A stretch of 43,041 nt of DNA from an uncultured Bacilli bacterium (GTDB lineage: Bacteria > Bacillota_I > Bacilli_A > RF39 > UBA660), in contig CALVII010000004.1 in NCBI GenBank assembly GCA_944329465.1, positions 1 through 43,041 on the forward strand. Direction: 5' to 3'. Shown here in pieces: positions 1 through 43,041 of this stretch. How positions within the stretch are numbered: position 1 is the stretch's first letter; each line of letters starts with the position of its first letter. The position numbers were made by a program, and so were the translations under genes. The notes under the pieces are model-generated. The model was not told the DNA's origin, ran no database searches, and saw nothing but the letters and a program-made list of their open reading frames with translations.

Positions 1-1500
1 TTACCTGATGATTTTGTTTTACCAACTAAAGTTACTAAAGATGAAAGTAAATTAACTAATGATTTATATTTCTTTTCTCCTTCTTCTAAAGGTTATATGT
101 GTGCTTATGATGTGAATGGAGATGTTAGGTGGTATTTAAACGAAACAGCTATTTGGGAGGTTAATAGACTTAAAAATGGTCATTTACTTGTAAGTACGGA
201 AAGATTAGTCAATACACCTTATTATTCAACAGGTTTATATGAAATGGATATGCTTGGAAAGGTATATAGAGAGTATAGTTTACTGGGAGGATATCATCAT
301 GATTATTTTGAAATGGATAGTGGTAATTTATTGGTGGCATCTGATGATTTTGATAACGAAGATGGAACGGTTGAAGATTATATAGTAGAGTTAGATAGAA
401 ATACAGGTAATATTGTTAAAAGGTTTGATTTAAAAGATATTTTGAATATGGAAGATGGCAAGAGTGAAAATTGGATAAATTATGATTGGTTTCACAATAA
501 TTCGGTTTGGTATGATAAAAAAACTAATTCGATTACTTTATCTGGTAGACATCAGGATATAGTAGTTAATATCGATTACGATAGTGGTAAACTTAACTGG
601 ATATTAGGTGATAATACTAACTTTAGTAAGGAATACCAAAAATATTTCTTTAAATTAGAAAATGGTGAATGGCAGTGGTCACAACATGCAGCTATGATTT
701 TACCTAATGGTGATGTGTTTTTGTTTGATAATGGAAATAATAAATCTAAAGATAAAAATAAATATGTAAAAGCAGAAGATAGTTATTCTAGAGGAGTTAT
801 TTATAGATTAGATGTAGAGAATATGACTGCTAAAGAAGTGTGGGAATATGGTAAAGAAAGGGGTAGTGCATTTTATTCTCCTTATATTTCGGATGTTGAT
901 TATTTGTGTGATGATCATTATATTATACATTCTGGTGGTATTTCTTATAAAAATGGAGTTATTCAAAATCAGCCAGCTGGTATAGCTAATTCAGATACTT
1001 TAGTTAGTGATACAGTAGAGATTTTAGATGGCAATATTATATTTGAAATGATATTGCCTACTAATAATTATAGAGTAGAAAAAATGAGTTTATATGATGG
1101 TAGGTTTACTTTGGGTAAAACTCGTGAACTTGGATCTTTGGGTTTAACTGAAATTGATAGTCAAGAATTTGGAATTATTTTAAAGGCGAATAATATAGAT
1201 AATAATTATAAAAAACACAATATTAAAATTACTCAAGAAAAAGATAGGTTAGTAGTTACGGGAGAGTTTAAAAAAGGTAGTTCTGTAAATATTATCTTAT
1301 ATAAAGATATGACTAAAAACCTTTATGCGATGAGGGTTAGTAAAACTCCTTATACGGCACTTTGTGTAGATTTAGGTGATGATAAGGAGAATATAAAATC
1401 CACTAAATATATTAATAAGGAAGGACTTTTTGGTAAATATAGTATTTTTATTGAGATAGATGGCATTTTATATAAGACTGACGAATATGTTAGATTTTAA
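1..1500 (+). CDS. Aryl-sulfate sulfotransferase, 5'-truncated by window edge
   Basis: The reading frame is open from base 1 (it starts LPDDFVLPTKVTKDES), so the gene begins upstream of the window and the first in-frame ATG (position 97) is internal. The protein resembles the arylsulfotransferase (ASST) family, beta-propeller enzymes that move sulfate from a phenolic sulfate ester to a phenol. Visible support includes repeated propeller-like strands (YDVNGDVRWYL, GLYEMDMLGKVYREYSLLGG), the His-rich stretches GYHHDYFEMDSGNLL and DWFHNNSVWYD, SQHAAMILPNGDVFLFDNG, and a separate C-terminal beta domain. Histidines in such segments are catalytic in the family; I did not align individual residues. 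The signal peptide or anchor would lie in the missing part. A hairpin terminator follows directly. Family assignment is fairly sure; the substrate is unknown. Confidence 0.8.
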   Translation, partial: LPDDFVLPTKVTKDESKLTNDLYFFSPSSKGYMCAYDVNGDVRWYLNETAIWEVNRLKNGHLLVSTERLVNTPYYSTGLYEMDMLGKVYREYSLLGGYHHDYFEMDSGNLLVASDDFDNEDGTVEDYIVELDRNTGNIVKRFDLKDILNMEDGKSENWINYDWFHNNSVWYDKKTNSITLSGRHQDIVVNIDYDSGKLNWILGDNTNFSKEYQKYFFKLENGEWQWSQHAAMILPNGDVFLFDNGNNKSKDKNKYVKAEDSYSRGVIYRLDVENMTAKEVWEYGKERGSAFYSPYISDVDYLCDDHYIIHSGGISYKNGVIQNQPAGIANSDTLVSDTVEILDGNIIFEMILPTNNYRVEKMSLYDGRFTLGKTRELGSLGLTEIDSQEFGIILKANNIDNNYKKHNIKITQEKDRLVVTGEFKKGSSVNIILYKDMTKNLYAMRVSKTPYTALCVDLGDDKENIKSTKYINKEGLFGKYSIFIEIDGILYKTDEYVRF

Positions 1501-1535
1501 AAAATTAACTTAATTAAAAAAGTTAATTTTTTCTT
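1501..1535 (+). terminator. Intrinsic terminator after the sulfotransferase gene
   Basis: AAAATTAACTT (1501-1511) pairs with AAGTTAATTTT (1520-1530), followed by a T-rich tail. It starts immediately after the stop codon. Confidence 0.75.
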
Positions 1536-1579
1536 TAGAATAATTTAAATTTATAGTAAAATGAAAGAGGGGGGATATT

Positions 1580-4459
1580 ATGTATGCACCTTTAAATATA
1601 AAAACATGTAATTTTCTTTTGAAAAGTATGATTCGGATTAGTGATTTAATAAAAGTGGCTAAAGAAAATAATATAAAGGCCTTAACTATAACGGATGATA
1701 ATATGTATGGTGTTTTGGAGTTTTATAATGCATGCATAAAAAATGATATAAAACCAATAATTGGTTTAGAAATATCCTTGCCTGAGAAAATAGTTTTTTA
1801 TGCTATGAACTATGATGGTTATAAAAATTTAATGAAATTAACAACTAAAAAATCAGAAAGAGATTTGACAATTAATGATTTATTTGAATATTCTTCTAAT
1901 TTGATTTGTTTGGTTCCTTATGAAAGTAGAAGTGTATATAATGAACTAAAAAAAATATATCAATATATTTTTATGACTTATAAAAATGAAGAGGAAAAGG
2001 CGAAAATAAAAGCTGAAAACATTTTATATATGAATGAAATTTTATGTATAAATAAGGAAGAGGAAAATTATTTAAAATATCTTAAAGCAATTAAAGAAGG
2101 AAAAAAGGTTAATGAAATTACGGAATCTTTTGTTGATAAAAGTCTTTTACCTTTTAAGGGTGATTCTAAAAATAACGAATTATTGGTTAGCCTTTGTAAT
2201 GTAAAAATTAAAATGCACCAAGATTTACTTCCTATATTTGATAAGCAAAAAGATGCTTATGAGGAGTTAAAAAAAGCTTGTATTCAAGGTATGAAGGACA
2301 TTTTTGGCTCATCTGCTCCTAAAAAATATGCAATTAGATTAAAACACGAATTAGATATTATCAATAAGATGGGATTTTGTAATTATTTTTTGATTGTGGC
2401 AGATTATATAAAATATGCGAAAGGACATGGAATTTTAGTTGGACCGGGTAGAGGAAGTGCGGCAGGCTCATTAGTTGCTTATGCTTTAAATATTACAACT
2501 ATTGATCCATTAAAATATAATTTGTTATTTGAAAGGTTTTTAAATCCAGAAAGAATTACTATGCCGGATATCGATGTCGATTTTGAGGACACGAAAAGGG
2601 AAGAAGTAATTAATTATTGTATGAATAAATATGGTGAAAAAAAAGTAGCATTAATTGTTACTTTTGGAACTTTGGCGGCTAAACAAGCTATTAAGGATAT
2701 ATGTAGAACTTTAGATATTAATCAAGCGAGAGCAGATCATTTAACTAAGCTTTTATCTTCTAATCTTTCATTAAAACAAAATTATCAAAATAAAGAAGTT
2801 AAAAGGTTTTTAGAAATAAATTCTGAATTTAAACCGGTATATAAAATAGCTTCTAAATTTGAAGGCTTAAAAAGACATACATCTATTCATGCGGCGGGCA
2901 TTGTGATGTCGAAATATGATTTAGATGATTATGTGCCTTTGGATAAACATGAAGGTTTTTATGCGACAGAATACGATAAAGATTATTTAGAAAATTTGGG
3001 CCTTTTAAAAATGGATTTTTTAGGTTTAAAGAATTTGACTTTGATTGCTAATATTTTGAAGGAGATAGATGGATTAGAATTCGATACGATTAAAGAAGAT
3101 GATACGGATGCTTTAAATATTTTTTATACTGTAAATACTAGTGGTATTTTTCAATTTGAATCAGAAGGTATGAAAAAGTTTTTACATAAATTTAAACCTA
3201 GAACATTTGAGGACGTTGTATCAGCACTTGCTCTTTTTAGACCGGGTCCCATGAAAAATATTGATTCATATATCAGAAGAAAAAATAGTCTGGAAAAAAT
3301 TGATTATTTTCATAAAGATTTAGAGCCAATTTTAAAATCAACATATGGAGTTATTATTTATCAAGAACAGATTATGCAAATAGCGGGAGTTATGGCTGGT
3401 TATTCAATGGCTCAGGCGGATTTGCTTAGAAGAGCTATGAGTAAAAAAAGTGAGAGTATTTTGTTGAAAGAGCGCGATAAATTTATTAATGGAAGTGTTC
3501 AAAGAGGTTATGATAAGGATTTAGCAGTTAAGGTTTATAATATGATTTTTAAATTTTCTGATTATGGCTTTAATCGTTCGCATTCTGTAGCGTATGCTAT
3601 GATATCTTATAAAATGGCTTATCTTAAAGCTCATTATCCTAAAATATTTATGAAACATTTACTTTCTTTAGCTATAAATAGTGAGATTAAAACTAAGGAA
3701 TATATTTATGAATGTCATAGAAACGAAATTGTTATTTGTAAACCGGATATTAATTTAAGTGGTGAATATTATCAGATAATTAATAATCAGATTATATTTC
3801 CACTTACTAATATTAAAAATGTTGGAACAAATGCGGCTAAAATTATATTAAAGGAAAGAGAAAAAGGTAAGTTTAAAGATATTTTTGATTTTGTAGCTAG
3901 GTGCTATGGAGGTGCGGTTAATTCTAAAACTTTGGAAAGTTTAATATATGCGGGAGCTTTTGATAAGTTTGGTTTTAATAAAAAAACTTTAATTTCTAAT
4001 TTAGATGTTATTATTAATTATAGTGAAATTGGTTCTTATGTGGATGATGATATTTTTAAGCCAGAATTAGAACAGTGTTTTGAATTTACTAAAAAAGAAC
4101 TTATGAGTCAAGAATTAGAAGTGTTTGGTTTTTATTTAAGTAATCATCCAGTTAGCGAATATAAGAAACAAAATGGTAAAGCAATTGAACTTAAAGATAT
4201 TAAAAATTATTTTGATAAGGTGATTGAAGCTATTATCTATGTCGATAGAATTAAAGAGATTAATACTAAAAATAAAGATAAGATGATGTTTATTATGGGT
4301 AGTGATGAGCTAGGAACGGTGGATATTGTTGTTTTTCCAAGGGTATATCAGATGATGCCGGAAATTTCTGTAGGTGATATATTAAAGATTACTGGTAAAG
4401 TTGAGAAAAGATATGATCAATTTCAAATTGTTGCGAATAAAATAATAAAATTGAATTGA
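1580..4459 (+). CDS. dnaE: DNA polymerase III subunit alpha, DnaE type
   Basis: Catalytic replicative polymerase of the C family (959 aa). The palm contains PDIDVDFED at about residues 329-337, supplying the catalytic aspartates; GPGRGSAAGSLVAY lies upstream, and the finger motifs FQFESEGMK and ALFRPGPM downstream. A C-terminal OB-fold (about 885-950) ends the protein. It is shorter than Bacillus DnaE (about 1,100 aa). In low-GC Gram-positives, DnaE extends RNA primers before PolC takes over; polC is not in this window. The N-terminal PHP domain is degenerate: where Bacillus-type DnaE has HLxVHS and TDDH, this has PLNIKT and TDDN, so the metal ligands are gone and no PHP exonuclease activity is expected. 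The start follows a GAGGGGGG ribosome site. The gene stands alone between terminators and promoters. Confidence 0.95.
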   Translation: MYAPLNIKTCNFLLKSMIRISDLIKVAKENNIKALTITDDNMYGVLEFYNACIKNDIKPIIGLEISLPEKIVFYAMNYDGYKNLMKLTTKKSERDLTINDLFEYSSNLICLVPYESRSVYNELKKIYQYIFMTYKNEEEKAKIKAENILYMNEILCINKEEENYLKYLKAIKEGKKVNEITESFVDKSLLPFKGDSKNNELLVSLCNVKIKMHQDLLPIFDKQKDAYEELKKACIQGMKDIFGSSAPKKYAIRLKHELDIINKMGFCNYFLIVADYIKYAKGHGILVGPGRGSAAGSLVAYALNITTIDPLKYNLLFERFLNPERITMPDIDVDFEDTKREEVINYCMNKYGEKKVALIVTFGTLAAKQAIKDICRTLDINQARADHLTKLLSSNLSLKQNYQNKEVKRFLEINSEFKPVYKIASKFEGLKRHTSIHAAGIVMSKYDLDDYVPLDKHEGFYATEYDKDYLENLGLLKMDFLGLKNLTLIANILKEIDGLEFDTIKEDDTDALNIFYTVNTSGIFQFESEGMKKFLHKFKPRTFEDVVSALALFRPGPMKNIDSYIRRKNSLEKIDYFHKDLEPILKSTYGVIIYQEQIMQIAGVMAGYSMAQADLLRRAMSKKSESILLKERDKFINGSVQRGYDKDLAVKVYNMIFKFSDYGFNRSHSVAYAMISYKMAYLKAHYPKIFMKHLLSLAINSEIKTKEYIYECHRNEIVICKPDINLSGEYYQIINNQIIFPLTNIKNVGTNAAKIILKEREKGKFKDIFDFVARCYGGAVNSKTLESLIYAGAFDKFGFNKKTLISNLDVIINYSEIGSYVDDDIFKPELEQCFEFTKKELMSQELEVFGFYLSNHPVSEYKKQNGKAIELKDIKNYFDKVIEAIIYVDRIKEINTKNKDKMMFIMGSDELGTVDIVVFPRVYQMMPEISVGDILKITGKVEKRYDQFQIVANKIIKLN

Positions 4460-4511
4460 TATTTATTTTTAATTTAATTTGTGTTATTCTATATAATAGA
4501 GGTGAAGGAAT

Positions 4512-5219
4512 ATGAAAGGGGAAAAAGGTAAATTAGTTTTAGTTTATATTTTAATGTTATTAGTAATTGGATTAATTGTTTTTTTGACTTTTATGGTTTT
4601 GAATGATGGAAAAGAAGAAAAAAATGATTCAAAGGCTAATGTTACACCAACGGTCGATGTAAATCCATATCCTAATGTTTCAGATGTATGTACATTTGAA
4701 CTTACAACTGATGAATACAATGGTTTAACGGGCCCAGGATGTAAGGGTGGTTATAGTAGGTATAATATAAATGGTTTAGCAATTGATGGAACTATGGTGA
4801 AAGTAGTAGTAATTTATTCTGACAAAAACGGTAACAAAGCGGGATTATATATTAACGATAGGAAGGTTTTAGATGGAGTTTCTAATGTTACGAATCTAAA
4901 ATTTGGCATTTTTAACAGTTTGTTATTTGTAAAAGATACTTATGAGTCTTATTCAAATGTGCTTGTGTTTAATAAAGATGTTTTAAAAGTATATGATTTA
5001 AATGAATCTTTAGATTCTTCAAAAATAACTGATCCAATATTAAATCAGGTTATTAGTTCTACTACTATTAATCCAAATAGTTTTAATTTTACAGATACTT
5101 ATTTTACTTTCCAAGCACAGATAATGGGAGATAATAATCAAGTGTTATCTGGTTCAACTTATCGAGTGAACTTTACTAATGCAGAATTTTCAAAACCTGA
5201 GTTTATTGGTCAAAATTAA
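4512..5219 (+). CDS. Membrane-anchored protein of unknown function
   Basis: 235 aa, not recognised. A short basic N-terminus (MKGEKGK) leads into one membrane helix (about residues 8-30), then a Lys/Asp-rich linker and an extracytoplasmic region of about 180 residues predicted to be mainly beta strand. Two cysteines, in DVCTFEL and GPGCKGGY, could form a disulfide outside the cell. A TATAAT box at 4492-4497 and the ribosome site AGAGGTGAAGG precede the ATG, so it is probably transcribed alone. It ends in a hairpin shared with the convergent spore gene sspI. No function is proposed. Confidence 0.8.
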   Translation: MKGEKGKLVLVYILMLLVIGLIVFLTFMVLNDGKEEKNDSKANVTPTVDVNPYPNVSDVCTFELTTDEYNGLTGPGCKGGYSRYNINGLAIDGTMVKVVVIYSDKNGNKAGLYINDRKVLDGVSNVTNLKFGIFNSLLFVKDTYESYSNVLVFNKDVLKVYDLNESLDSSKITDPILNQVISSTTINPNSFNFTDTYFTFQAQIMGDNNQVLSGSTYRVNFTNAEFSKPEFIGQN

Positions 5220-5249
5220 AAGGATAGCTAACTTAAGCTATCCTTTAAA
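5218..5249. terminator. Bidirectional terminator between convergent genes
   Basis: AAAGGATAGCT (5219-5229) pairs perfectly with AGCTATCCTTT (5236-5246). A-runs on the left and T-runs on the right allow termination in both directions. The hairpin covers the stop codon of the plus-strand gene and the stop codon and final codons of sspI. Confidence 0.8.
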
Positions 5250-5431
5250 ATATCTAATATGTTATTTTTTTCATCATCTGAACTTTTACTCCAAACGATT
5301 TTAAAAAATACGCCTAAACCAGGTAAAGTGATCTCGTCTTTGTCATTAAAAGATGAAGTAATTGAAGTTTGAATATCTTCTTTACTGGCTCCTTTAAAAT
5401 TATTCATAATATGTTTTTGAATACTTATCAT
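5228..5431 (-). CDS. sspI: Small acid-soluble spore protein, SspI family
   Basis: 67 aa from the chosen start (MISIQKHIMNNFKG). The family hallmark is clear: a first segment of the form IxxxIMxNFKGxSKEDIQ, then LPGLGVFFKIVW (compare LPGLGVLFEVIW in Bacillus SspI), then an acidic helix SDDEKNNILDIL. SspI is a minor acid-soluble protein made in the forespore and packaged in the spore core. The ATG at 5431 is preferred over that at 5440 because the AAAGGA ribosome site lies 10 nt upstream of 5431 but abuts the other. The gene is monocistronic, convergent with the upstream unknown gene and divergent from feoA. It is the strongest single sign that this organism forms spores. No sigma-G promoter was clearly resolved. 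Confidence 0.9.
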   Translation of the reverse strand: MISIQKHIMNNFKGASKEDIQTSITSSFNDKDEITLPGLGVFFKIVWSKSSDDEKNNILDILKDSLS

Positions 5432-5495
5432 TTTTATCATTTCCTTTCAAATATATTATGGTCAAAAAATATTAAATTTATTCCTTTGATTAACA

Positions 5496-5506
5496 TATAA
5501 TATAAT
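5496..5506 (+). promoter_or_regulatory. Overlapping -10 boxes directly abutting the feoA start
   Basis: TATAAT occurs at 5496-5501 and again at 5501-5506, touching the ATG at 5507. Any transcript started from these would begin at or within the first codons. No Shine-Dalgarno sequence is visible upstream, so the gene may be leaderless. No good -35 box was found. Confidence 0.4.
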
Positions 5507-5734
5507 ATGAAAAGGTTGAATGATTTAAAAATAAATGAAGAAGGTATAATTATAAAAATAGATACAAATCAAAATATTAAAAGAAGACTTATGGATATTG
5601 GCTTTGTCAAAGGGGAAAGGGTGAAGCTTATTTTAAAAAATTTTGGTGACAATATGCGGGCTTATAAAATAAAAAATACGGTTATGGCTTTACGGGTGAA
5701 TGATACTAAAAATATTTTAATTAGGAAAGTTTGA
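5507..5734 (+). CDS. feoA: FeoA-domain protein
   Basis: 75 aa, a single SH3-like FeoA domain: MKRLNDLKINEEGIIIKI, then RRLMDIGFVKGERVKLI, then a C-terminal strand ending NDTKNILIRKV. The LxDIGFxxGxxV motif is typical. FeoA is the small cytosolic partner of the ferrous-iron transporter FeoB. There is no feoB nearby, so the gene is either separated from its transporter or acts as a stand-alone FeoA-like protein. The start is secure because family members begin in the same way, yet it has no ribosome site and sits directly on a TATAAT box. It is divergent from sspI and followed by recX, which has its own promoter. Confidence 0.85.
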   Translation: MKRLNDLKINEEGIIIKIDTNQNIKRRLMDIGFVKGERVKLILKNFGDNMRAYKIKNTVMALRVNDTKNILIRKV

Positions 5735-5749
5735 GTGCTTTCTTTTTTC

Positions 5750-5778
5750 TTTACAAGTGCATTTGTTTTTGATATAAT
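5750..5778 (+). promoter_or_regulatory. Promoter of recX
   Basis: TTTACA (5750-5755), a 17-nt spacer and TATAAT (5773-5778), followed by an AGGTGAT ribosome site before the ATG at 5803. Confidence 0.75.
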
Positions 5779-5802
5779 TTTTACACGAAATTAGGTGATT
5801 AT

Positions 5803-6561
5803 ATGAAGGTAAAAAGTATTAAAAAAGTAGGCAATAAATATAAGATAATTTTAGATAATGAGGAAGTAATAACCACTAATGATCAGGTTATTATTAACAA
5901 TAACCTTTTATATGATAAAAAACTTAGTAAAAAAGAATTGGAGAAGATAAAAGAGGATACTAATTATTATGAAAATTATAATAAAATATTAAAAATGATA
6001 AATAGAAAGATTAGGTGTGAATTTGAAATAAGGAAGAAACTTAATAAGCTATCTAAAGTAGATCAGGATAAGATGATAGATCACCTGAAAGAAGTTGGTT
6101 TGATAGATGATTCTTTATTTGCTGAAAGCTATGTTAATGATAAAATTAATTTAACTTTAGAAGGACCTTATAAAATAAGAAAAGAGTTAGAGGCTTATAA
6201 TATAGATAATGATTATATAGAAAGATCTTTAGAAAGTTTTTCTCAAGATTTAATTGATAGTAAATTAGAAAAAATAATAAATAAAAAAATTAAGTCAAGT
6301 ACTAAAGATACTACTTATATTTTTAAACAAAAAACATCTTTATATTTATTAAATTTGGGTTACAGTAGGGAAGATGTTATTAATCATTTAGAGGGTGTTA
6401 AACTGAATAATGATTTAGGAAAAGAGATGTTTAAGATTTATAATAAATTAAAAGCAAAGTATGAAGGTTATACTTTGCGCGTTAAATTAAAACAGAAATT
6501 ATATTCTAAGGGGTTTACTTCTGATGAGATAAATGATTTTATAGAAAAAACAGTTCATTAA
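5803..6561 (+). CDS. recX: Regulatory protein RecX
   Basis: 252 aa, RecX family, a modulator of RecA filament dynamics in homologous recombination and the SOS response. The N-terminal ~50 residues form a small beta region (VKSIKKVGNKYKIILDNEE), typical of long Bacilli RecX. Then come tandem three-helix RecX repeats, with R-x-R-x-E-x-x-x-K-L-like signatures at INRKIRCEFEIRKKL, VGLIDDSLFAESYVND and the final repeat YTLRVKLKQKLYSKGFTSDEI. It has its own promoter. The gene ends convergently with the foldase gene, the two stop codons overlapping by four bases within one hairpin. recA is not in the window. Confidence 0.88.
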   Translation: MKVKSIKKVGNKYKIILDNEEVITTNDQVIINNNLLYDKKLSKKELEKIKEDTNYYENYNKILKMINRKIRCEFEIRKKLNKLSKVDQDKMIDHLKEVGLIDDSLFAESYVNDKINLTLEGPYKIRKELEAYNIDNDYIERSLESFSQDLIDSKLEKIINKKIKSSTKDTTYIFKQKTSLYLLNLGYSREDVINHLEGVKLNNDLGKEMFKIYNKLKAKYEGYTLRVKLKQKLYSKGFTSDEINDFIEKTVH

Positions 6562-6577
6562 TTTGAGCTGTTTTTGG
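6546..6577. terminator. Bidirectional terminator over the recX/prsA overlap
   Basis: AAAAACAGTTCA (6546-6557) pairs with TGAGCTGTTTTT (6564-6575), with one G-T wobble and loop TTAATT. The loop contains the stop codons of both convergent genes. Confidence 0.75.
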
Positions 6578-7550
6578 TATTAGTGGCAAGTGCAGAATTG
6601 ATAGAATTATCATAAGATTTTTTGAGTTCGTCATCGGAAATTTCTAGGTTGTATTTTTTTCTTAGAGCCATTAAAGCTTTAGTTTGTAAGGTTGAATCAT
6701 TATTGATTTTTTCTTCGGTAAGTTTATCTATAACATCTTCTTTAACATCTTTTAATTTTGGTTTTTCTTTTTGGCTAATACGGTAAATGATATGATAACC
6801 ATATTCTGATTTAACAGGTGTTTTTGAATATTCACCATCTTTTAAATCATTAACGCCATCCCAAAATTCGTCGACAACTGAACCATAAGTGACAGTAAGT
6901 TTTCCACCTTTACTAGCAGTTCCTTCGTCATCAGAATATTTTTTGGCTAGATCGGCAAATTTTTCACCTTTATCTAATTTTTTGATAATATCTTCAGCTT
7001 CTTTTTTAGCTTCTTTTTCAGCTTTTTCTTTTTCTTCGTCAGTCATATCCTCTTTAGTATTAGGACTGATTAAAATATGTCTAGCTTCAATATCACCAAA
7101 AATGTTGTCGTCATAATATTTTTGGATTTCATCGTCAGTTAATTCGTCTTTGACATAATTTTCAGTAACGATATTTTTCTTATATTCCAAAATTAATTCT
7201 TCTTTAAATTCTTCTTCGTCAGTATATCCTGCAGATGTTAAAGCGGCATTAAAGTCTTGTCCGTAACTTTGATATGATTTTTTATATGAACTTAATTGAG
7301 AGTCGGCGTAAGCTTTAGCATCTTCGTCAGTTTTAATTTCCTTATTTACAATAAATGAATCAATCATATTAGTTAAAGTAACTGCACCACCTTGTTTTTT
7401 TAATTCGCCATATAAATCTTCAGCTGTAATAGATTTACCATCCATTTTGGCAACAACTTCTTCACCATTTTTCAAAGTAGCTATTTTTCCACAACCAGTA
7501 AGCATTAGGGCCGCTACTAAGAGTAAAGCAAATGTTTTTTTCTTATTCAC
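6558..7550 (-). CDS. prsA: Foldase PrsA-type lipoprotein, parvulin peptidyl-prolyl isomerase
   Basis: 330 aa from a GTG start. A lipoprotein signal peptide (VNKKKTFALLLVAALMLTGC) ends in a lipobox whose Cys would be lipidated, placing the protein outside the cytoplasmic membrane. An N-terminal chaperone segment (EEVVAKMDGKSITAEDLY) is followed by a parvulin domain: ARHILIS, FADLAKKYSDD, a Gly-rich GTASKGGKL and a closing SEYGYHIIYRI. PrsA helps exported proteins fold at the membrane-wall interface. The GTG at 7550 is chosen because AAAGGAAGA sits six bases upstream and the signal peptide starts there; a longer frame to 7601 would add a non-signal-like extension. It could serve the many secreted fibre proteins in this window (inference). 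Confidence 0.92.
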   Translation of the reverse strand: MNKKKTFALLLVAALMLTGCGKIATLKNGEEVVAKMDGKSITAEDLYGELKKQGGAVTLTNMIDSFIVNKEIKTDEDAKAYADSQLSSYKKSYQSYGQDFNAALTSAGYTDEEEFKEELILEYKKNIVTENYVKDELTDDEIQKYYDDNIFGDIEARHILISPNTKEDMTDEEKEKAEKEAKKEAEDIIKKLDKGEKFADLAKKYSDDEGTASKGGKLTVTYGSVVDEFWDGVNDLKDGEYSKTPVKSEYGYHIIYRISQKEKPKLKDVKEDVIDKLTEEKINNDSTLQTKALMALRKKYNLEISDDELKKSYDNSINSALATNTKNSSN

Positions 7551-7651
7551 GTAAAATCTTCCTTTCATATGTATGCTTTCATACATATAAAATAATACCA
7601 AATTTTCCTTTAAAATTCAATATTTTTATTTATTTTCACCCATAAGTAATC

Positions 7652-7678
7652 ACACAAAGCAAAATTTTCCATAAAATA
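7652..7678 (+). promoter_or_regulatory. Putative mother-cell sigma (sigma-E/K-like) promoter
   Basis: A CATAAAATA -10-like element (7670-7678) matches the CATAnnnTA pattern, with AC (7652-7653) 16 bases upstream as in the sigma-K -35. It precedes two tiny sporulation-type membrane protein genes. No sigma-A boxes are evident here. Confidence 0.45.
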
Positions 7679-7708
7679 ATGTGAAAGGTAAAAAGGAGGA
7701 TGATTTAT

Positions 7709-7792
7709 ATGTGTAATACCGGAACAAGTTCAGCAGCAATCGTATTAGTATTATTTATTCTTTTAATAATCATACTTGGAGCTTATTTATAA
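7709..7792 (+). CDS. YjcZ-type tiny sporulation membrane protein
   Basis: 27 aa: a short polar head (MCNTGTSSAA) and one membrane helix of the form IVLVLFILLIIILGAY. This matches the tiny transmembrane family of Bacillus YjcZ-like proteins (core FALIVVLFILLIIVG), known mainly as small sporulation-associated proteins of unclear role. A strong AAAAAGGAGG ribosome site lies upstream. It probably forms a two-gene transcript with the next small gene, from a CATAnnnTA-type promoter. It is easily missed because of its size. Confidence 0.75.
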   Translation: MCNTGTSSAAIVLVLFILLIIILGAYL

Positions 7793-7811
7793 GCCCTAGA
7801 AAGGAGTAATT

Positions 7812-7931
7812 ATGGCTTGCAATAATTCATGTGAAAGACCATGCGAAAGACCATGTGGTAACAATAGTTATTTAATTATTTTGGTTCTTTATATTTTATT
7901 AGCTATTTTACTAGGGTCTGTATTCTTTTAA
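7812..7931 (+). CDS. Small Cys-rich single-pass membrane protein
   Basis: 39 aa: a Cys-rich head with a tandem CERP repeat (MACNNSCERPCERPCG) and a C-terminal hydrophobic helix YLIILVLYILLAILLGS. The overall plan resembles YjcZ-type tiny sporulation proteins. It lies 19 nt downstream of one, has an AAAGGAG ribosome site and is followed by a terminator. The four evenly spaced cysteines could cross-link the protein in spore layers or bind metal; both are guesses. The exact family is not recognised. Confidence 0.65.
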   Translation: MACNNSCERPCERPCGNNSYLIILVLYILLAILLGSVFF

Positions 7932-7936
7932 TAAGG

Positions 7937-7960
7937 GAAAAGTCCATGGACTTTTCTTTT
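7937..7960 (+). terminator. Terminator of the tiny sporulation gene pair
   Basis: GAAAAGTC (7937-7944) pairs with GACTTTTC (7949-7956), loop CATG, then TTTT. Confidence 0.8.
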
Positions 7961-8017
7961 AGTATTAATTGTTTTATAAAAAATGATATATTATTAATGT
8001 ATGAGTGATTATAGATG

Positions 8018-8108
8018 TGATATAATTATTATGTAAAAAGCGGCGATTCCGGCTATATAACAGGAACTTAAAAAAGTAGGCTAGAGTTTAATCTTTAGCC
8101 TTATTTAA
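8018..8108 (+). ncRNA. Candidate small RNA with own promoter and terminator
   Basis: An extended -10 (TGATATAAT, 8018-8026) is followed about 7 nt later by a GC-rich island in an otherwise AT-rich gap (AAGCGGCGATTCCGGC from 8038). TTCC can pair with GGAA, flanked by AAG/CTT. A terminator GGCTAGAG/CTTTAGCC with a T-rich tail ends near 8106. No ORF is present, and the RNA stops before the separate promoter of the argS T-box. The expected transcript is about 75 nt. It matches no riboswitch class I can name. Coordinates include the -10. Confidence 0.4.
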
Positions 8109-8128
8109 AAATTTTGGTATTCAAATAA

Positions 8129-8157
8129 TTGACATAGCATATATAATTGTATATAAT
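8129..8157 (+). promoter_or_regulatory. Consensus promoter of the argS T-box transcript
   Basis: TTGACA (8129-8134), a 17-nt spacer and TATAAT (8152-8157): a full sigma-A consensus. Transcription should start near 8164. Confidence 0.9.
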
Positions 8158-8163
8158 TAAATG

Positions 8164-8352
8164 CAAGACATGGGAAAAATAGTAATAAGATAAATATATT
8201 TATAGTGAGCTTAGATTAGTGGAAGCTAGGCAATATGTCCTTATGAACGCAGTTCCTAAAAATGCCGTTGTATAATCTGCATTAAAGATTAAAGTTGCAT
8301 AGAACCTCTATGAAATAAGGTGGCACCGCGGGTAAAAGCTCGTCCTTATTTT
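8164..8352 (+). ncRNA. T-box leader, Arg specifier (CGC)
   Basis: The antiterminator core AAGGTGGCACCGCGG (8317-8331) is the conserved T-box sequence. The competing terminator pairs AAATAAGG (8313-8320) with CCTTATTT (8344-8351). In Stem I, the specifier loop reads GAA-CGC-A (codon at 8248-8250), giving Arg, which agrees with the downstream argS. Uncharged tRNA-Arg would pair with this codon and the TGGCACC bulge and allow read-through into argS. Confidence 0.93.
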
Positions 8353-8386
8353 ATAGGGGATTTTATATTATAAAGGAGGAATTGAA

Positions 8387-10066
8387 ATGAATGGTAAATT
8401 GGAAAATATTTTAAATGAAGTATTAAAATCATTAGGTTATGATTATGAAACAAAGGTGGTTAGATCAAATATTGAAGGGGTGGATTTTCAGTGTGATGAT
8501 GCTTTTAAATTAGCTAAGATTTATCACAAAGCACCTTTTTTAATAGCCGAAGAAGTAGTGGATAAATTAAAGGAAAATTTTAATGGTTATTTTAAAGAAG
8601 TCAGTGTTTCAAAACCGGGTTTTATAAATATTGTAGTTAGTGATAGTTTTATCAACAAGTCATTAATAGAATTAATGACTAAAGAAAAGCTTGGGGCATC
8701 TATAGAAGATAAAACTATTGTTTTAGATTATGGAGGTCCAAATGTTGCCAAGCCACTACATGTTGGGCATTTAAGAACAGCGATTATTGGACAGGCTATT
8801 AATAATATTTTAAAATTTAAAGGTAATAAAACTATTAGTGATATTCATCTAGGGGATATTGGTGCCCAAATGGGACAAGTTATTTATGGAATTATTCATG
8901 ATTTTCCAAATAAAAAATATGAAGATATAGAGATTGATTTAGATTATTTGAACAAAACATATCCAAAAATAAGTGGTTTGTGTAAGGAAAATGAGGATGT
9001 AAAAAAAGAATGTGCGAAGATAACTAAAAAATTGCAGGAAGGTGATTTGAATTATAGGATTTTATGGAAAAAAATATGTGATATTTCTATAACTGATATT
9101 AAAAAAATATTCGATTATTTAGATGTTCATTTTGATTATTGGTATGGTGAAAGCGATGCATATAAATATTTTGGCGAGCTTATGGAATATTTTGATACGA
9201 AAAAGTGTGTTAGAATGGATAATGGAGCTAAAGTAATCGATGTTAAGGAAGATACTGATAAAATAGATATTCCACCATGTATAATTCAAAAATCTGATGG
9301 GGCTTATTTATATGCGACATCTGATTTAGGTACCATTTGGCAAAGAAAGAAAGATTTTAATCCAGACGAGATAATTTATATTACAGATGCTAGACAAAGT
9401 ATGCATTTTACTCAAGTATTTAGAGCAAGTAAGAAAACTAATATTTATAATGGTAAATTAACTTTTTGTGGTTATGGTACAGTTAATGGTAAAGATAATA
9501 AGCCTTTTAAAACAAGATCTGGTGGAGCTGCTAAATTAGAGGATTTAATAAATGAAGTTAAAGAAGAATTTATTAATTTAAGACCAGAAAACAAAAATAT
9601 GGATAATGAAGATTTAGATAAGATTGTAAATGCCATTTTAAAGTTTGCTGATTTACAAAATGATTTAACGAGAAATTATATTTTTGATATTAAAAAATTT
9701 AGTGAAGTAAATGGAAAAACAGGGCCTTATATTTTATATACATATTTGAGAATTAATAAATTACTTTCTTTAGATGGTGGCAGTTTATCAGAAAATATAT
9801 ATAATGAAGTCGATAGGACTTTACGTTTAAAATTATTAGAAGTAAGTTCAGTTATTGACGAGACGGCTAAAGAAAGAAGACCACATATTATTGCAAATTA
9901 CTTGTATGATTTATCAGTAATTGCGAATAATTTTTATCAATGTAATCATGTAGTAGGTTTAGAAGGACAAATAAAAACCGATTATAATATAATTTTGAAA
10001 TATAACAATTTAGTTATAAAAACACTTTTGGAATTACTTGGCATCCATATTCCTAAAACCATGTAA
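8387..10066 (+). CDS. argS: Arginine--tRNA ligase
   Basis: 559 aa class I aminoacyl-tRNA synthetase that charges tRNA-Arg. An N-terminal additional domain (to about residue 105) is followed by the Rossmann catalytic core with GGPNVAKPLHVGHLRT; HVGH at about 125-128 is the HIGH-type motif. Then come SDGAYLYATSDLGTI and the DARQSMHFTQVF segment, and a C-terminal helical anticodon-binding domain with the conserved DALR-like region (GPYILYTYLRINKLL). A KMSKS motif is not evident, as in many ArgRS. Length is normal. The AAAGGAGGAATTGAA ribosome site fixes the start. Control is by the T-box immediately upstream, whose CGC specifier independently supports Arg. Confidence 0.96.
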   Translation: MNGKLENILNEVLKSLGYDYETKVVRSNIEGVDFQCDDAFKLAKIYHKAPFLIAEEVVDKLKENFNGYFKEVSVSKPGFINIVVSDSFINKSLIELMTKEKLGASIEDKTIVLDYGGPNVAKPLHVGHLRTAIIGQAINNILKFKGNKTISDIHLGDIGAQMGQVIYGIIHDFPNKKYEDIEIDLDYLNKTYPKISGLCKENEDVKKECAKITKKLQEGDLNYRILWKKICDISITDIKKIFDYLDVHFDYWYGESDAYKYFGELMEYFDTKKCVRMDNGAKVIDVKEDTDKIDIPPCIIQKSDGAYLYATSDLGTIWQRKKDFNPDEIIYITDARQSMHFTQVFRASKKTNIYNGKLTFCGYGTVNGKDNKPFKTRSGGAAKLEDLINEVKEEFINLRPENKNMDNEDLDKIVNAILKFADLQNDLTRNYIFDIKKFSEVNGKTGPYILYTYLRINKLLSLDGGSLSENIYNEVDRTLRLKLLEVSSVIDETAKERRPHIIANYLYDLSVIANNFYQCNHVVGLEGQIKTDYNIILKYNNLVIKTLLELLGIHIPKTM

Positions 10067-10071
10067 AATGG

Positions 10072-10100
10072 TTGAAAAGAACTTTTAATTATGATATATT
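10072..10100 (+). promoter_or_regulatory. Promoter of TasA-like gene 1
   Basis: TTGAAA (10072-10077), a 17-nt spacer and TATATT (10095-10100) with an extended TGA. The architecture is the same as at the other TasA-like genes, but without the 5' hairpin. Confidence 0.8.
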
Positions 10101-10125
10101 AATATCAGAATAGGAGATGGAAATT

Positions 10126-10626
10126 ATGGAAGACATGCATAAATCTTCAATTATTATGGTTTTATTAGCGGTTGTATTTGTTATGGCTATTGGTTATGCG
10201 GCATTTTCTCAACAATTAACAATTAATGGTACAGCATCAATTGATTCTAGCTGGGATGTTCACATTGAAGATATTGCTGTAAATGGTACTACTTTAGATG
10301 GTAAGAATGTCAGTGCGACTGTGGGAGACGATAAATTAAGTGCGAGTTTTCAAGCTGAATTAGTTAGTCCTGGTAGTAGTGTAACTTATGATGTGACAGT
10401 TAAAAATGGTGGAACATTAAATGCTAAATTAGAGTCTATTACATTTACTGACGATAATAATGATGCTATAGAGTATAGCTATGCTGGTATTACTCAAAAC
10501 GATGTTATTAATGTGGATGGAACTCAAACATTTACGGTTACTGTAAAATTTAATGATACTTATACTTCAACACCTGCAAATAAAACTAGTAATTTAACTA
10601 TGTATTTATCATTTGTTCAAGCTTAA
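10126..10626 (+). CDS. TasA/camelysin-like secreted fibre protein 1
   Basis: 166 aa from the ATG at 10126, chosen because AGGAG lies nine bases upstream (the ATG at 10117 abuts it). The N-terminal signal segment VLLAVVFVMAIGYAAFSQQL, followed by TINGTASIDSSWDVHI, is characteristic of the SipW-dependent CalY/TasA family (camelysin and biofilm fibre subunits). Cleavage is expected near the AAFS/QQL junction. The mature part is an all-beta domain with the family pattern SPGSSVTYDVTVKNGGTLNAKLESI, and it ends NLTMYLSFVQA. It is first of a tandem set of four that leads to a SipW-like peptidase. Its role as an extracellular fibre or surface coat subunit is inferred from the family. Confidence 0.85.
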   Translation: MEDMHKSSIIMVLLAVVFVMAIGYAAFSQQLTINGTASIDSSWDVHIEDIAVNGTTLDGKNVSATVGDDKLSASFQAELVSPGSSVTYDVTVKNGGTLNAKLESITFTDDNNDAIEYSYAGITQNDVINVDGTQTFTVTVKFNDTYTSTPANKTSNLTMYLSFVQA

Positions 10627-10655
10627 ACGTTAGATTTTTTTCTAACGTTTTATTT
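10625..10655 (+). terminator. Terminator of TasA-like gene 1
   Basis: AAACGTTAGA (10625-10634) pairs with TCTAACGTTT (10641-10650) around a T6 loop, followed by TATTT. It overlaps the stop codon. Confidence 0.8.
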
Positions 10656-10667
10656 ACACATTTTCAC

Positions 10668-10719
10668 TTGAAATTGAAAATTAAATATGGTAATATCATA
10701 ATAGAGTAGGAAAGCTACT
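10668..10719 (+). promoter_or_regulatory. Promoter and 5'-UTR hairpin of TasA-like gene 2
   Basis: TTGAAA (10668-10673), 17 nt, TAATAT (10691-10696) with extended TGG. About 9 nt later AGTAG-GAAAG-CTACT (10705-10719) can form a hairpin at the extreme 5' end of the transcript. The same arrangement occurs at 11379-11430 and 12065-12119. Confidence 0.7.
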
Positions 10720-10741
10720 TAGAAAATAGGAGGGAAGAAAC

Positions 10742-11305
10742 GTGGAAGCAAAACACAAAAATGCCTTAATTGGAGCATTACTTGCAGTAGTATTTGTAAT
10801 GGCAGTTGGTTATGCCGCATTTGCACAACAATTAACAATCAACGGAAGTGCTGAAATCACCTCAAGATGGGATGTTCATATGAAACAAGAAGGAGCAACT
10901 GCAACTCCATCATCTACAATGGGAACAAATCCATCAGGTGATGTACAAGTTGCAGGAGGTGGTTTAACAGCTACATTTAATACAGAATTAGTAAGTCCAG
11001 GAGATACTGTAACATATGTTATTCCAATTGAAAATAAAGGAACAATTGATGCAAGATTAAGTACAATTACTTTATCAAGTGAAACTCCAGAAATGGTTGT
11101 TGATAATGGAAGGTTAACTGCTACAACAAAAGATGGCGATATTAAATATACTGTTACTAGTCCAGGGAATGAAACTTTAGCGGCTAATACTGGTACTGCA
11201 AATGTTACTATTGTTGCTGAATTTGTCAATAAAGCAGAAGGACAAGGAAATCTTCAAAATTTATCAGCAAATTTAACTGTAACAATGAATTATGTTCAAG
11301 CTTAA
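10742..11305 (+). CDS. TasA/camelysin-like secreted fibre protein 2
   Basis: 187 aa starting at a GTG preceded by GGAGGGAAG. The signal region (ALLAVVFVMAVGYAAFAQQL, then TINGSAEITSRWDVHM) is almost identical to that of the next two paralogues, pointing to recent duplication. The mature beta-sandwich carries SPGDTVTYVIPIENKGTIDA and ends LTVTMNYVQA. There are no cysteines. The predicted substrate of the SipW-like peptidase encoded downstream, it would be exported by Sec, trimmed and assembled on the surface. It has its own promoter, 5' hairpin and terminator, and C-ending codons are commoner than in neighbouring housekeeping genes, suggesting high expression. Confidence 0.87.
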   Translation: MEAKHKNALIGALLAVVFVMAVGYAAFAQQLTINGSAEITSRWDVHMKQEGATATPSSTMGTNPSGDVQVAGGGLTATFNTELVSPGDTVTYVIPIENKGTIDARLSTITLSSETPEMVVDNGRLTATTKDGDIKYTVTSPGNETLAANTGTANVTIVAEFVNKAEGQGNLQNLSANLTVTMNYVQA

Positions 11306-11324
11306 GTTTTTACTTAAGCTTTTA
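11298..11324 (+). terminator. Terminator of TasA-like gene 2
   Basis: AAGCTTAAG (11298-11306) pairs with CTTAAGCTT (11313-11321), then a short T-rich tail. It overlaps the stop codon. Confidence 0.8.
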
Positions 11325-11378
11325 TCATGTAATTTAAACACATTTAACAAATGTATACAAAAAAACGAGAAAAATTTC

Positions 11379-11430
11379 TTGAATTGTAAATCAAAATATG
11401 ATAATATCATTATAGAGTAGGGAAGCTACT
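11379..11430 (+). promoter_or_regulatory. Promoter and 5'-UTR hairpin of TasA-like gene 3
   Basis: TTGAAT (11379-11384), 17 nt, TAATAT (11402-11407) with extended TGA. The hairpin AGTAG-GGAAG-CTACT (11416-11430) lies about 9 nt after the -10, as in gene 2. Confidence 0.7.
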
Positions 11431-11457
11431 TAGAATATTATAGGAAGGAAGGAAAAA

Positions 11458-12021
11458 ATGGAAAGTAAACACAAAAATGCGTTAATTGGAGCATTACTTG
11501 CAGTAGTATTGGTTATGGCTGTAGGTTATGCAGCATTTGCTCAACAATTAACAATCAATGGTAGTGCTGAAATCACATCTACTTGGGATGTTACATTTGA
11601 TGAAACAAAAACTGGTGGTGCAGGTGTAATTGATGCTACAGCAGGTATAGCTAGTGGTAAAACTCCAACTGGTACAGTTAGTTATGATAATGGAAATCAT
11701 AATGCTAATATTAGTGCAACATTATATCAACCAGGAGATACTGTTTTATTTACATTAACAATCAAAAATAATGGTACAATTCCTGCTACTATTGGAGCTC
11801 CTACAGTTGCTATGGATGGCGACGAAAATGACGGCGCATTAATTGCTAAAAAAGGTAATATACAATTTACTGTAACAGCAGCAGATACAAAAACACTTAA
11901 CCAAAATGATACAGTTACTATGACAGTTAAAGCTGAATTCATTAGTTCTGCAACATCTGTTGGTGATACTACTTCAGCTAAAGTTACAATTAATATGAAC
12001 GCTTCACAAGCAACTGCTTAA
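11458..12021 (+). CDS. TasA/camelysin-like secreted fibre protein 3
   Basis: 187 aa with an ATG start behind AGGAAGGAAGG. It has the same signal segment as gene 2 (MESKHKNALIGALLAVVLVM, then AVGYAAFAQQLTINGS). The mature domain is closely related to gene 4: both carry TVSYDN, HNAN, ATLYQPGDTV and TLTIKN-GTIPAT segments and end in MNASQA. Gene 2 lacks these segments, so 3 and 4 form a subtype. It is predicted to be a SipW-processed extracellular fibre subunit, with its own promoter, 5' hairpin and strong terminator. Two fibre subtypes in one array suggest structural division of labour, such as major subunit versus adaptor (inference). Confidence 0.87.
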   Translation: MESKHKNALIGALLAVVLVMAVGYAAFAQQLTINGSAEITSTWDVTFDETKTGGAGVIDATAGIASGKTPTGTVSYDNGNHNANISATLYQPGDTVLFTLTIKNNGTIPATIGAPTVAMDGDENDGALIAKKGNIQFTVTAADTKTLNQNDTVTMTVKAEFISSATSVGDTTSAKVTINMNASQATA

Positions 12022-12026
12022 AGTGT

Positions 12027-12061
12027 AAAACAAAAAAACTTTTTATAGTTTTTTTTGTTTT
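12027..12061 (+). terminator. Terminator of TasA-like gene 3
   Basis: AAAACAAAAAAACT (12027-12040) pairs with AGTTTTTTTTGTTTT (12047-12061). Confidence 0.75.
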
Positions 12062-12064
12062 GTC

Positions 12065-12119
12065 TTGAATGAAAAAAACAATTATGATATATTATAAATA
12101 AAGTAGGAAAGTGCTACTT
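12065..12119 (+). promoter_or_regulatory. Promoter and 5'-UTR hairpin of TasA-like gene 4
   Basis: TTGAAT (12065-12070), 17 nt, TATATT (12088-12093) with extended TGA. The hairpin AAGTAG-GAAAGTG-CTACTT (12101-12119) starts at the expected transcription start. Confidence 0.7.
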
Positions 12120-12139
12120 TGAGAGAAAGGAAGGAAAAC

Positions 12140-12703
12140 ATGGAAAGTAAACACAAAAACATATTAATAGGTACACTACTTGCAGTAGTATTTGTAATGG
12201 CTGTAGGTTATGCCGCATTTGCACAACAATTAACAATTAACGGAAGTGCTGAAATTACTTCAACTTGGGATGTAAAATATGATTCAACAAAAACAGAAGC
12301 TACTCCAGGTGTAGTTGATGCAGTAGCTGGTTTTGCTGGAGGAACAACTCCAAAAGGTACAGTTAGTTATGATAACGATGATCATAATGCTAATGTTCGT
12401 GCAACATTATATCAACCAGGAGATACCGTTACATTTACATTAACAATTAAAAACTATGGTACAATTCCTGCTACTGTAGGAACTCCAACCGTTGAAATGA
12501 CTGGTGACCAAGATGTTCAACCATTAGTTGCTAGAAAAGGTAATATTCAATTTACTGTAACACCAGCAGCTACTACAACAATGAATCAAAATGATACAGT
12601 TACTATGACAGTAAAAGCTGAATTCATTAATTCTGCAACTTCTGTTGGTACAGCCACTTCTGCAAGTATCACTGTTAATATGAATGCTTCACAAGCACAG
12701 TAA
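12140..12703 (+). CDS. TasA/camelysin-like secreted fibre protein 4
   Basis: 187 aa from the ATG at 12140, chosen over an upstream TTG because GAAAGGAAGGAAAAC immediately precedes it and the paralogues begin MESKHKN. The signal segment AVGYAAFAQQLTINGS is identical to those of genes 2 and 3, and the mature domain is a close paralogue of gene 3 (shared YDN-HNAN, LYQPGDTV, GTIPATVGTPTVEM, MNASQA). A SipW-type cleavage site is expected before QQL. It has its own promoter, 5' hairpin and a long 16-bp terminator stem, so the peptidase gene that follows is transcribed separately. Confidence 0.87.
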   Translation: MESKHKNILIGTLLAVVFVMAVGYAAFAQQLTINGSAEITSTWDVKYDSTKTEATPGVVDAVAGFAGGTTPKGTVSYDNDDHNANVRATLYQPGDTVTFTLTIKNYGTIPATVGTPTVEMTGDQDVQPLVARKGNIQFTVTPAATTTMNQNDTVTMTVKAEFINSATSVGTATSASITVNMNASQAQ

Positions 12704-12708
12704 AATTT

Positions 12709-12748
12709 AAATTAAAAGAAAAACAAATTAATGTTTTTCTTTTAATTT
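12709..12748 (+). terminator. Terminator of TasA-like gene 4
   Basis: AAATTAAAAGAAAAAC (12709-12724) pairs with GTTTTTCTTTTAATTT (12733-12748), a 16-bp stem. Confidence 0.8.
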
Positions 12749-12809
12749 ACATAAATAACCAAAAAAATTGTCAAGCAAAAAAATATCATTAAAACTTTTC
12801 TGTTAATAG

Positions 12810-12838
12810 TTGTCAACTTCAAAATGTTATGCTATAAT
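12810..12838 (+). promoter_or_regulatory. Promoter of the SipW-like peptidase gene
   Basis: TTGTCA (12810-12815), 17 nt, TATAAT (12833-12838) with extended TGC. Confidence 0.85.
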
Positions 12839-12879
12839 TCATTATAGAATAGTAGGGATAGCAAAAGGGGTATGAAACT

Positions 12880-14022
12880 ATGAAAAAAAACCTAGTAATA
12901 TATAGTTTAATCATTATATATTTTGTTTTAAATGTTTTTCTCATAATCCCACTTGGTCTTGACTTTTATAACGAAATAATTAACCCACTTTTGTGGATTA
13001 TCATTTGTGCGGTTGCTATTTTTTTAAGCCGGGATTCGAGTTTGAGAGTTAAGGGTGAACGAGATAAAACCCAGAGTTTAATTATTACGCTTATAATTTA
13101 TATAATTGTTTATTTCTTATTAGGATTAATTTTTGGCTTTGAAAAGACACCTTATTCAAAAGATTTATTTAGTATATTAAAAAACATATGGTCTTTTGGT
13201 GGACTTATTTTCTTCCAAGAATTTATCAGAGAAGCGTTAGTAAAAAACGAAAAGAAAAAAGCATGGAATTATATTTTTATGACTATTTTATTTATGTTAA
13301 TTAATTTAAATTATTCTAACATAAGTAGTCATTTTACTGAGTTGAAGGAATTATTTATTTATTCTTCAACGACATTAGTTCCGGCACTTTTAGAAAGTGC
13401 GATATGTACTTATTTAGTATTTATAGGTGGGGCTAAATTTTCTATAATTTATAGATTATTTGTAACTATACCGCCATTTATTGTTCCAATTATTCCAAGT
13501 TTGGATTGGTTTGCTTCTGCAATATTAGGAGTAACTTTACCGCTTGCGGTATATGTTTATATGAATTATGTTCATGTAAATAGATCAGAAAGACTTTCTA
13601 AAAGAGAAAGAAGAACTTACAATCCAGTTGTTTATGTTCCGGTATTTGCTTTTATTGCATTATTGGCGGGATTTGTAATGGGATTATTTAAATATCAACC
13701 AATTGCAGTGTTATCTGGTAGTATGTCACCAACATTCAATAGAGGTGATGCAGTTGTAGTTAATAAATTAACAACAAGAGAAAAAGACGAACTTAAAAAA
13801 GGTGATATCATACAGTTTGTTAGTGGAACTAAGTATGTTGTCCATAGAATAGTTGACATCACAAATGATAATTATGGTAATAAACAATTTATCACTAAAG
13901 GTGATCACAACAATGCGATAGATGTTGGCAAAGTTGCTTTAGAAGATGTAAAAGGAAAAGTATCATTTGTAATACCATTGATTGGATATCCATCAGTATG
14001 GTTAAGTGGTGCAATTTCATGA
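12880..14022 (+). CDS. SipW-like signal peptidase I with N-terminal polytopic membrane domain
   Basis: 380 aa. The C-terminal third (about 250-370) is a signal peptidase of the SipW/ER type: Ser281 in VLSGSMSPTF, His322 in YVVHRIV (His in place of the bacterial Lys) and Asp342 in TKGDHN. SipW-type enzymes cleave TasA/camelysin-family precursors, and four such genes lie just upstream, so these are its likely substrates. The first ~245 residues form an additional multi-pass domain of about seven helices, absent from classical SipW (about 190 aa). It contains QEFIREALVKN and ALLESAICTYLVF, possibly a membrane-protease-like fold, but I cannot assign it. It has its own promoter and AAAGGGG ribosome site and is followed after 16 nt by the DUF5305 gene. 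Confidence 0.88.
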   Translation: MKKNLVIYSLIIIYFVLNVFLIIPLGLDFYNEIINPLLWIIICAVAIFLSRDSSLRVKGERDKTQSLIITLIIYIIVYFLLGLIFGFEKTPYSKDLFSILKNIWSFGGLIFFQEFIREALVKNEKKKAWNYIFMTILFMLINLNYSNISSHFTELKELFIYSSTTLVPALLESAICTYLVFIGGAKFSIIYRLFVTIPPFIVPIIPSLDWFASAILGVTLPLAVYVYMNYVHVNRSERLSKRERRTYNPVVYVPVFAFIALLAGFVMGLFKYQPIAVLSGSMSPTFNRGDAVVVNKLTTREKDELKKGDIIQFVSGTKYVVHRIVDITNDNYGNKQFITKGDHNNAIDVGKVALEDVKGKVSFVIPLIGYPSVWLSGAIS

Positions 14023-14038
14023 GAAGGGGAGAAGAAAA

Positions 14039-15124
14039 ATGAAAAAAAATGAAAATGAAATGATTTTAAAACAGTGGATTAGAGTATTTTTATTAATCGC
14101 TGTTATCGCCGTAGCGGTGGTATCCATTGTATCAATCGTTAAAGCAGTTAATCCTGAACAAGCTGCTAGAGAAAAATTATATTCATATAATTATACGTCA
14201 AATTTAAATTATAAGGTTTATTTAAAGAATAATCAGTTCTTTACTTCACCTTATATTGGGATGAATAAACAATATATCACATCTTTAATTGATCATATTG
14301 ATGTTGATGCTATTTATAATTTCCAAAGTACAGAAGAGTTAGATTATAGTTATAATTATGAAATAATCGCAACAGCTAAAGGATTATATCAAAATACAGA
14401 TGGTGAAGATGTAGAGGTTTGGAGTAAAGCTTATCCGGTTGCCAATCAAGCAAACCAGAGTGGAAGTGGTAAAACATTTACCATTAATAAAAACATTCAA
14501 TTGAATTATAATCAATATAATGATATTATGACTGATTTTCGTAATCAATTTGGTTTATCAATTGATGCAAGAGTTGATTTAACTATGAAAATTAATATTA
14601 CTGCTGGTTTAAAAGGTGCTGAAGAAAAAGGATTACAAACTTCTAATAATATGTCATTAGAAATACCATTATTACAACAAACTATAAATATTAAACCAAA
14701 CTATGTAAATAGTGGTGGAGATACGATTTATAAATCTGCTGCTGATAGCACTGAAATGAATATTCCATTATTAGTCTTTGGAGTGGTATTATTAGTAATT
14801 TCATTAGTAGCATTTAAGATATTGGTTAAGAGTTTACTTGTTGTAACTAGAAAATCTGAGTATGTTTTAGCTCTTAATAAAATATTAAAAGAATATGCAG
14901 ATATTATTGCTGAAACTCATAATATGCCTGATTTAGATAAATATGATGTTATTAATGTTAAAAACTTTAACGATTTAGTAGATGTTGAAGAAGAATTACA
15001 TTCACCAATTTTATATTTTGATGTTAAGGAAAATACTGAAAGTGTGTTTGTAATATTAAACAACAATACAGCTTATAAGTTTACATTAAGAGATTCAGAT
15101 TTTGACCATTTTAAAAGAGATTAG
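14039..15124 (+). CDS. DUF5305-like membrane protein
   Basis: 361 aa. The topology is one N-terminal helix (about 10-35), a large extracytoplasmic beta-rich domain (YSYNYTSNLNYKVYLKNNQF through NINITAGLK-type strands), a second helix (about 240-265, IPLLVFGVVLLVISLVAFKI) and a cytoplasmic tail of about 90 residues. This plan, the YTSNLNYKVYLKNNxF entry and the position next to a SipW-type peptidase match DUF5305 proteins found beside such peptidases. Its function is unknown; helping to assemble or anchor the fibre proteins is a reasonable inference. The ATG at 14039 is chosen for the AAGGGGAG site 9 nt upstream. It ends convergently, overlapping the U32 gene by four bases. Confidence 0.75.
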   Translation: MKKNENEMILKQWIRVFLLIAVIAVAVVSIVSIVKAVNPEQAAREKLYSYNYTSNLNYKVYLKNNQFFTSPYIGMNKQYITSLIDHIDVDAIYNFQSTEELDYSYNYEIIATAKGLYQNTDGEDVEVWSKAYPVANQANQSGSGKTFTINKNIQLNYNQYNDIMTDFRNQFGLSIDARVDLTMKINITAGLKGAEEKGLQTSNNMSLEIPLLQQTINIKPNYVNSGGDTIYKSAADSTEMNIPLLVFGVVLLVISLVAFKILVKSLLVVTRKSEYVLALNKILKEYADIIAETHNMPDLDKYDVINVKNFNDLVDVEEELHSPILYFDVKENTESVFVILNNNTAYKFTLRDSDFDHFKRD

Positions 15125-15142
15125 TTTATATTAATCTCTTTT
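15113..15142. terminator. Bidirectional terminator over a convergent gene overlap
   Basis: AAAAGAGATTA (15113-15123) pairs with TAATCTCTTTT (15132-15142). The stop codons of both convergent genes lie in the stem and loop. Confidence 0.8.
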
Positions 15143-17205
15143 TCATCATATAAAAGTACTCTTCCTTTACCATTTAAATTAATGTTTTTATGATGAAGTA
15201 TAGTAATATAATCGCCATAAATAATAGGAAAATAATCATTAAATTTGTTTTTTAAATATTTTCCTTTATTATTAAATTTTTTTAATATCATTAAATCAGG
15301 TTTACCATATACAATTTTTTCAATAGGATAGCTATATTTTTCTAATTCAAAATCGGTCACCTCAGGAGATATTGTAGATATTTTAACGCCTATATTATGT
15401 AAGAAGTTTACTGTTTCACTATTGGTAATATTAAGTGGGTAATCGGCAATTACATAATTGTTAGAGGTATATTTATAAATACCGCCTAATTCACTAATTA
15501 ATAAATTTTCACCTTGAAAATCAGGAAAGTTATGCATAATTCTTGGCAATTTATAAAAGACGTTTTTATTTTTATATTTTTTATATAATTCAAAGTCTTC
15601 GGTGTATATTCGACATTTACCTAAAACTAATTTTAACTGTTTTTCGTTTCTAACTAAGATGCTTAGAGCTTCTTTATTGTGTGTTTTTTTAGTTTTATTA
15701 TATTTAAAATTAACTTTATTTTTAACTTCACATCTTTTAGAAATTAGTTTTTTACATAAATTTCTTCTAATTTCATTTAAAGTGCTCATGGGAATAAAAA
15801 CATTATCTAAATCTATAGCAATATTTTTTAAATAAAATGGGGTAGAGCCTAATTTGTTTAATTTTGAAATTATTTCTTCTTTAGTTGTGACGTTATTTTT
15901 GGGTTTATCTAGAATAATAGATTTTTCAAAGATGGTATTGATTCCATCACTTATAGATATTTCCAAAGGTTTATTAACTAAAGCTTTAACTTTAAATGAT
16001 ATGGCTATTTTTTTATCTTTTACTTTAGATATCATGTCAGTTAATTTTTTAGATATGGTTTTATTTACATAATCATTATTTTTAAGATTTATTTTATTAT
16101 CTAAAACAGCTATTTCATTTTTGAATATATGATTTACAAGAAGACCTTTGTCATTATAAAGTTTATTAATGGTCATACCTTTAGAGCTTTCACAAAATCT
16201 TATACTATCTCCTTGATATAAATCATTATCTAATTTGATATATATTTTATACTGATTAACTTTAATAACTTTACCTAATTTTGAACCCAAATGGTTAGGG
16301 GTTTTGATGTTATAAATGTTATCTTCAAACAAATATCCTTTAGTAAATTCTCGGTTGAAAAGAGTTGCTAAGTTTTCTATTTCTTCTTTTTTTACTTGTG
16401 GCTTTTTATTTGAGTAATATTCGTCGATGAGTCTACGGTAAACTTTAGTTACATAACCAACATATTCAGGGCTTTTCATTCTACCTTCGATTTTTAAACT
16501 ATCAATATTACTATCTAGTATTTCTTTGATATTATAAATAGAACATAATTCTTTAGTGCTTAGTAAATATTTTCCATCAGTTTTTATTTCTCCTTTTTCA
16601 CCAATAAGTTTATATGGTAATCTACAAGATCCTACACATTTACCTTTATTACCGCTTCTTCCTCCATTTAAACTACTAAATAAGCATTGGCCACTATATG
16701 AAACACATAAAGCTCCATGAATAAATATTTCCTTTTCAATGGGACATTTTAGCTTTTTAATTTCATTTAAACTCATTTCTCTAGCTAAAACAGCTCTTTT
16801 GACTTTCATGTTTTTAAGTAAATATAAACTTTCGTCATTATGACAGTTGATTTGGGTTGAGGCATGGATTTCTAAATCAGGAATTAAATTTTTAACTAAG
16901 TTAATCATACCCAAATCTTGCATGATGACGGCATCTACACCTATTTCATATAAGTATTTCATGTAATTTAAAAATTCTTCTATTTCATTTTCAAAAACAA
17001 CCGTATTAGCTGTTACATATAATTTTGCACCATATAAATGGCAGTATTTAACCGCTTTTTTTAATTCTTCTTTTGAAAAATTATCAGCAAAAGCTCTAGC
17101 TCCAAAGTTTTTACCCCCAACGTAAATGGCATCTGCTCCATTATTTATGGCAAAAATTAAGGTTTTCATATTGCCAGCAGGGCTTAAAAGCTCGGTTTTA
17201 AACAT
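15121..17205 (-). CDS. U32 family peptidase / RlhA-like protein
   Basis: 694 aa. The N-terminal U32 domain begins MFKTELLSPAGNMKTLIFAI, with GADAIYVGG and IHASTQINCHN. A conserved cysteine cluster (HGALCVSYSGQCLFSS, then GNKGKCVGSCRLPY) could hold an iron-sulfur centre. A long C-terminal part with beta and mixed domains follows, as in the larger U32 proteins. Members of this family act in RNA hydroxylation (RlhA on 23S rRNA, TrhP on tRNA) rather than as proven proteases. Length and layout fit the RlhA/long U32 group, but which RNA is modified is uncertain. The start at 17205 follows GAAGGTGATAAA; a longer frame to 17262 would cross the divergent promoter. It is divergent from the pilin-like gene. 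Confidence 0.85.
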   Translation of the reverse strand: MFKTELLSPAGNMKTLIFAINNGADAIYVGGKNFGARAFADNFSKEELKKAVKYCHLYGAKLYVTANTVVFENEIEEFLNYMKYLYEIGVDAVIMQDLGMINLVKNLIPDLEIHASTQINCHNDESLYLLKNMKVKRAVLAREMSLNEIKKLKCPIEKEIFIHGALCVSYSGQCLFSSLNGGRSGNKGKCVGSCRLPYKLIGEKGEIKTDGKYLLSTKELCSIYNIKEILDSNIDSLKIEGRMKSPEYVGYVTKVYRRLIDEYYSNKKPQVKKEEIENLATLFNREFTKGYLFEDNIYNIKTPNHLGSKLGKVIKVNQYKIYIKLDNDLYQGDSIRFCESSKGMTINKLYNDKGLLVNHIFKNEIAVLDNKINLKNNDYVNKTISKKLTDMISKVKDKKIAISFKVKALVNKPLEISISDGINTIFEKSIILDKPKNNVTTKEEIISKLNKLGSTPFYLKNIAIDLDNVFIPMSTLNEIRRNLCKKLISKRCEVKNKVNFKYNKTKKTHNKEALSILVRNEKQLKLVLGKCRIYTEDFELYKKYKNKNVFYKLPRIMHNFPDFQGENLLISELGGIYKYTSNNYVIADYPLNITNSETVNFLHNIGVKISTISPEVTDFELEKYSYPIEKIVYGKPDLMILKKFNNKGKYLKNKFNDYFPIIYGDYITILHHKNINLNGKGRVLLYDEKEININ

Positions 17206-17248
17206 TTTATCACCTTCAAAAATTCCACAAGTATTATACCATGGTGAG

Positions 17249-17277
17249 TTGACTTTGAACACCTTTTACATTATAAT
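17249..17277 (+). promoter_or_regulatory. Promoter of the pilin-like gene
   Basis: TTGACT (17249-17254), 17 nt, TATAAT (17272-17277). A minus-strand TATAAT at 17233-17238, serving the divergent U32 gene, lies just upstream, so the two promoters are nearly back to back. Confidence 0.85.
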
Positions 17278-17300
17278 TTAAATAAAGTAGGTGAAACAAA

Positions 17301-18338
17301 GTGGAAGAGAAGATAAAGGGTTTTACACTAGTAGAATTAATTGCAGTAGTGGCAATATTAGGTCTAATTGCTTTAGTTGTCTATCCAGCTATTGCTTCAG
17401 TTATTAGAAATTCGAGGGAAAGTGCTTATAACGATCAAGTGAAGGTTATTGAGAAGGCGGCTACTGAATGGAGTATTGATAATGCGAATAGTTTAAAGGA
17501 TGATGGAACGGTGAATAACGTGAGTGTCGATACTTTAGTAAGTGAAGGATATATTTCAAATGACGAGGTAAAAGATCCTCGTGATAGTAGTAAAAACTTA
17601 ACTGGACATGTTGAAATAGTATATGATAGTTCCATTAAACAATTTACATACACCTATGTTGATAATCAAGCTAAAAGTAATGAAGTTTCTATGAGTTTAG
17701 CTAGTACTATTACTAATAGCTCTAAAAAAAAAGATGTTTTATTAGCTAATAATGGTATATATAAAGGAGATAATCCTGATAATTATATCAAAATAGGTGG
17801 TAAATTATGGCGAATAATTAATAATAGTGATGATGGTAGTATTAGGGCTATAAGTGAGGAGTCTTCTGCTAAAATTTCTTGGGATATAGAAGGGGAAACT
17901 GATTTTGATAATTCAACTATCAAAACATATTTAAATAATACTTTTTATACGAGTTTAAACGATGTTTCTAATTTTAAGCAAGCGGATTTTTGTGTTGATT
18001 ATGATAATAATAAATGTTTGAAAAAGGAAAATGTGACAGTTGGTCTTTTGACAACGATGGATTATTTAAACGCTTCTAATAATTTAAAATGCGTGACAGG
18101 AATGGAAGCAGATTGTACAAAAGGTAATTATTTGGCAGATTTTTCAGAAAGTAATGGTCCGGAATATACATTAAGTAAAAATGGTGATAAAATATATGTT
18201 ATTGAAAATGGGATATTAAGTGTTAAAGAATCAGATGAAACACTTAATGTAAGACCTGTTTTAACTATAAATGAGAATGCGAAAATAGTGGGTGGAAATG
18301 GTTCTAAGGATAATCCTTATTTGCTTAGTGAGGTTTGA
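17301..18338 (+). CDS. Type IV pilin-like prepilin with C-terminal surface domain
   Basis: 345 aa, GTG start behind AGTAGGTGAAACAAA. The prepilin signature KGFTLVELIAVVAILGLIA is complete: cleavage after Gly, methylated Phe, Glu at +5, and a hydrophobic helix of about 20 residues. After a pseudopilin-like region (to about 135), a second domain starts near GIYKGDNPDNYIKIGGKLWR and contains WRIINNSDDGSIRAIS and STIKTYLNNTFYTSL, a pattern seen in Firmicutes surface proteins of the DUF6273 type; that label is tentative. Five cysteines in the C-terminal part (DFCVDYDNNKC, LKCV, ADC) could pair. No pilus assembly ATPase or prepilin peptidase is in the window, so the machinery must lie elsewhere. 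It may be a minor or adhesive pilin. Confidence 0.82.
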   Translation: MEEKIKGFTLVELIAVVAILGLIALVVYPAIASVIRNSRESAYNDQVKVIEKAATEWSIDNANSLKDDGTVNNVSVDTLVSEGYISNDEVKDPRDSSKNLTGHVEIVYDSSIKQFTYTYVDNQAKSNEVSMSLASTITNSSKKKDVLLANNGIYKGDNPDNYIKIGGKLWRIINNSDDGSIRAISEESSAKISWDIEGETDFDNSTIKTYLNNTFYTSLNDVSNFKQADFCVDYDNNKCLKKENVTVGLLTTMDYLNASNNLKCVTGMEADCTKGNYLADFSESNGPEYTLSKNGDKIYVIENGILSVKESDETLNVRPVLTINENAKIVGGNGSKDNPYLLSEV

Positions 18339-18363
18339 AAATAAATATAAAATATAGTATAAT
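18335..18363 (+). promoter_or_regulatory. Promoter overlapping the pilin stop codon
   Basis: TTGAAA (18335-18340), 17 nt, TATAAT (18358-18363). The -35 box contains the TGA stop of the preceding gene. Confidence 0.8.
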
Positions 18364-18378
18364 GTTTGAGGTGATATA

Positions 18379-18846
18379 ATGAAAAATTTTGTAAAGACAC
18401 ATAAAAAACAATGTTTAATTGGAGGTATTGTATTTTTAGTTTTATTTTTAATTATAGTTGTTTGGTTATTTGTTGTGCCACTATTTAAAAACAATAAATA
18501 TGGTGACCGTTTAGAGGGAATTGAAGACCATAAAATTAGCGATAGTGTGGTTGAAGATATTGAAAGTGATTTAAAAGAAAACCAAATGGTATCAGATGTT
18601 ACTTTTCATAATGAGGGACGTATTTTAAATTTTATAATTACAGTTAGTGGAGATATGAAAAAAGATGATGCGAAAGCTTTAGGCGAGGTTGTTTTGGAAA
18701 AAATCAAGGATAAAGATAAAGAATATTATGATATTCAAGTTTTAATCGACAGCGAAGAAGAAAGTGATGTTTATCCTATTATAGGGTATAAACACAAAAC
18801 AGAAGATGCTTTTGATTATGGAAGTGAGGTTGAAAGCGGTGAATAA
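18379..18846 (+). CDS. Single-pass membrane protein of unknown function
   Basis: 155 aa. A Lys-rich start (MKNFVKTHKKQ) and one long helix (about 13-36, IGGIVFLVLFLIIVVWLFVV) are followed by an acidic extracytoplasmic domain of about 115 residues with alternating helix and strand (VVEDIESDLKENQMVSDVTF, ILNFIITVSGDMKKDDAKAL). Family not recognised. Its stop overlaps the GTG start of the sensor gene by 8 nt, indicating translational coupling, so the two probably act together. It has its own consensus promoter and a GAGGTGAT ribosome site. Confidence 0.8.
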   Translation: MKNFVKTHKKQCLIGGIVFLVLFLIIVVWLFVVPLFKNNKYGDRLEGIEDHKISDSVVEDIESDLKENQMVSDVTFHNEGRILNFIITVSGDMKKDDAKALGEVVLEKIKDKDKEYYDIQVLIDSEEESDVYPIIGYKHKTEDAFDYGSEVESGE

Positions 18847-20860
18847 AAAAATCGGAATAATTGCCATTATAGTAATATTAATTTTAGGATCTATCGGCGT
18901 AGTCCGTTTTTTTACTAAGGAAGATCAAAAAACAACTTTAACGGTTATAGAAAAAAAATGGATTGAAGATAATAGAAATAATGTTATTGATTTTGCAGCT
19001 TTAAATGATATTCCTTTAGTTAGTGATAATGGAGCTGGTTTATTATTTGATTTTTTAGATGCTTTAGAATCTGATACGGGTTTAGAGTTTAATAAATTAT
19101 CTTATGAAAGTAATGATGAAAATCCGGCTGAATATTTAATGCAGACAAAGGAAAAGGTAGATAAAAATGACCTTGTTTTATATCGTGATAACTATGTTTT
19201 AATCACCAAAGAAAGAAAGTATTATACTGATGTAACAGAAATAAAGGATTTAAATGTAGGTGTTTTAAATAATGATTTGAAAGATATTCAAAATTATTTA
19301 ATTGGTTCTCAAAATCTAGTTTATAAAACTTATAATTCTAATGAAGAGGTATTGAATGCAATAAAGACCGGTCAAGTAAATGCAGTGGTTTTACCTAAAT
19401 TAGATTATTTGAAAGATATATTAGAAAATGATATGTATATTGCTTATAACATTACTGAAGATAAAATAAATTATGTGATTACTTTGGGAAATAATGATAA
19501 GTTAAATAAAATACTTACTAAATATTTTAATAAGTGGGAAAAAGATGAGTTTGAAACATCATTTAATAAATATTTAGCTAATGCATATTTTACTTTTGAA
19601 GATGTTTCGGAGAAAGTTCAAACGGAATTTAGAAGTAGAAGATATACTTATGGTTTTGTTTTAAATGCACCTTATGATGTTACAGTAAATGGTAGTTTAA
19701 AAGGATTTAACCGAAGTTTAGTTAATAATTTTGCGAAAACAGCTGGTATTGAAATAGATTATAAGCAATATTCTTCTGTTCAAAACATGCTTAATGATTT
19801 TGAAAGGGATAAAATAGATTTAATTTTTAATAATTTTAGTTATAGTTCAAAAAACATTTATAAAACGATACCTGTTTACGATAGTAAGATATCTATAATT
19901 ACTGATAAAGATACTGATTTGGTTGTGAATAATGGTACATCTTTAAAAGGAAACACAATTTTAACTATAAAAAGCAGTAAAATAGCTAGATATTTAAAAA
20001 ATCAAAATGTTAAAATAAAAGAATATGATAATATTAAAGATTTAATAAGTAATATTAAAGCAACGGATATAGCAGCAATTGATGAGTATACTTATGATTA
20101 TTATGTTAGATCTGATTTAAAGGATTATAAAAAACTTCATACATTGGATATTGAAAATAATTATGGTTTTATTTCTAGAAATAAAAATAAAAATTTAAAT
20201 GAGTTTTTTGACTTTTATTTATCATTTATAAATGTTAAAGAAAAAATAAATGAGAGTTATAAAGAATTACTTTTGACAAATACTAATAGTAAGAATTTAC
20301 AATTAATACTTAGCTGTTTAGTTATCGTTTTATTAGCTATTGCTTTAATTATTACAAAGATATTTTTTGGTAAGAAAAAAGATATTAATAGTAAACTTTC
20401 TAAAACAGATAAACTTCGTTATGTCGATAATCTTACATCTTTGAAAAACCGCAATTATTTAAACGATAATATGGCGGCTTGGGATAGTAGTGAAGCTTAT
20501 CCACAATCAGTTATTATTGTCGATTTAAATAATATTGCATATATCAACGATAACTTTGGTCATGCGGAAGGTGATAAAGTTATTGTTGAAGCGGCAAGTA
20601 TTTTAATAAATCACCAGTTAAAAGATAGTGAAATTTTAAGAACAAATGGAAATGAGTTTTTAATATTTATAATTGGGCATGACGAAAAATCTGTTGTAAC
20701 ATATATAAGAAAGTTAAATAAAGAATTTAAAGAACTTTCTCATGGTTTTGGAGCTGCAATTGGATATAGTATGATAAACGACGAGATTAAAACGATTGAC
20801 GATGCGATCAATGAAGCTACACTTGATATGCGAAATAATAAAGAAGAAGTAGGAAATTAA
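18839..20860 (+). CDS. Membrane sensor with two solute-binding-like domains and degenerate GGDEF domain
   Basis: 673 aa from a GTG inside the 3' end of the preceding gene. An N-terminal helix (about 4-22) is followed by two tandem extracytoplasmic domains (about 30-265 and 270-480) that look like amino-acid-type solute-binding (SBP_bac_3) folds, for example GFVLNAPYDVTVNGSLKGFN and FERDKIDLIFNNFSYS. A second helix (about 487-510) leads to a GGDEF-type domain (about 535-673): LTSLKNRNYLNDN, IIVDLNNIAYINDNFGHAEGD, and then the signature site RTNGNEFLIFI. The canonical GGDEF is NGNEF here (603-607), with the third-position acidic residue replaced by Asn, so diguanylate cyclase activity is doubtful. 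It may be a ligand-sensing signalling or nucleotide-binding receptor. Confidence 0.82.
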   Translation: MNKKIGIIAIIVILILGSIGVVRFFTKEDQKTTLTVIEKKWIEDNRNNVIDFAALNDIPLVSDNGAGLLFDFLDALESDTGLEFNKLSYESNDENPAEYLMQTKEKVDKNDLVLYRDNYVLITKERKYYTDVTEIKDLNVGVLNNDLKDIQNYLIGSQNLVYKTYNSNEEVLNAIKTGQVNAVVLPKLDYLKDILENDMYIAYNITEDKINYVITLGNNDKLNKILTKYFNKWEKDEFETSFNKYLANAYFTFEDVSEKVQTEFRSRRYTYGFVLNAPYDVTVNGSLKGFNRSLVNNFAKTAGIEIDYKQYSSVQNMLNDFERDKIDLIFNNFSYSSKNIYKTIPVYDSKISIITDKDTDLVVNNGTSLKGNTILTIKSSKIARYLKNQNVKIKEYDNIKDLISNIKATDIAAIDEYTYDYYVRSDLKDYKKLHTLDIENNYGFISRNKNKNLNEFFDFYLSFINVKEKINESYKELLLTNTNSKNLQLILSCLVIVLLAIALIITKIFFGKKKDINSKLSKTDKLRYVDNLTSLKNRNYLNDNMAAWDSSEAYPQSVIIVDLNNIAYINDNFGHAEGDKVIVEAASILINHQLKDSEILRTNGNEFLIFIIGHDEKSVVTYIRKLNKEFKELSHGFGAAIGYSMINDEIKTIDDAINEATLDMRNNKEEVGN

Positions 20861-20876
20861 GAAGGGAAGAGGCAAG

Positions 20877-21719
20877 ATGATTAAATCGTATTTAAAAAGA
20901 ATAATTAATCTAGTAACTAAGCCGGAGATGAAAATATTGCCGGGTCAGCTTGCCTTTTTCTTGGTTTTATCTATTTTTCCACTTTTAACATTGTTTGGTT
21001 ATATTGGTTCTAAGATGCTATTTTTTGTGGAACCATTAGTGGATGTTTTAAATAAGTTTGTTCCAGAAAATATCATGCAGATAATTTTGCCTTTTGTGGA
21101 AAATAGCCATATAACAGGTAATGTTCTTTTCTTTATGATAGTGGGATTTATTTTAGTATCGAATGGAACTTATTCCATAATTGTTACTTCTAATGAACTT
21201 TATAGTATAAAAAATGACGATTATGTTAAAGATAGAGTAAAGGCCTTTTTTATGATTATTCTTTTGATGTTTTTGTTTATATTCATATTTATTGTTTTAG
21301 CTTATGGTAATCTTATTTTAGAAAAAATAATGGAAATAAAAGCTCTTTCTTCGATTAAATCACATGTCTATTTGATTTTTGTTTTATTAAAATGGCCGGT
21401 TGCTTTTGTTTTGATTTTTTGGATATTAAAAATAATTTATACTATTTCTCCAGATGAGAAGATAGCTAGTAAATTTATGAATAAGGGAGCTTTGTTTACA
21501 ACGGTGTGTTGGATAATAACTACCGCTGTTTATTCCTATTATGTTTCTAATATAGCTAATTATAGTTTATTTTATGGTAGTATATCGGGAATTATCGTGA
21601 TGATGATTTGGATATATATTTTAACTTATATATTTGTCATGGGAATTGCTATTAATGCGGACGAATATGTTAGGTTTAAAAATATGCATAAAAAATTAAA
21701 AAAAGACAAAAATAATTAA
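20877..21719 (+). CDS. YihY/BrkB family membrane protein
   Basis: 280 aa with six predicted membrane helices and the family pattern: an N-terminal amphipathic segment, then LPGQLAFFLVLSIFPLLTLF (typically AaalAyy..lslfPll), a central SNGTYSIIVTSNELYSIKN and a C-terminal GSISGIIVMMIWIYILTYIF. This family is widespread and its transport role is unproven; older names (BrkB, RNase BN) are not supported functions. It starts 16 nt after the sensor gene behind GAAGGGAAGAGG and probably shares its transcript. Confidence 0.9.
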   Translation: MIKSYLKRIINLVTKPEMKILPGQLAFFLVLSIFPLLTLFGYIGSKMLFFVEPLVDVLNKFVPENIMQIILPFVENSHITGNVLFFMIVGFILVSNGTYSIIVTSNELYSIKNDDYVKDRVKAFFMIILLMFLFIFIFIVLAYGNLILEKIMEIKALSSIKSHVYLIFVLLKWPVAFVLIFWILKIIYTISPDEKIASKFMNKGALFTTVCWIITTAVYSYYVSNIANYSLFYGSISGIIVMMIWIYILTYIFVMGIAINADEYVRFKNMHKKLKKDKNN

Positions 21720-21720
21720 T

Positions 21721-21845
21721 GGGTATATATATATTACCGATATATACTTACTCGCAGACTACTAGTACTGAAAAGATTTAAGTGTAAATCAAAATTAAGT
21801 ATTAAAGGTAATAGTCTCCCTAGTGGCTTTATAAGCCACTTTTTA
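21721..21845 (+). other. Possible structured 3' UTR or small RNA ending in a terminator
   Basis: The 125 nt after yihY contain no ORF. TATTACC (21732-21738) can pair with GGTAATA (21807-21813), enclosing a CTCGCAGACTACTAGTACTG segment whose GACTA could alternatively pair with TAGTC (21812-21816), so two folds compete. The region ends in AGTGGCTT-TAT-AAGCCACT (21822-21840) plus TTTT, an intrinsic terminator. The LTA-synthase promoter (TGCTATAAT, 21878-21886) is downstream, so this is not that gene's leader. It matches no RNA family I know. Confidence 0.4.
21822..21844 (+). terminator. Intrinsic terminator upstream of the LTA-synthase-like gene
   Basis: AGTGGCTT (21822-21829) pairs with AAGCCACT (21833-21840) across loop TAT, followed by TTTT. 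Confidence 0.85.
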
Positions 21846-21908
21846 AATGCGAAAGACTTTTTTTTATATTTAAAACGTGCTATAATGTTATAGTAATTGA
21901 GGTGGAAT

Positions 21909-23957
21909 ATGAAAAAGTTTGGTCATAAATTCGTTGGCGTTTTAAAAAAGTCAAAAGATAATACAATATATTTTTTTAAAAATAATATTTTATTTACGAC
22001 ATTTATCATAACATCTTTAATTAATGGTTGTTTGATTCGTTTTTTAACAGTAAAAAATTATACAGCTATATCACCGGTATTAGCTGATTTAGCTTTTGTT
22101 TTATTAATAGGTTCATTTGGCTATTTCTTTAAGCCTAAAAATAGATTTAAGTACTATATAACTTGGTCATTTATTTTGACTTTAGTTTGTATTATTAATT
22201 CAGTTTATTATACAAATTATGTTTCATTTACGTCTTTTTCATTACTAGCTACATCCCTTCAATTAGGTGGGGTGACAGGTGCACTTAAAACGATAATGGA
22301 ACTAAAGGATTTTTGTTATATATGGGCTTTTATTACTCTAATATTTGTTCACCGAAAACTTTTAAAACAGGGGTATTATGCGAATTTAAAAATGAAGGAA
22401 AAACCAAAAGTTGCAGTTTTAAAAGTTTTAGTGGCGGCAGCTATAGTGTTAGGTTTCTTTGTATCGACTTTAACTGGAACAGATATAAGTAGGTTATATA
22501 AGCAGTGGAATAGGGAATATGTAGTTATGAAATTTGGTATATATGTTTACCAAGGAAATGATTTAATAGCTAGTTTAAAGCCGCAAATTAGTCCATTATT
22601 TGGATATGATAATGCAGCTAAGGAATTTCGTGAATATTATAAAGAGAATACTAGAGAAGATAAAACAAACGAATACAGTGATATTTTTAAAGGAAAAAAT
22701 GTTATTGTAATTCATGCGGAAAGTATTCAAAATTATTTATTACATACAGAGATTAATGGTAAGACAATTGCCCCTAATTTAAAGAAATTAGCTGATGAGG
22801 GAATGTATTTTTCTAATTTTTATTCACAGGAAAGTGTTGGAACAAGTAGTGATACAGAGTTTACTTATAGTACATCCCTTTTACCAGCGAGTAGCGGAAC
22901 TGTTTTTGTAAGTTATTGGGATAGGGAATATCCTTCTATTCAAAAGTTTTTAAAAAATGAAGATTATTATGTCTTTAGTATGCATGCGAATAAAGGAAAT
23001 ATGTGGAATAGAGAAGTTATGCATAAGCAATTAGGGTATGATCGTTTCTATTATTATGATAAGGATTATAAAATAGATGAGGTTATTGGATTGGGTTTGT
23101 CTGATAAATCATTCTTTAGACAGTCAGTTCAAAAAATTAAAAAAATTTCTGAAAAGCACGATAAATATTATGGAACACTTATTATGCTTACCAACCATAC
23201 TCCGTTTGAAGGGGTTGAAGATACAACGGATTTAGATTTGACATTTCACCATACAAAAACTGATGAAGTTACTGGTGAAAAAGTAGAGGTTGTTAATGAT
23301 TATTTAAGTGATACTACTTTAGGAAAATATTTTACAACGGCTCATTATGCGGATGAAGCTATTGGCGAGTTTGTAAATGAACTTGATAAAGAAGGATTAC
23401 TTGAAGATACTGTTTTAGTAATTTATGGTGACCATGATGCGAAAGTAAAAAGAGGAGAGTATGATTATTATTATAATTACGATCCTGAGACTGATTCTAA
23501 AAGATCTAAAAATGATCCACAGTATGATGAGTTTACTAAATATGATTATGAATTGAATCGTAAAGTTCCTTTTATCATATGGACTAAGGATGAAAAGTTA
23601 AGAAAAAAAATAAATAAAGAAGTTAAAACGGTTACTGGAATGTATGATGTTCTTCCTACCTTGGGTAATATGCTTGGTATTTATGATAAATATGCTTTAG
23701 GACACGATGTTTTTAGTACTAATGATCATTATGTTGTTTTTCCAAATGGTAATTGGATTACGGATACAATGTATTATGATAGTCAAAATGGACAGGCTAT
23801 AGTCTTTGACGAGAAATCGGTAATTGATAAAGATTATATTGCAAAATATAGTGAAATTGCTGAGAAAGAAATAGCTGTTTCTAATGATATTATCGTTCAT
23901 GATTTAATTAAGAAAACTGCAGAAACTGATAAAGTAATAAAAGGAGGGCAAAAATGA
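21909..23957 (+). CDS. LTA synthase family (LtaS-like) sulfatase-fold membrane enzyme
   Basis: 682 aa. Five N-terminal membrane helices (to about residue 200) are followed by an extracellular sulfatase-fold domain that in LtaS adds glycerol-phosphate from phosphatidylglycerol to lipoteichoic acid. Metal and catalytic residues fit: Glu271 in IVIHAESIQNYLL, the probable Thr nucleophile 312 in VGTSSDTEF, MHANKGNMWNR, and Asp508-His509 in IYGDHDAK. The start at 21909 follows GAGGTGG; an upstream TTG is rejected. An extended -10 promoter (TGCTATAAT, 21878-21886) serves it. The gene overlaps the next by ATGA, so a coupled anchored partner is made. Whether it makes glycerol-phosphate LTA or a relative of it is not decidable here. 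Confidence 0.92.
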   Translation: MKKFGHKFVGVLKKSKDNTIYFFKNNILFTTFIITSLINGCLIRFLTVKNYTAISPVLADLAFVLLIGSFGYFFKPKNRFKYYITWSFILTLVCIINSVYYTNYVSFTSFSLLATSLQLGGVTGALKTIMELKDFCYIWAFITLIFVHRKLLKQGYYANLKMKEKPKVAVLKVLVAAAIVLGFFVSTLTGTDISRLYKQWNREYVVMKFGIYVYQGNDLIASLKPQISPLFGYDNAAKEFREYYKENTREDKTNEYSDIFKGKNVIVIHAESIQNYLLHTEINGKTIAPNLKKLADEGMYFSNFYSQESVGTSSDTEFTYSTSLLPASSGTVFVSYWDREYPSIQKFLKNEDYYVFSMHANKGNMWNREVMHKQLGYDRFYYYDKDYKIDEVIGLGLSDKSFFRQSVQKIKKISEKHDKYYGTLIMLTNHTPFEGVEDTTDLDLTFHHTKTDEVTGEKVEVVNDYLSDTTLGKYFTTAHYADEAIGEFVNELDKEGLLEDTVLVIYGDHDAKVKRGEYDYYYNYDPETDSKRSKNDPQYDEFTKYDYELNRKVPFIIWTKDEKLRKKINKEVKTVTGMYDVLPTLGNMLGIYDKYALGHDVFSTNDHYVVFPNGNWITDTMYYDSQNGQAIVFDEKSVIDKDYIAKYSEIAEKEIAVSNDIIVHDLIKKTAETDKVIKGGQK

Positions 23958-24601
23958 AAACTAAAAAGCGTAAAATAAACGTAAAAAGAGTTGCGATTTT
24001 AATTATCTTACTTTTGATTATAATTATAGGCGGGGTTTTAGCTGTGGGAAAACTTACTAAAAAAGAAGGTAAAACTAAAGAAGTTAAGGAAGTTGCTTCT
24101 ATAGATGCTTATGGCTATACTTTAAGAGATAATGCAACGTCATATTATAAAAAGTTATTTAAAGAGTTAGAAAAATTATTAAATAAAGATGAAGTAGATG
24201 AGGATAAGTACTCTGAATTGGTGGCTCAAATGTTTTTGGCTGATTTCTTTAATTTAGATAATAAAATAAGTAAAAATGATGTCGGTGGTAAAAGCTTTGT
24301 TTATGACAGTTATCAGGATGATTTTGAAAAATATGCAATGGATTCTATGTATAAGTCAGTTGAGAGTGATGTCTATGGTGAAAGAGAGCAGGATCTGCCA
24401 GTAGTTAGTAAGGTAGATGTAGAAAAAGCTAAAAATGAAACTTATACTTATGGTGATAAATCTGATGATAATGCTTATGTTTATAATTTTAAAATTGAAT
24501 ATAAAGAAAATTTGGGTTATCAAACTGAAGGTAGTTTAATTTTGATTCATAACGGTAAGAAAATAGAAGTTGCAGCAATGAGCGAAAAAAGTTCTAGTTA
24601 A
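23954..24601 (+). CDS. Membrane-anchored protein coupled to the LTA synthase gene
   Basis: 215 aa, not recognised. A basic start (MKTKKRKINVKR) and one helix (about 13-32, VAILIILLLIIIIGGVLAV) are followed by a polar extracytoplasmic domain of about 180 residues containing DEDKYSELVAQMFLADFFNL and VYDSYQDDFEKYAMDSMYKS. The start codon overlaps the LTA-synthase stop (ATGA) behind a GGAGGGC site, so translation is coupled and joint action at the outer membrane face is likely (inference). A strong terminator ends the pair. Confidence 0.8.
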   Translation: MKTKKRKINVKRVAILIILLLIIIIGGVLAVGKLTKKEGKTKEVKEVASIDAYGYTLRDNATSYYKKLFKELEKLLNKDEVDEDKYSELVAQMFLADFFNLDNKISKNDVGGKSFVYDSYQDDFEKYAMDSMYKSVESDVYGEREQDLPVVSKVDVEKAKNETYTYGDKSDDNAYVYNFKIEYKENLGYQTEGSLILIHNGKKIEVAAMSEKSSS

Positions 24602-24617
24602 TCTAGGACTTTTTTTT
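24586..24617 (+). terminator. Terminator of the LTA synthase operon
   Basis: AGTTCTAG (24590-24597) pairs with CTAGGACT (24603-24610), one T-G wobble, then a run of eight T. Confidence 0.8.
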
Positions 24618-24649
24618 AAAATATGTTATAATTGTTATAAGGTGAGGTT

Positions 24650-25141
24650 ATGAAAAAAAATATAGTGATAACTTTTTTGATTGGTATATTTTGTATTATG
24701 AGTATTGTTTATGCGGCGTTTTCGCAATCTTTAAATATAACTGGTTCTGCTTCTATAGATAGTAGATGGAATATTAAAATAACAGATGTGACAACTAAAA
24801 ATATTGTTGGAGATGCAGCTAAGGCTTTTGAACCGGTTGTTTCTGATACTGCAGTCACTTTTAAAACTAATTTAGTTTCACCTGGAGATAGTATGACATA
24901 TTCGGTTACTGTAACTAATGATGGAACTATAGATGCAAAAGTGGATAGTATTGATATCACTGATTCTAAAAATCCGGCTATAACATTTAATACGTTAGGT
25001 ATTGGTGAAAATGATTTATTAGAAGTTGGTGATACTCAAACATTTGATGTGGTAGTTACTTATAGCAATGCGGTTACTTCTCAACCTCAAGACACATCGG
25101 CTACTTTAACGGTTAAAATCAATTATGTTCAAAATGCATAA
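24650..25141 (+). CDS. TasA/camelysin-like secreted protein 5
   Basis: 163 aa, a fifth and more diverged paralogue of the fibre family, 9.5 kb from the SipW-like gene. The signal region MKKNIVITFLIGIFCIMSI then VYAAFSQSLNITGSASIDS keeps the AAFS/Q cleavage context. The mature domain has SPGDSMTYSVTVTNDGTIDAKVDSI and ends LTVKINYVQNA, most like TasA-like protein 1. It is preceded by AGGTGAGG and by a weak TTATAATTG -10-like sequence after the LTA operon terminator. It should depend on the same SipW-like peptidase. Codon use is AT-rich like its neighbours, unlike genes 2-4 of the array. Confidence 0.83.
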   Translation: MKKNIVITFLIGIFCIMSIVYAAFSQSLNITGSASIDSRWNIKITDVTTKNIVGDAAKAFEPVVSDTAVTFKTNLVSPGDSMTYSVTVTNDGTIDAKVDSIDITDSKNPAITFNTLGIGENDLLEVGDTQTFDVVVTYSNAVTSQPQDTSATLTVKINYVQNA

Positions 25142-25196
25142 TTGTTTTTTTGTGCTTTTTTCTCATATATTGAATATATTAATATAGGTGATATAA

Positions 25197-25541
25197 GTGG
25201 AAACAAAAGAAAAGTTTAAGGATTTTGTTAAAAACAATCCAATATTATTAAAATATGTCAAGGAAAATAAAATGACATGGCAACAATTTTATGAAATATA
25301 CGATTTATATGGTGAGGACAAAGAGGCTTGGAAAGATTATTTAAATAAAGAGGTTCCTATAAAAAATTCAACTTTTGATTTAGCTAGTTTTATAAAGGGT
25401 TTAGATTTAGATGGTATTCAAAATGGGGTAAACAGTCTTCAAAGGGTTATCGGTTTACTTCAGGATATGTCTTCAAATAAAAGTAATATTCAAAATAATA
25501 CATATAAACCAAGGCCAATATATAAACATTTTGATGATTAA
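25197..25541 (+). CDS. ylbD: YlbD-like putative spore coat protein
   Basis: 114 aa, GTG start behind AGGTGAT. The pattern EKFKDFVKNNPILLKYVKEN, TWQQFYEIYDLYGED and a Trp-rich end of the first helix block match YlbD-like coat proteins (Bacillus: FVKxHPxLVxEVR, TWQELYEEWYLLGED). The C-terminal half is low-complexity and polar. In Bacillus, ylbD-ylbE-(ylbF-ylbG)-rsmD-coaD is a conserved block; here ylbD, ylbE and rsmD follow in that order without ylbF/ylbG, which supports the assignment. A role in the spore coat is known only by association. Confidence 0.8.
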   Translation: METKEKFKDFVKNNPILLKYVKENKMTWQQFYEIYDLYGEDKEAWKDYLNKEVPIKNSTFDLASFIKGLDLDGIQNGVNSLQRVIGLLQDMSSNKSNIQNNTYKPRPIYKHFDD

Positions 25542-25762
25542 TGACTTTAGAATTACAATTTAAAATTAAAGAAAACGAAAACTATTTAAGATATTTACGC
25601 CAGCACGATTATTGGTATAAAATTTTAAATAGAAATCCGTTAGAATTTAAAAGATTTGAAGAAGAAGTTAAAAAAGAATATCATTTATCTAAGGTGGACA
25701 GATTAGAAAAGGCTTTTAATACTTTTGAAATGCTAGAAAAAATATTGGTTAGTTTTAAATAA
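25541..25762 (+). CDS. ylbE: YlbE-like protein
   Basis: 73 aa, sharing one base with the ylbD stop (TAATG), so translation is coupled. The pattern KIKENENYLRYLRQHDYWYKILNRNPLEF resembles the Bacillus YlbE signature (LKxNPxVYKFIREQPIWYRKLSRNP). Its function is unknown; gene order (ylbD-ylbE-rsmD) supports the name. It is all-helical and has no signal peptide. It is followed after 27 nt by rsmD. Confidence 0.8.
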   Translation: MTLELQFKIKENENYLRYLRQHDYWYKILNRNPLEFKRFEEEVKKEYHLSKVDRLEKAFNTFEMLEKILVSFK

Positions 25763-25789
25763 TGTGCTAGAATATAATTGGTGATTATG

Positions 25790-26311
25790 ATGCGAATTAT
25801 TAGTGGTAAATATAAAGGAAAAAAACTAGTTGGTTTTAATACTGTGGGTACTAGACCAACTATGGATAGGGTAAAGGAATCTTTGTTTGGTATGATTCAA
25901 GCATATATAAGCGGTAGCGTTGTTTTAGATCTATTTGCTGGGAGTGGAGCTTTAGGTTTAGAAGCGATTAGCAATGGAGCCAAAACTTGTTTTTTGATTG
26001 ATAATAACATTGAGGCTATTAAGATGATTGGAGAAAACAGTCAGAATTTTACCGAAGATTTAAAAATTATTAATATTGATTATAAAAGGTTTTTAAAAAC
26101 GACTGAGGAGAAGTTTGATATTATTTTTTTGGATCCACCATATAAAGAAAATCAAATGGATAAAGCGTTGAGGATAATTAAAGAAAGAGATTTATTAAAT
26201 AAAGGTGGTATTGTTGTTTGTGAGTATGAAACGGGAGAACCTAAAACTGATTTAAAGTTAATAAAACAAAAAAGCTATGGACCGAAAAAAATAAAAATTT
26301 TCGAAAATTAG
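25790..26311 (+). CDS. rsmD: 16S rRNA (guanine966-N2)-methyltransferase RsmD
   Basis: 173 aa. Rossmann methyltransferase: the start MRIISGKYKGKKLVGF is typical of RsmD, then TRPTMDRVKESLFGM, the SAM-binding loop VLDLFAGSGALGLEA, acidic IDNN and the catalytic FLDPPYKEN. It methylates N2 of G966 in 16S rRNA. Two adjacent ATGs (25787, 25790) are possible; the second gives the conserved MRIISG start. In Bacillus the next gene is coaD; here the bacteriocin exporter follows instead, so the block is interrupted. A weak palindrome (AATTTTCGAAAATT, about 26296-26310) plus a T-run at the gene's end may terminate transcription. Confidence 0.93.
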   Translation: MRIISGKYKGKKLVGFNTVGTRPTMDRVKESLFGMIQAYISGSVVLDLFAGSGALGLEAISNGAKTCFLIDNNIEAIKMIGENSQNFTEDLKIINIDYKRFLKTTEEKFDIIFLDPPYKENQMDKALRIIKERDLLNKGGIVVCEYETGEPKTDLKLIKQKSYGPKKIKIFEN

Positions 26312-26355
26312 TTTTTTTTTATTATTTTTAAAGGAATTTTCCTCGTTTACGTCGT

Positions 26356-28395
26356 ATGTTAATATATGAGGGAGGTGAAATAATTAAAAGATATCCATTT
26401 GTTAAACAACGTGGTATAAGAGATTGTGGACCAGCATGCATCCAAATGATTTTAAAATATTATCATGGATATGTCAGTTTAGATAAGTTAAGTGAAATGG
26501 CAAATGTCACAAAAGAAGGAACTACGGCTTATAATTTAAAAGAAACGTTAGAAAACTTAGGCTTTTATAGTTATGGATTAAAATCTGAAGATATTCATGA
26601 ATTAAAATTACCATGTATTGCTCATGTAATAATAAATCACTCCTACAAGCATTATATTGTGATATATAAAGTTAATTTTAAAAAAGAAAAACTTTTGATA
26701 GCAGATCCTGCATCTGGTTTAAAACGAATTACTTTTGAAGAGTTTAAGCAAATATGGGGTGGTGTATCTATCCACATGTATCCAAATACACATATAGTTT
26801 ATGAACCTAAGCCCAAAGCTTTAAAATTTATCTGGTATTATATAAAAAAACACGTATATTTAGTTATATTAATTCAATTTGTAAGTTTAATTTTTCATCT
26901 TTTTAATATTCTTTCTACTCTGTTTATACCTTTGACTATTTCTCTTTATGGTAATTGGAATAAAGTTTATTTAATTATTAAGATATTTTTAGTAATATAT
27001 GTAATTAAAAATTTATTTCTATTTATTAAAAATAAACTTATTTTAAAGCTTAATTTGGACTTAGATCAAGAACTTCAAGTGGATGTTTTTGAAAAAATAT
27101 TAAACCTTCCTTACCGTTATTACCGAAGGAAGACCACAGGGGAGATTACTAGTTATTTTAATGATTTATATATAATTAGAAATGGTGTTATTAATTTCGT
27201 TCAAATTTCTTTTATTGAATTATTTTTCTTTATAATTTTGATTATATTAATTTTTAATATAAATAGTTTAGTATTATTAATGCTTCTTATTTTATTATTT
27301 TTAAATTTTGTAGTGATGTTTATTTATCAAAAAAAGAAAGATGTATGGTTAAGTGAGAATATTAGGCATAGAGCTTTGATAAACTCTTATATTACTGAAA
27401 GTATAATTGGTTTTGAAACCATTAAGAATTTAAACATAACTTATAAAATATATAATAAATTTAAAGACAAATATCAAATGTTTTTAAATACAGCTAAGAG
27501 ATTGTTTGCTTTCGAAATGAAGTTTGATTTTTTTAAAAATTTTTCTAATGATTTTAGTACTTTTTTTATAATTTTGGTGTTATTACTTTTGAAAATTAAC
27601 ATGCATGATTTTATAATTTTGTTTCTTTTATCTATGATGTTATTTTCTTTATTTGAAAATATATTAAATTTTTATTATCAGATTAATGAAGTGAGATCAG
27701 CTTTAATTAATATAGTGGAATTAATATCGAAAAAATCAGAAAACTTAAATTTTACTTTGGCAAATGGCAATATAGTTATTAAAAATTTAAATTATACATA
27801 TGATAAAATTAATTATGTTTTAAAAAATGTCAATTTAGTAATTGAGAAGGCAAGTAAAGTTATGGTTACTGGTAATAGTGGTTCTGGTAAATCTACTTTA
27901 TTTAAAATAATTAAGGGTTATTATAATGAATATAAAGGAAGTATTAAAATAGGTAATCTCGAATTAAATGAAAATCATTTTGATAATATTATTTATGTTT
28001 CACAAAAAGAATTTTTATTTACAGGTTCTTTAAAAGATAATTTGAATTTAAAGGAAGAAAATTCTAAATGCATTAAAATATGTGAGATAGATGATTTTGC
28101 TTCAAATGATTATTATGATTTGATTGAAGAAGATGGTTTTAATATATCAGGTGGTCAAAGGCAGCGAATTGTTTTGGCTAGGGCTTTGAATGGTTTTGAT
28201 ATTTTAATTATTGACGAAGGTTTAAACCAAGTGAGTGTAGATATGGAAAGGAGAATTTTAAAAAAATTATTTAATACTTATCCAAATAAAACAATAATTT
28301 ATATTTCACATAGATTAGATAATTTGGATTTATTTGATCAATATATCAAAATGAATAATGGAAAAGTGGTCATTAATACTAAACGTAATAACTAG
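26356..28395 (+). CDS. Peptidase C39-containing bacteriocin ABC exporter
   Basis: 679 aa if started at the ATG. The N-terminal C39 peptidase has Cys24 in RDCGPAC, His99 in HYIVIY and Asp117 in IADPASG, the triad that cuts double-glycine leaders. About five to six membrane helices follow (160-440). The ATPase domain has Walker A GNSGSGKST (about 506-514), signature ISGGQRQRI (about 597) and Walker B ILIIDEGLNQ (about 616), followed by IIYISHRLDNL. It exports and trims leader peptides; two matching small genes start 12 nt downstream. Start: the ATG at 26356 has no ribosome site, whereas a strong GGGAGGTG (26369-26376) precedes ATA (26380) and ATT (26383), where homologues begin (M-IKRYPFVKQ). 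The true start is probably one of these rare codons. Confidence 0.93.
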   Translation: MLIYEGGEIIKRYPFVKQRGIRDCGPACIQMILKYYHGYVSLDKLSEMANVTKEGTTAYNLKETLENLGFYSYGLKSEDIHELKLPCIAHVIINHSYKHYIVIYKVNFKKEKLLIADPASGLKRITFEEFKQIWGGVSIHMYPNTHIVYEPKPKALKFIWYYIKKHVYLVILIQFVSLIFHLFNILSTLFIPLTISLYGNWNKVYLIIKIFLVIYVIKNLFLFIKNKLILKLNLDLDQELQVDVFEKILNLPYRYYRRKTTGEITSYFNDLYIIRNGVINFVQISFIELFFFIILIILIFNINSLVLLMLLILLFLNFVVMFIYQKKKDVWLSENIRHRALINSYITESIIGFETIKNLNITYKIYNKFKDKYQMFLNTAKRLFAFEMKFDFFKNFSNDFSTFFIILVLLLLKINMHDFIILFLLSMMLFSLFENILNFYYQINEVRSALINIVELISKKSENLNFTLANGNIVIKNLNYTYDKINYVLKNVNLVIEKASKVMVTGNSGSGKSTLFKIIKGYYNEYKGSIKIGNLELNENHFDNIIYVSQKEFLFTGSLKDNLNLKEENSKCIKICEIDDFASNDYYDLIEEDGFNISGGQRQRIVLARALNGFDILIIDEGLNQVSVDMERRILKKLFNTYPNKTIIYISHRLDNLDLFDQYIKMNNGKVVINTKRNN

Positions 28396-28406
28396 AAAGG
28401 GGTTAT

Positions 28407-28541
28407 ATGGAATTAAGTAATCAAGATTTAATGCGGGTCAAAGGAGGAGGCTATGGAGTATGGGCAATACTAGGAGGTATTTTTACCTTCTTAATAAGTG
28501 CGATTGAAGGCTTTTTAAATCCTATAGAGTGTAATTCATGA
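28407..28541 (+). CDS. Putative class II bacteriocin peptide A, double-glycine leader
   Basis: 44 codons. The leader MELSNQDLMRVKGG (14 aa) fits the double-glycine consensus LSxxxLxxIxGG. The mature peptide would be 30 aa: hydrophobic, starting GYGVWAILGGIF, with AILGG and SAIEG motifs (GxxxG-like) and one Cys near the C-terminus (ECNS). An AAAGGGG ribosome site lies upstream. The gene is 12 nt after the C39 exporter, which should cut after GG and export it. It overlaps peptide B by ATGA, and such pairing is typical of two-peptide (class IIb) bacteriocins. No immunity gene is recognised. It could instead be a signalling peptide. Confidence 0.8.
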   Translation: MELSNQDLMRVKGGGYGVWAILGGIFTFLISAIEGFLNPIECNS

Positions 28542-28702
28542 TTTTAAAAGATAGTGAACTTATGACAATTACAGGTGGTAGTATAACAGCCACATTTATA
28601 AATGCGATTGTGAAGGGATTAGAGCTTTTAATAGAACTTGGAAAAAGCCTCGGTTCTTCATTTAGAAGAATAACTAGTGGGGCGACCTGCGGTATTAAGT
28701 AA
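28538..28702 (+). CDS. Putative class II bacteriocin peptide B, double-glycine leader
   Basis: 54 codons. The leader MILKDSELMTITGG (14 aa) again matches the LSxxELxxIxGG form. The 40-aa mature part begins SITATFINAIVKGLELL, contains a true GxxxG motif (GKSLG) and the basic segment FRRITSG, and ends ATCGIK with a single Cys. It is amphipathic and net cationic. It is translationally coupled to peptide A (ATGA overlap; weak GAGTG ribosome site inside gene A) and followed by a perfect terminator. The GxxxG motif and pairing support a two-peptide bacteriocin. One Cys in each partner could allow a disulfide between them (inference). Confidence 0.8.
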   Translation: MILKDSELMTITGGSITATFINAIVKGLELLIELGKSLGSSFRRITSGATCGIK

Positions 28703-28720
28703 GCTTTTGCTTACTTTTTT
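28697..28720 (+). terminator. Terminator of the bacteriocin operon
   Basis: AAGTAAGC (28697-28704), loop TTTT, GCTTACTT (28709-28716), then TTTT: perfect 8-bp stem overlapping the stop codon. Confidence 0.9.
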
Positions 28721-28741
28721 GTTAGAAATTTTTAAATTTCC

Positions 28742-28770
28742 TTGAAAACCGGTAGCTAGCGTGTTATAAT
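28742..28770 (+). promoter_or_regulatory. Promoter of rpsU-yqeY
   Basis: TTGAAA (28742-28747), 17 nt, TATAAT (28765-28770) with extended TGT. Confidence 0.9.
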
Positions 28771-28798
28771 ATCCTTAGCCAAGAAGGGAGGGATTTTT

Positions 28799-29002
28799 AT
28801 GACAAAAGTAGTAGTTAGAAATGGTAATGTCGATGGTGCACTTAGAAACCTAAAAGCTGCCAATAGTAAAGATGGCTCCCTAGCACAATTAAGAGAAAAA
28901 CAAGACGGTTACTTAAAGCCGGGAGTTAGAAGAAGAAATGCGAAAAAAGAAGGCATTAAAAACACTCGTCGTCGTAATCGCCGTGAAAATCGCGGATATT
29001 AA
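28799..29002 (+). CDS. rpsU: Ribosomal protein bS21
   Basis: 67 aa. Small-subunit protein S21: VVVRNGNVDGALRNLKAAN, then a very basic tail (KPGVRRRNAKKEGIKNTRRR). It sits near the anti-Shine-Dalgarno region of 16S rRNA. Length is slightly above the 57-58 aa common in Bacilli. A GGGAGGG ribosome site is present. It is followed by yqeY, the standard Bacilli arrangement. A small hairpin GCCATATATCATGGC (29007-29021) with T-rich tail lies between the two genes and may attenuate transcription into yqeY. Confidence 0.95.
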   Translation: MTKVVVRNGNVDGALRNLKAANSKDGSLAQLREKQDGYLKPGVRRRNAKKEGIKNTRRRNRRENRGY

Positions 29003-29047
29003 TAAGCCATATATCATGGCTTTTTTCTAAAAGAAAGGGGAAATAAT

Positions 29048-29488
29048 ATGCGTAATCAAATTTTGGAAGATTTAAAATTAGCTATGAAAAATCAAGATAA
29101 GGAAAGATTATCTGTAATTAGAATGGTTAAAGGTTCAATTCAAATAAGTGAACTAAATAAAAAACATGAACTTACTGATGAAGAAGTAATTGAAGTTATT
29201 TCAAAAGAAATCAAATCTAGAAAAGATTCTATTAACGAGTTTAAAAAGGGTGGAAGAGAAGATTTAGTAAGTAAAACTCAAAGTGAAATTGATATTTTAT
29301 CTGAGTATTTGCCAAAACAATTAACTATGGAAGAGTTAATTGAAATAATTGATAAAGTTTTTGAAGAGGTAAAACCGTCTTCTTCTAAAGATATGGGTAG
29401 AATAATGAAGGAATTAAAACCACAAGTGAATGGTAAAGCTGATATGGGATTAGTTAGTAAAATGGTTAAGGAAAAAATAGAAAAGTAG
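29048..29488 (+). CDS. yqeY: GatB/YqeY domain-containing protein
   Basis: 146 aa. It starts ILEDLKLAMKNQDKERLSVI, contains KGSIQISELNKKHELTDEEV and ends MKELKPQVNGKADMGLVSKM, matching YqeY, a helical protein related to the tail domain of the GatB amidotransferase subunit. Its exact role is unknown; tRNA-linked functions are inferred from GatB. It is in the expected operon with rpsU. The ribosome site is AAAGGGGAAA. The gene ends in a hairpin shared with the convergent collagen-like gene. Confidence 0.93.
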   Translation: MRNQILEDLKLAMKNQDKERLSVIRMVKGSIQISELNKKHELTDEEVIEVISKEIKSRKDSINEFKKGGREDLVSKTQSEIDILSEYLPKQLTMEELIEIIDKVFEEVKPSSSKDMGRIMKELKPQVNGKADMGLVSKMVKEKIEK

Positions 29489-29510
29489 ACTTTGTGTCTA
29501 CTTTTATTAT
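29481..29510. terminator. Bidirectional terminator between yqeY and the collagen-like gene
   Basis: AAAAGTAGAC (29481-29490) pairs with GTCTACTTTT (29496-29505), loop TTTGT, with A- and T-runs on the two sides. It covers the yqeY stop and lies just beyond the stop of the minus-strand gene. Confidence 0.85.
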
Positions 29511-30559
29511 TATGGTCCAGTAGGTCCAGTAGGTCCAGTAGGTCCGGTTGGTCCGGTTGGTCCAGTTGCACCAGTGGTTCCAGCAGGTCCAGTAGGTCCG
29601 GTTGCACCAGTAGTTCCAGCAGGTCCGGTAGGTCCGGTTGCACCAGTAGTTCCAGCAGGTCCAGTAGGTCCGGTTGGTCCGGTTGGTCCAGTTGCACCAG
29701 TGGTTCCAGCAGGTCCGGTAGGTCCGGTTGCACCAGTAGTTCCAGCAGGTCCGGTAGGTCCGGTTGCACCAGTGGTTCCAGCAGGTCCGGTAGGTCCGGT
29801 TGCACCAGTAGTTCCAGCAGGTCCGGTTGGTCCAGTTGCACCAGTAGTTCCAGCAGGTCCGGTAGGTCCGGTTGCACCAGTAGTTCCAGCAGGTCCGGTT
29901 GGTCCGGTTGCACCAGTAGCTCCAGCAGGTCCAGTAGGTCCGGTTGCACCAGTGGTTCCAGCAGGTCCGGTAGGTCCGGTTGCACCAGTGGTTCCAGCAG
30001 GTCCGGTAGGTCCGGTTGCACCAGTAGATCCAGCAGGTCCGGTAGGTCCGGTTGCACCAGTAGTTCCAGCAGGTCCAGTAGGTCCGGTAGGTCCAGCTAT
30101 GGTACTAGCAGAACCAGTAGGTCCTGTGGCTCCAGCTGGTATTGTTAAATTTAAAAATAAATTTGGTGTAGTTCCAGTAATACTTGCACTGGCTTGACTG
30201 CCAGGAGCACCAGTAGTTACTGTTCCTATTGTAATATTAGGTGAAGCACCAGTAGGTCCAGTTGCACCAGTAGTTCCAGCAGGTCCAGTAGGTCCAGTTG
30301 CACCAGTAACTCCAGCAGGTCCAGTAGGTCCAGTAGCTCCAGCTGGAATACTAAATGTTAATACAGCATTTTGGTTTGTTCCGGTGTTTGATACGGTTGC
30401 TGGTGTTCCAGGAGCTCCAGTAGTTGTTGTCCCAACAACTACTGTTGCAGGTCCTGTGGGTCCAGTTGGGCCAGTAGGTCCTACATTTCCAATTTTGGCT
30501 TGGCAACGTCTTCCTTCTTCTAATATTTGTTCTATTTTGTTATTACAGTTATTATTCAT
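29510..30559 (-). CDS. Collagen-like GXT-repeat surface (exosporium-type) protein
   Basis: 349 aa. The short N-terminal head [20 protein letters not shown] has two cysteines, followed by [13 protein letters not shown]. Two non-collagen inserts ([20 protein letters not shown]..., [20 protein letters not shown]...), each ending in a [14 protein letters not shown]-like strand, interrupt the collagen. A long run of [12 protein letters not shown] repeats continues to the stop. Thr-rich G-X-T triplets resemble BclA-type spore exosporium glycoproteins, where Thr carries sugars. There is no signal peptide and no C-terminal globular trimerisation domain: the stop follows a GPT triplet directly. Context (spore former, AAAGGAGTG ribosome site) suggests a spore-surface filament. 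Repeat collapse in assembly or natural contraction could have changed its length. Confidence 0.87.
29513..30107 (-). repeat. Tandem coding repeats of the collagen-like gene
   Basis: About 600 bases of 9-, 18- and 36-base units encoding GPT, GPTGPA and [12 protein letters not shown]. Units are nearly identical at DNA level (GGTCCAGTAGGTCCGGTTG-type on the plus strand) and are locally far richer in GC than the rest of the window. Copy number is likely variable through slippage or recombination. Confidence 0.92.
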
Positions 30560-30690
30560 AATCGCACTCCTTTCTTTACTATTTTATGTTTTAAAATTAA
30601 TAATGATTAATTATTTTGTAAAAAACCATTTATAAATGTTTAAATTAAATAAAATCTAAGCAAAAAGTTTAATAAGTATTCTAAAATTTG

Positions 30691-30718
30691 TTGTAAAATC
30701 ATAAAGATATGTTATAAT
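30691..30718 (+). promoter_or_regulatory. Promoter of rpsB
   Basis: TTGTAA (30691-30696), 16 nt, TATAAT (30713-30718) with extended TGT. Start is expected near 30725. Confidence 0.75.
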
Positions 30719-30724
30719 ATTATT

Positions 30725-30826
30725 GGCTTTTTTAAATTACATGAATATGGATTTGTGTGCCAGGTGCCTATTATGGTGGTGCATTTGTTAAAATATTCAG
30801 AGGAATAACAAAAGGAGGAATGAAGT
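30725..30826 (+). promoter_or_regulatory. Structured 5' leader of rpsB, possible S2 autoregulatory RNA
   Basis: About 100 nt of non-coding leader. GAATAT (about 30742-30747) can pair with ATATTC, enclosing a GC-richer segment GTGTGCCAGGTGCC ... GGTGGTGC that stands out from the AT-rich surroundings. An rpsB leader that binds S2 and represses translation is known in other bacteria, so this is a candidate for that role. I cannot match it to a defined family by eye. Confidence 0.4.
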
Positions 30827-31837
30827 ATGGCCGTTGTGTCAATGAGTTATTTATTAGAAGCTGGTGTTCATTTTGGACATCAAACAAAAAGATGGAATCC
30901 TAAAATGAAAGAGTACATCTTTACAGCTAGAGATGATATTTACATTATCGATTTACAAAAAACAGCAAAAAAAATTGAAGAAGCTTATGCGGCTTTAAAA
31001 GAAATTGCTGCAAACGGTGGTAAAGTTTTATTTGTTGGAACAAGAAAACAGGCCTCAGAAGCTGTTAAGGAAGAAGCATTGAGATCTAATTCATATTACG
31101 TTAATGAAAGATGGTTAGGTGGAACACTAACTAATTTTAAAACAATTAGAAGAAGAGTTAAGAGGTTAGAACAGATCGAAAAAATGGAAAAAGATGGAAC
31201 GTTTGAACTTTTACCTAAGAAAGAAGTTGTTCATATCAAAAAAGAATATGATAAACTAAATAAATTATTAGCTGGTATTAGAGATATGTATAAATTACCA
31301 CAAGCTATGTTTATTGTTGATCCATCTAAAGAAGAAATTGCAATTAGAGAAGCAAGAAAGTTAAATATTCCAGTATTTGGTATTGTCGATACTAACTGTG
31401 ATCCTGATATGGTAGATTATGTGATTCCAGGTAATGACGATGCTATTAGAGCTGTTAAATTAATAGTTGGTGTTATGAACAATGCTGTTGTCGAAGCAAA
31501 TGGTGGTAAAATAGTTGATTATACTAGTGATAACCGTAAAGACGAAAAAGGCGAAGATATTATGAAGAAAGCCTTAGAAACTGTTAAACGTAAAGAAGAT
31601 AGAAAACCAAAGTTTGATCGTAAATCTGATAAAAAAAATTTTAAGTCATCTGAAAAAGTAGAAAAAACTTCTCAGGAAGAAGCTAAGAAAGAAGAAGTTA
31701 AATCCGAATCTAAAAAAGCCGTTAAAGAAGATTTAACTACTAAGACTGTAGCTGAACTTCGTGAATTAGCTAAAGCTAAGGAAGTTAAGGGATATTCTAC
31801 AATGAAAAAAGCTGAATTAATCGAAGCTTTAAAATAG
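30827..31837 (+). CDS. rpsB: Ribosomal protein uS2 with C-terminal extension
   Basis: 336 aa, about 80-100 longer than usual. The core is standard S2: [98 protein letters not shown]. After about residue 245 comes a Lys/Glu-rich, probably disordered linker, then a compact domain [30 protein letters not shown] (about 303-336), which looks like the helical SAP/Rho-N nucleic-acid-binding fold. AAAGGAGGAATGAAGT sets the start. It is followed by an intergenic hairpin and tsf. Confidence 0.95.
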
Positions 31838-31842
31838 TAAAT

Positions 31843-31869
31843 AAAGGTGACGTTATTGTCACCTTTTTT
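31843..31869 (+). terminator. Hairpin between rpsB and tsf
   Basis: AAAGGTGAC (31843-31851) pairs with GTCACCTTT (31858-31866) followed by TTT. It probably acts as a partial terminator that sets the rpsB:tsf ratio. No separate tsf promoter is visible in the 20 nt that follow. Confidence 0.75.
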
Positions 31870-31889
31870 AAATAAAAGGAGGAAAAAAT

Positions 31890-32759
31890 ATGATTAGTGC
31901 AAGTTTAGTAAAAGAGTTAAGAGAAAAAACTGGTGCTGGAATGCTTGATTGTAAAAAAGCATTAGAAGCTACAAACGGTAGTATTGAAGAAGCTGTTGAT
32001 TGGCTAAGAGAAAAAGGAATATCTAAAGCCGCAAAAAAAGCTGATAGAATTGCAGCCGAAGGTGTTGCTGCTATTTTAACTGAAGGTAATAATGCAGTAA
32101 TTTTAGAAATGAATTCGGAAACAGATTTTGTTGCCAAAAATAATGAATTTCAAGAATTAGTGAGTGAAGCTTTAAAAGCAATTATTAAAAGTGATGCTAA
32201 AACATTAGATGATGTTTTAAATTTACCTTATGAAAATGGAACTATTAATGATTTTATAGTAGCTAAAACAGCTAAAATTGGTGAAAAATTATCATTAAGA
32301 AGATTTGCTAAAGTAACTAAAACAGATAGTGAAAGCTTTGGAGAATATATTCATATGGGTGGTAAAATTGCAGTTTTAATTGTAATTGAAGGAGCAGATA
32401 GTATGGTTGCTAAAGATATAGCTATGCATGCTGCCGCTATGCGTCCAAGTTATGTAAGTGAAGCTGATGTTCCTTCAGATGTATTAGAAAGAGAAAAGAC
32501 AGTTTTAAAAGAACAAGCTATGAATGAAGGTAAACCAGCAGAAATTGCTGAAAAAATGGTTCAAGGTAGATTAAATAAATTTTATAAAGAAATATGTTTA
32601 GAAGAACAACCATTTGTTAAAGATGGTGATATAAATGTTAAAACATATGCTAAAAATAACGGTGGTAAAATAGTTGCTATGTATAGATATGAAGTAGGCG
32701 AAGGTATGGAAAAGAAAGAAGAAAACTTTGCTGAAGAAGTAGCAAAACAGATGAAATAA
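31890..32759 (+). CDS. tsf: Translation elongation factor Ts
   Basis: 289 aa. The N-terminal UBA-type domain SASLVKELREKTGAGMLDCK-KALEATNGSIEEAVDWLREK is followed by the EF-Tu-binding core with EMNSETDFVAKN, the TDFVAKN motif being diagnostic. Further on are VAKDIAMHAAAMRPSYVSE and the C-terminal QPFVKDGDINVKTYAKN. It catalyses GDP release from EF-Tu. It is in the canonical rpsB-tsf order. An AAAAGGAGGAAAAA ribosome site fixes the start. It ends in an 11-bp stem terminator that overlaps the stop codon. Confidence 0.97.
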   Translation: MISASLVKELREKTGAGMLDCKKALEATNGSIEEAVDWLREKGISKAAKKADRIAAEGVAAILTEGNNAVILEMNSETDFVAKNNEFQELVSEALKAIIKSDAKTLDDVLNLPYENGTINDFIVAKTAKIGEKLSLRRFAKVTKTDSESFGEYIHMGGKIAVLIVIEGADSMVAKDIAMHAAAMRPSYVSEADVPSDVLEREKTVLKEQAMNEGKPAEIAEKMVQGRLNKFYKEICLEEQPFVKDGDINVKTYAKNNGGKIVAMYRYEVGEGMEKKEENFAEEVAKQMK

Positions 32760-32784
32760 GTATCTTTTAGGGTACTTATTTTAG
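32754..32784 (+). terminator. Terminator of rpsB-tsf
   Basis: AAATAAGTATC (32754-32764) pairs with GGTACTTATTT (32771-32781), one T-G wobble, then a short T tail. Confidence 0.8.
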
Positions 32785-32798
32785 TATTAGGAGAGAAT

Positions 32799-33386
32799 AT
32801 GAATCAATTAATAGTGGTTGAAATAGGTAAACAAAATTTTATGAAAATATATGATGGAAGTAAACTTGTTAAAAAAATAGATTATGTAGAAATTGGAGAA
32901 AACGGTGTTAGTGAATATCCTTATGAAGGTTCAATGAAAACACCACTTGGTACCTTTAAATTGGGAATTGCTTTTGGAATGCATGATTTAAATATTAGCT
33001 ATCCATATGTTAAAATTAATGATAATCTTTATTGGGTGGATGACGAAAATTCAAAATATTATAATAAATTAGTTAGCTTAAATCAAAAAATAGATAATTT
33101 TAATTATCCATATGTAGTTAGTTTAAATAATAATGATTTTGTTTCTGCCGAACATCTTATAGATTATCCAAAACAGTATGAATATGCTATTTATATTGAA
33201 TATAATATTGATGGTGAGAAATATTTAAATGGAAAGGGAAAGGGGTCAGCAATTTTTATGCATTGCTTGGGTGATAAAGGATATACTGGAGGATGCATTG
33301 CTATTTCAAAGGAAGACATGATTTTTATATTGAATTTTTTGGATCAAAATAAAGGGCCTCGAATTATTATAAAAAAGGAGAATTAA
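32799..33386 (+). CDS. L,D-transpeptidase (YkuD-fold) family protein, no signal peptide
   Basis: 195 aa. The YkuD motifs are visible: KTPLGTFKLGIAFG (about 48-62), then FMHCLGDKGYTGGCIAIS, which fits HxxGxxxxxGGCI with the catalytic Cys in GGC and the His in MHC. The family forms 3-3 peptidoglycan cross-links or attaches proteins to the wall. There is no N-terminal signal or membrane helix (MNQLIVVEIGKQNFMKIYDG is a beta strand start), so either export is unconventional or the enzyme works in the cytoplasm, possibly on a non-wall substrate. The ribosome site is AGGAGAG. It stands alone between terminators. Confidence 0.82.
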   Translation: MNQLIVVEIGKQNFMKIYDGSKLVKKIDYVEIGENGVSEYPYEGSMKTPLGTFKLGIAFGMHDLNISYPYVKINDNLYWVDDENSKYYNKLVSLNQKIDNFNYPYVVSLNNNDFVSAEHLIDYPKQYEYAIYIEYNIDGEKYLNGKGKGSAIFMHCLGDKGYTGGCIAISKEDMIFILNFLDQNKGPRIIIKKEN

Positions 33387-33462
33387 ATTTATTGTTTTGT
33401 GTGTTGGATATATATTTATAATTCAAGAATAATATTTGAAGATATTTTAATTAAGAAATAGG

Positions 33463-33492
33463 AAAAAAATAAGCTAAGTTCTTATTTTTTTT
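33463..33492 (+). terminator. Terminator after the L,D-transpeptidase-like gene
   Basis: AAAAAAATAAG (33463-33473) pairs with CTTATTTTTTT (33481-33491). It is symmetrical and AT-rich. Confidence 0.6.
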
Positions 33493-33586
33493 GTTATGTT
33501 TTTGTAAATGTCTTTAAAAATCATTAATTCCATTGTTTTAGAGGCAAAAATATATTATAATTATTATTGGATAGTGAGGTAGTAAC

Positions 33587-34318
33587 ATGGATTATTCGAA
33601 ATTAAAGGTCCCAAACCACGTTGCTATTATAGTTGATGGTAATGGTAGATGGGCTACAGAAAAAGGTATGTCTAGAAGTGATGGACACAATGAAGGATTT
33701 TTAAATTTAAAAAAGTTGAGTGCCTATATATTTTCACGTGATATCAAATATTTAAGTGCTTATTTATTTTCTACTGAAAACTTTAAAAGAAGTAAACAAG
33801 AAGTTAGTTTTCTTATGAATTTATTAGTTGGAAAATTAGAAGAAATATTAGATTTTTGTCATAAAGAAAAAATTAAAACTGTTTTTTCAGGTAGAGAAGA
33901 AAATCTGTCAGATAAGGTTATCAAAACTATGAGAAAAATAGAAGAAGAGACAAAAAATTATAAAAATAAAGTGTTCAATATCTGTTTTAATTATGGGGGT
34001 CATGCTGAAATAATAGATGCTACTAAGAAAATTGTCAAGGATGTTCAAGATGGTAATTTAGATGTAGATAAATTAAACGAAGAGGTTTTTAGTAAATATT
34101 TATATCAAGATTTACCACAGGTTGATTTATTAATTAGAACATCTGGTGAACAAAGATTGAGTAATTTTATGTTATGGCAAAATTCATATGCTGAATTTTA
34201 TTTTCCAAAAACTTATTTTCCGGATTTTAACGAAAACGAATTTGATAAAGCTATATTAGAATATACTAAACGTGATAGAAGGTTTGGAGGTATCCATTAT
34301 GAAGACAAGAATAATTAG
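33587..34318 (+). CDS. uppS: Isoprenyl transferase (undecaprenyl diphosphate synthase)
   Basis: 243 aa cis-prenyltransferase that makes the C55 lipid carrier for wall synthesis. The motifs are NHVAIIVDGNGRWA (catalytic Asp), SRSDGHNEG, LSAYLFSTENFKRS, NICFNYGGHAEI and the C-terminal DLLIRTSGEQRLSNFMLWQ then AEFYFPKTYFPDF. Length is normal. The start follows AGTGAGGTAGTAAC. The 3' end overlaps cdsA by 20 nt, so the cell-envelope lipid genes uppS-cdsA-rseP form one translationally coupled unit, as in Bacillus. Confidence 0.96.
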   Translation: MDYSKLKVPNHVAIIVDGNGRWATEKGMSRSDGHNEGFLNLKKLSAYIFSRDIKYLSAYLFSTENFKRSKQEVSFLMNLLVGKLEEILDFCHKEKIKTVFSGREENLSDKVIKTMRKIEEETKNYKNKVFNICFNYGGHAEIIDATKKIVKDVQDGNLDVDKLNEEVFSKYLYQDLPQVDLLIRTSGEQRLSNFMLWQNSYAEFYFPKTYFPDFNENEFDKAILEYTKRDRRFGGIHYEDKNN

Positions 34319-35099
34319 TGCGGTGGTCGCACTAGCAATTATAGTTCCATTAATTGCTATAGGTGGAGTAGCATTTAATGTTGGGGTTTATATTATTTCC
34401 TTAATTGCTTTAAAAGAATTTTTAGATATAAAAGCAAGTAAAAAACAATTATCGATTTTTATTCAGCTAATTGCATATATTTTTATAACGGTAATATTAA
34501 TCGCTAATTCTAAAGATGTATCAAATGTATTTACTTTAGATTATCGTATTTTATCAGCTTTATTTATGGCGTTTTTAATACCTACTGTGTTTTATCATGA
34601 AAGAAGTAAATACAGTATTAATGATGCGTTTTTCTTGATAGGTGCTTTACTTTTCTTGGGTATATCTATGTCGCTATTAATATTAGTTCGTTCTATAAGC
34701 TTAAATTTATTAATATTTTTATTATTAATACCGATGGCCACTGATATATTCGCTTATATAACAGGTATGCTTATTGGTAAACATAAATTATTAGAGGAAA
34801 TTTCACCAAAGAAGACTATTGAAGGAATGGTTGGTGGAACTATTATGGGAGTATTTATTGGAGCTATGTTTCATCATACTGTAATAGATCCAATGTTTCC
34901 GAAAATAGAAATATTAATTATATGTGCATTTTTATCATTACTTGGACAGTATGGTGATTTGGTGTTTTCGGCTATTAAACGTTATTTTGGTAAAAAAGAT
35001 TTTTCTAATTTAATTCCAGGTCATGGAGGTATATTAGATAGACTAGACAGTATTATCTTTGTTTTACTTGGATTTATGTTCTTTATTACAATTTTATAA
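34299..35099 (+). CDS. cdsA: Phosphatidate cytidylyltransferase
   Basis: 266 aa, multi-pass membrane enzyme that makes CDP-diacylglycerol from phosphatidate and CTP. The C-terminal signature is visible: TDIFAYITGMLIGKHKL, SPKKTIEGMVGG, GQYGDLVFSAIKRYFGKKDF, then LIPGHGGILDRLDSI. About seven hydrophobic helices occur. The ATG at 34299, inside the end of uppS, is chosen because GGAGG lies eight bases upstream; a longer frame from 34272 adds a non-hydrophobic lead. It is followed after 11 nt by rseP. Confidence 0.95.
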   Translation: MKTRIISAVVALAIIVPLIAIGGVAFNVGVYIISLIALKEFLDIKASKKQLSIFIQLIAYIFITVILIANSKDVSNVFTLDYRILSALFMAFLIPTVFYHERSKYSINDAFFLIGALLFLGISMSLLILVRSISLNLLIFLLLIPMATDIFAYITGMLIGKHKLLEEISPKKTIEGMVGGTIMGVFIGAMFHHTVIDPMFPKIEILIICAFLSLLGQYGDLVFSAIKRYFGKKDFSNLIPGHGGILDRLDSIIFVLLGFMFFITIL

Positions 35100-35110
35100 G
35101 GGGTGATTTC

Positions 35111-36148
35111 ATGACATTATTATACTTTATATTAATCTTAGGAGTAATAGTTTTAATCCACGAGTTTGGACATTTTGTATTTGCTAAAAAGGCAGGAATT
35201 TATGTATATGAATTTTCAATTGGAATGGGTCCAAGAATTTTCAAATGGACAAGAAAGAATGATGAAACTGAATATTCTATTAGATTAATACCAATCGGTG
35301 GTTTTGTTCAAATGGCTGGCGAGGAAATAGAAGATGATCCAGAGGTTCCAAAAGATAAAAAATTTAGCGTAAAAACTTTTGGACAAAAATTTATGACTGT
35401 TATCGCCGGTATTATGAATAACTTTATTTTAGCTATTGTTCTTTTCTTTATTATAGCTTTATTTAATGGTGCACCACAAAATAAAGCTATTGTTGGTGAG
35501 ATAAGTGAAGATTATCCGGCTTATACATCTGGTTTGAAAACTGGTGATAGAATATTAAAATTGAATGGCAAAGATGCAAGTACTTATGATACTTTGGCTT
35601 TACAGCTTCAAGTAAATACTGGTGAGGATATTAAGTTGGAAGTAATGCGTGATGGTGAGAAGAAAACAGTTACTTTAACTCCTAAAAAAGTTAAACAAGA
35701 TGGGGAAGATGTATATAAATATGGTTTTGTCATTACTGATGAGGTTGAGACTGGATTTTTTGCTTCATTAAAATATGCTTTTTCAAAGACATTTAGTTTA
35801 ATTCATCAAATGATTTTAATTATAGCTTATTTAGTAACTGGTAATTTGAATTTAACAGCCTTATCTGGACCTGTTGGTATATTTGGTATAGTTGGTACTG
35901 CGGCAAGTTCTGGTATATGGTCTATCTTGAGTTTAACGGCTTTATTAAGTGTCAATGTGGGATTTATTAATTTACTTCCAATACCAGCTTTTGATGGTGG
36001 AAGATTAATATTTATTATAATTGAAAAAATAAAAGGTAAACCAGTTGATCCTAAACTGGAAAACACCATTCATTCAATAGGCTTTTTCTTACTTATGGCA
36101 TTAATGATTTTGATAACGTATAACGATATAATAAGATTGATTAAATAA
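35111..36148 (+). CDS. rseP: RIP metalloprotease RseP (site-2 protease)
   Basis: 345 aa intramembrane zinc protease. HEFGH (residues 17-21) in the first helix binds zinc; the third ligand is in NLLPIPAFDGGRL near the C-terminus. One PDZ domain (about 120-205; IVGEISEDYPAYTSGLKTGDRI) lies between, along with GGFVQMAGEE typical of the family. It cleaves anti-sigma factors and leftover signal peptides within the membrane. It sits in the uppS-cdsA-rseP order behind GGGGTGATTTC. Confidence 0.95.
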   Translation: MTLLYFILILGVIVLIHEFGHFVFAKKAGIYVYEFSIGMGPRIFKWTRKNDETEYSIRLIPIGGFVQMAGEEIEDDPEVPKDKKFSVKTFGQKFMTVIAGIMNNFILAIVLFFIIALFNGAPQNKAIVGEISEDYPAYTSGLKTGDRILKLNGKDASTYDTLALQLQVNTGEDIKLEVMRDGEKKTVTLTPKKVKQDGEDVYKYGFVITDEVETGFFASLKYAFSKTFSLIHQMILIIAYLVTGNLNLTALSGPVGIFGIVGTAASSGIWSILSLTALLSVNVGFINLLPIPAFDGGRLIFIIIEKIKGKPVDPKLENTIHSIGFFLLMALMILITYNDIIRLIK

Positions 36149-36166
36149 TAATGAAAGGAAATTTGA

Positions 36167-36562
36167 ATGGAAAAATTATTTTCCAATAGGGAATTTAAAA
36201 TAGTTGTTTTAATATTAATTATTCTAATAATTGTTTTAGTATATATGAAAAGTTCTCAAAAGTCAGTTGTTTTAATTGAAGATAAAAGTGATTTTTCAGA
36301 AATATTAAATCAACAAGATATAGTAATTATCGATGTTAGAAGTGAGAGTGAATATAACGAGGGTCATATTTTAAAAGCTATTAATATTCCTTATAACGAG
36401 TTAAATAGTAAGGTGAAATATGATAAAAAAATGAAGATTGTTGTGTATTCTAAAAATGATGCTCGTAGTCATATGGCGTCAACAATTTTAGAGGATATGG
36501 GTTACACCAATATTTATGAGGCTGATATGACGGATTATGATGGAAAATTAGTAAAAAGCTAA
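36167..36562 (+). CDS. Membrane-anchored rhodanese-like protein lacking the catalytic Cys
   Basis: 131 aa. One N-terminal helix (about 10-27, IVVLILIILIIVLVYM) anchors a rhodanese domain: DIVIIDVRSESEYNEGHILK, AINIPYNEL. The active-site loop, normally V-Y-C-x-x-G-x-R-S, reads VVYSKNDARS, so the sulfur-carrying cysteine is Ser95. It is therefore unlikely to transfer sulfur and may act as a phosphatase-like or binding domain. It starts 18 nt after rseP behind AAAGGAAA, so is probably part of that operon. tRNA-Leu follows. Confidence 0.85.
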   Translation: MEKLFSNREFKIVVLILIILIIVLVYMKSSQKSVVLIEDKSDFSEILNQQDIVIIDVRSESEYNEGHILKAINIPYNELNSKVKYDKKMKIVVYSKNDARSHMASTILEDMGYTNIYEADMTDYDGKLVKS

Positions 36563-36574
36563 TTTTCTAAAAAT

Positions 36575-36660
36575 GCATGGGTGGTGGAATGGTAGACACG
36601 CTACTTTGAGGTGGTAGTGAGGATTTCCTTGTGTGGGTTCAAGTCCCATCTCATGCACCA
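36575..36660 (+). tRNA. tRNA-Leu (anticodon GAG)
   Basis: 86 nt. Acceptor GCATGGG pairs with CTCATGC (one wobble) and CCA is encoded. The anticodon arm is CTACT-TTGAGGT-GGTAG with anticodon GAG (codons CUC/CUU). A long variable arm as in class II tRNAs and a T-loop GGTTCAAGTCC are present. Confidence 0.95.
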
Positions 36661-36673
36661 TTTGGTATTAATG

Positions 36674-36697
36674 AGTCGCTTTTTCGGGCGGCTTTTA
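36674..36697 (+). terminator. Terminator after tRNA-Leu
   Basis: AGTCGC (36674-36679) pairs with GCGGCT (36688-36693), one T-G wobble, followed by TTTT. Confidence 0.75.
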
Positions 36698-36700
36698 ATT

Positions 36701-36729
36701 TTGACAAGTGATGTTGAGGGTGATATAAT
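36701..36729 (+). promoter_or_regulatory. Full-consensus extended promoter
   Basis: TTGACA (36701-36706), 17 nt, TATAAT (36724-36729) with extended TGA: all consensus elements are present. It drives a 34-codon ORF and is among the strongest promoters in the window. Confidence 0.9.
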
Positions 36730-36753
36730 ACAGTCCCATCAGGGGGAATTATT

Positions 36754-36858
36754 ATGAATTTTGATATAAATCAAATAAATAGTATTATATTCTTCTTACA
36801 AAATATAAAGAAATTATTTACTATTATAGTAAAAAGTACCATTTTACATTTTCGATAG
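36754..36858 (+). CDS. Small ORF (34 aa) behind a consensus promoter
   Basis: MNFDINQINSIIFFLQNIKK continues into LFTIIVKSTILHFR. AGGGGGAA lies eight bases upstream of the ATG, and a perfect promoter starts transcription about 18 nt before it. The peptide is hydrophobic and amphipathic with a basic end, a size and character seen in type I toxin peptides and small membrane peptides; neither is proven. The hairpin GGTGTT/AACACA (about 36871-36894) may end the transcript. A candidate structured RNA follows on the same strand. Confidence 0.45.
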   Translation: MNFDINQINSIIFFLQNIKKLFTIIVKSTILHFR

Positions 36859-36909
36859 TTTTTCAAGCAAGGTGTTTACAAATTTTAACACAGCATTTTA
36901 TTAAAGATA

Positions 36910-36939
36910 TTGACACAAATTATTAAAGAATGATATTAT
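36910..36939 (+). promoter_or_regulatory. Promoter of the candidate structured RNA
   Basis: TTGACA (36910-36915), 18 nt, TATTAT (36934-36939). Start is expected near 36946. Confidence 0.7.
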
Positions 36940-36945
36940 GTAGTT

Positions 36946-37222
36946 GCTTAATAGGATGGCGTATTTAATTACTTGCAGTTCTATAAATTAAGTTTTTATG
37001 TTTTTTAAAATTTGATTATAGATAGTAATTAAGATTTCTTTGCTTACCTTATGCGTGGAAGATTAGTATAGGGGAAGAAAGATGCGTATATCAATCAAGC
37101 TATTAAGTAATATGTACATATATGGGATCTTGATACAAAATTATAAGTTGTAACTGTCAGTATAATTTATAATTTACTTTAACCCATCCAAAAGCATGCT
37201 TTATGACAGAAGGCATGTTTTT
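36946..37222 (+). ncRNA. Candidate structured non-coding RNA, about 280 nt
   Basis: No ORF of note. A promoter lies upstream and a strong terminator at the end (CATGCTTT/AAGGCATG, 37194-37218, flanked by AAAAG and TTTTTT). GGATGG (36954-36959) near the 5' end pairs with CCATCC (37184-37189), closing the molecule. Inside, TTAATTACT (36965-36973) pairs perfectly with AGTAATTAA (37024-37032), enclosing TCTATAA/TTATAGA (36980-36986 / 37016-37022), and ATCAAG (37094-37099) pairs with CTTGAT (37129-37134). The size and closed ends resemble a housekeeping RNA such as 6S, but hallmark sequences of 6S, tmRNA, SRP RNA and RNase P were not found. Identity is unknown. Confidence 0.6.
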
Positions 37223-37297
37223 TGGTAATATATTGACTAAATGATTATAAAACATTAAAATAATATTGTAAATAAAAAAAGAATGGAGTTATATGAT

Positions 37298-37669
37298 ATG
37301 AGAAGATTTTATTTGTGTAAAAAATGTGGTAATGTTGTTACATTACTTGTTAATGGTGGTGGTACACTATTTTGCTGTGGTGAAAAAATGGAAGAGTTAA
37401 CTTTGAATACAGTTGATGCAGCTTTGGAAAAACATGTACCTAGTTATGAGGTAAGAGACGGAAAAGTGGTTGTAAAAGTTGGTGAAGTAATGCATCCAAT
37501 GGATGATGATCACTATATAAATTTTGTTGCTTTGGAGCACGATGATACAATTGAAATACATAATTTTAAACCTGGTGATGAACCTATTTATGTGTTTGAT
37601 TATTATGAGAATGGTACTGTTTACGCTTATTGTAATAAACATGGCCTTTGGAAAAGTGAAATTAACTAA
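37298..37669 (+). CDS. dfx: Desulfoferrodoxin (two-iron superoxide reductase)
   Basis: 123 aa from the ATG at 37298, set by GGAG nine bases upstream. The N-terminal desulforedoxin-like centre has four Cys (FYLCKKCGNVV and LFCCGEKM). The catalytic Fe(His)4Cys centre is supplied by EKHVPSYEV, MHPMDDDHYINFV and the C-terminal YAYCNKHGLWKSE. It reduces superoxide to hydrogen peroxide without making oxygen, typical of anaerobes. Its stop shares a base with the next ATG (TAATG), so it is coupled to an unknown protein. It implies an anaerobic gut or sediment lifestyle. Confidence 0.95.
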   Translation: MRRFYLCKKCGNVVTLLVNGGGTLFCCGEKMEELTLNTVDAALEKHVPSYEVRDGKVVVKVGEVMHPMDDDHYINFVALEHDDTIEIHNFKPGDEPIYVFDYYENGTVYAYCNKHGLWKSEIN

Positions 37670-38370
37670 TGGAAGATATAATTATTGGCTTAGAAAATAT
37701 CTATGATATAGATAAAATAACTGATAGTTTAATAAATAATCATGTGAATTCATATGAAATAGATTTGGACAGTAATACTATTACTCTTCATACAAAACAT
37801 TTATATAATATTCCAAATTTGTGTTATGAATTAGATAGGGATGGTTATAAAGTTATATATGCCGTGGTGCAGAAAGATAGGTATTTAATTCCTTTAATTG
37901 AAGCTTTTAATGATAAGGAAGCATTAGAAAATGAAGTTATTTATGAAAATAATGAATTTGATTTAGAAAAATTTTATGTAAATCAATTAGAAGGTGCGAT
38001 ATGTGTAATTACTAAAAATAGAACTATTTGTGCTAATGCGGTTATTAATCATTATTCTGCACTAAAGGCTATATATAATTTGCTTTATAATGATTTAGAT
38101 CAAATTCATGATTATTATAGTTTTTCTGATGATAGTTGCTGGCAAGAAGAAGCTGTTAGTTATGGGAATATAGTTATTCAATTATGTAGTGATGCATTTA
38201 GTAGTGTGTGGCTTTCAGAAAATTTAAATGATTATCAAGTTAAAGAATTAGAAAATTTTTTTGATGCTATAGAAACAATTAGAAATAAACATAATATTCC
38301 GATTGAATTTGAAACTTTAAAGCCTAGTGGATTTATGGAAAAGAAAACAAAAATGTCTAAATTAGTTTAA
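37669..38370 (+). CDS. Protein of unknown function coupled to superoxide reductase
   Basis: 233 aa, soluble, acidic and not recognised. Notable stretches are TLHTKHLYNIPNLCYELDRDGYKVIYAVVQ, split here as two adjacent segments of helix and strand (about 40-70), NRTICANAVINHYSALKAIY and WLSENLNDYQVKELENFFDA. There are no metal-binding clusters, signal peptide or membrane helix. The start overlaps the dfx stop by one base, so the two are translated together; a redox or stress role is only inferred from this. A hairpin terminator follows. Confidence 0.75.
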   Translation: MEDIIIGLENIYDIDKITDSLINNHVNSYEIDLDSNTITLHTKHLYNIPNLCYELDRDGYKVIYAVVQKDRYLIPLIEAFNDKEALENEVIYENNEFDLEKFYVNQLEGAICVITKNRTICANAVINHYSALKAIYNLLYNDLDQIHDYYSFSDDSCWQEEAVSYGNIVIQLCSDAFSSVWLSENLNDYQVKELENFFDAIETIRNKHNIPIEFETLKPSGFMEKKTKMSKLV

Positions 38371-38403
38371 AGTGTTTTTTAGAAAAATTGCTGCTTATTT
38401 AAA

Positions 38404-38438
38404 AAGTTGGTGAGATTTATTTTGAACCAACTTATTTT
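38404..38438 (+). terminator. Terminator of the dfx operon
   Basis: AAGTTGG (38404-38410) pairs with CCAACTT (38427-38433), a 16-nt loop, then ATTTTG. Confidence 0.65.
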
Positions 38439-38452
38439 GTATTGAAAATCAC

Positions 38453-38481
38453 TAGTCAAAAAAACAAAAATATTATATAAT
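38453..38481 (+). promoter_or_regulatory. Promoter of tRNA-Thr
   Basis: TAGTCA (38453-38458, four of six to consensus), 17 nt, TATAAT (38476-38481). Confidence 0.6.
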
Positions 38482-38496
38482 AAGTATGTTAAATGT

Positions 38497-38572
38497 GCTG
38501 GAATAGCTCAGTTGGTAGAGCAGCTGTCTCGTAATCAGCAGGTCGTAGGTTCGAGTCCTATTTCCAGCACCA
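38497..38572 (+). tRNA. tRNA-Thr (anticodon CGT)
   Basis: 76 nt. Acceptor GCTGGAA pairs with TTCCAGC and CCA is encoded. D-arm GCTC/GAGC, T-arm GTAGG-TTCGAGT-CCTAT. The anticodon loop CTCGTAA gives CGT (codon ACG). The anticodon stem GCTGT/TCAGC has a T-T mismatch at position 31-39, where Thr tRNAs commonly have an A-T pair. Confidence 0.93.
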
Positions 38573-38583
38573 TTATAAAAATT

Positions 38584-38607
38584 ACCCTTGATTTTCTAAG
38601 GGTTTTT
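38584..38607 (+). terminator. Terminator after tRNA-Thr
   Basis: ACCCTT (38584-38589) pairs with AAGGGT (38598-38603), followed by TTTT. Confidence 0.8.
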
Positions 38608-38724
38608 ATATTACTGTTTTTAAAATGAACTGTAGAAATTTTAATATTTAAAAAATGCAGAAAAAATGGTCAAATTATGATACAATTTAATAGAAGGATT
38701 TTTGTTTTAGAAAGTTGTGGTAAT

Positions 38725-40542
38725 ATGGCAATTATAAAAGTAATGGATGAGCTACTTGCTAATAAAATAGCAGCTGGTGAGGTAGTGGAAAGATGTGCAT
38801 CAGTTGTTAAAGAGTTAGTGGAAAATAGTATTGATGCTGGAAGTAGTGAAATTAAGGTTGAACTTGAGGACGCTGGAACAAGGCAAATAAAGGTTATCGA
38901 TAATGGAAAAGGTATGGATAAGGAAGATGCCGTTTTAGCTTTCTCAAGACATGCTACAAGTAAGATTAATGACGAAGATGATTTGTATAGATTGACAACA
39001 TTAGGTTTTAGAGGTGAAGCTTTAGCTTCTATTGCGGCTGTTAGTAAAGTTGATTTAAAAACATGTGCAGGTGAAATTGGAACTCATGTGATTATTGATG
39101 GTGGTAAAATTAAAGAAATAGGGCTTGGTGATGCTAGAAGGGGAACGACAATTACGGTAAGTGAACTTTTTTATAATACTCCAGCTAGATTAAAGCATAT
39201 GAAGAGTTTATATACTGAACTTGCTAGTATTACTGATTATATAAATAAATTAGCTTTATCTCAGCCTAATATTCGTTTTACTTTAAAAAATAATGATAAT
39301 GTTATTTTAAGAACTGATGGTAGAGGTAATATTTTAAAAGTTATTCAAAGTATTTATGGAACTGATGTGGCTAGAAAAATGATCCCAATTAAGGGTGAAA
39401 ATCCAGATTATGAAATATCTGGTTACGTATCTTTACCAGAGGTTCATAGATCTAGTAGAAATAATATGGTAACGATTGTAAATGGTAGGGTAGTTAGAAA
39501 TATGGATATAAATAGAACTATAAATGATGCTTATCATTCATATAAACCCGATAATAGATTTCCAATAACGGTTATCAATATTATAGTGGATCCAAGTGTT
39601 ATTGATGTCAATATTCATCCTACTAAAATGGATATTAAATTTAGTAAGATGGATACTTTGTTAGAGTTAATTAAAGTAACTATTTTGGCGGCTATTACCG
39701 ATAGGAATTTAATACCGGAAGTATCTATTAGAAAAGAGAAACCCAAAAGAGAGGAATTACGGTTTGATTTGGAAAGACATTCTAGTGTAGTTCCTAAAAT
39801 AACTGAAGAGATAGAGTTTGACGAACCGGAAATTTTTATAAATGAAAGTATTTATGAAGATGAAAATAACGGTGATATTGTTCATGAGGTTGTTATGGAC
39901 GAAGGAGAGTATAAAGTAAATACTAAGGAAGAAGAAAAAGAATTTATGCCAGAGATGTACCCTGTTGGTTTAGTTCATGGGACGTATATAATTGCTCAAA
40001 ATGAAAAGGGTATGTATATTATAGATCAGCATGCGGCCAAAGAAAGATGTAACTACGAAAAATTTAAAGAGGCGATGGGTAAACCAAACATTGTTAGTAC
40101 ACCACTTCTTTTTCCAATAACTATTGAACTTTCAACTGATGAGTTTATTTCATTAAAAGAAAATATGTATATCTTAGAAGATTTAAAATTTAAAATAGAG
40201 GAATTTGGTATAAATTCTATTATAGTAAAAGAACATCCGGCATGGCTTCCTAAAGGTTATGAGGAAGATTCGATTAGAAAAATAATTGAAATAGTGATAA
40301 ATACTAGGGGAGATTTTAATATCGAAAAATTTAATGAAAAAGTAGCAACGCAGATGAGCTGTAAAAAAGCGATTAAAGCTAATACTAATATAACAATGGA
40401 AGATATGGAAGCTTTAATAAGTGATTTGAGAAAGTGTAAAAATCCTTTTAACTGTCCACATGGAAGACCAACTATGATTTATTATTCTAATTATGATTTG
40501 GAGAAATTATTTAAACGTAGTGGTTTTGATACCATTAAATAG
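38725..40542 (+). CDS. mutL: DNA mismatch repair protein MutL
   Basis: 605 aa. The N-terminal GHKL ATPase starts IKVMDELLANKIAAGEVVER, with NSIDAG, DNGKGMDKED and TLGFRGEALASI. The C-terminal dimer/endonuclease domain has DQHAAKERCNYEKF (from about residue 434; the DQHA(x)2E(x)4E nicking motif) plus SCKKAIKA and FNCPHGRPTMI zinc ligands, so this MutL should nick DNA in methyl-independent repair. The ATG at 38725 is chosen because an extended -10 (TGATACAAT, 38678-38686) lies over the upstream in-frame ATG at 38677, which would be outside the transcript. mutS is not in the window. It is followed closely by the desulfurase gene. Confidence 0.96.
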   Translation: MAIIKVMDELLANKIAAGEVVERCASVVKELVENSIDAGSSEIKVELEDAGTRQIKVIDNGKGMDKEDAVLAFSRHATSKINDEDDLYRLTTLGFRGEALASIAAVSKVDLKTCAGEIGTHVIIDGGKIKEIGLGDARRGTTITVSELFYNTPARLKHMKSLYTELASITDYINKLALSQPNIRFTLKNNDNVILRTDGRGNILKVIQSIYGTDVARKMIPIKGENPDYEISGYVSLPEVHRSSRNNMVTIVNGRVVRNMDINRTINDAYHSYKPDNRFPITVINIIVDPSVIDVNIHPTKMDIKFSKMDTLLELIKVTILAAITDRNLIPEVSIRKEKPKREELRFDLERHSSVVPKITEEIEFDEPEIFINESIYEDENNGDIVHEVVMDEGEYKVNTKEEEKEFMPEMYPVGLVHGTYIIAQNEKGMYIIDQHAAKERCNYEKFKEAMGKPNIVSTPLLFPITIELSTDEFISLKENMYILEDLKFKIEEFGINSIIVKEHPAWLPKGYEEDSIRKIIEIVINTRGDFNIEKFNEKVATQMSCKKAIKANTNITMEDMEALISDLRKCKNPFNCPHGRPTMIYYSNYDLEKLFKRSGFDTIK

Positions 40543-40554
40543 GAGGTGGTTAGT

Positions 40555-41673
40555 ATGACTTATTTAGATTATAGTGCGACAACACCGGTTGATAAGGAAG
40601 TTTTAAAAACTTTTAATAAAGCTACAGAGTTTATAGGAAATCCTAATTCACTTCACAGTCTTGGTGTAAAAGCTAAACATTTGATAGATGCGAGTACAAA
40701 CCAAATAGCTCAAATATTAAATGTTAAACCATCGGAGATAATCTATACATCTGGTGCATCTGAAAGTAATAATACGGTTATTAAGGCAATGGAGAGGTTT
40801 CAAAATAGGGGTAAACGTATTATAACTACAGCTTTAGAACATTCTTCGATTTATGCTCCTTTAAAATGGCTAGAAGAAAAGGGATTTAAAATAGATTATG
40901 TACCTTTAGAAAATGGATTAGTTAATTTAGATGTTTTAGAGAGTATGCTTAGTGACGATACGGTTTTAGTTACTATTGCTATGGTTAGTAGTGAAACTGG
41001 TATACGTCAGCCAATTGAACAAATAGGTAAGCTTTTAAAGAAATATCCGAAAATAATCTTTCATAGTGATATAACTCAAGCGGTTGGTAAAATTAAATTT
41101 GATTTAACTGATGTTGATGCAGCTAGTTTTTCAGCTCATAAATTCTTTGGCTTTAAAGGAATAGGCGTTTTATATAAAAAAGAAAATTTGATTTTAGAAC
41201 CTTTAATAGCTGGCGGTAAAAGTACAACGGTATTTCGAAGTGGAACTCCACCTTTAGAACTTATTGCCTCGATGGCTAAGGCTTTAAGGTTAAGTTATGA
41301 AAATATCGATGGTGATATTTTAAAAGTGAAAAAACTAAATGAAAGGTTAAAACAAAATTTATCTTGTTATCCAAATGTATCTATCAATAGTAATGAGTTT
41401 TCAGTGCCTCACATTTTAAATATTAGTGTTAAAGGAATAAAACCAGAAACATTATTACATAGTTTAGAGGCAAAAGAGGTATATATTTCAACTCAAAGTG
41501 CATGTTCGTTAAATAATGCTTCAGAATCCGTTTTAGCTTTGACTAATGATATGGATAGAGCTAAAACGAGTATTAGAATAAGTATTTCTAAAAAAACTAC
41601 TGACGAGGATATTAATAATTTTATAGAAGTTTTTGGTGATAGTTATAAAAATTTATTGGAGGAAAGATTATGA
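40555..41673 (+). CDS. Cysteine desulfurase (NifS/IscS-like)
   Basis: 372 aa PLP enzyme that moves sulfur from cysteine to a protein persulfide. It starts MTYLDYSATTPVDKEVL, then NPNSLHSLG, TSGASESNNTVIK, the PLP-binding Lys196 in SFSAHKFFG and the persulfide Cys317 in STQSACSLNNAS. It may supply Fe-S assembly or tRNA thiolation; a thiI or iscU partner is not adjacent, so the route is open. The ATG at 40555 has AGGAGG eight bases upstream, laid across the mutL stop. It overlaps the next gene by ATGA. Confidence 0.93.
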   Translation: MTYLDYSATTPVDKEVLKTFNKATEFIGNPNSLHSLGVKAKHLIDASTNQIAQILNVKPSEIIYTSGASESNNTVIKAMERFQNRGKRIITTALEHSSIYAPLKWLEEKGFKIDYVPLENGLVNLDVLESMLSDDTVLVTIAMVSSETGIRQPIEQIGKLLKKYPKIIFHSDITQAVGKIKFDLTDVDAASFSAHKFFGFKGIGVLYKKENLILEPLIAGGKSTTVFRSGTPPLELIASMAKALRLSYENIDGDILKVKKLNERLKQNLSCYPNVSINSNEFSVPHILNISVKGIKPETLLHSLEAKEVYISTQSACSLNNASESVLALTNDMDRAKTSIRISISKKTTDEDINNFIEVFGDSYKNLLEERL

Positions 41674-42812
41674 AAAAAATATTATTTATTTTGACATTAA
41701 TTTTAATTTTACCATTTTCTAAAGTACAGGCAAAGGAGACCTCTGTTACTTTATTTTGGGGCGACGGATGTCCACACTGTGCAGAGGAAGAAAAATATTT
41801 AGATATTTTAAAACAAGAACTAGGTGATAATTTAAATATTACCAAATATGAAGTGTGGAATAATAAAGAAAATAATGAATTATTAACTAAAGTTAGGAAT
41901 GTTTTAAATGATGATAATGAGGGTGTACCATTTTTGGTTATTGGTAATAAGTATTTTACAGGTTATACTGAAGATATGGCTAAAGAAATTAAAAAGGCTA
42001 TATTTGATAATTTAAAACAAAATCATTTGAATATTGTCGATCTTGTTAAAAAAGGTGAGGAAATTCCAACTTCGATGACTTTAAATGAAAATCCAACCAT
42101 TCATTTTTCTTTATTAGGTAATGTTGATGCGAAAGAGGTAAATACAACATCTTTAGCTTTAACTGAAGGAATGAGTGATGCGATAAACTTAGGCTCTTTA
42201 TGGATTATGTTATTTTTATTTGGGATTTTGCTTTCAGTATATAATAAGAAAAAACGTTTTATTTTAGGTAGTATATTTGTACTTACGAGTACACTTACTT
42301 ATGCAATATTGGGCTTGAGTGGAGCTGAATTTACTATAAATCAAACAGCATTTATTAGAAGTTTCATAAGTATTATTGCCATTATAATTGCCGGAGTAAG
42401 TATTGATGCTTATATGAAAATAAATATTCCTAAAAAAAGTATCTTACAAAAACTTCAAGAATTATTTGGTAAAAAACAGATGATTATATATGCGATAAGT
42501 ATAATTATTACGAGTGTTATAGCAACCTTTGCCTTAGTTAATCAAGCGAATTCTTCGCCAGCTTTATTTAAAACAGTACTTGAAATTCAAAATGTTGCTG
42601 GTATTAGTTATGCTTTAAATATTATTTTATATTATTTAGCTTATTTAATTACTAGTTTAATTTTATTTATGGTTATAAATGTAATTGTAAAGGAAATATT
42701 TATTGAAAATACAATAGGTACTTATAATAGATTAATTGCTGGTATTGTTATGCTTGTTGTAGCCGCTTTAATTTTATTTATTCCAAATATCTTTATGATG
42801 GTTTTACCATAG
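41670..42812 (+). CDS. Thioredoxin-like plus CcdA/DsbD-like membrane protein without membrane cysteines
   Basis: 380 aa. A signal or anchor (MKKILFILTLILILPFSKVQ) leads to an extracytoplasmic thioredoxin-fold domain with WGDGCPHCAEEE (Cys34-Cys37) and a cis-Pro loop EGVPFLVIG. After about 150 comes a six-helix membrane domain. Related thiol carriers keep a cysteine in DGFNPCAMW- and NxxCSAG-type segments; the aligned places here read SDAINLGSLWIML and VNQANSSPALF, and the whole membrane part has no Cys. Electron passage across the membrane is therefore unlikely. It overlaps the desulfurase stop (ATGA). The name rests on overall pattern, so the family is only moderately sure. Confidence 0.75.
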   Translation: MKKILFILTLILILPFSKVQAKETSVTLFWGDGCPHCAEEEKYLDILKQELGDNLNITKYEVWNNKENNELLTKVRNVLNDDNEGVPFLVIGNKYFTGYTEDMAKEIKKAIFDNLKQNHLNIVDLVKKGEEIPTSMTLNENPTIHFSLLGNVDAKEVNTTSLALTEGMSDAINLGSLWIMLFLFGILLSVYNKKKRFILGSIFVLTSTLTYAILGLSGAEFTINQTAFIRSFISIIAIIIAGVSIDAYMKINIPKKSILQKLQELFGKKQMIIYAISIIITSVIATFALVNQANSSPALFKTVLEIQNVAGISYALNIILYYLAYLITSLILFMVINVIVKEIFIENTIGTYNRLIAGIVMLVVAALILFIPNIFMMVLP

Positions 42813-42827
42813 CAAAAAGTTTGCTTT

Positions 42828-42860
42828 AAGAAATGTATAAAATACACATTTCTTTTTTTA
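42828..42860 (+). terminator. Terminator 1 after the thioredoxin-like gene
   Basis: AAGAAATGT (42828-42836) pairs with ACATTTCTT (42846-42854) followed by a T run. Confidence 0.8.
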
Positions 42861-42875
42861 CTCCACCACCCCCAC

Positions 42876-42911
42876 AAAGAAATAAGTGTAAAACTGTATT
42901 TCTTTTTTTAT
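42876..42911 (+). terminator. Terminator 2, tandem to the first
   Basis: AAAGAAATA (42876-42884) pairs with TATTTCTTT (42897-42905) followed by TTTT. The stem resembles that of the first terminator. Confidence 0.65.
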
Positions 42912-42929
42912 TAAATATAAGGAAAAAAC

Positions 42930-42958
42930 TTGAAATTTTCATGGAGGGGGGATATAAT
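42930..42958 (+). promoter_or_regulatory. Promoter of the gene at the window edge
   Basis: TTGAAA (42930-42935), 17 nt, TATAAT (42953-42958). Confidence 0.85.
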
Positions 42959-42974
42959 ATAATCGGTGAATAAT

Positions 42975-43041
42975 ATGCATAGAAGCAAGAAAAAAAGAAA
43001 TATCATAATAATTAGTTTGGTAGGAATATTACTATGTATGG
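42975..43041 (+). CDS. Start of an exported or membrane protein, truncated by window edge
   Basis: The first 22 codons are visible: MHRSKKKRNIIIISLVGILL then CM. A basic head and hydrophobic helix indicate a signal peptide or membrane anchor. A consensus promoter lies upstream, with a weak GGTGAA ribosome site. The style (short basic head, hydrophobic core without early Pro) resembles the TasA-like signal segments in this window, but too little is present to assign a family. Confidence 0.5.
   Translation, partial: MHRSKKKRNIIIISLVGILLCM

What the first reader, a model, noticed from the sequence alone, without database searches (positions are those of the whole stretch)
26356..28702. Minimal two-peptide bacteriocin locus: C39 exporter plus two overlapping double-glycine peptides
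Seen: a C39-peptidase ABC exporter with an intact Cys/His/Asp triad, then two small ORFs (28407-28541 and 28538-28702) with leaders ending KGG and TGG that fit LSxxxLxxIxGG, coupled by ATGA and closed by a perfect terminator. Peptide B has a GxxxG motif (GKSLG); peptide A has AILGG and SAIEG. These are class IIb marks. The operon interrupts the usual rsmD-coaD order and has no recognisable immunity or regulator gene. The mature peptides look unlike bacteriocins I can name.
Basis: partly seen in the sequence, partly recalled or inferred. Interest (0 to 1): 0.8.

Follow-up and report, generated by a model that had tools for sequence, protein, structure and literature searches.

The report
Family-wide exported two-peptide pair
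Nearly every member of a whole family of tiny-genome gut bacteria carries, in one fixed place, a transporter that trims and exports two small partner peptides resembling two-part bacterial toxins, each ending in a conserved cysteine; relatives add a small membrane protein that looks like a copy of one partner and may protect the producer.

Summary
In detail: an intact C39 (PCAT) exporter at 26356-28395 and two ATGA-coupled double-glycine peptides at 28407-28541 (PepA) and 28538-28702 (PepB), closed by a perfect terminator. It is not an ordinary accessory bacteriocin. The PepB profile hits 51 of 54 sampled genomes of the window's family and essentially none of 341 others in the class; the locus is syntenic, one per genome as a rule, and vertically inherited. 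Mature peptides are under purifying selection (dN/dS about 0.2), more strongly than their leaders. Each peptide ends in a near-invariant Cys (114/117 PepA, 115/117 PepB), and the one lineage whose PepB lacks it has also lost the canonical PepA tail. The window's genus has a stripped form. Other genera add gene D, a truncated membrane-fusion-protein adaptor also found beside mycoplasma C39 exporters, and gene C, an approximately 50-aa membrane peptide overlapping the pepB stop whose C-terminal half resembles mature PepB (0 of 300 shuffles reach the score). Best reading: a core, secreted, membrane-active two-peptide pair, perhaps joined by its Cys residues, with C as a partner-mimicking immunity peptide. 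Antibacterial activity, the disulfide and C's role are inferred. New variant of a known kind.

The parts
26383..28395 (+). C39 peptidase-containing ABC exporter; probable ATT start at 26383 (ORF from ATG 26356). C39 domain about 26392-26787 with Cys24/His99/Asp117, membrane domain about 26866-27648, ATPase about 27820-28221
   Evidence: Pfam; alignment to ComA and PCAT1; start codon from relatives
26370..26376 (+). ribosome-binding site GGGAGGT, conserved ahead of the exporter in the genus
   Evidence: sequence and relatives
28407..28448 (+). PepA leader MELSNQDLMRVKGG
   Evidence: ORF list; family alignment, invariant G13 G14
28449..28541 (+). mature PepA, 30 aa, one hydrophobic helix, C-terminal Cys (codon 28530-28532), and stop
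   Evidence: family alignment, invariant G35 P39 C42; dN/dS 0.21
28538..28579 (+). PepB leader MILKDSELMTITGG, start overlapping the PepA stop (ATGA)
28580..28702 (+). mature PepB, 40 aa, one long helix with GxxxG (GKSLG) then RR, C-terminal Cys (codon 28688-28690), and stop
   Evidence: family alignment, invariant G35 G39 R44 C51; AlphaFold helix 18-47; dN/dS 0.18
28697..28716 (+). intrinsic terminator, perfect 8-bp stem that includes the PepB stop codon
25778..26311 (+). rsmD, upstream syntenic neighbour (context, not part of the system)
   Evidence: TIGR00095 over cut-off; synteny
28799..29002 (+). rpsU, downstream syntenic neighbour (context), followed by yqeY
   Evidence: S21 over cut-off; synteny

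Best explanation
A core peptide-secretion module of one family of uncultured gut Bacilli. Shown by sequence: a PCAT exporter with intact C39 triad and ATPase, and two translationally coupled double-glycine peptides, inherited together vertically, conserved as a pair and purified in their mature parts. Inferred: the C39 domain cuts both leaders after GG and the exporter releases PepA (hydrophobic helix, mostly ending IDGxxRPxxC) and PepB (cationic amphipathic helix with GxxxG, ending RRxxxxxxC). Outside, the helices pair as in class IIb bacteriocins, possibly joined by a disulfide between the two C-terminal cysteines, and insert into membranes. The most likely use is damaging neighbouring cells, which would release lipids, nutrients and DNA to an organism that lacks fatty-acid synthesis and keeps ComEC. 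In other genera a short adaptor (D: one membrane helix plus the beta-barrel of membrane fusion proteins) assists export, and a 44-70 aa membrane peptide (C) carrying a PepB-like segment gives self-protection by pairing with PepA in place of PepB. The window's genus works without C and D.
For: Exporter. Pair always together: 112 loci with both. Family-wide and family-only: 51/54 genomes of the family; outside it only 3 weak leader hits in 341; no viral contig. Vertical: neighbour and exporter distances correlate (Mantel r 0.89), 10 of 12 strong splits shared, 1 conflicting pair. Selection: mature dN/dS 0.21 and 0.18, leaders 0.52 and 0.45, exporter 0.275. Cysteines: 114/117 and 115/117; in the one lineage whose PepB lacks the C-terminal Cys the canonical PepA RPxxC tail is gone too (L241; L104 second pair). 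PepB helix across GxxxG. D: NF045999 in 9/18 members, best 2e-4; nearest solved folds are membrane fusion proteins BesA, Spr0693, MacA, CusB, AcrA (Z up to 8.3, rmsd 3.0-4.0, 78-98 residues). C: overlaps the pepB stop by 6-25 nt in all 24 loci; hhalign to PepB P 6e-5, to PepA none; 0/300 column shuffles reach the score either way. Known short immunity proteins such as CbnZ (42 aa, one helix, directly after cbnXY) have this size and position (PMC6957408). Lifestyle: fabF absent in 43/44 genomes of the genus, ComEC present in 40/44.
Against: No activity, secretion or disulfide has been measured. Bacteriocins are usually accessory, mobile and diversifying; this is core and purified. The window's genus has neither C nor any recognisable immunity gene, so if the pair kills, producers must resist in another way. 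Mature PepA of the window has no positive charge (direct reading), unlike most class IIb peptides. Co-loss of the cysteines rests on a single lineage. The C-to-PepB similarity covers only about 26 columns.
Confidence: 0.5

Rival explanations
1. Secreted signal pair: PepA and PepB are pheromones or a census cue exported by a ComA-like transporter and sensed by a receptor encoded elsewhere, for example to switch on competence.
For: The best solved relative of the exporter is ComA. ComEC is retained in 40/44 genomes, and in two genomes comEC lies directly, or one gene, upstream of the exporter (L070, L074). Some leaders touch ComC models weakly. Core and purified, unlike weapons.
Against: Two obligate, long, helical, membrane-type peptides are unusual for signals; no histidine kinase or regulator is adjacent; a signal common to more than 40 genera would carry no species identity; gene C resembles PepB, as expected of immunity rather than of a receptor.
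Confidence: 0.2
2. Self-directed or structural role: the pair assembles in or on the producer's own envelope (pore, anchor or attachment factor), or acts on the animal host.
For: Universal vertical retention, purified mature sequence, no immunity gene in the genus; a C39 exporter plus D sits at a housekeeping site in mycoplasmas with no peptide gene adjacent.
Against: Double-glycine export of a two-helix GxxxG pair is typical of two-peptide bacteriocins; a PepB-like anchored peptide in relatives fits protection better.
Confidence: 0.2
3. Ordinary accessory class IIb bacteriocin recently acquired by this strain.
For: Leader similarity to class IIb models.
Against: Same place and same peptides across the family; vertical tree; none in viral contigs.
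Confidence: 0.05
4. Gene C is an unrelated small membrane protein whose GxxxGTxxR segment is a generic helix-packing motif, so partner mimicry is not real (a rival to that part of the explanation only).
For: Only 26 columns align, probability 65-71%; GxxxG is common in membrane helices; reversed PepB scores 15.3 against 24.2.
Against: P 6e-5, 0/300 shuffles either way, no match to PepA, and some C ends match PepB ends closely (L253 LLNLGRYLGTVARYVAEGNIC).
Confidence: 0.35

Closest known systems
Class IIb two-peptide bacteriocins (lactococcin G, carnobacteriocin XY, lactobin A/cerein 7B models)
   Same: Two adjacent double-glycine precursors, helical cores with GxxxG, PCAT export; leaders match class IIb models in many members (TIGR03949 in 24/26 PepA).
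   Different: Mature parts match no named family; one near-invariant C-terminal Cys in each partner; core to a whole family and vertically inherited; no dedicated large immunity protein; activity unknown.
Short class IIb immunity proteins (CbnZ 42 aa, BrcI 53, EnkIaz 52, AbpIM 55; PMC6957408)
   Same: Gene C has their size and hydrophobic helix and, like CbnZ, lies directly after the structural genes.
   Different: C's C-terminal half resembles its partner peptide PepB; I found no report of such mimicry in the papers searched. Absent from the window's genus.
PCAT exporters ComA and PCAT1 (PDB 8hf7, 4ry2)
   Same: Full-length homology with C39, membrane and ATPase domains.
   Different: About 680 aa, below the TIGR01193 cut-off (298 against 524 bits); served by a short adaptor or by none.
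Mycoplasma Mbov_0121 exporter with MAG1140 protein (NF045998, NF045999)
   Same: C39 exporter followed directly by a D homologue.
   Different: Followed by ybeY-cdd-era; no double-glycine peptides found beside it.
Pneumococcal rtg and S. mitis CabAB (PMC7018657, PMC13059744)
   Same: PCAT-exported GG peptides giving a competitive advantage; a two-peptide bacteriocin that lyses neighbours and feeds DNA uptake.
   Different: The rtg locus is variable and pheromone-regulated and cab is competence-regulated; this one is fixed, with no adjacent regulator.

Membership tests
Peptidase-containing ABC transporter (PCAT, C39) | C39 domain with Cys-His-Asp fused to an ABC exporter with Walker and signature motifs | tested here: met
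   Pfam domains; alignment to ComA/PCAT1 with C24, H99, D117, GNSGSGKST, SGGQ
Class IIb two-peptide bacteriocin | Two adjacent precursors with double-glycine leaders and a PCAT | tested here: met
[quoted passage not shown]
   PepB G35-G39 invariant, helix predicted; PepA has only GxxxG-like spacings, read directly
Class IIb two-peptide bacteriocin | Both peptides needed for antimicrobial activity | not testable with these tools
   needs synthetic peptides
Class IIb two-peptide bacteriocin | Dedicated immunity protein | tested here: inconclusive
   absent in the window's genus; candidate C in 24 of 72 loci of other genera; function untested
Lactobin A/cerein 7B family (TIGR03949) | Score over the curated cut-off | tested here: not met
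   window PepA 16.6 bits against 21.5; other members reach E 4e-8
Membrane fusion protein (gene D of other genera) | Membrane anchor plus beta-barrel domain; lipoyl and coiled-coil hairpin in full-length members | tested here: inconclusive
   anchor and barrel present, Z up to 8.3 with membrane fusion proteins filling the top rows; at 130-152 aa no lipoyl or hairpin domain is seen
MAG1140 family (gene D) | NF045999 over cut-off and place beside a C39 exporter | tested here: inconclusive
   family members below 35 bits (9/18 match, best 2.1e-4); place beside exporter shared with mycoplasmas

The most novel reading that the evidence does not exclude
A whole bacterial family depends on a fixed, core two-peptide membrane weapon whose partners are covalently joined through C-terminal cysteines, and producers protect themselves with a membrane-anchored imitation of one partner that captures the other: immunity by partner mimicry, a mechanism for a class whose immunity has been called a mystery.
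Probability: 0.22. Interest if true: 0.85.

Novelty: new variant of a known kind. Interest (0 to 1): 0.6.

Why it matters
These gut bacteria are uncultured and stripped of basic pathways, yet nearly all keep a peptide-export pair, across more than 40 genera. If it is a weapon, it is a core trait of the lineage rather than an accessory one, and could explain how an organism without fatty-acid synthesis obtains lipids. Gene C makes the open question of two-peptide immunity directly testable: does an anchored look-alike of one partner block the other?

Tried and rejected
Viral contigs: none. C and D sought in all 44 genomes of the genus: hits at E 2e-4 to 1 match mostly the membrane helix of unrelated proteins, or PepB itself; read as absence. 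My first PepA test demanded a Cys in the pattern, so it was redone with profiles. An immunity gene between pepB and rpsU was rejected: 97 bases only. Peptide genes beside the mycoplasma exporters: none; the downstream genes are ybeY, cdd and era. D against the PDB by sequence: nothing credible; by structure, yes. Family-level models for C: nothing. No paper found describing this locus in the library searched; preprints and most subscription journals are not held. The order name RF39 is my inference from class, genome size and missing fabF, not a database label. A PepA-PepB complex model could not be run here.

Full report
OBSERVATION. The exporter has C39, membrane and ATPase domains and aligns over its length with pneumococcal ComA and with PCAT1. 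The catalytic Cys24, His99 and Asp117 and the Walker A and SGGQ motifs are intact. PepB starts inside the ATGA that ends PepA, and its stop lies in the stem of a perfect terminator.

DISTRIBUTION. A search of 148 relatives found a good exporter match in nearly every genome of the window's family. Around it the order is ylbD-ylbE-rsmD-[exporter-PepA-PepB]-rpsU-yqeY-rpsB-tsf throughout the genus and recognisably beyond it. A PepB profile run on 395 genomes spread over the class hit 51 of 54 genomes of the family and, elsewhere, only three weak leader-type matches. A scan of viral contigs found none. The named records are uncultured gut MAGs, at least some ruminant, labelled Bacilli, Firmicutes or Erysipelotrichaceae. 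Genomes are about 1 Mb; 43 of 44 in the genus lack fabF, as described for order RF39 (PMC6784871). The order name is my inference.

INHERITANCE AND SELECTION. On 24 loci with all genes, distances of the housekeeping neighbours correlate with those of the exporter (r 0.89) and of the peptides (r 0.89); 10 of 12 strongly supported neighbour splits recur in the exporter tree and one pair of splits conflicts. Within the genus, dN/dS is 0.21 and 0.18 for mature PepA and PepB, 0.52 and 0.45 for their leaders, and 0.275 for the exporter. So the exported parts, not the leaders, are what selection holds.

THE PEPTIDES. Profiles classified 4604 small ORFs from 130 loci: 117 PepA and 117 PepB; 112 loci have both. 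Consensus PepA ends FxIGxIDGxxRPLKC; consensus PepB has LINAIVKGxxxIxELGRSLGSAIRRIxSGxxC. 114 PepA and 115 PepB have a Cys in their last ten residues. The exceptions for PepB are L104 (second pair) and L241, one lineage, and there the PepA partner has also lost its RPxxC tail. This single co-loss, plus near-invariance, suggests that the two cysteines belong together, for instance in a disulfide. AlphaFold gives PepB one helix from residue 18 to 47, across the GxxxG.

THE MISSING GENES. In 46 of 72 loci from other genera a third gene, D, lies between exporter and PepA. Nine of 18 members match the mycoplasma family MAG1140 weakly. In mycoplasmas that family directly follows a C39 exporter, upstream of ybeY-cdd-era. 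The model of D (pLDDT 84.6) is one membrane helix plus a beta-barrel; the 23 best structural rows are nearly all membrane fusion proteins (BesA, Spr0693, MacA, CusB, AcrA, EmrA; Z 6.6-8.3). D is thus best read as an export adaptor without coiled coil or lipoyl domain. Z near 8 is modest, but the consistency of the family is telling.

In 24 loci a fourth gene, C, starts 6-25 nt before the end of pepB. It encodes 44-70 aa: a basic N-terminus, a hydrophobic helix, then a segment LGxxxGTxxR. The rows of its alignment were picked by position and length, not by similarity. Profile comparison aligns this segment with the end of mature PepB (P 6e-5) and finds nothing with PepA; none of 300 column shuffles of either side reaches the score. 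The five closest pairs give dN/dS of 0.20-0.48 for C, so the frame is selected. Proven short immunity proteins of two-peptide bacteriocins have this size, and CbnZ this position, and their mechanism is described as a mystery (PMC6957408). I therefore propose that C protects by standing in for PepB. This is inference.

The window's genus has neither C nor D: 0 of 40 loci, and genome-wide searches gave only membrane-helix noise or PepB itself. Since D is shared with mycoplasmas and most other genera, loss in this genus is the simpler account.

FUNCTION. I favour a membrane-active pair used against neighbours. A lineage without fatty-acid synthesis but with ComEC (40 of 44 genomes) would gain lipids and DNA from lysed cells; CabAB of S. 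mitis is a working example of bacteriocin-fed DNA uptake (PMC13059744). In two genomes comEC lies directly, or one gene, upstream of the exporter. Signalling and self-directed roles remain open, because universal retention and purified sequences are unusual for a weapon and the genus shows no immunity gene.

VERDICT. Real, selected and family-wide; a new variant of a known kind. What is shown: gene content, conservation, inheritance, selection, and the resemblance of C to PepB and of D to membrane fusion proteins. What is inferred: cleavage, secretion, disulfide, killing, immunity.

Noticed in passing
window 26370-26385: The exporter seems to start at ATT (ATA or ATC in close relatives) behind a perfect GGGAGGTG; other members of the genus have ATG at that codon, and some have a stop codon just upstream. 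A conserved rare start codon may throttle expression.
   Followed up: partly
L070 and L074 (oriented on the exporter; comEC at 25-2100 and 643-2724): In two genomes of the genus comEC lies directly (L070) or one gene (L074) upstream of the exporter instead of rsmD; in L074 a comEA-like ORF precedes it.
   Followed up: partly
L205-L218 (mycoplasma genomes): Mycoplasma C39 exporter plus MAG1140 protein sit upstream of ybeY-cdd-era with no GG peptide found nearby; the substrate of that core exporter is unknown.
   Followed up: partly
L223 and L243: These loci carry an extra PepA-like GG peptide without C-terminal Cys between D and PepA.
   Followed up: no
L104 (oriented about 6440-7020) and L241: Duplicated or altered pair in one genus: the A peptide loses RPxxC but has an internal Cys, and B loses its C-terminal Cys.
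   Followed up: partly
L068 1355-2254 and L073 6411-7379 (oriented); L075 6703-7386: Unrelated ORFs inserted beside or inside the locus: large ORFs that look like transposase-type genes in two genomes, and a methyltransferase-like ORF between PepA and PepB in L075.
   Followed up: no
window 10117-12703, 12880-14022 and 24650-25141: Five paralogous secreted proteins with YAAFxQxLxITGxA-like starts, four in tandem beside a signal-peptidase-like ORF; they resemble a TasA/SipW-type matrix locus by eye.
   Followed up: no
window 29510-30559 (-): Collagen-like [12 protein letters not shown] repeat protein just after yqeY.
   Followed up: no
window 41670-42812: Membrane protein with an N-terminal thioredoxin-like CPHC motif and no Pfam match above cut-off; a possible source of extracellular disulfides.
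   Followed up: no

Follow-up and report, generated by a model that had tools for sequence, protein, structure and literature searches.

What is the structured RNA encoded between the tRNA-Leu gene (36575-36660) and the desulfoferrodoxin gene (dfx; Pfam PF01880 and PF06397) of an uncultured member of the Bacilli? The window, i.e., the whole stretch of 43,041 nucleotides analysed here, holds at this place an RNA of about 280 nt that the initial annotation had listed as structured but unidentified, possibly a diverged 6S RNA or a new class. The comparison with relatives gave a length of 280 nt and returned an RNA that is both conserved and covarying (Table 1).

The promoter and the strong terminator (hairpin plus T run) read from the sequence at the outset were both recovered, as was the lack of coding capacity: no ORF of at least 40 aa was found within 36757-37283. 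In most relatives a −10-like hexamer recurs 6 nt upstream of P1a, and the terminator hairpin with its T run closes all 65 aligned copies. The simple consensus terminator scan left the 37194 terminator unflagged and raised its sole flag at 36673-36694. Folding of the region gave −70 kcal/mol (z −3.72), with one of 200 shuffles as good. These signals show an RNA with a predicted promoter and a predicted terminator of its own. Further upstream, the window stretch 36701-36858 carries a perfect promoter (TTGACA-17-TATAAT with TG, 12 of 12), then a GGGGG run and, 3′ of both, a 34-codon ORF (36754-36858); this stretch looks missing from the orthologous loci inspected.

Table 1. Features of the RNA unit, in positions of the window
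Feature	Start	End	Strand	Description	Basis
Promoter	36910	36939	+	TTGACA-18-TATTAT, TG ahead of the second hexamer	motif scan
Whole RNA	36946	37225	+	280 nt, starting at P1a and including the terminator	relatives, alignments
P1a	36946	36954	+	GCUUAAUAG; at or adjoining the predicted first transcribed base; pairs with 37100-37108	P1 pairing table
P1.1, 5′ side	36959	36964	+	closes the variable central domain; partner at about 37082-37087	re-matching test
Central hairpin domain H1	36965	37032	+	stem 36965-36973/37024-37032, inner stem 36980-36986/37016-37022	sequence; inner-stem covariation
Central hairpin H2	37035	37081	+	loop ~GUGGAAG-UUAGUAUA, near-invariant in class A	comparison, consensus fold
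P2a	37094	37099	+	AUCAAG; pairs with 37129-37134; crosses P1	A3 pairing
P1b	37100	37108	+	CUAUUAAGU	P1 pairing table
Palindrome	37110	37121	+	AUAUGUACAUAU; proposed dimerization element	self-complementarity tests
P4a	37122	37126	+	AUGGG; pairs with 37183-37187; crosses P2	A1, re-matching, consensus fold
P2b	37129	37134	+	CUUGAU	A1, A3 pairing
P3 hairpin	37138	37175	+	15 bp, 37138-37152/37161-37175	A1, A3 pairing
Kissing loop, side 1	37154	37159	+	CUGUCA, in the P3 loop	loop complementarity
P4b	37183	37187	+	CCCAU	re-matching, consensus fold
Terminator	37194	37225	+	hairpin (37194-37218) and T run	A3 alignment, consensus fold
Kissing loop, side 2	37204	37209	+	UGACAG, in the terminator loop	loop complementarity

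Rfam 15 at the gathering threshold returned two tRNAs only for the window, and with the limit relaxed to E 10 no family matched the window copy of the RNA. The 6S model (RF00013) has no match at the locus, and the genome carries a separate 6S gene at G000:C3:9710-9885 (52.7 bits, above the cut-off); the reading as a diverged 6S RNA was thus wrong. The models of tmRNA (RF00023), RNase P type B (RF00011) and small SRP RNA (RF00169) also found nothing at the locus, and each of the three is encoded elsewhere in all 14 genomes with the RNA, so the annotation had correctly set these classes and 6S aside as the locus's identity. OLE RNA (RF01071) was rejected for the locus in the same way, its matches being at other loci in two genomes (G395 and G319); an OLE gene is present in 2 of the 20 genomes searched, and both also carry the RNA described here. 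One of the OLE matches (L132, G319:C21:19395-19721) is short, with 327 nt, 101.6 bits and about half the model length, and is perhaps a reduced RF39-type OLE variant like that of PMC11332333. The raiA model (RF03072) has no match at the locus, the sole ground on which raiA was rejected; its genome-wide search gave 0/58 without any working control match, so this absence is uninformative. Some sub-threshold Rfam matches were taken as chance: MIR5643, mir-963, SNORD28, SNORD96, isrJ, Histone3 and emrB-Lactobacillus, all beyond the RNA; mir-184 in L095 (E 1.9), which overlaps the RNA on the opposite strand; and RT-6 in L010 (21.4 bits vs 46.7, E 1.8), on the same strand in one copy only. A ribosomal S15 leader (RF00114) was seen at L041 996-1124, with 40.5 bits, barely above its gathering score. 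Among the open-licence papers searched, no description of the RNA came up.

The RNA was traced among relatives by several searches. A blastn search with a 331-base query matched 23 of 59 relatives, and a core-derived pattern was found in 41 stretches of genome contigs, mostly titled as uncultured Bacilli MAGs; these stretches served to make a 42-sequence core alignment (A1) and covariance model R1. Of the order's 385 genomes, 29 were identified with R1; they represent 15 of 117 genera and belong without exception to the window's family; as the searches of large sets were strictly filtered, these counts are lower bounds. Locus L134 contributes a sixteenth genus, which brings the RNA to at least 16 genera of one family. 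A second covariance model, R2, matched 21 of 39 genomes of the window's genus and 3 of the 12 best genomes of that genus; given this patchy presence, close relatives can do without the RNA. Several of the 18 genus members without a match are more than 90% complete. Across the family, R2 matched 5/41 genomes, the genus of L134 being the one added. The class search gave 6/395 matching genomes, those in G000, G086 and G063 being real and L104-L106 proving non-members on inspection, and the phylum search gave 3/392, with G000 and G063 real and G861/L133 a non-member; in both searches, no match outside the family survived inspection. A mobile or phage origin was rejected, since there were zero matches among 50,697 phage and 72,556 plasmid records and zero matches of the core pattern in viral contigs.

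The fold was evaluated on two alignments. In A1, a MAFFT alignment unfitted to any structure, 87.8% of the cells of the whole structure are paired, against 39.0-46.6% when the structure is slid by one to three columns, and both sides have changed in 23 pairs (shuffles, 14.9, sd 1.9). A3 was prepared from 65 matches in 63 sources, after removal of the truncated L015, of duplicate loci and of weak covariance model matches (≤33 bits) lying on the opposite strand over or beside the terminator. Fitted to P2, P3 and the terminator helix T, with the kissing loop excluded from fitting, its 65 distinct sequences gave 95.2% paired cells (27.8-51.8% when slid) and both-side changes in 34 of 37 pairs (19.9, sd 2.0, in shuffles); in all these comparisons the controls leave shared ancestry in, and some alignments lean on the model that built them. 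Compensatory changes among relatives, which the initial annotation had named as a check together with the Rfam search, are therefore present.

At the 5′ end, P1 pairs at all nine positions in 56 of the 61 scored copies and has one mismatch in the other five, with 18 variants; the 5 excluded entries of 66 are L016, at a contig end, and L086, L088, L089 and L098, for which the automatic pick failed (P1a is visible by eye in the first three of these four). P2 flanks the 3′ strand of P1, hence the two helices cross. In A3, 98.2% of the P2 cells are paired and five of its six pairs have changed on both sides, while all 15 pairs of P3 have done so in some sequence. P4 begins within the P2 loop and ends past P2, enclosing P3. 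Own pairing of P4 scored 12.8 against 11.4 for re-matched regions (sd 0.24, max 12.33 of 300), a modest signal under whole-region re-matching, and includes the exchanges AUGAGA/UCUCAU, GUGGG/CCCAC, CAAGUA/UACUUG and GCGAC/GUCGC; the helix was not found in L097 and L101. The CCATCC side of the GGATGG/CCATCC closing pair initially proposed for the whole RNA pairs instead within P4 (ATGGG/CCCAT): orthologues have GAATAG, GGAAAA or GAAATAG opposite CCATCC, and RNAalifold passes over this pair, which we rejected.

The kissing loop between P3 and the terminator, absent from every model, has 99.5% of its cells paired in A3, with four of six pairs changed on both sides. At least six contiguous loop-loop pairs can be formed in 64 of 65 copies, the exception being L090 with only 4, and compensated versions include CUAUCA/UGAUAG, CUGACA/UGUCAG, CUGAC/GUCAG and AUGUCGA/UCGACAU.

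The central domain is the variable part of the molecule. Over 57 distinct region pairs, P1.1, which closes it, scored 13.9 for own pairing and 11.9 when re-matched (sd 0.34, max 13.07 of 300). In class A the domain consists of two hairpins with compensatory changes, among them those of the H1 inner stem (consensus-fold columns 42-46/97-101), and includes a 6-bp stem at 37047-37052/37068-37073. The local stems of the earlier fold (9-bp, nested 7-bp and 6-bp) are present, the nested and 6-bp ones recurring in the consensus fold of 16 sequences; the earlier fold lacked the palindrome, the kissing loop and the helices that cross. Together, these comparisons show a predicted architecture with a P1-P2 pseudoknot by the 5′ end, P4 crossing P2 around P3, a pairing of the P3 and terminator loops, and a variable central domain hanging off P1.1. 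We are almost certain that the RNA class and its fold are right.

Between P1 and P4, at a nearly fixed place, the alignments show a palindrome of about 12 nt. Its sequence is free: there are 34 distinct versions among 66 sequences, self-complementary through the centre, although, the sequences being related, these are not 34 independent events. The centres comprise 14 different tetranucleotides, and both innermost positions pair in 33/33 even-length palindromes, against a mean of 11.8 and a maximum of 19 for re-matched halves, which were not given the free choice of centre described next. Pairing at the best centre, picked among 7 positions with an odd/even flag, is 5.78 of 6, versus 4.64 (sd 0.09, max 4.86 of 500) for shuffles given the same freedom. 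Of 47 distinct segments, 74% contain a strict Watson-Crick palindrome of at least 8, versus 22.5% of shuffled ones, and the calculated self-duplex has a mean of −13.4 kcal/mol, versus −4.4 for shuffled letters and about 0 for the hairpin. In two versions, those of L030 and L099, the central U can be taken as unpaired. Locus L134, found after these statistics, has GUAUGCGCAUAC at the palindrome position and CUGUCAG/CUGACAG as loops.

The palindrome could instead form a small intramolecular hairpin in a monomeric RNA, and most versions do allow a 4-bp stem capped by a 4-nt loop. Against this, the best calculated hairpin among the 34 versions folded reaches −0.3 kcal/mol, and the would-be loop, which a hairpin does not need to be self-complementary, is so in every one of the even-length versions; we consider this alternative improbable. 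Form kept while sequence is free, down to the centre, points to intermolecular self-pairing, and neither a hairpin nor a protein-binding site would predict it. As in homodimeric RNAs, the self-complementary segment has been kept through compensatory change, and the RNA probably dimerizes through it. The window's genome carries two copies with different palindromes (calculated self-pairing −11.8 and −15.1 kcal/mol, cross-pairing −9.2 kcal/mol), a difference by which the RNAs might keep their dimers separate; the two tandem copies of L041, unlike this pair, have one common palindrome.

Part of this architecture recalls an orphan Rfam motif, PGK RNA (RF03040), which occurs in gut metagenomes with phosphoglycerate kinase genes and reportedly originates from a 2017 survey. 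All 92 positions of its model align in three distant members of our family, all of genus g26: L097 (37.5 bits, E 0.09), L101 (41.0 bits, E 0.019) and L103 (34.0 bits, E 0.41), with E values for 4227 families and no score reaching the gathering cut-off of 50.8. The model matched neither the window copy, up to E 10, nor any of the other 13 loci scanned, and a viral scan for RF03040 members found none. In all three loci the PGK helices coincide in register with P2 and P3: the outer helix corresponds to P2 and the second hairpin to P3, its loop CUGAUAA matching the kissing-loop side, and the PGK consensus has ACAAUUGU at the palindrome position. The model differs from our RNA in being typed Cis-reg and in having no P1a, central domain, P4b, terminator or kissing partner. 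The three loci lie between whiA and a U32 peptidase gene (genes read by eye); L097 and L101 belong to the RNA family by R1 (E 1e-9 and 8e-8) and L103 by R2; all carry P1 and the palindrome, and L097 and L101 also the kissing loop and the terminator. From the in-register match, together with this family membership, we regard PGK RNA as a likely fragment of the class described here, although the scores stay under the formal membership threshold. The proposal of a new class thus holds for the window copy, which matches no Rfam family, and is qualified by these three sub-threshold matches. If PGK RNA is a fragment, a curated gene-control family needs to be redrawn as an independent trans-acting RNA.

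The gene neighbourhoods bear on where the RNA acts. Class A orthologues (L003-L013) adjoin desulfoferrodoxin and several also tRNA-Leu, as read by eye, and the window's genome has another copy, diverged from the first, beside acpS (G000:C20:17596-17723; acpS PF01648). Copies often occur two per genome, with different central domains, and neighbours vary by clade, as does orientation: Pfam identifies desulfoferrodoxin and acpS among them, and rpsL, whiA and others were read by eye, with the acpS-side copies converging with acpS. In L041 (4866-5553), and likewise in L048, two tandem copies about 390 bp apart have a promoter and a terminator each; those of L041 lie upstream of rpsL, and the tandem copies differ in their central domains, with the same palindrome. 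The unrelated neighbourhoods, the varying orientation, the self-contained tandem copies and the terminator before the downstream gene suggest action in trans. Coherently with these observations, we lean towards a separately transcribed structured non-coding RNA of about 250-390 nt that acts in trans as a homodimeric scaffold. Two copies would pair via the palindrome in a symmetric homodimer with about 12 intermolecular base pairs, and helices would stack on both sides of the intermolecular duplex. The kissing loop would anchor the 3′ end in the core, probably protecting it, and the central domains would bear copy-specific sequence. A symmetric homodimer whose two arms vary would best be understood as a scaffold, its partner most likely being a protein; as the job of the RNA, over antisense pairing or catalysis, we give it an even chance.

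The main rival is a trans-acting antisense sRNA, in which the core would be a stabilising scaffold and the loops of the central domain would pair with mRNAs. The variation of this domain between classes, with loops near-invariant in class A, would suit such a role, as would the different central domains of the two copies that many genomes carry, but the best-conserved part is the folded core and not a free seed, and we regard this alternative as rather unlikely. Cis action as a leader or regulator of the gene that follows, in line with the PGK RNA label, is much more doubtful: the Cis-reg typing of RF03040, its in-register match to three distant members of our family and the position of several copies upstream of a same-strand gene (dfx in the window) are countered by the terminator at the end of every aligned copy, by downstream genes that are unrelated, the acpS-side copies even facing the end of a convergent gene, and, in the window, by a promoter-like site (37233-37261, 10 of 12) that separates the RNA from dfx. 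A ribozyme with an active site built by the crossed helices is the least probable, since both ends are apparently set by promoter and terminator and the sequences give no sign of cleavage or substrate, even though crossed helices and invariant bases recall known ribozymes in complexity.

Returning to the homodimeric scaffold, we think it reasonably likely that the RNA represents an undescribed homodimeric class of gut Bacilli, with a palindrome free in sequence but self-complementary, a terminator included in the tertiary fold, and the PGK motif as a fragment. To our knowledge, few natural RNAs function as homodimers, and many palindromes at one fixed place provide a comparative signature of dimerization. 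ROOL and GOLLD are much larger cages, and the window copy has no Rfam match to either. OLE, ROOL and GOLLD all exceed our RNA in size, which at about 280 nt should lend itself to structure determination. ROOL and GOLLD are homo-oligomeric bacterial RNAs with intermolecular kissing loops, and OLE is a complex Bacillota RNA that forms an RNA-only dimer (PMC12286853). OLE is also present in gut bacteria of the RF39 clade (PMC11332333); it differs from our RNA in its length of about 600 nt and its separate gene. The raiA motif, or ModT, is similar for its pseudoknots, own promoter and trans action (about 215 nt, two pseudoknots and a SigA promoter; PMC11706538), but was resolved as a monomer (PMC12286853) and its Rfam model has no match in our RNA. 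Lastly, the HIV-1 dimerization initiation site drives homodimer formation by a palindrome, and compensatory palindrome change restores dimerization there (PMC7357161); that element is viral and its palindrome lies in a hairpin loop, whereas ours lies between two pseudoknot helices, thus the likeness is an analogy only.
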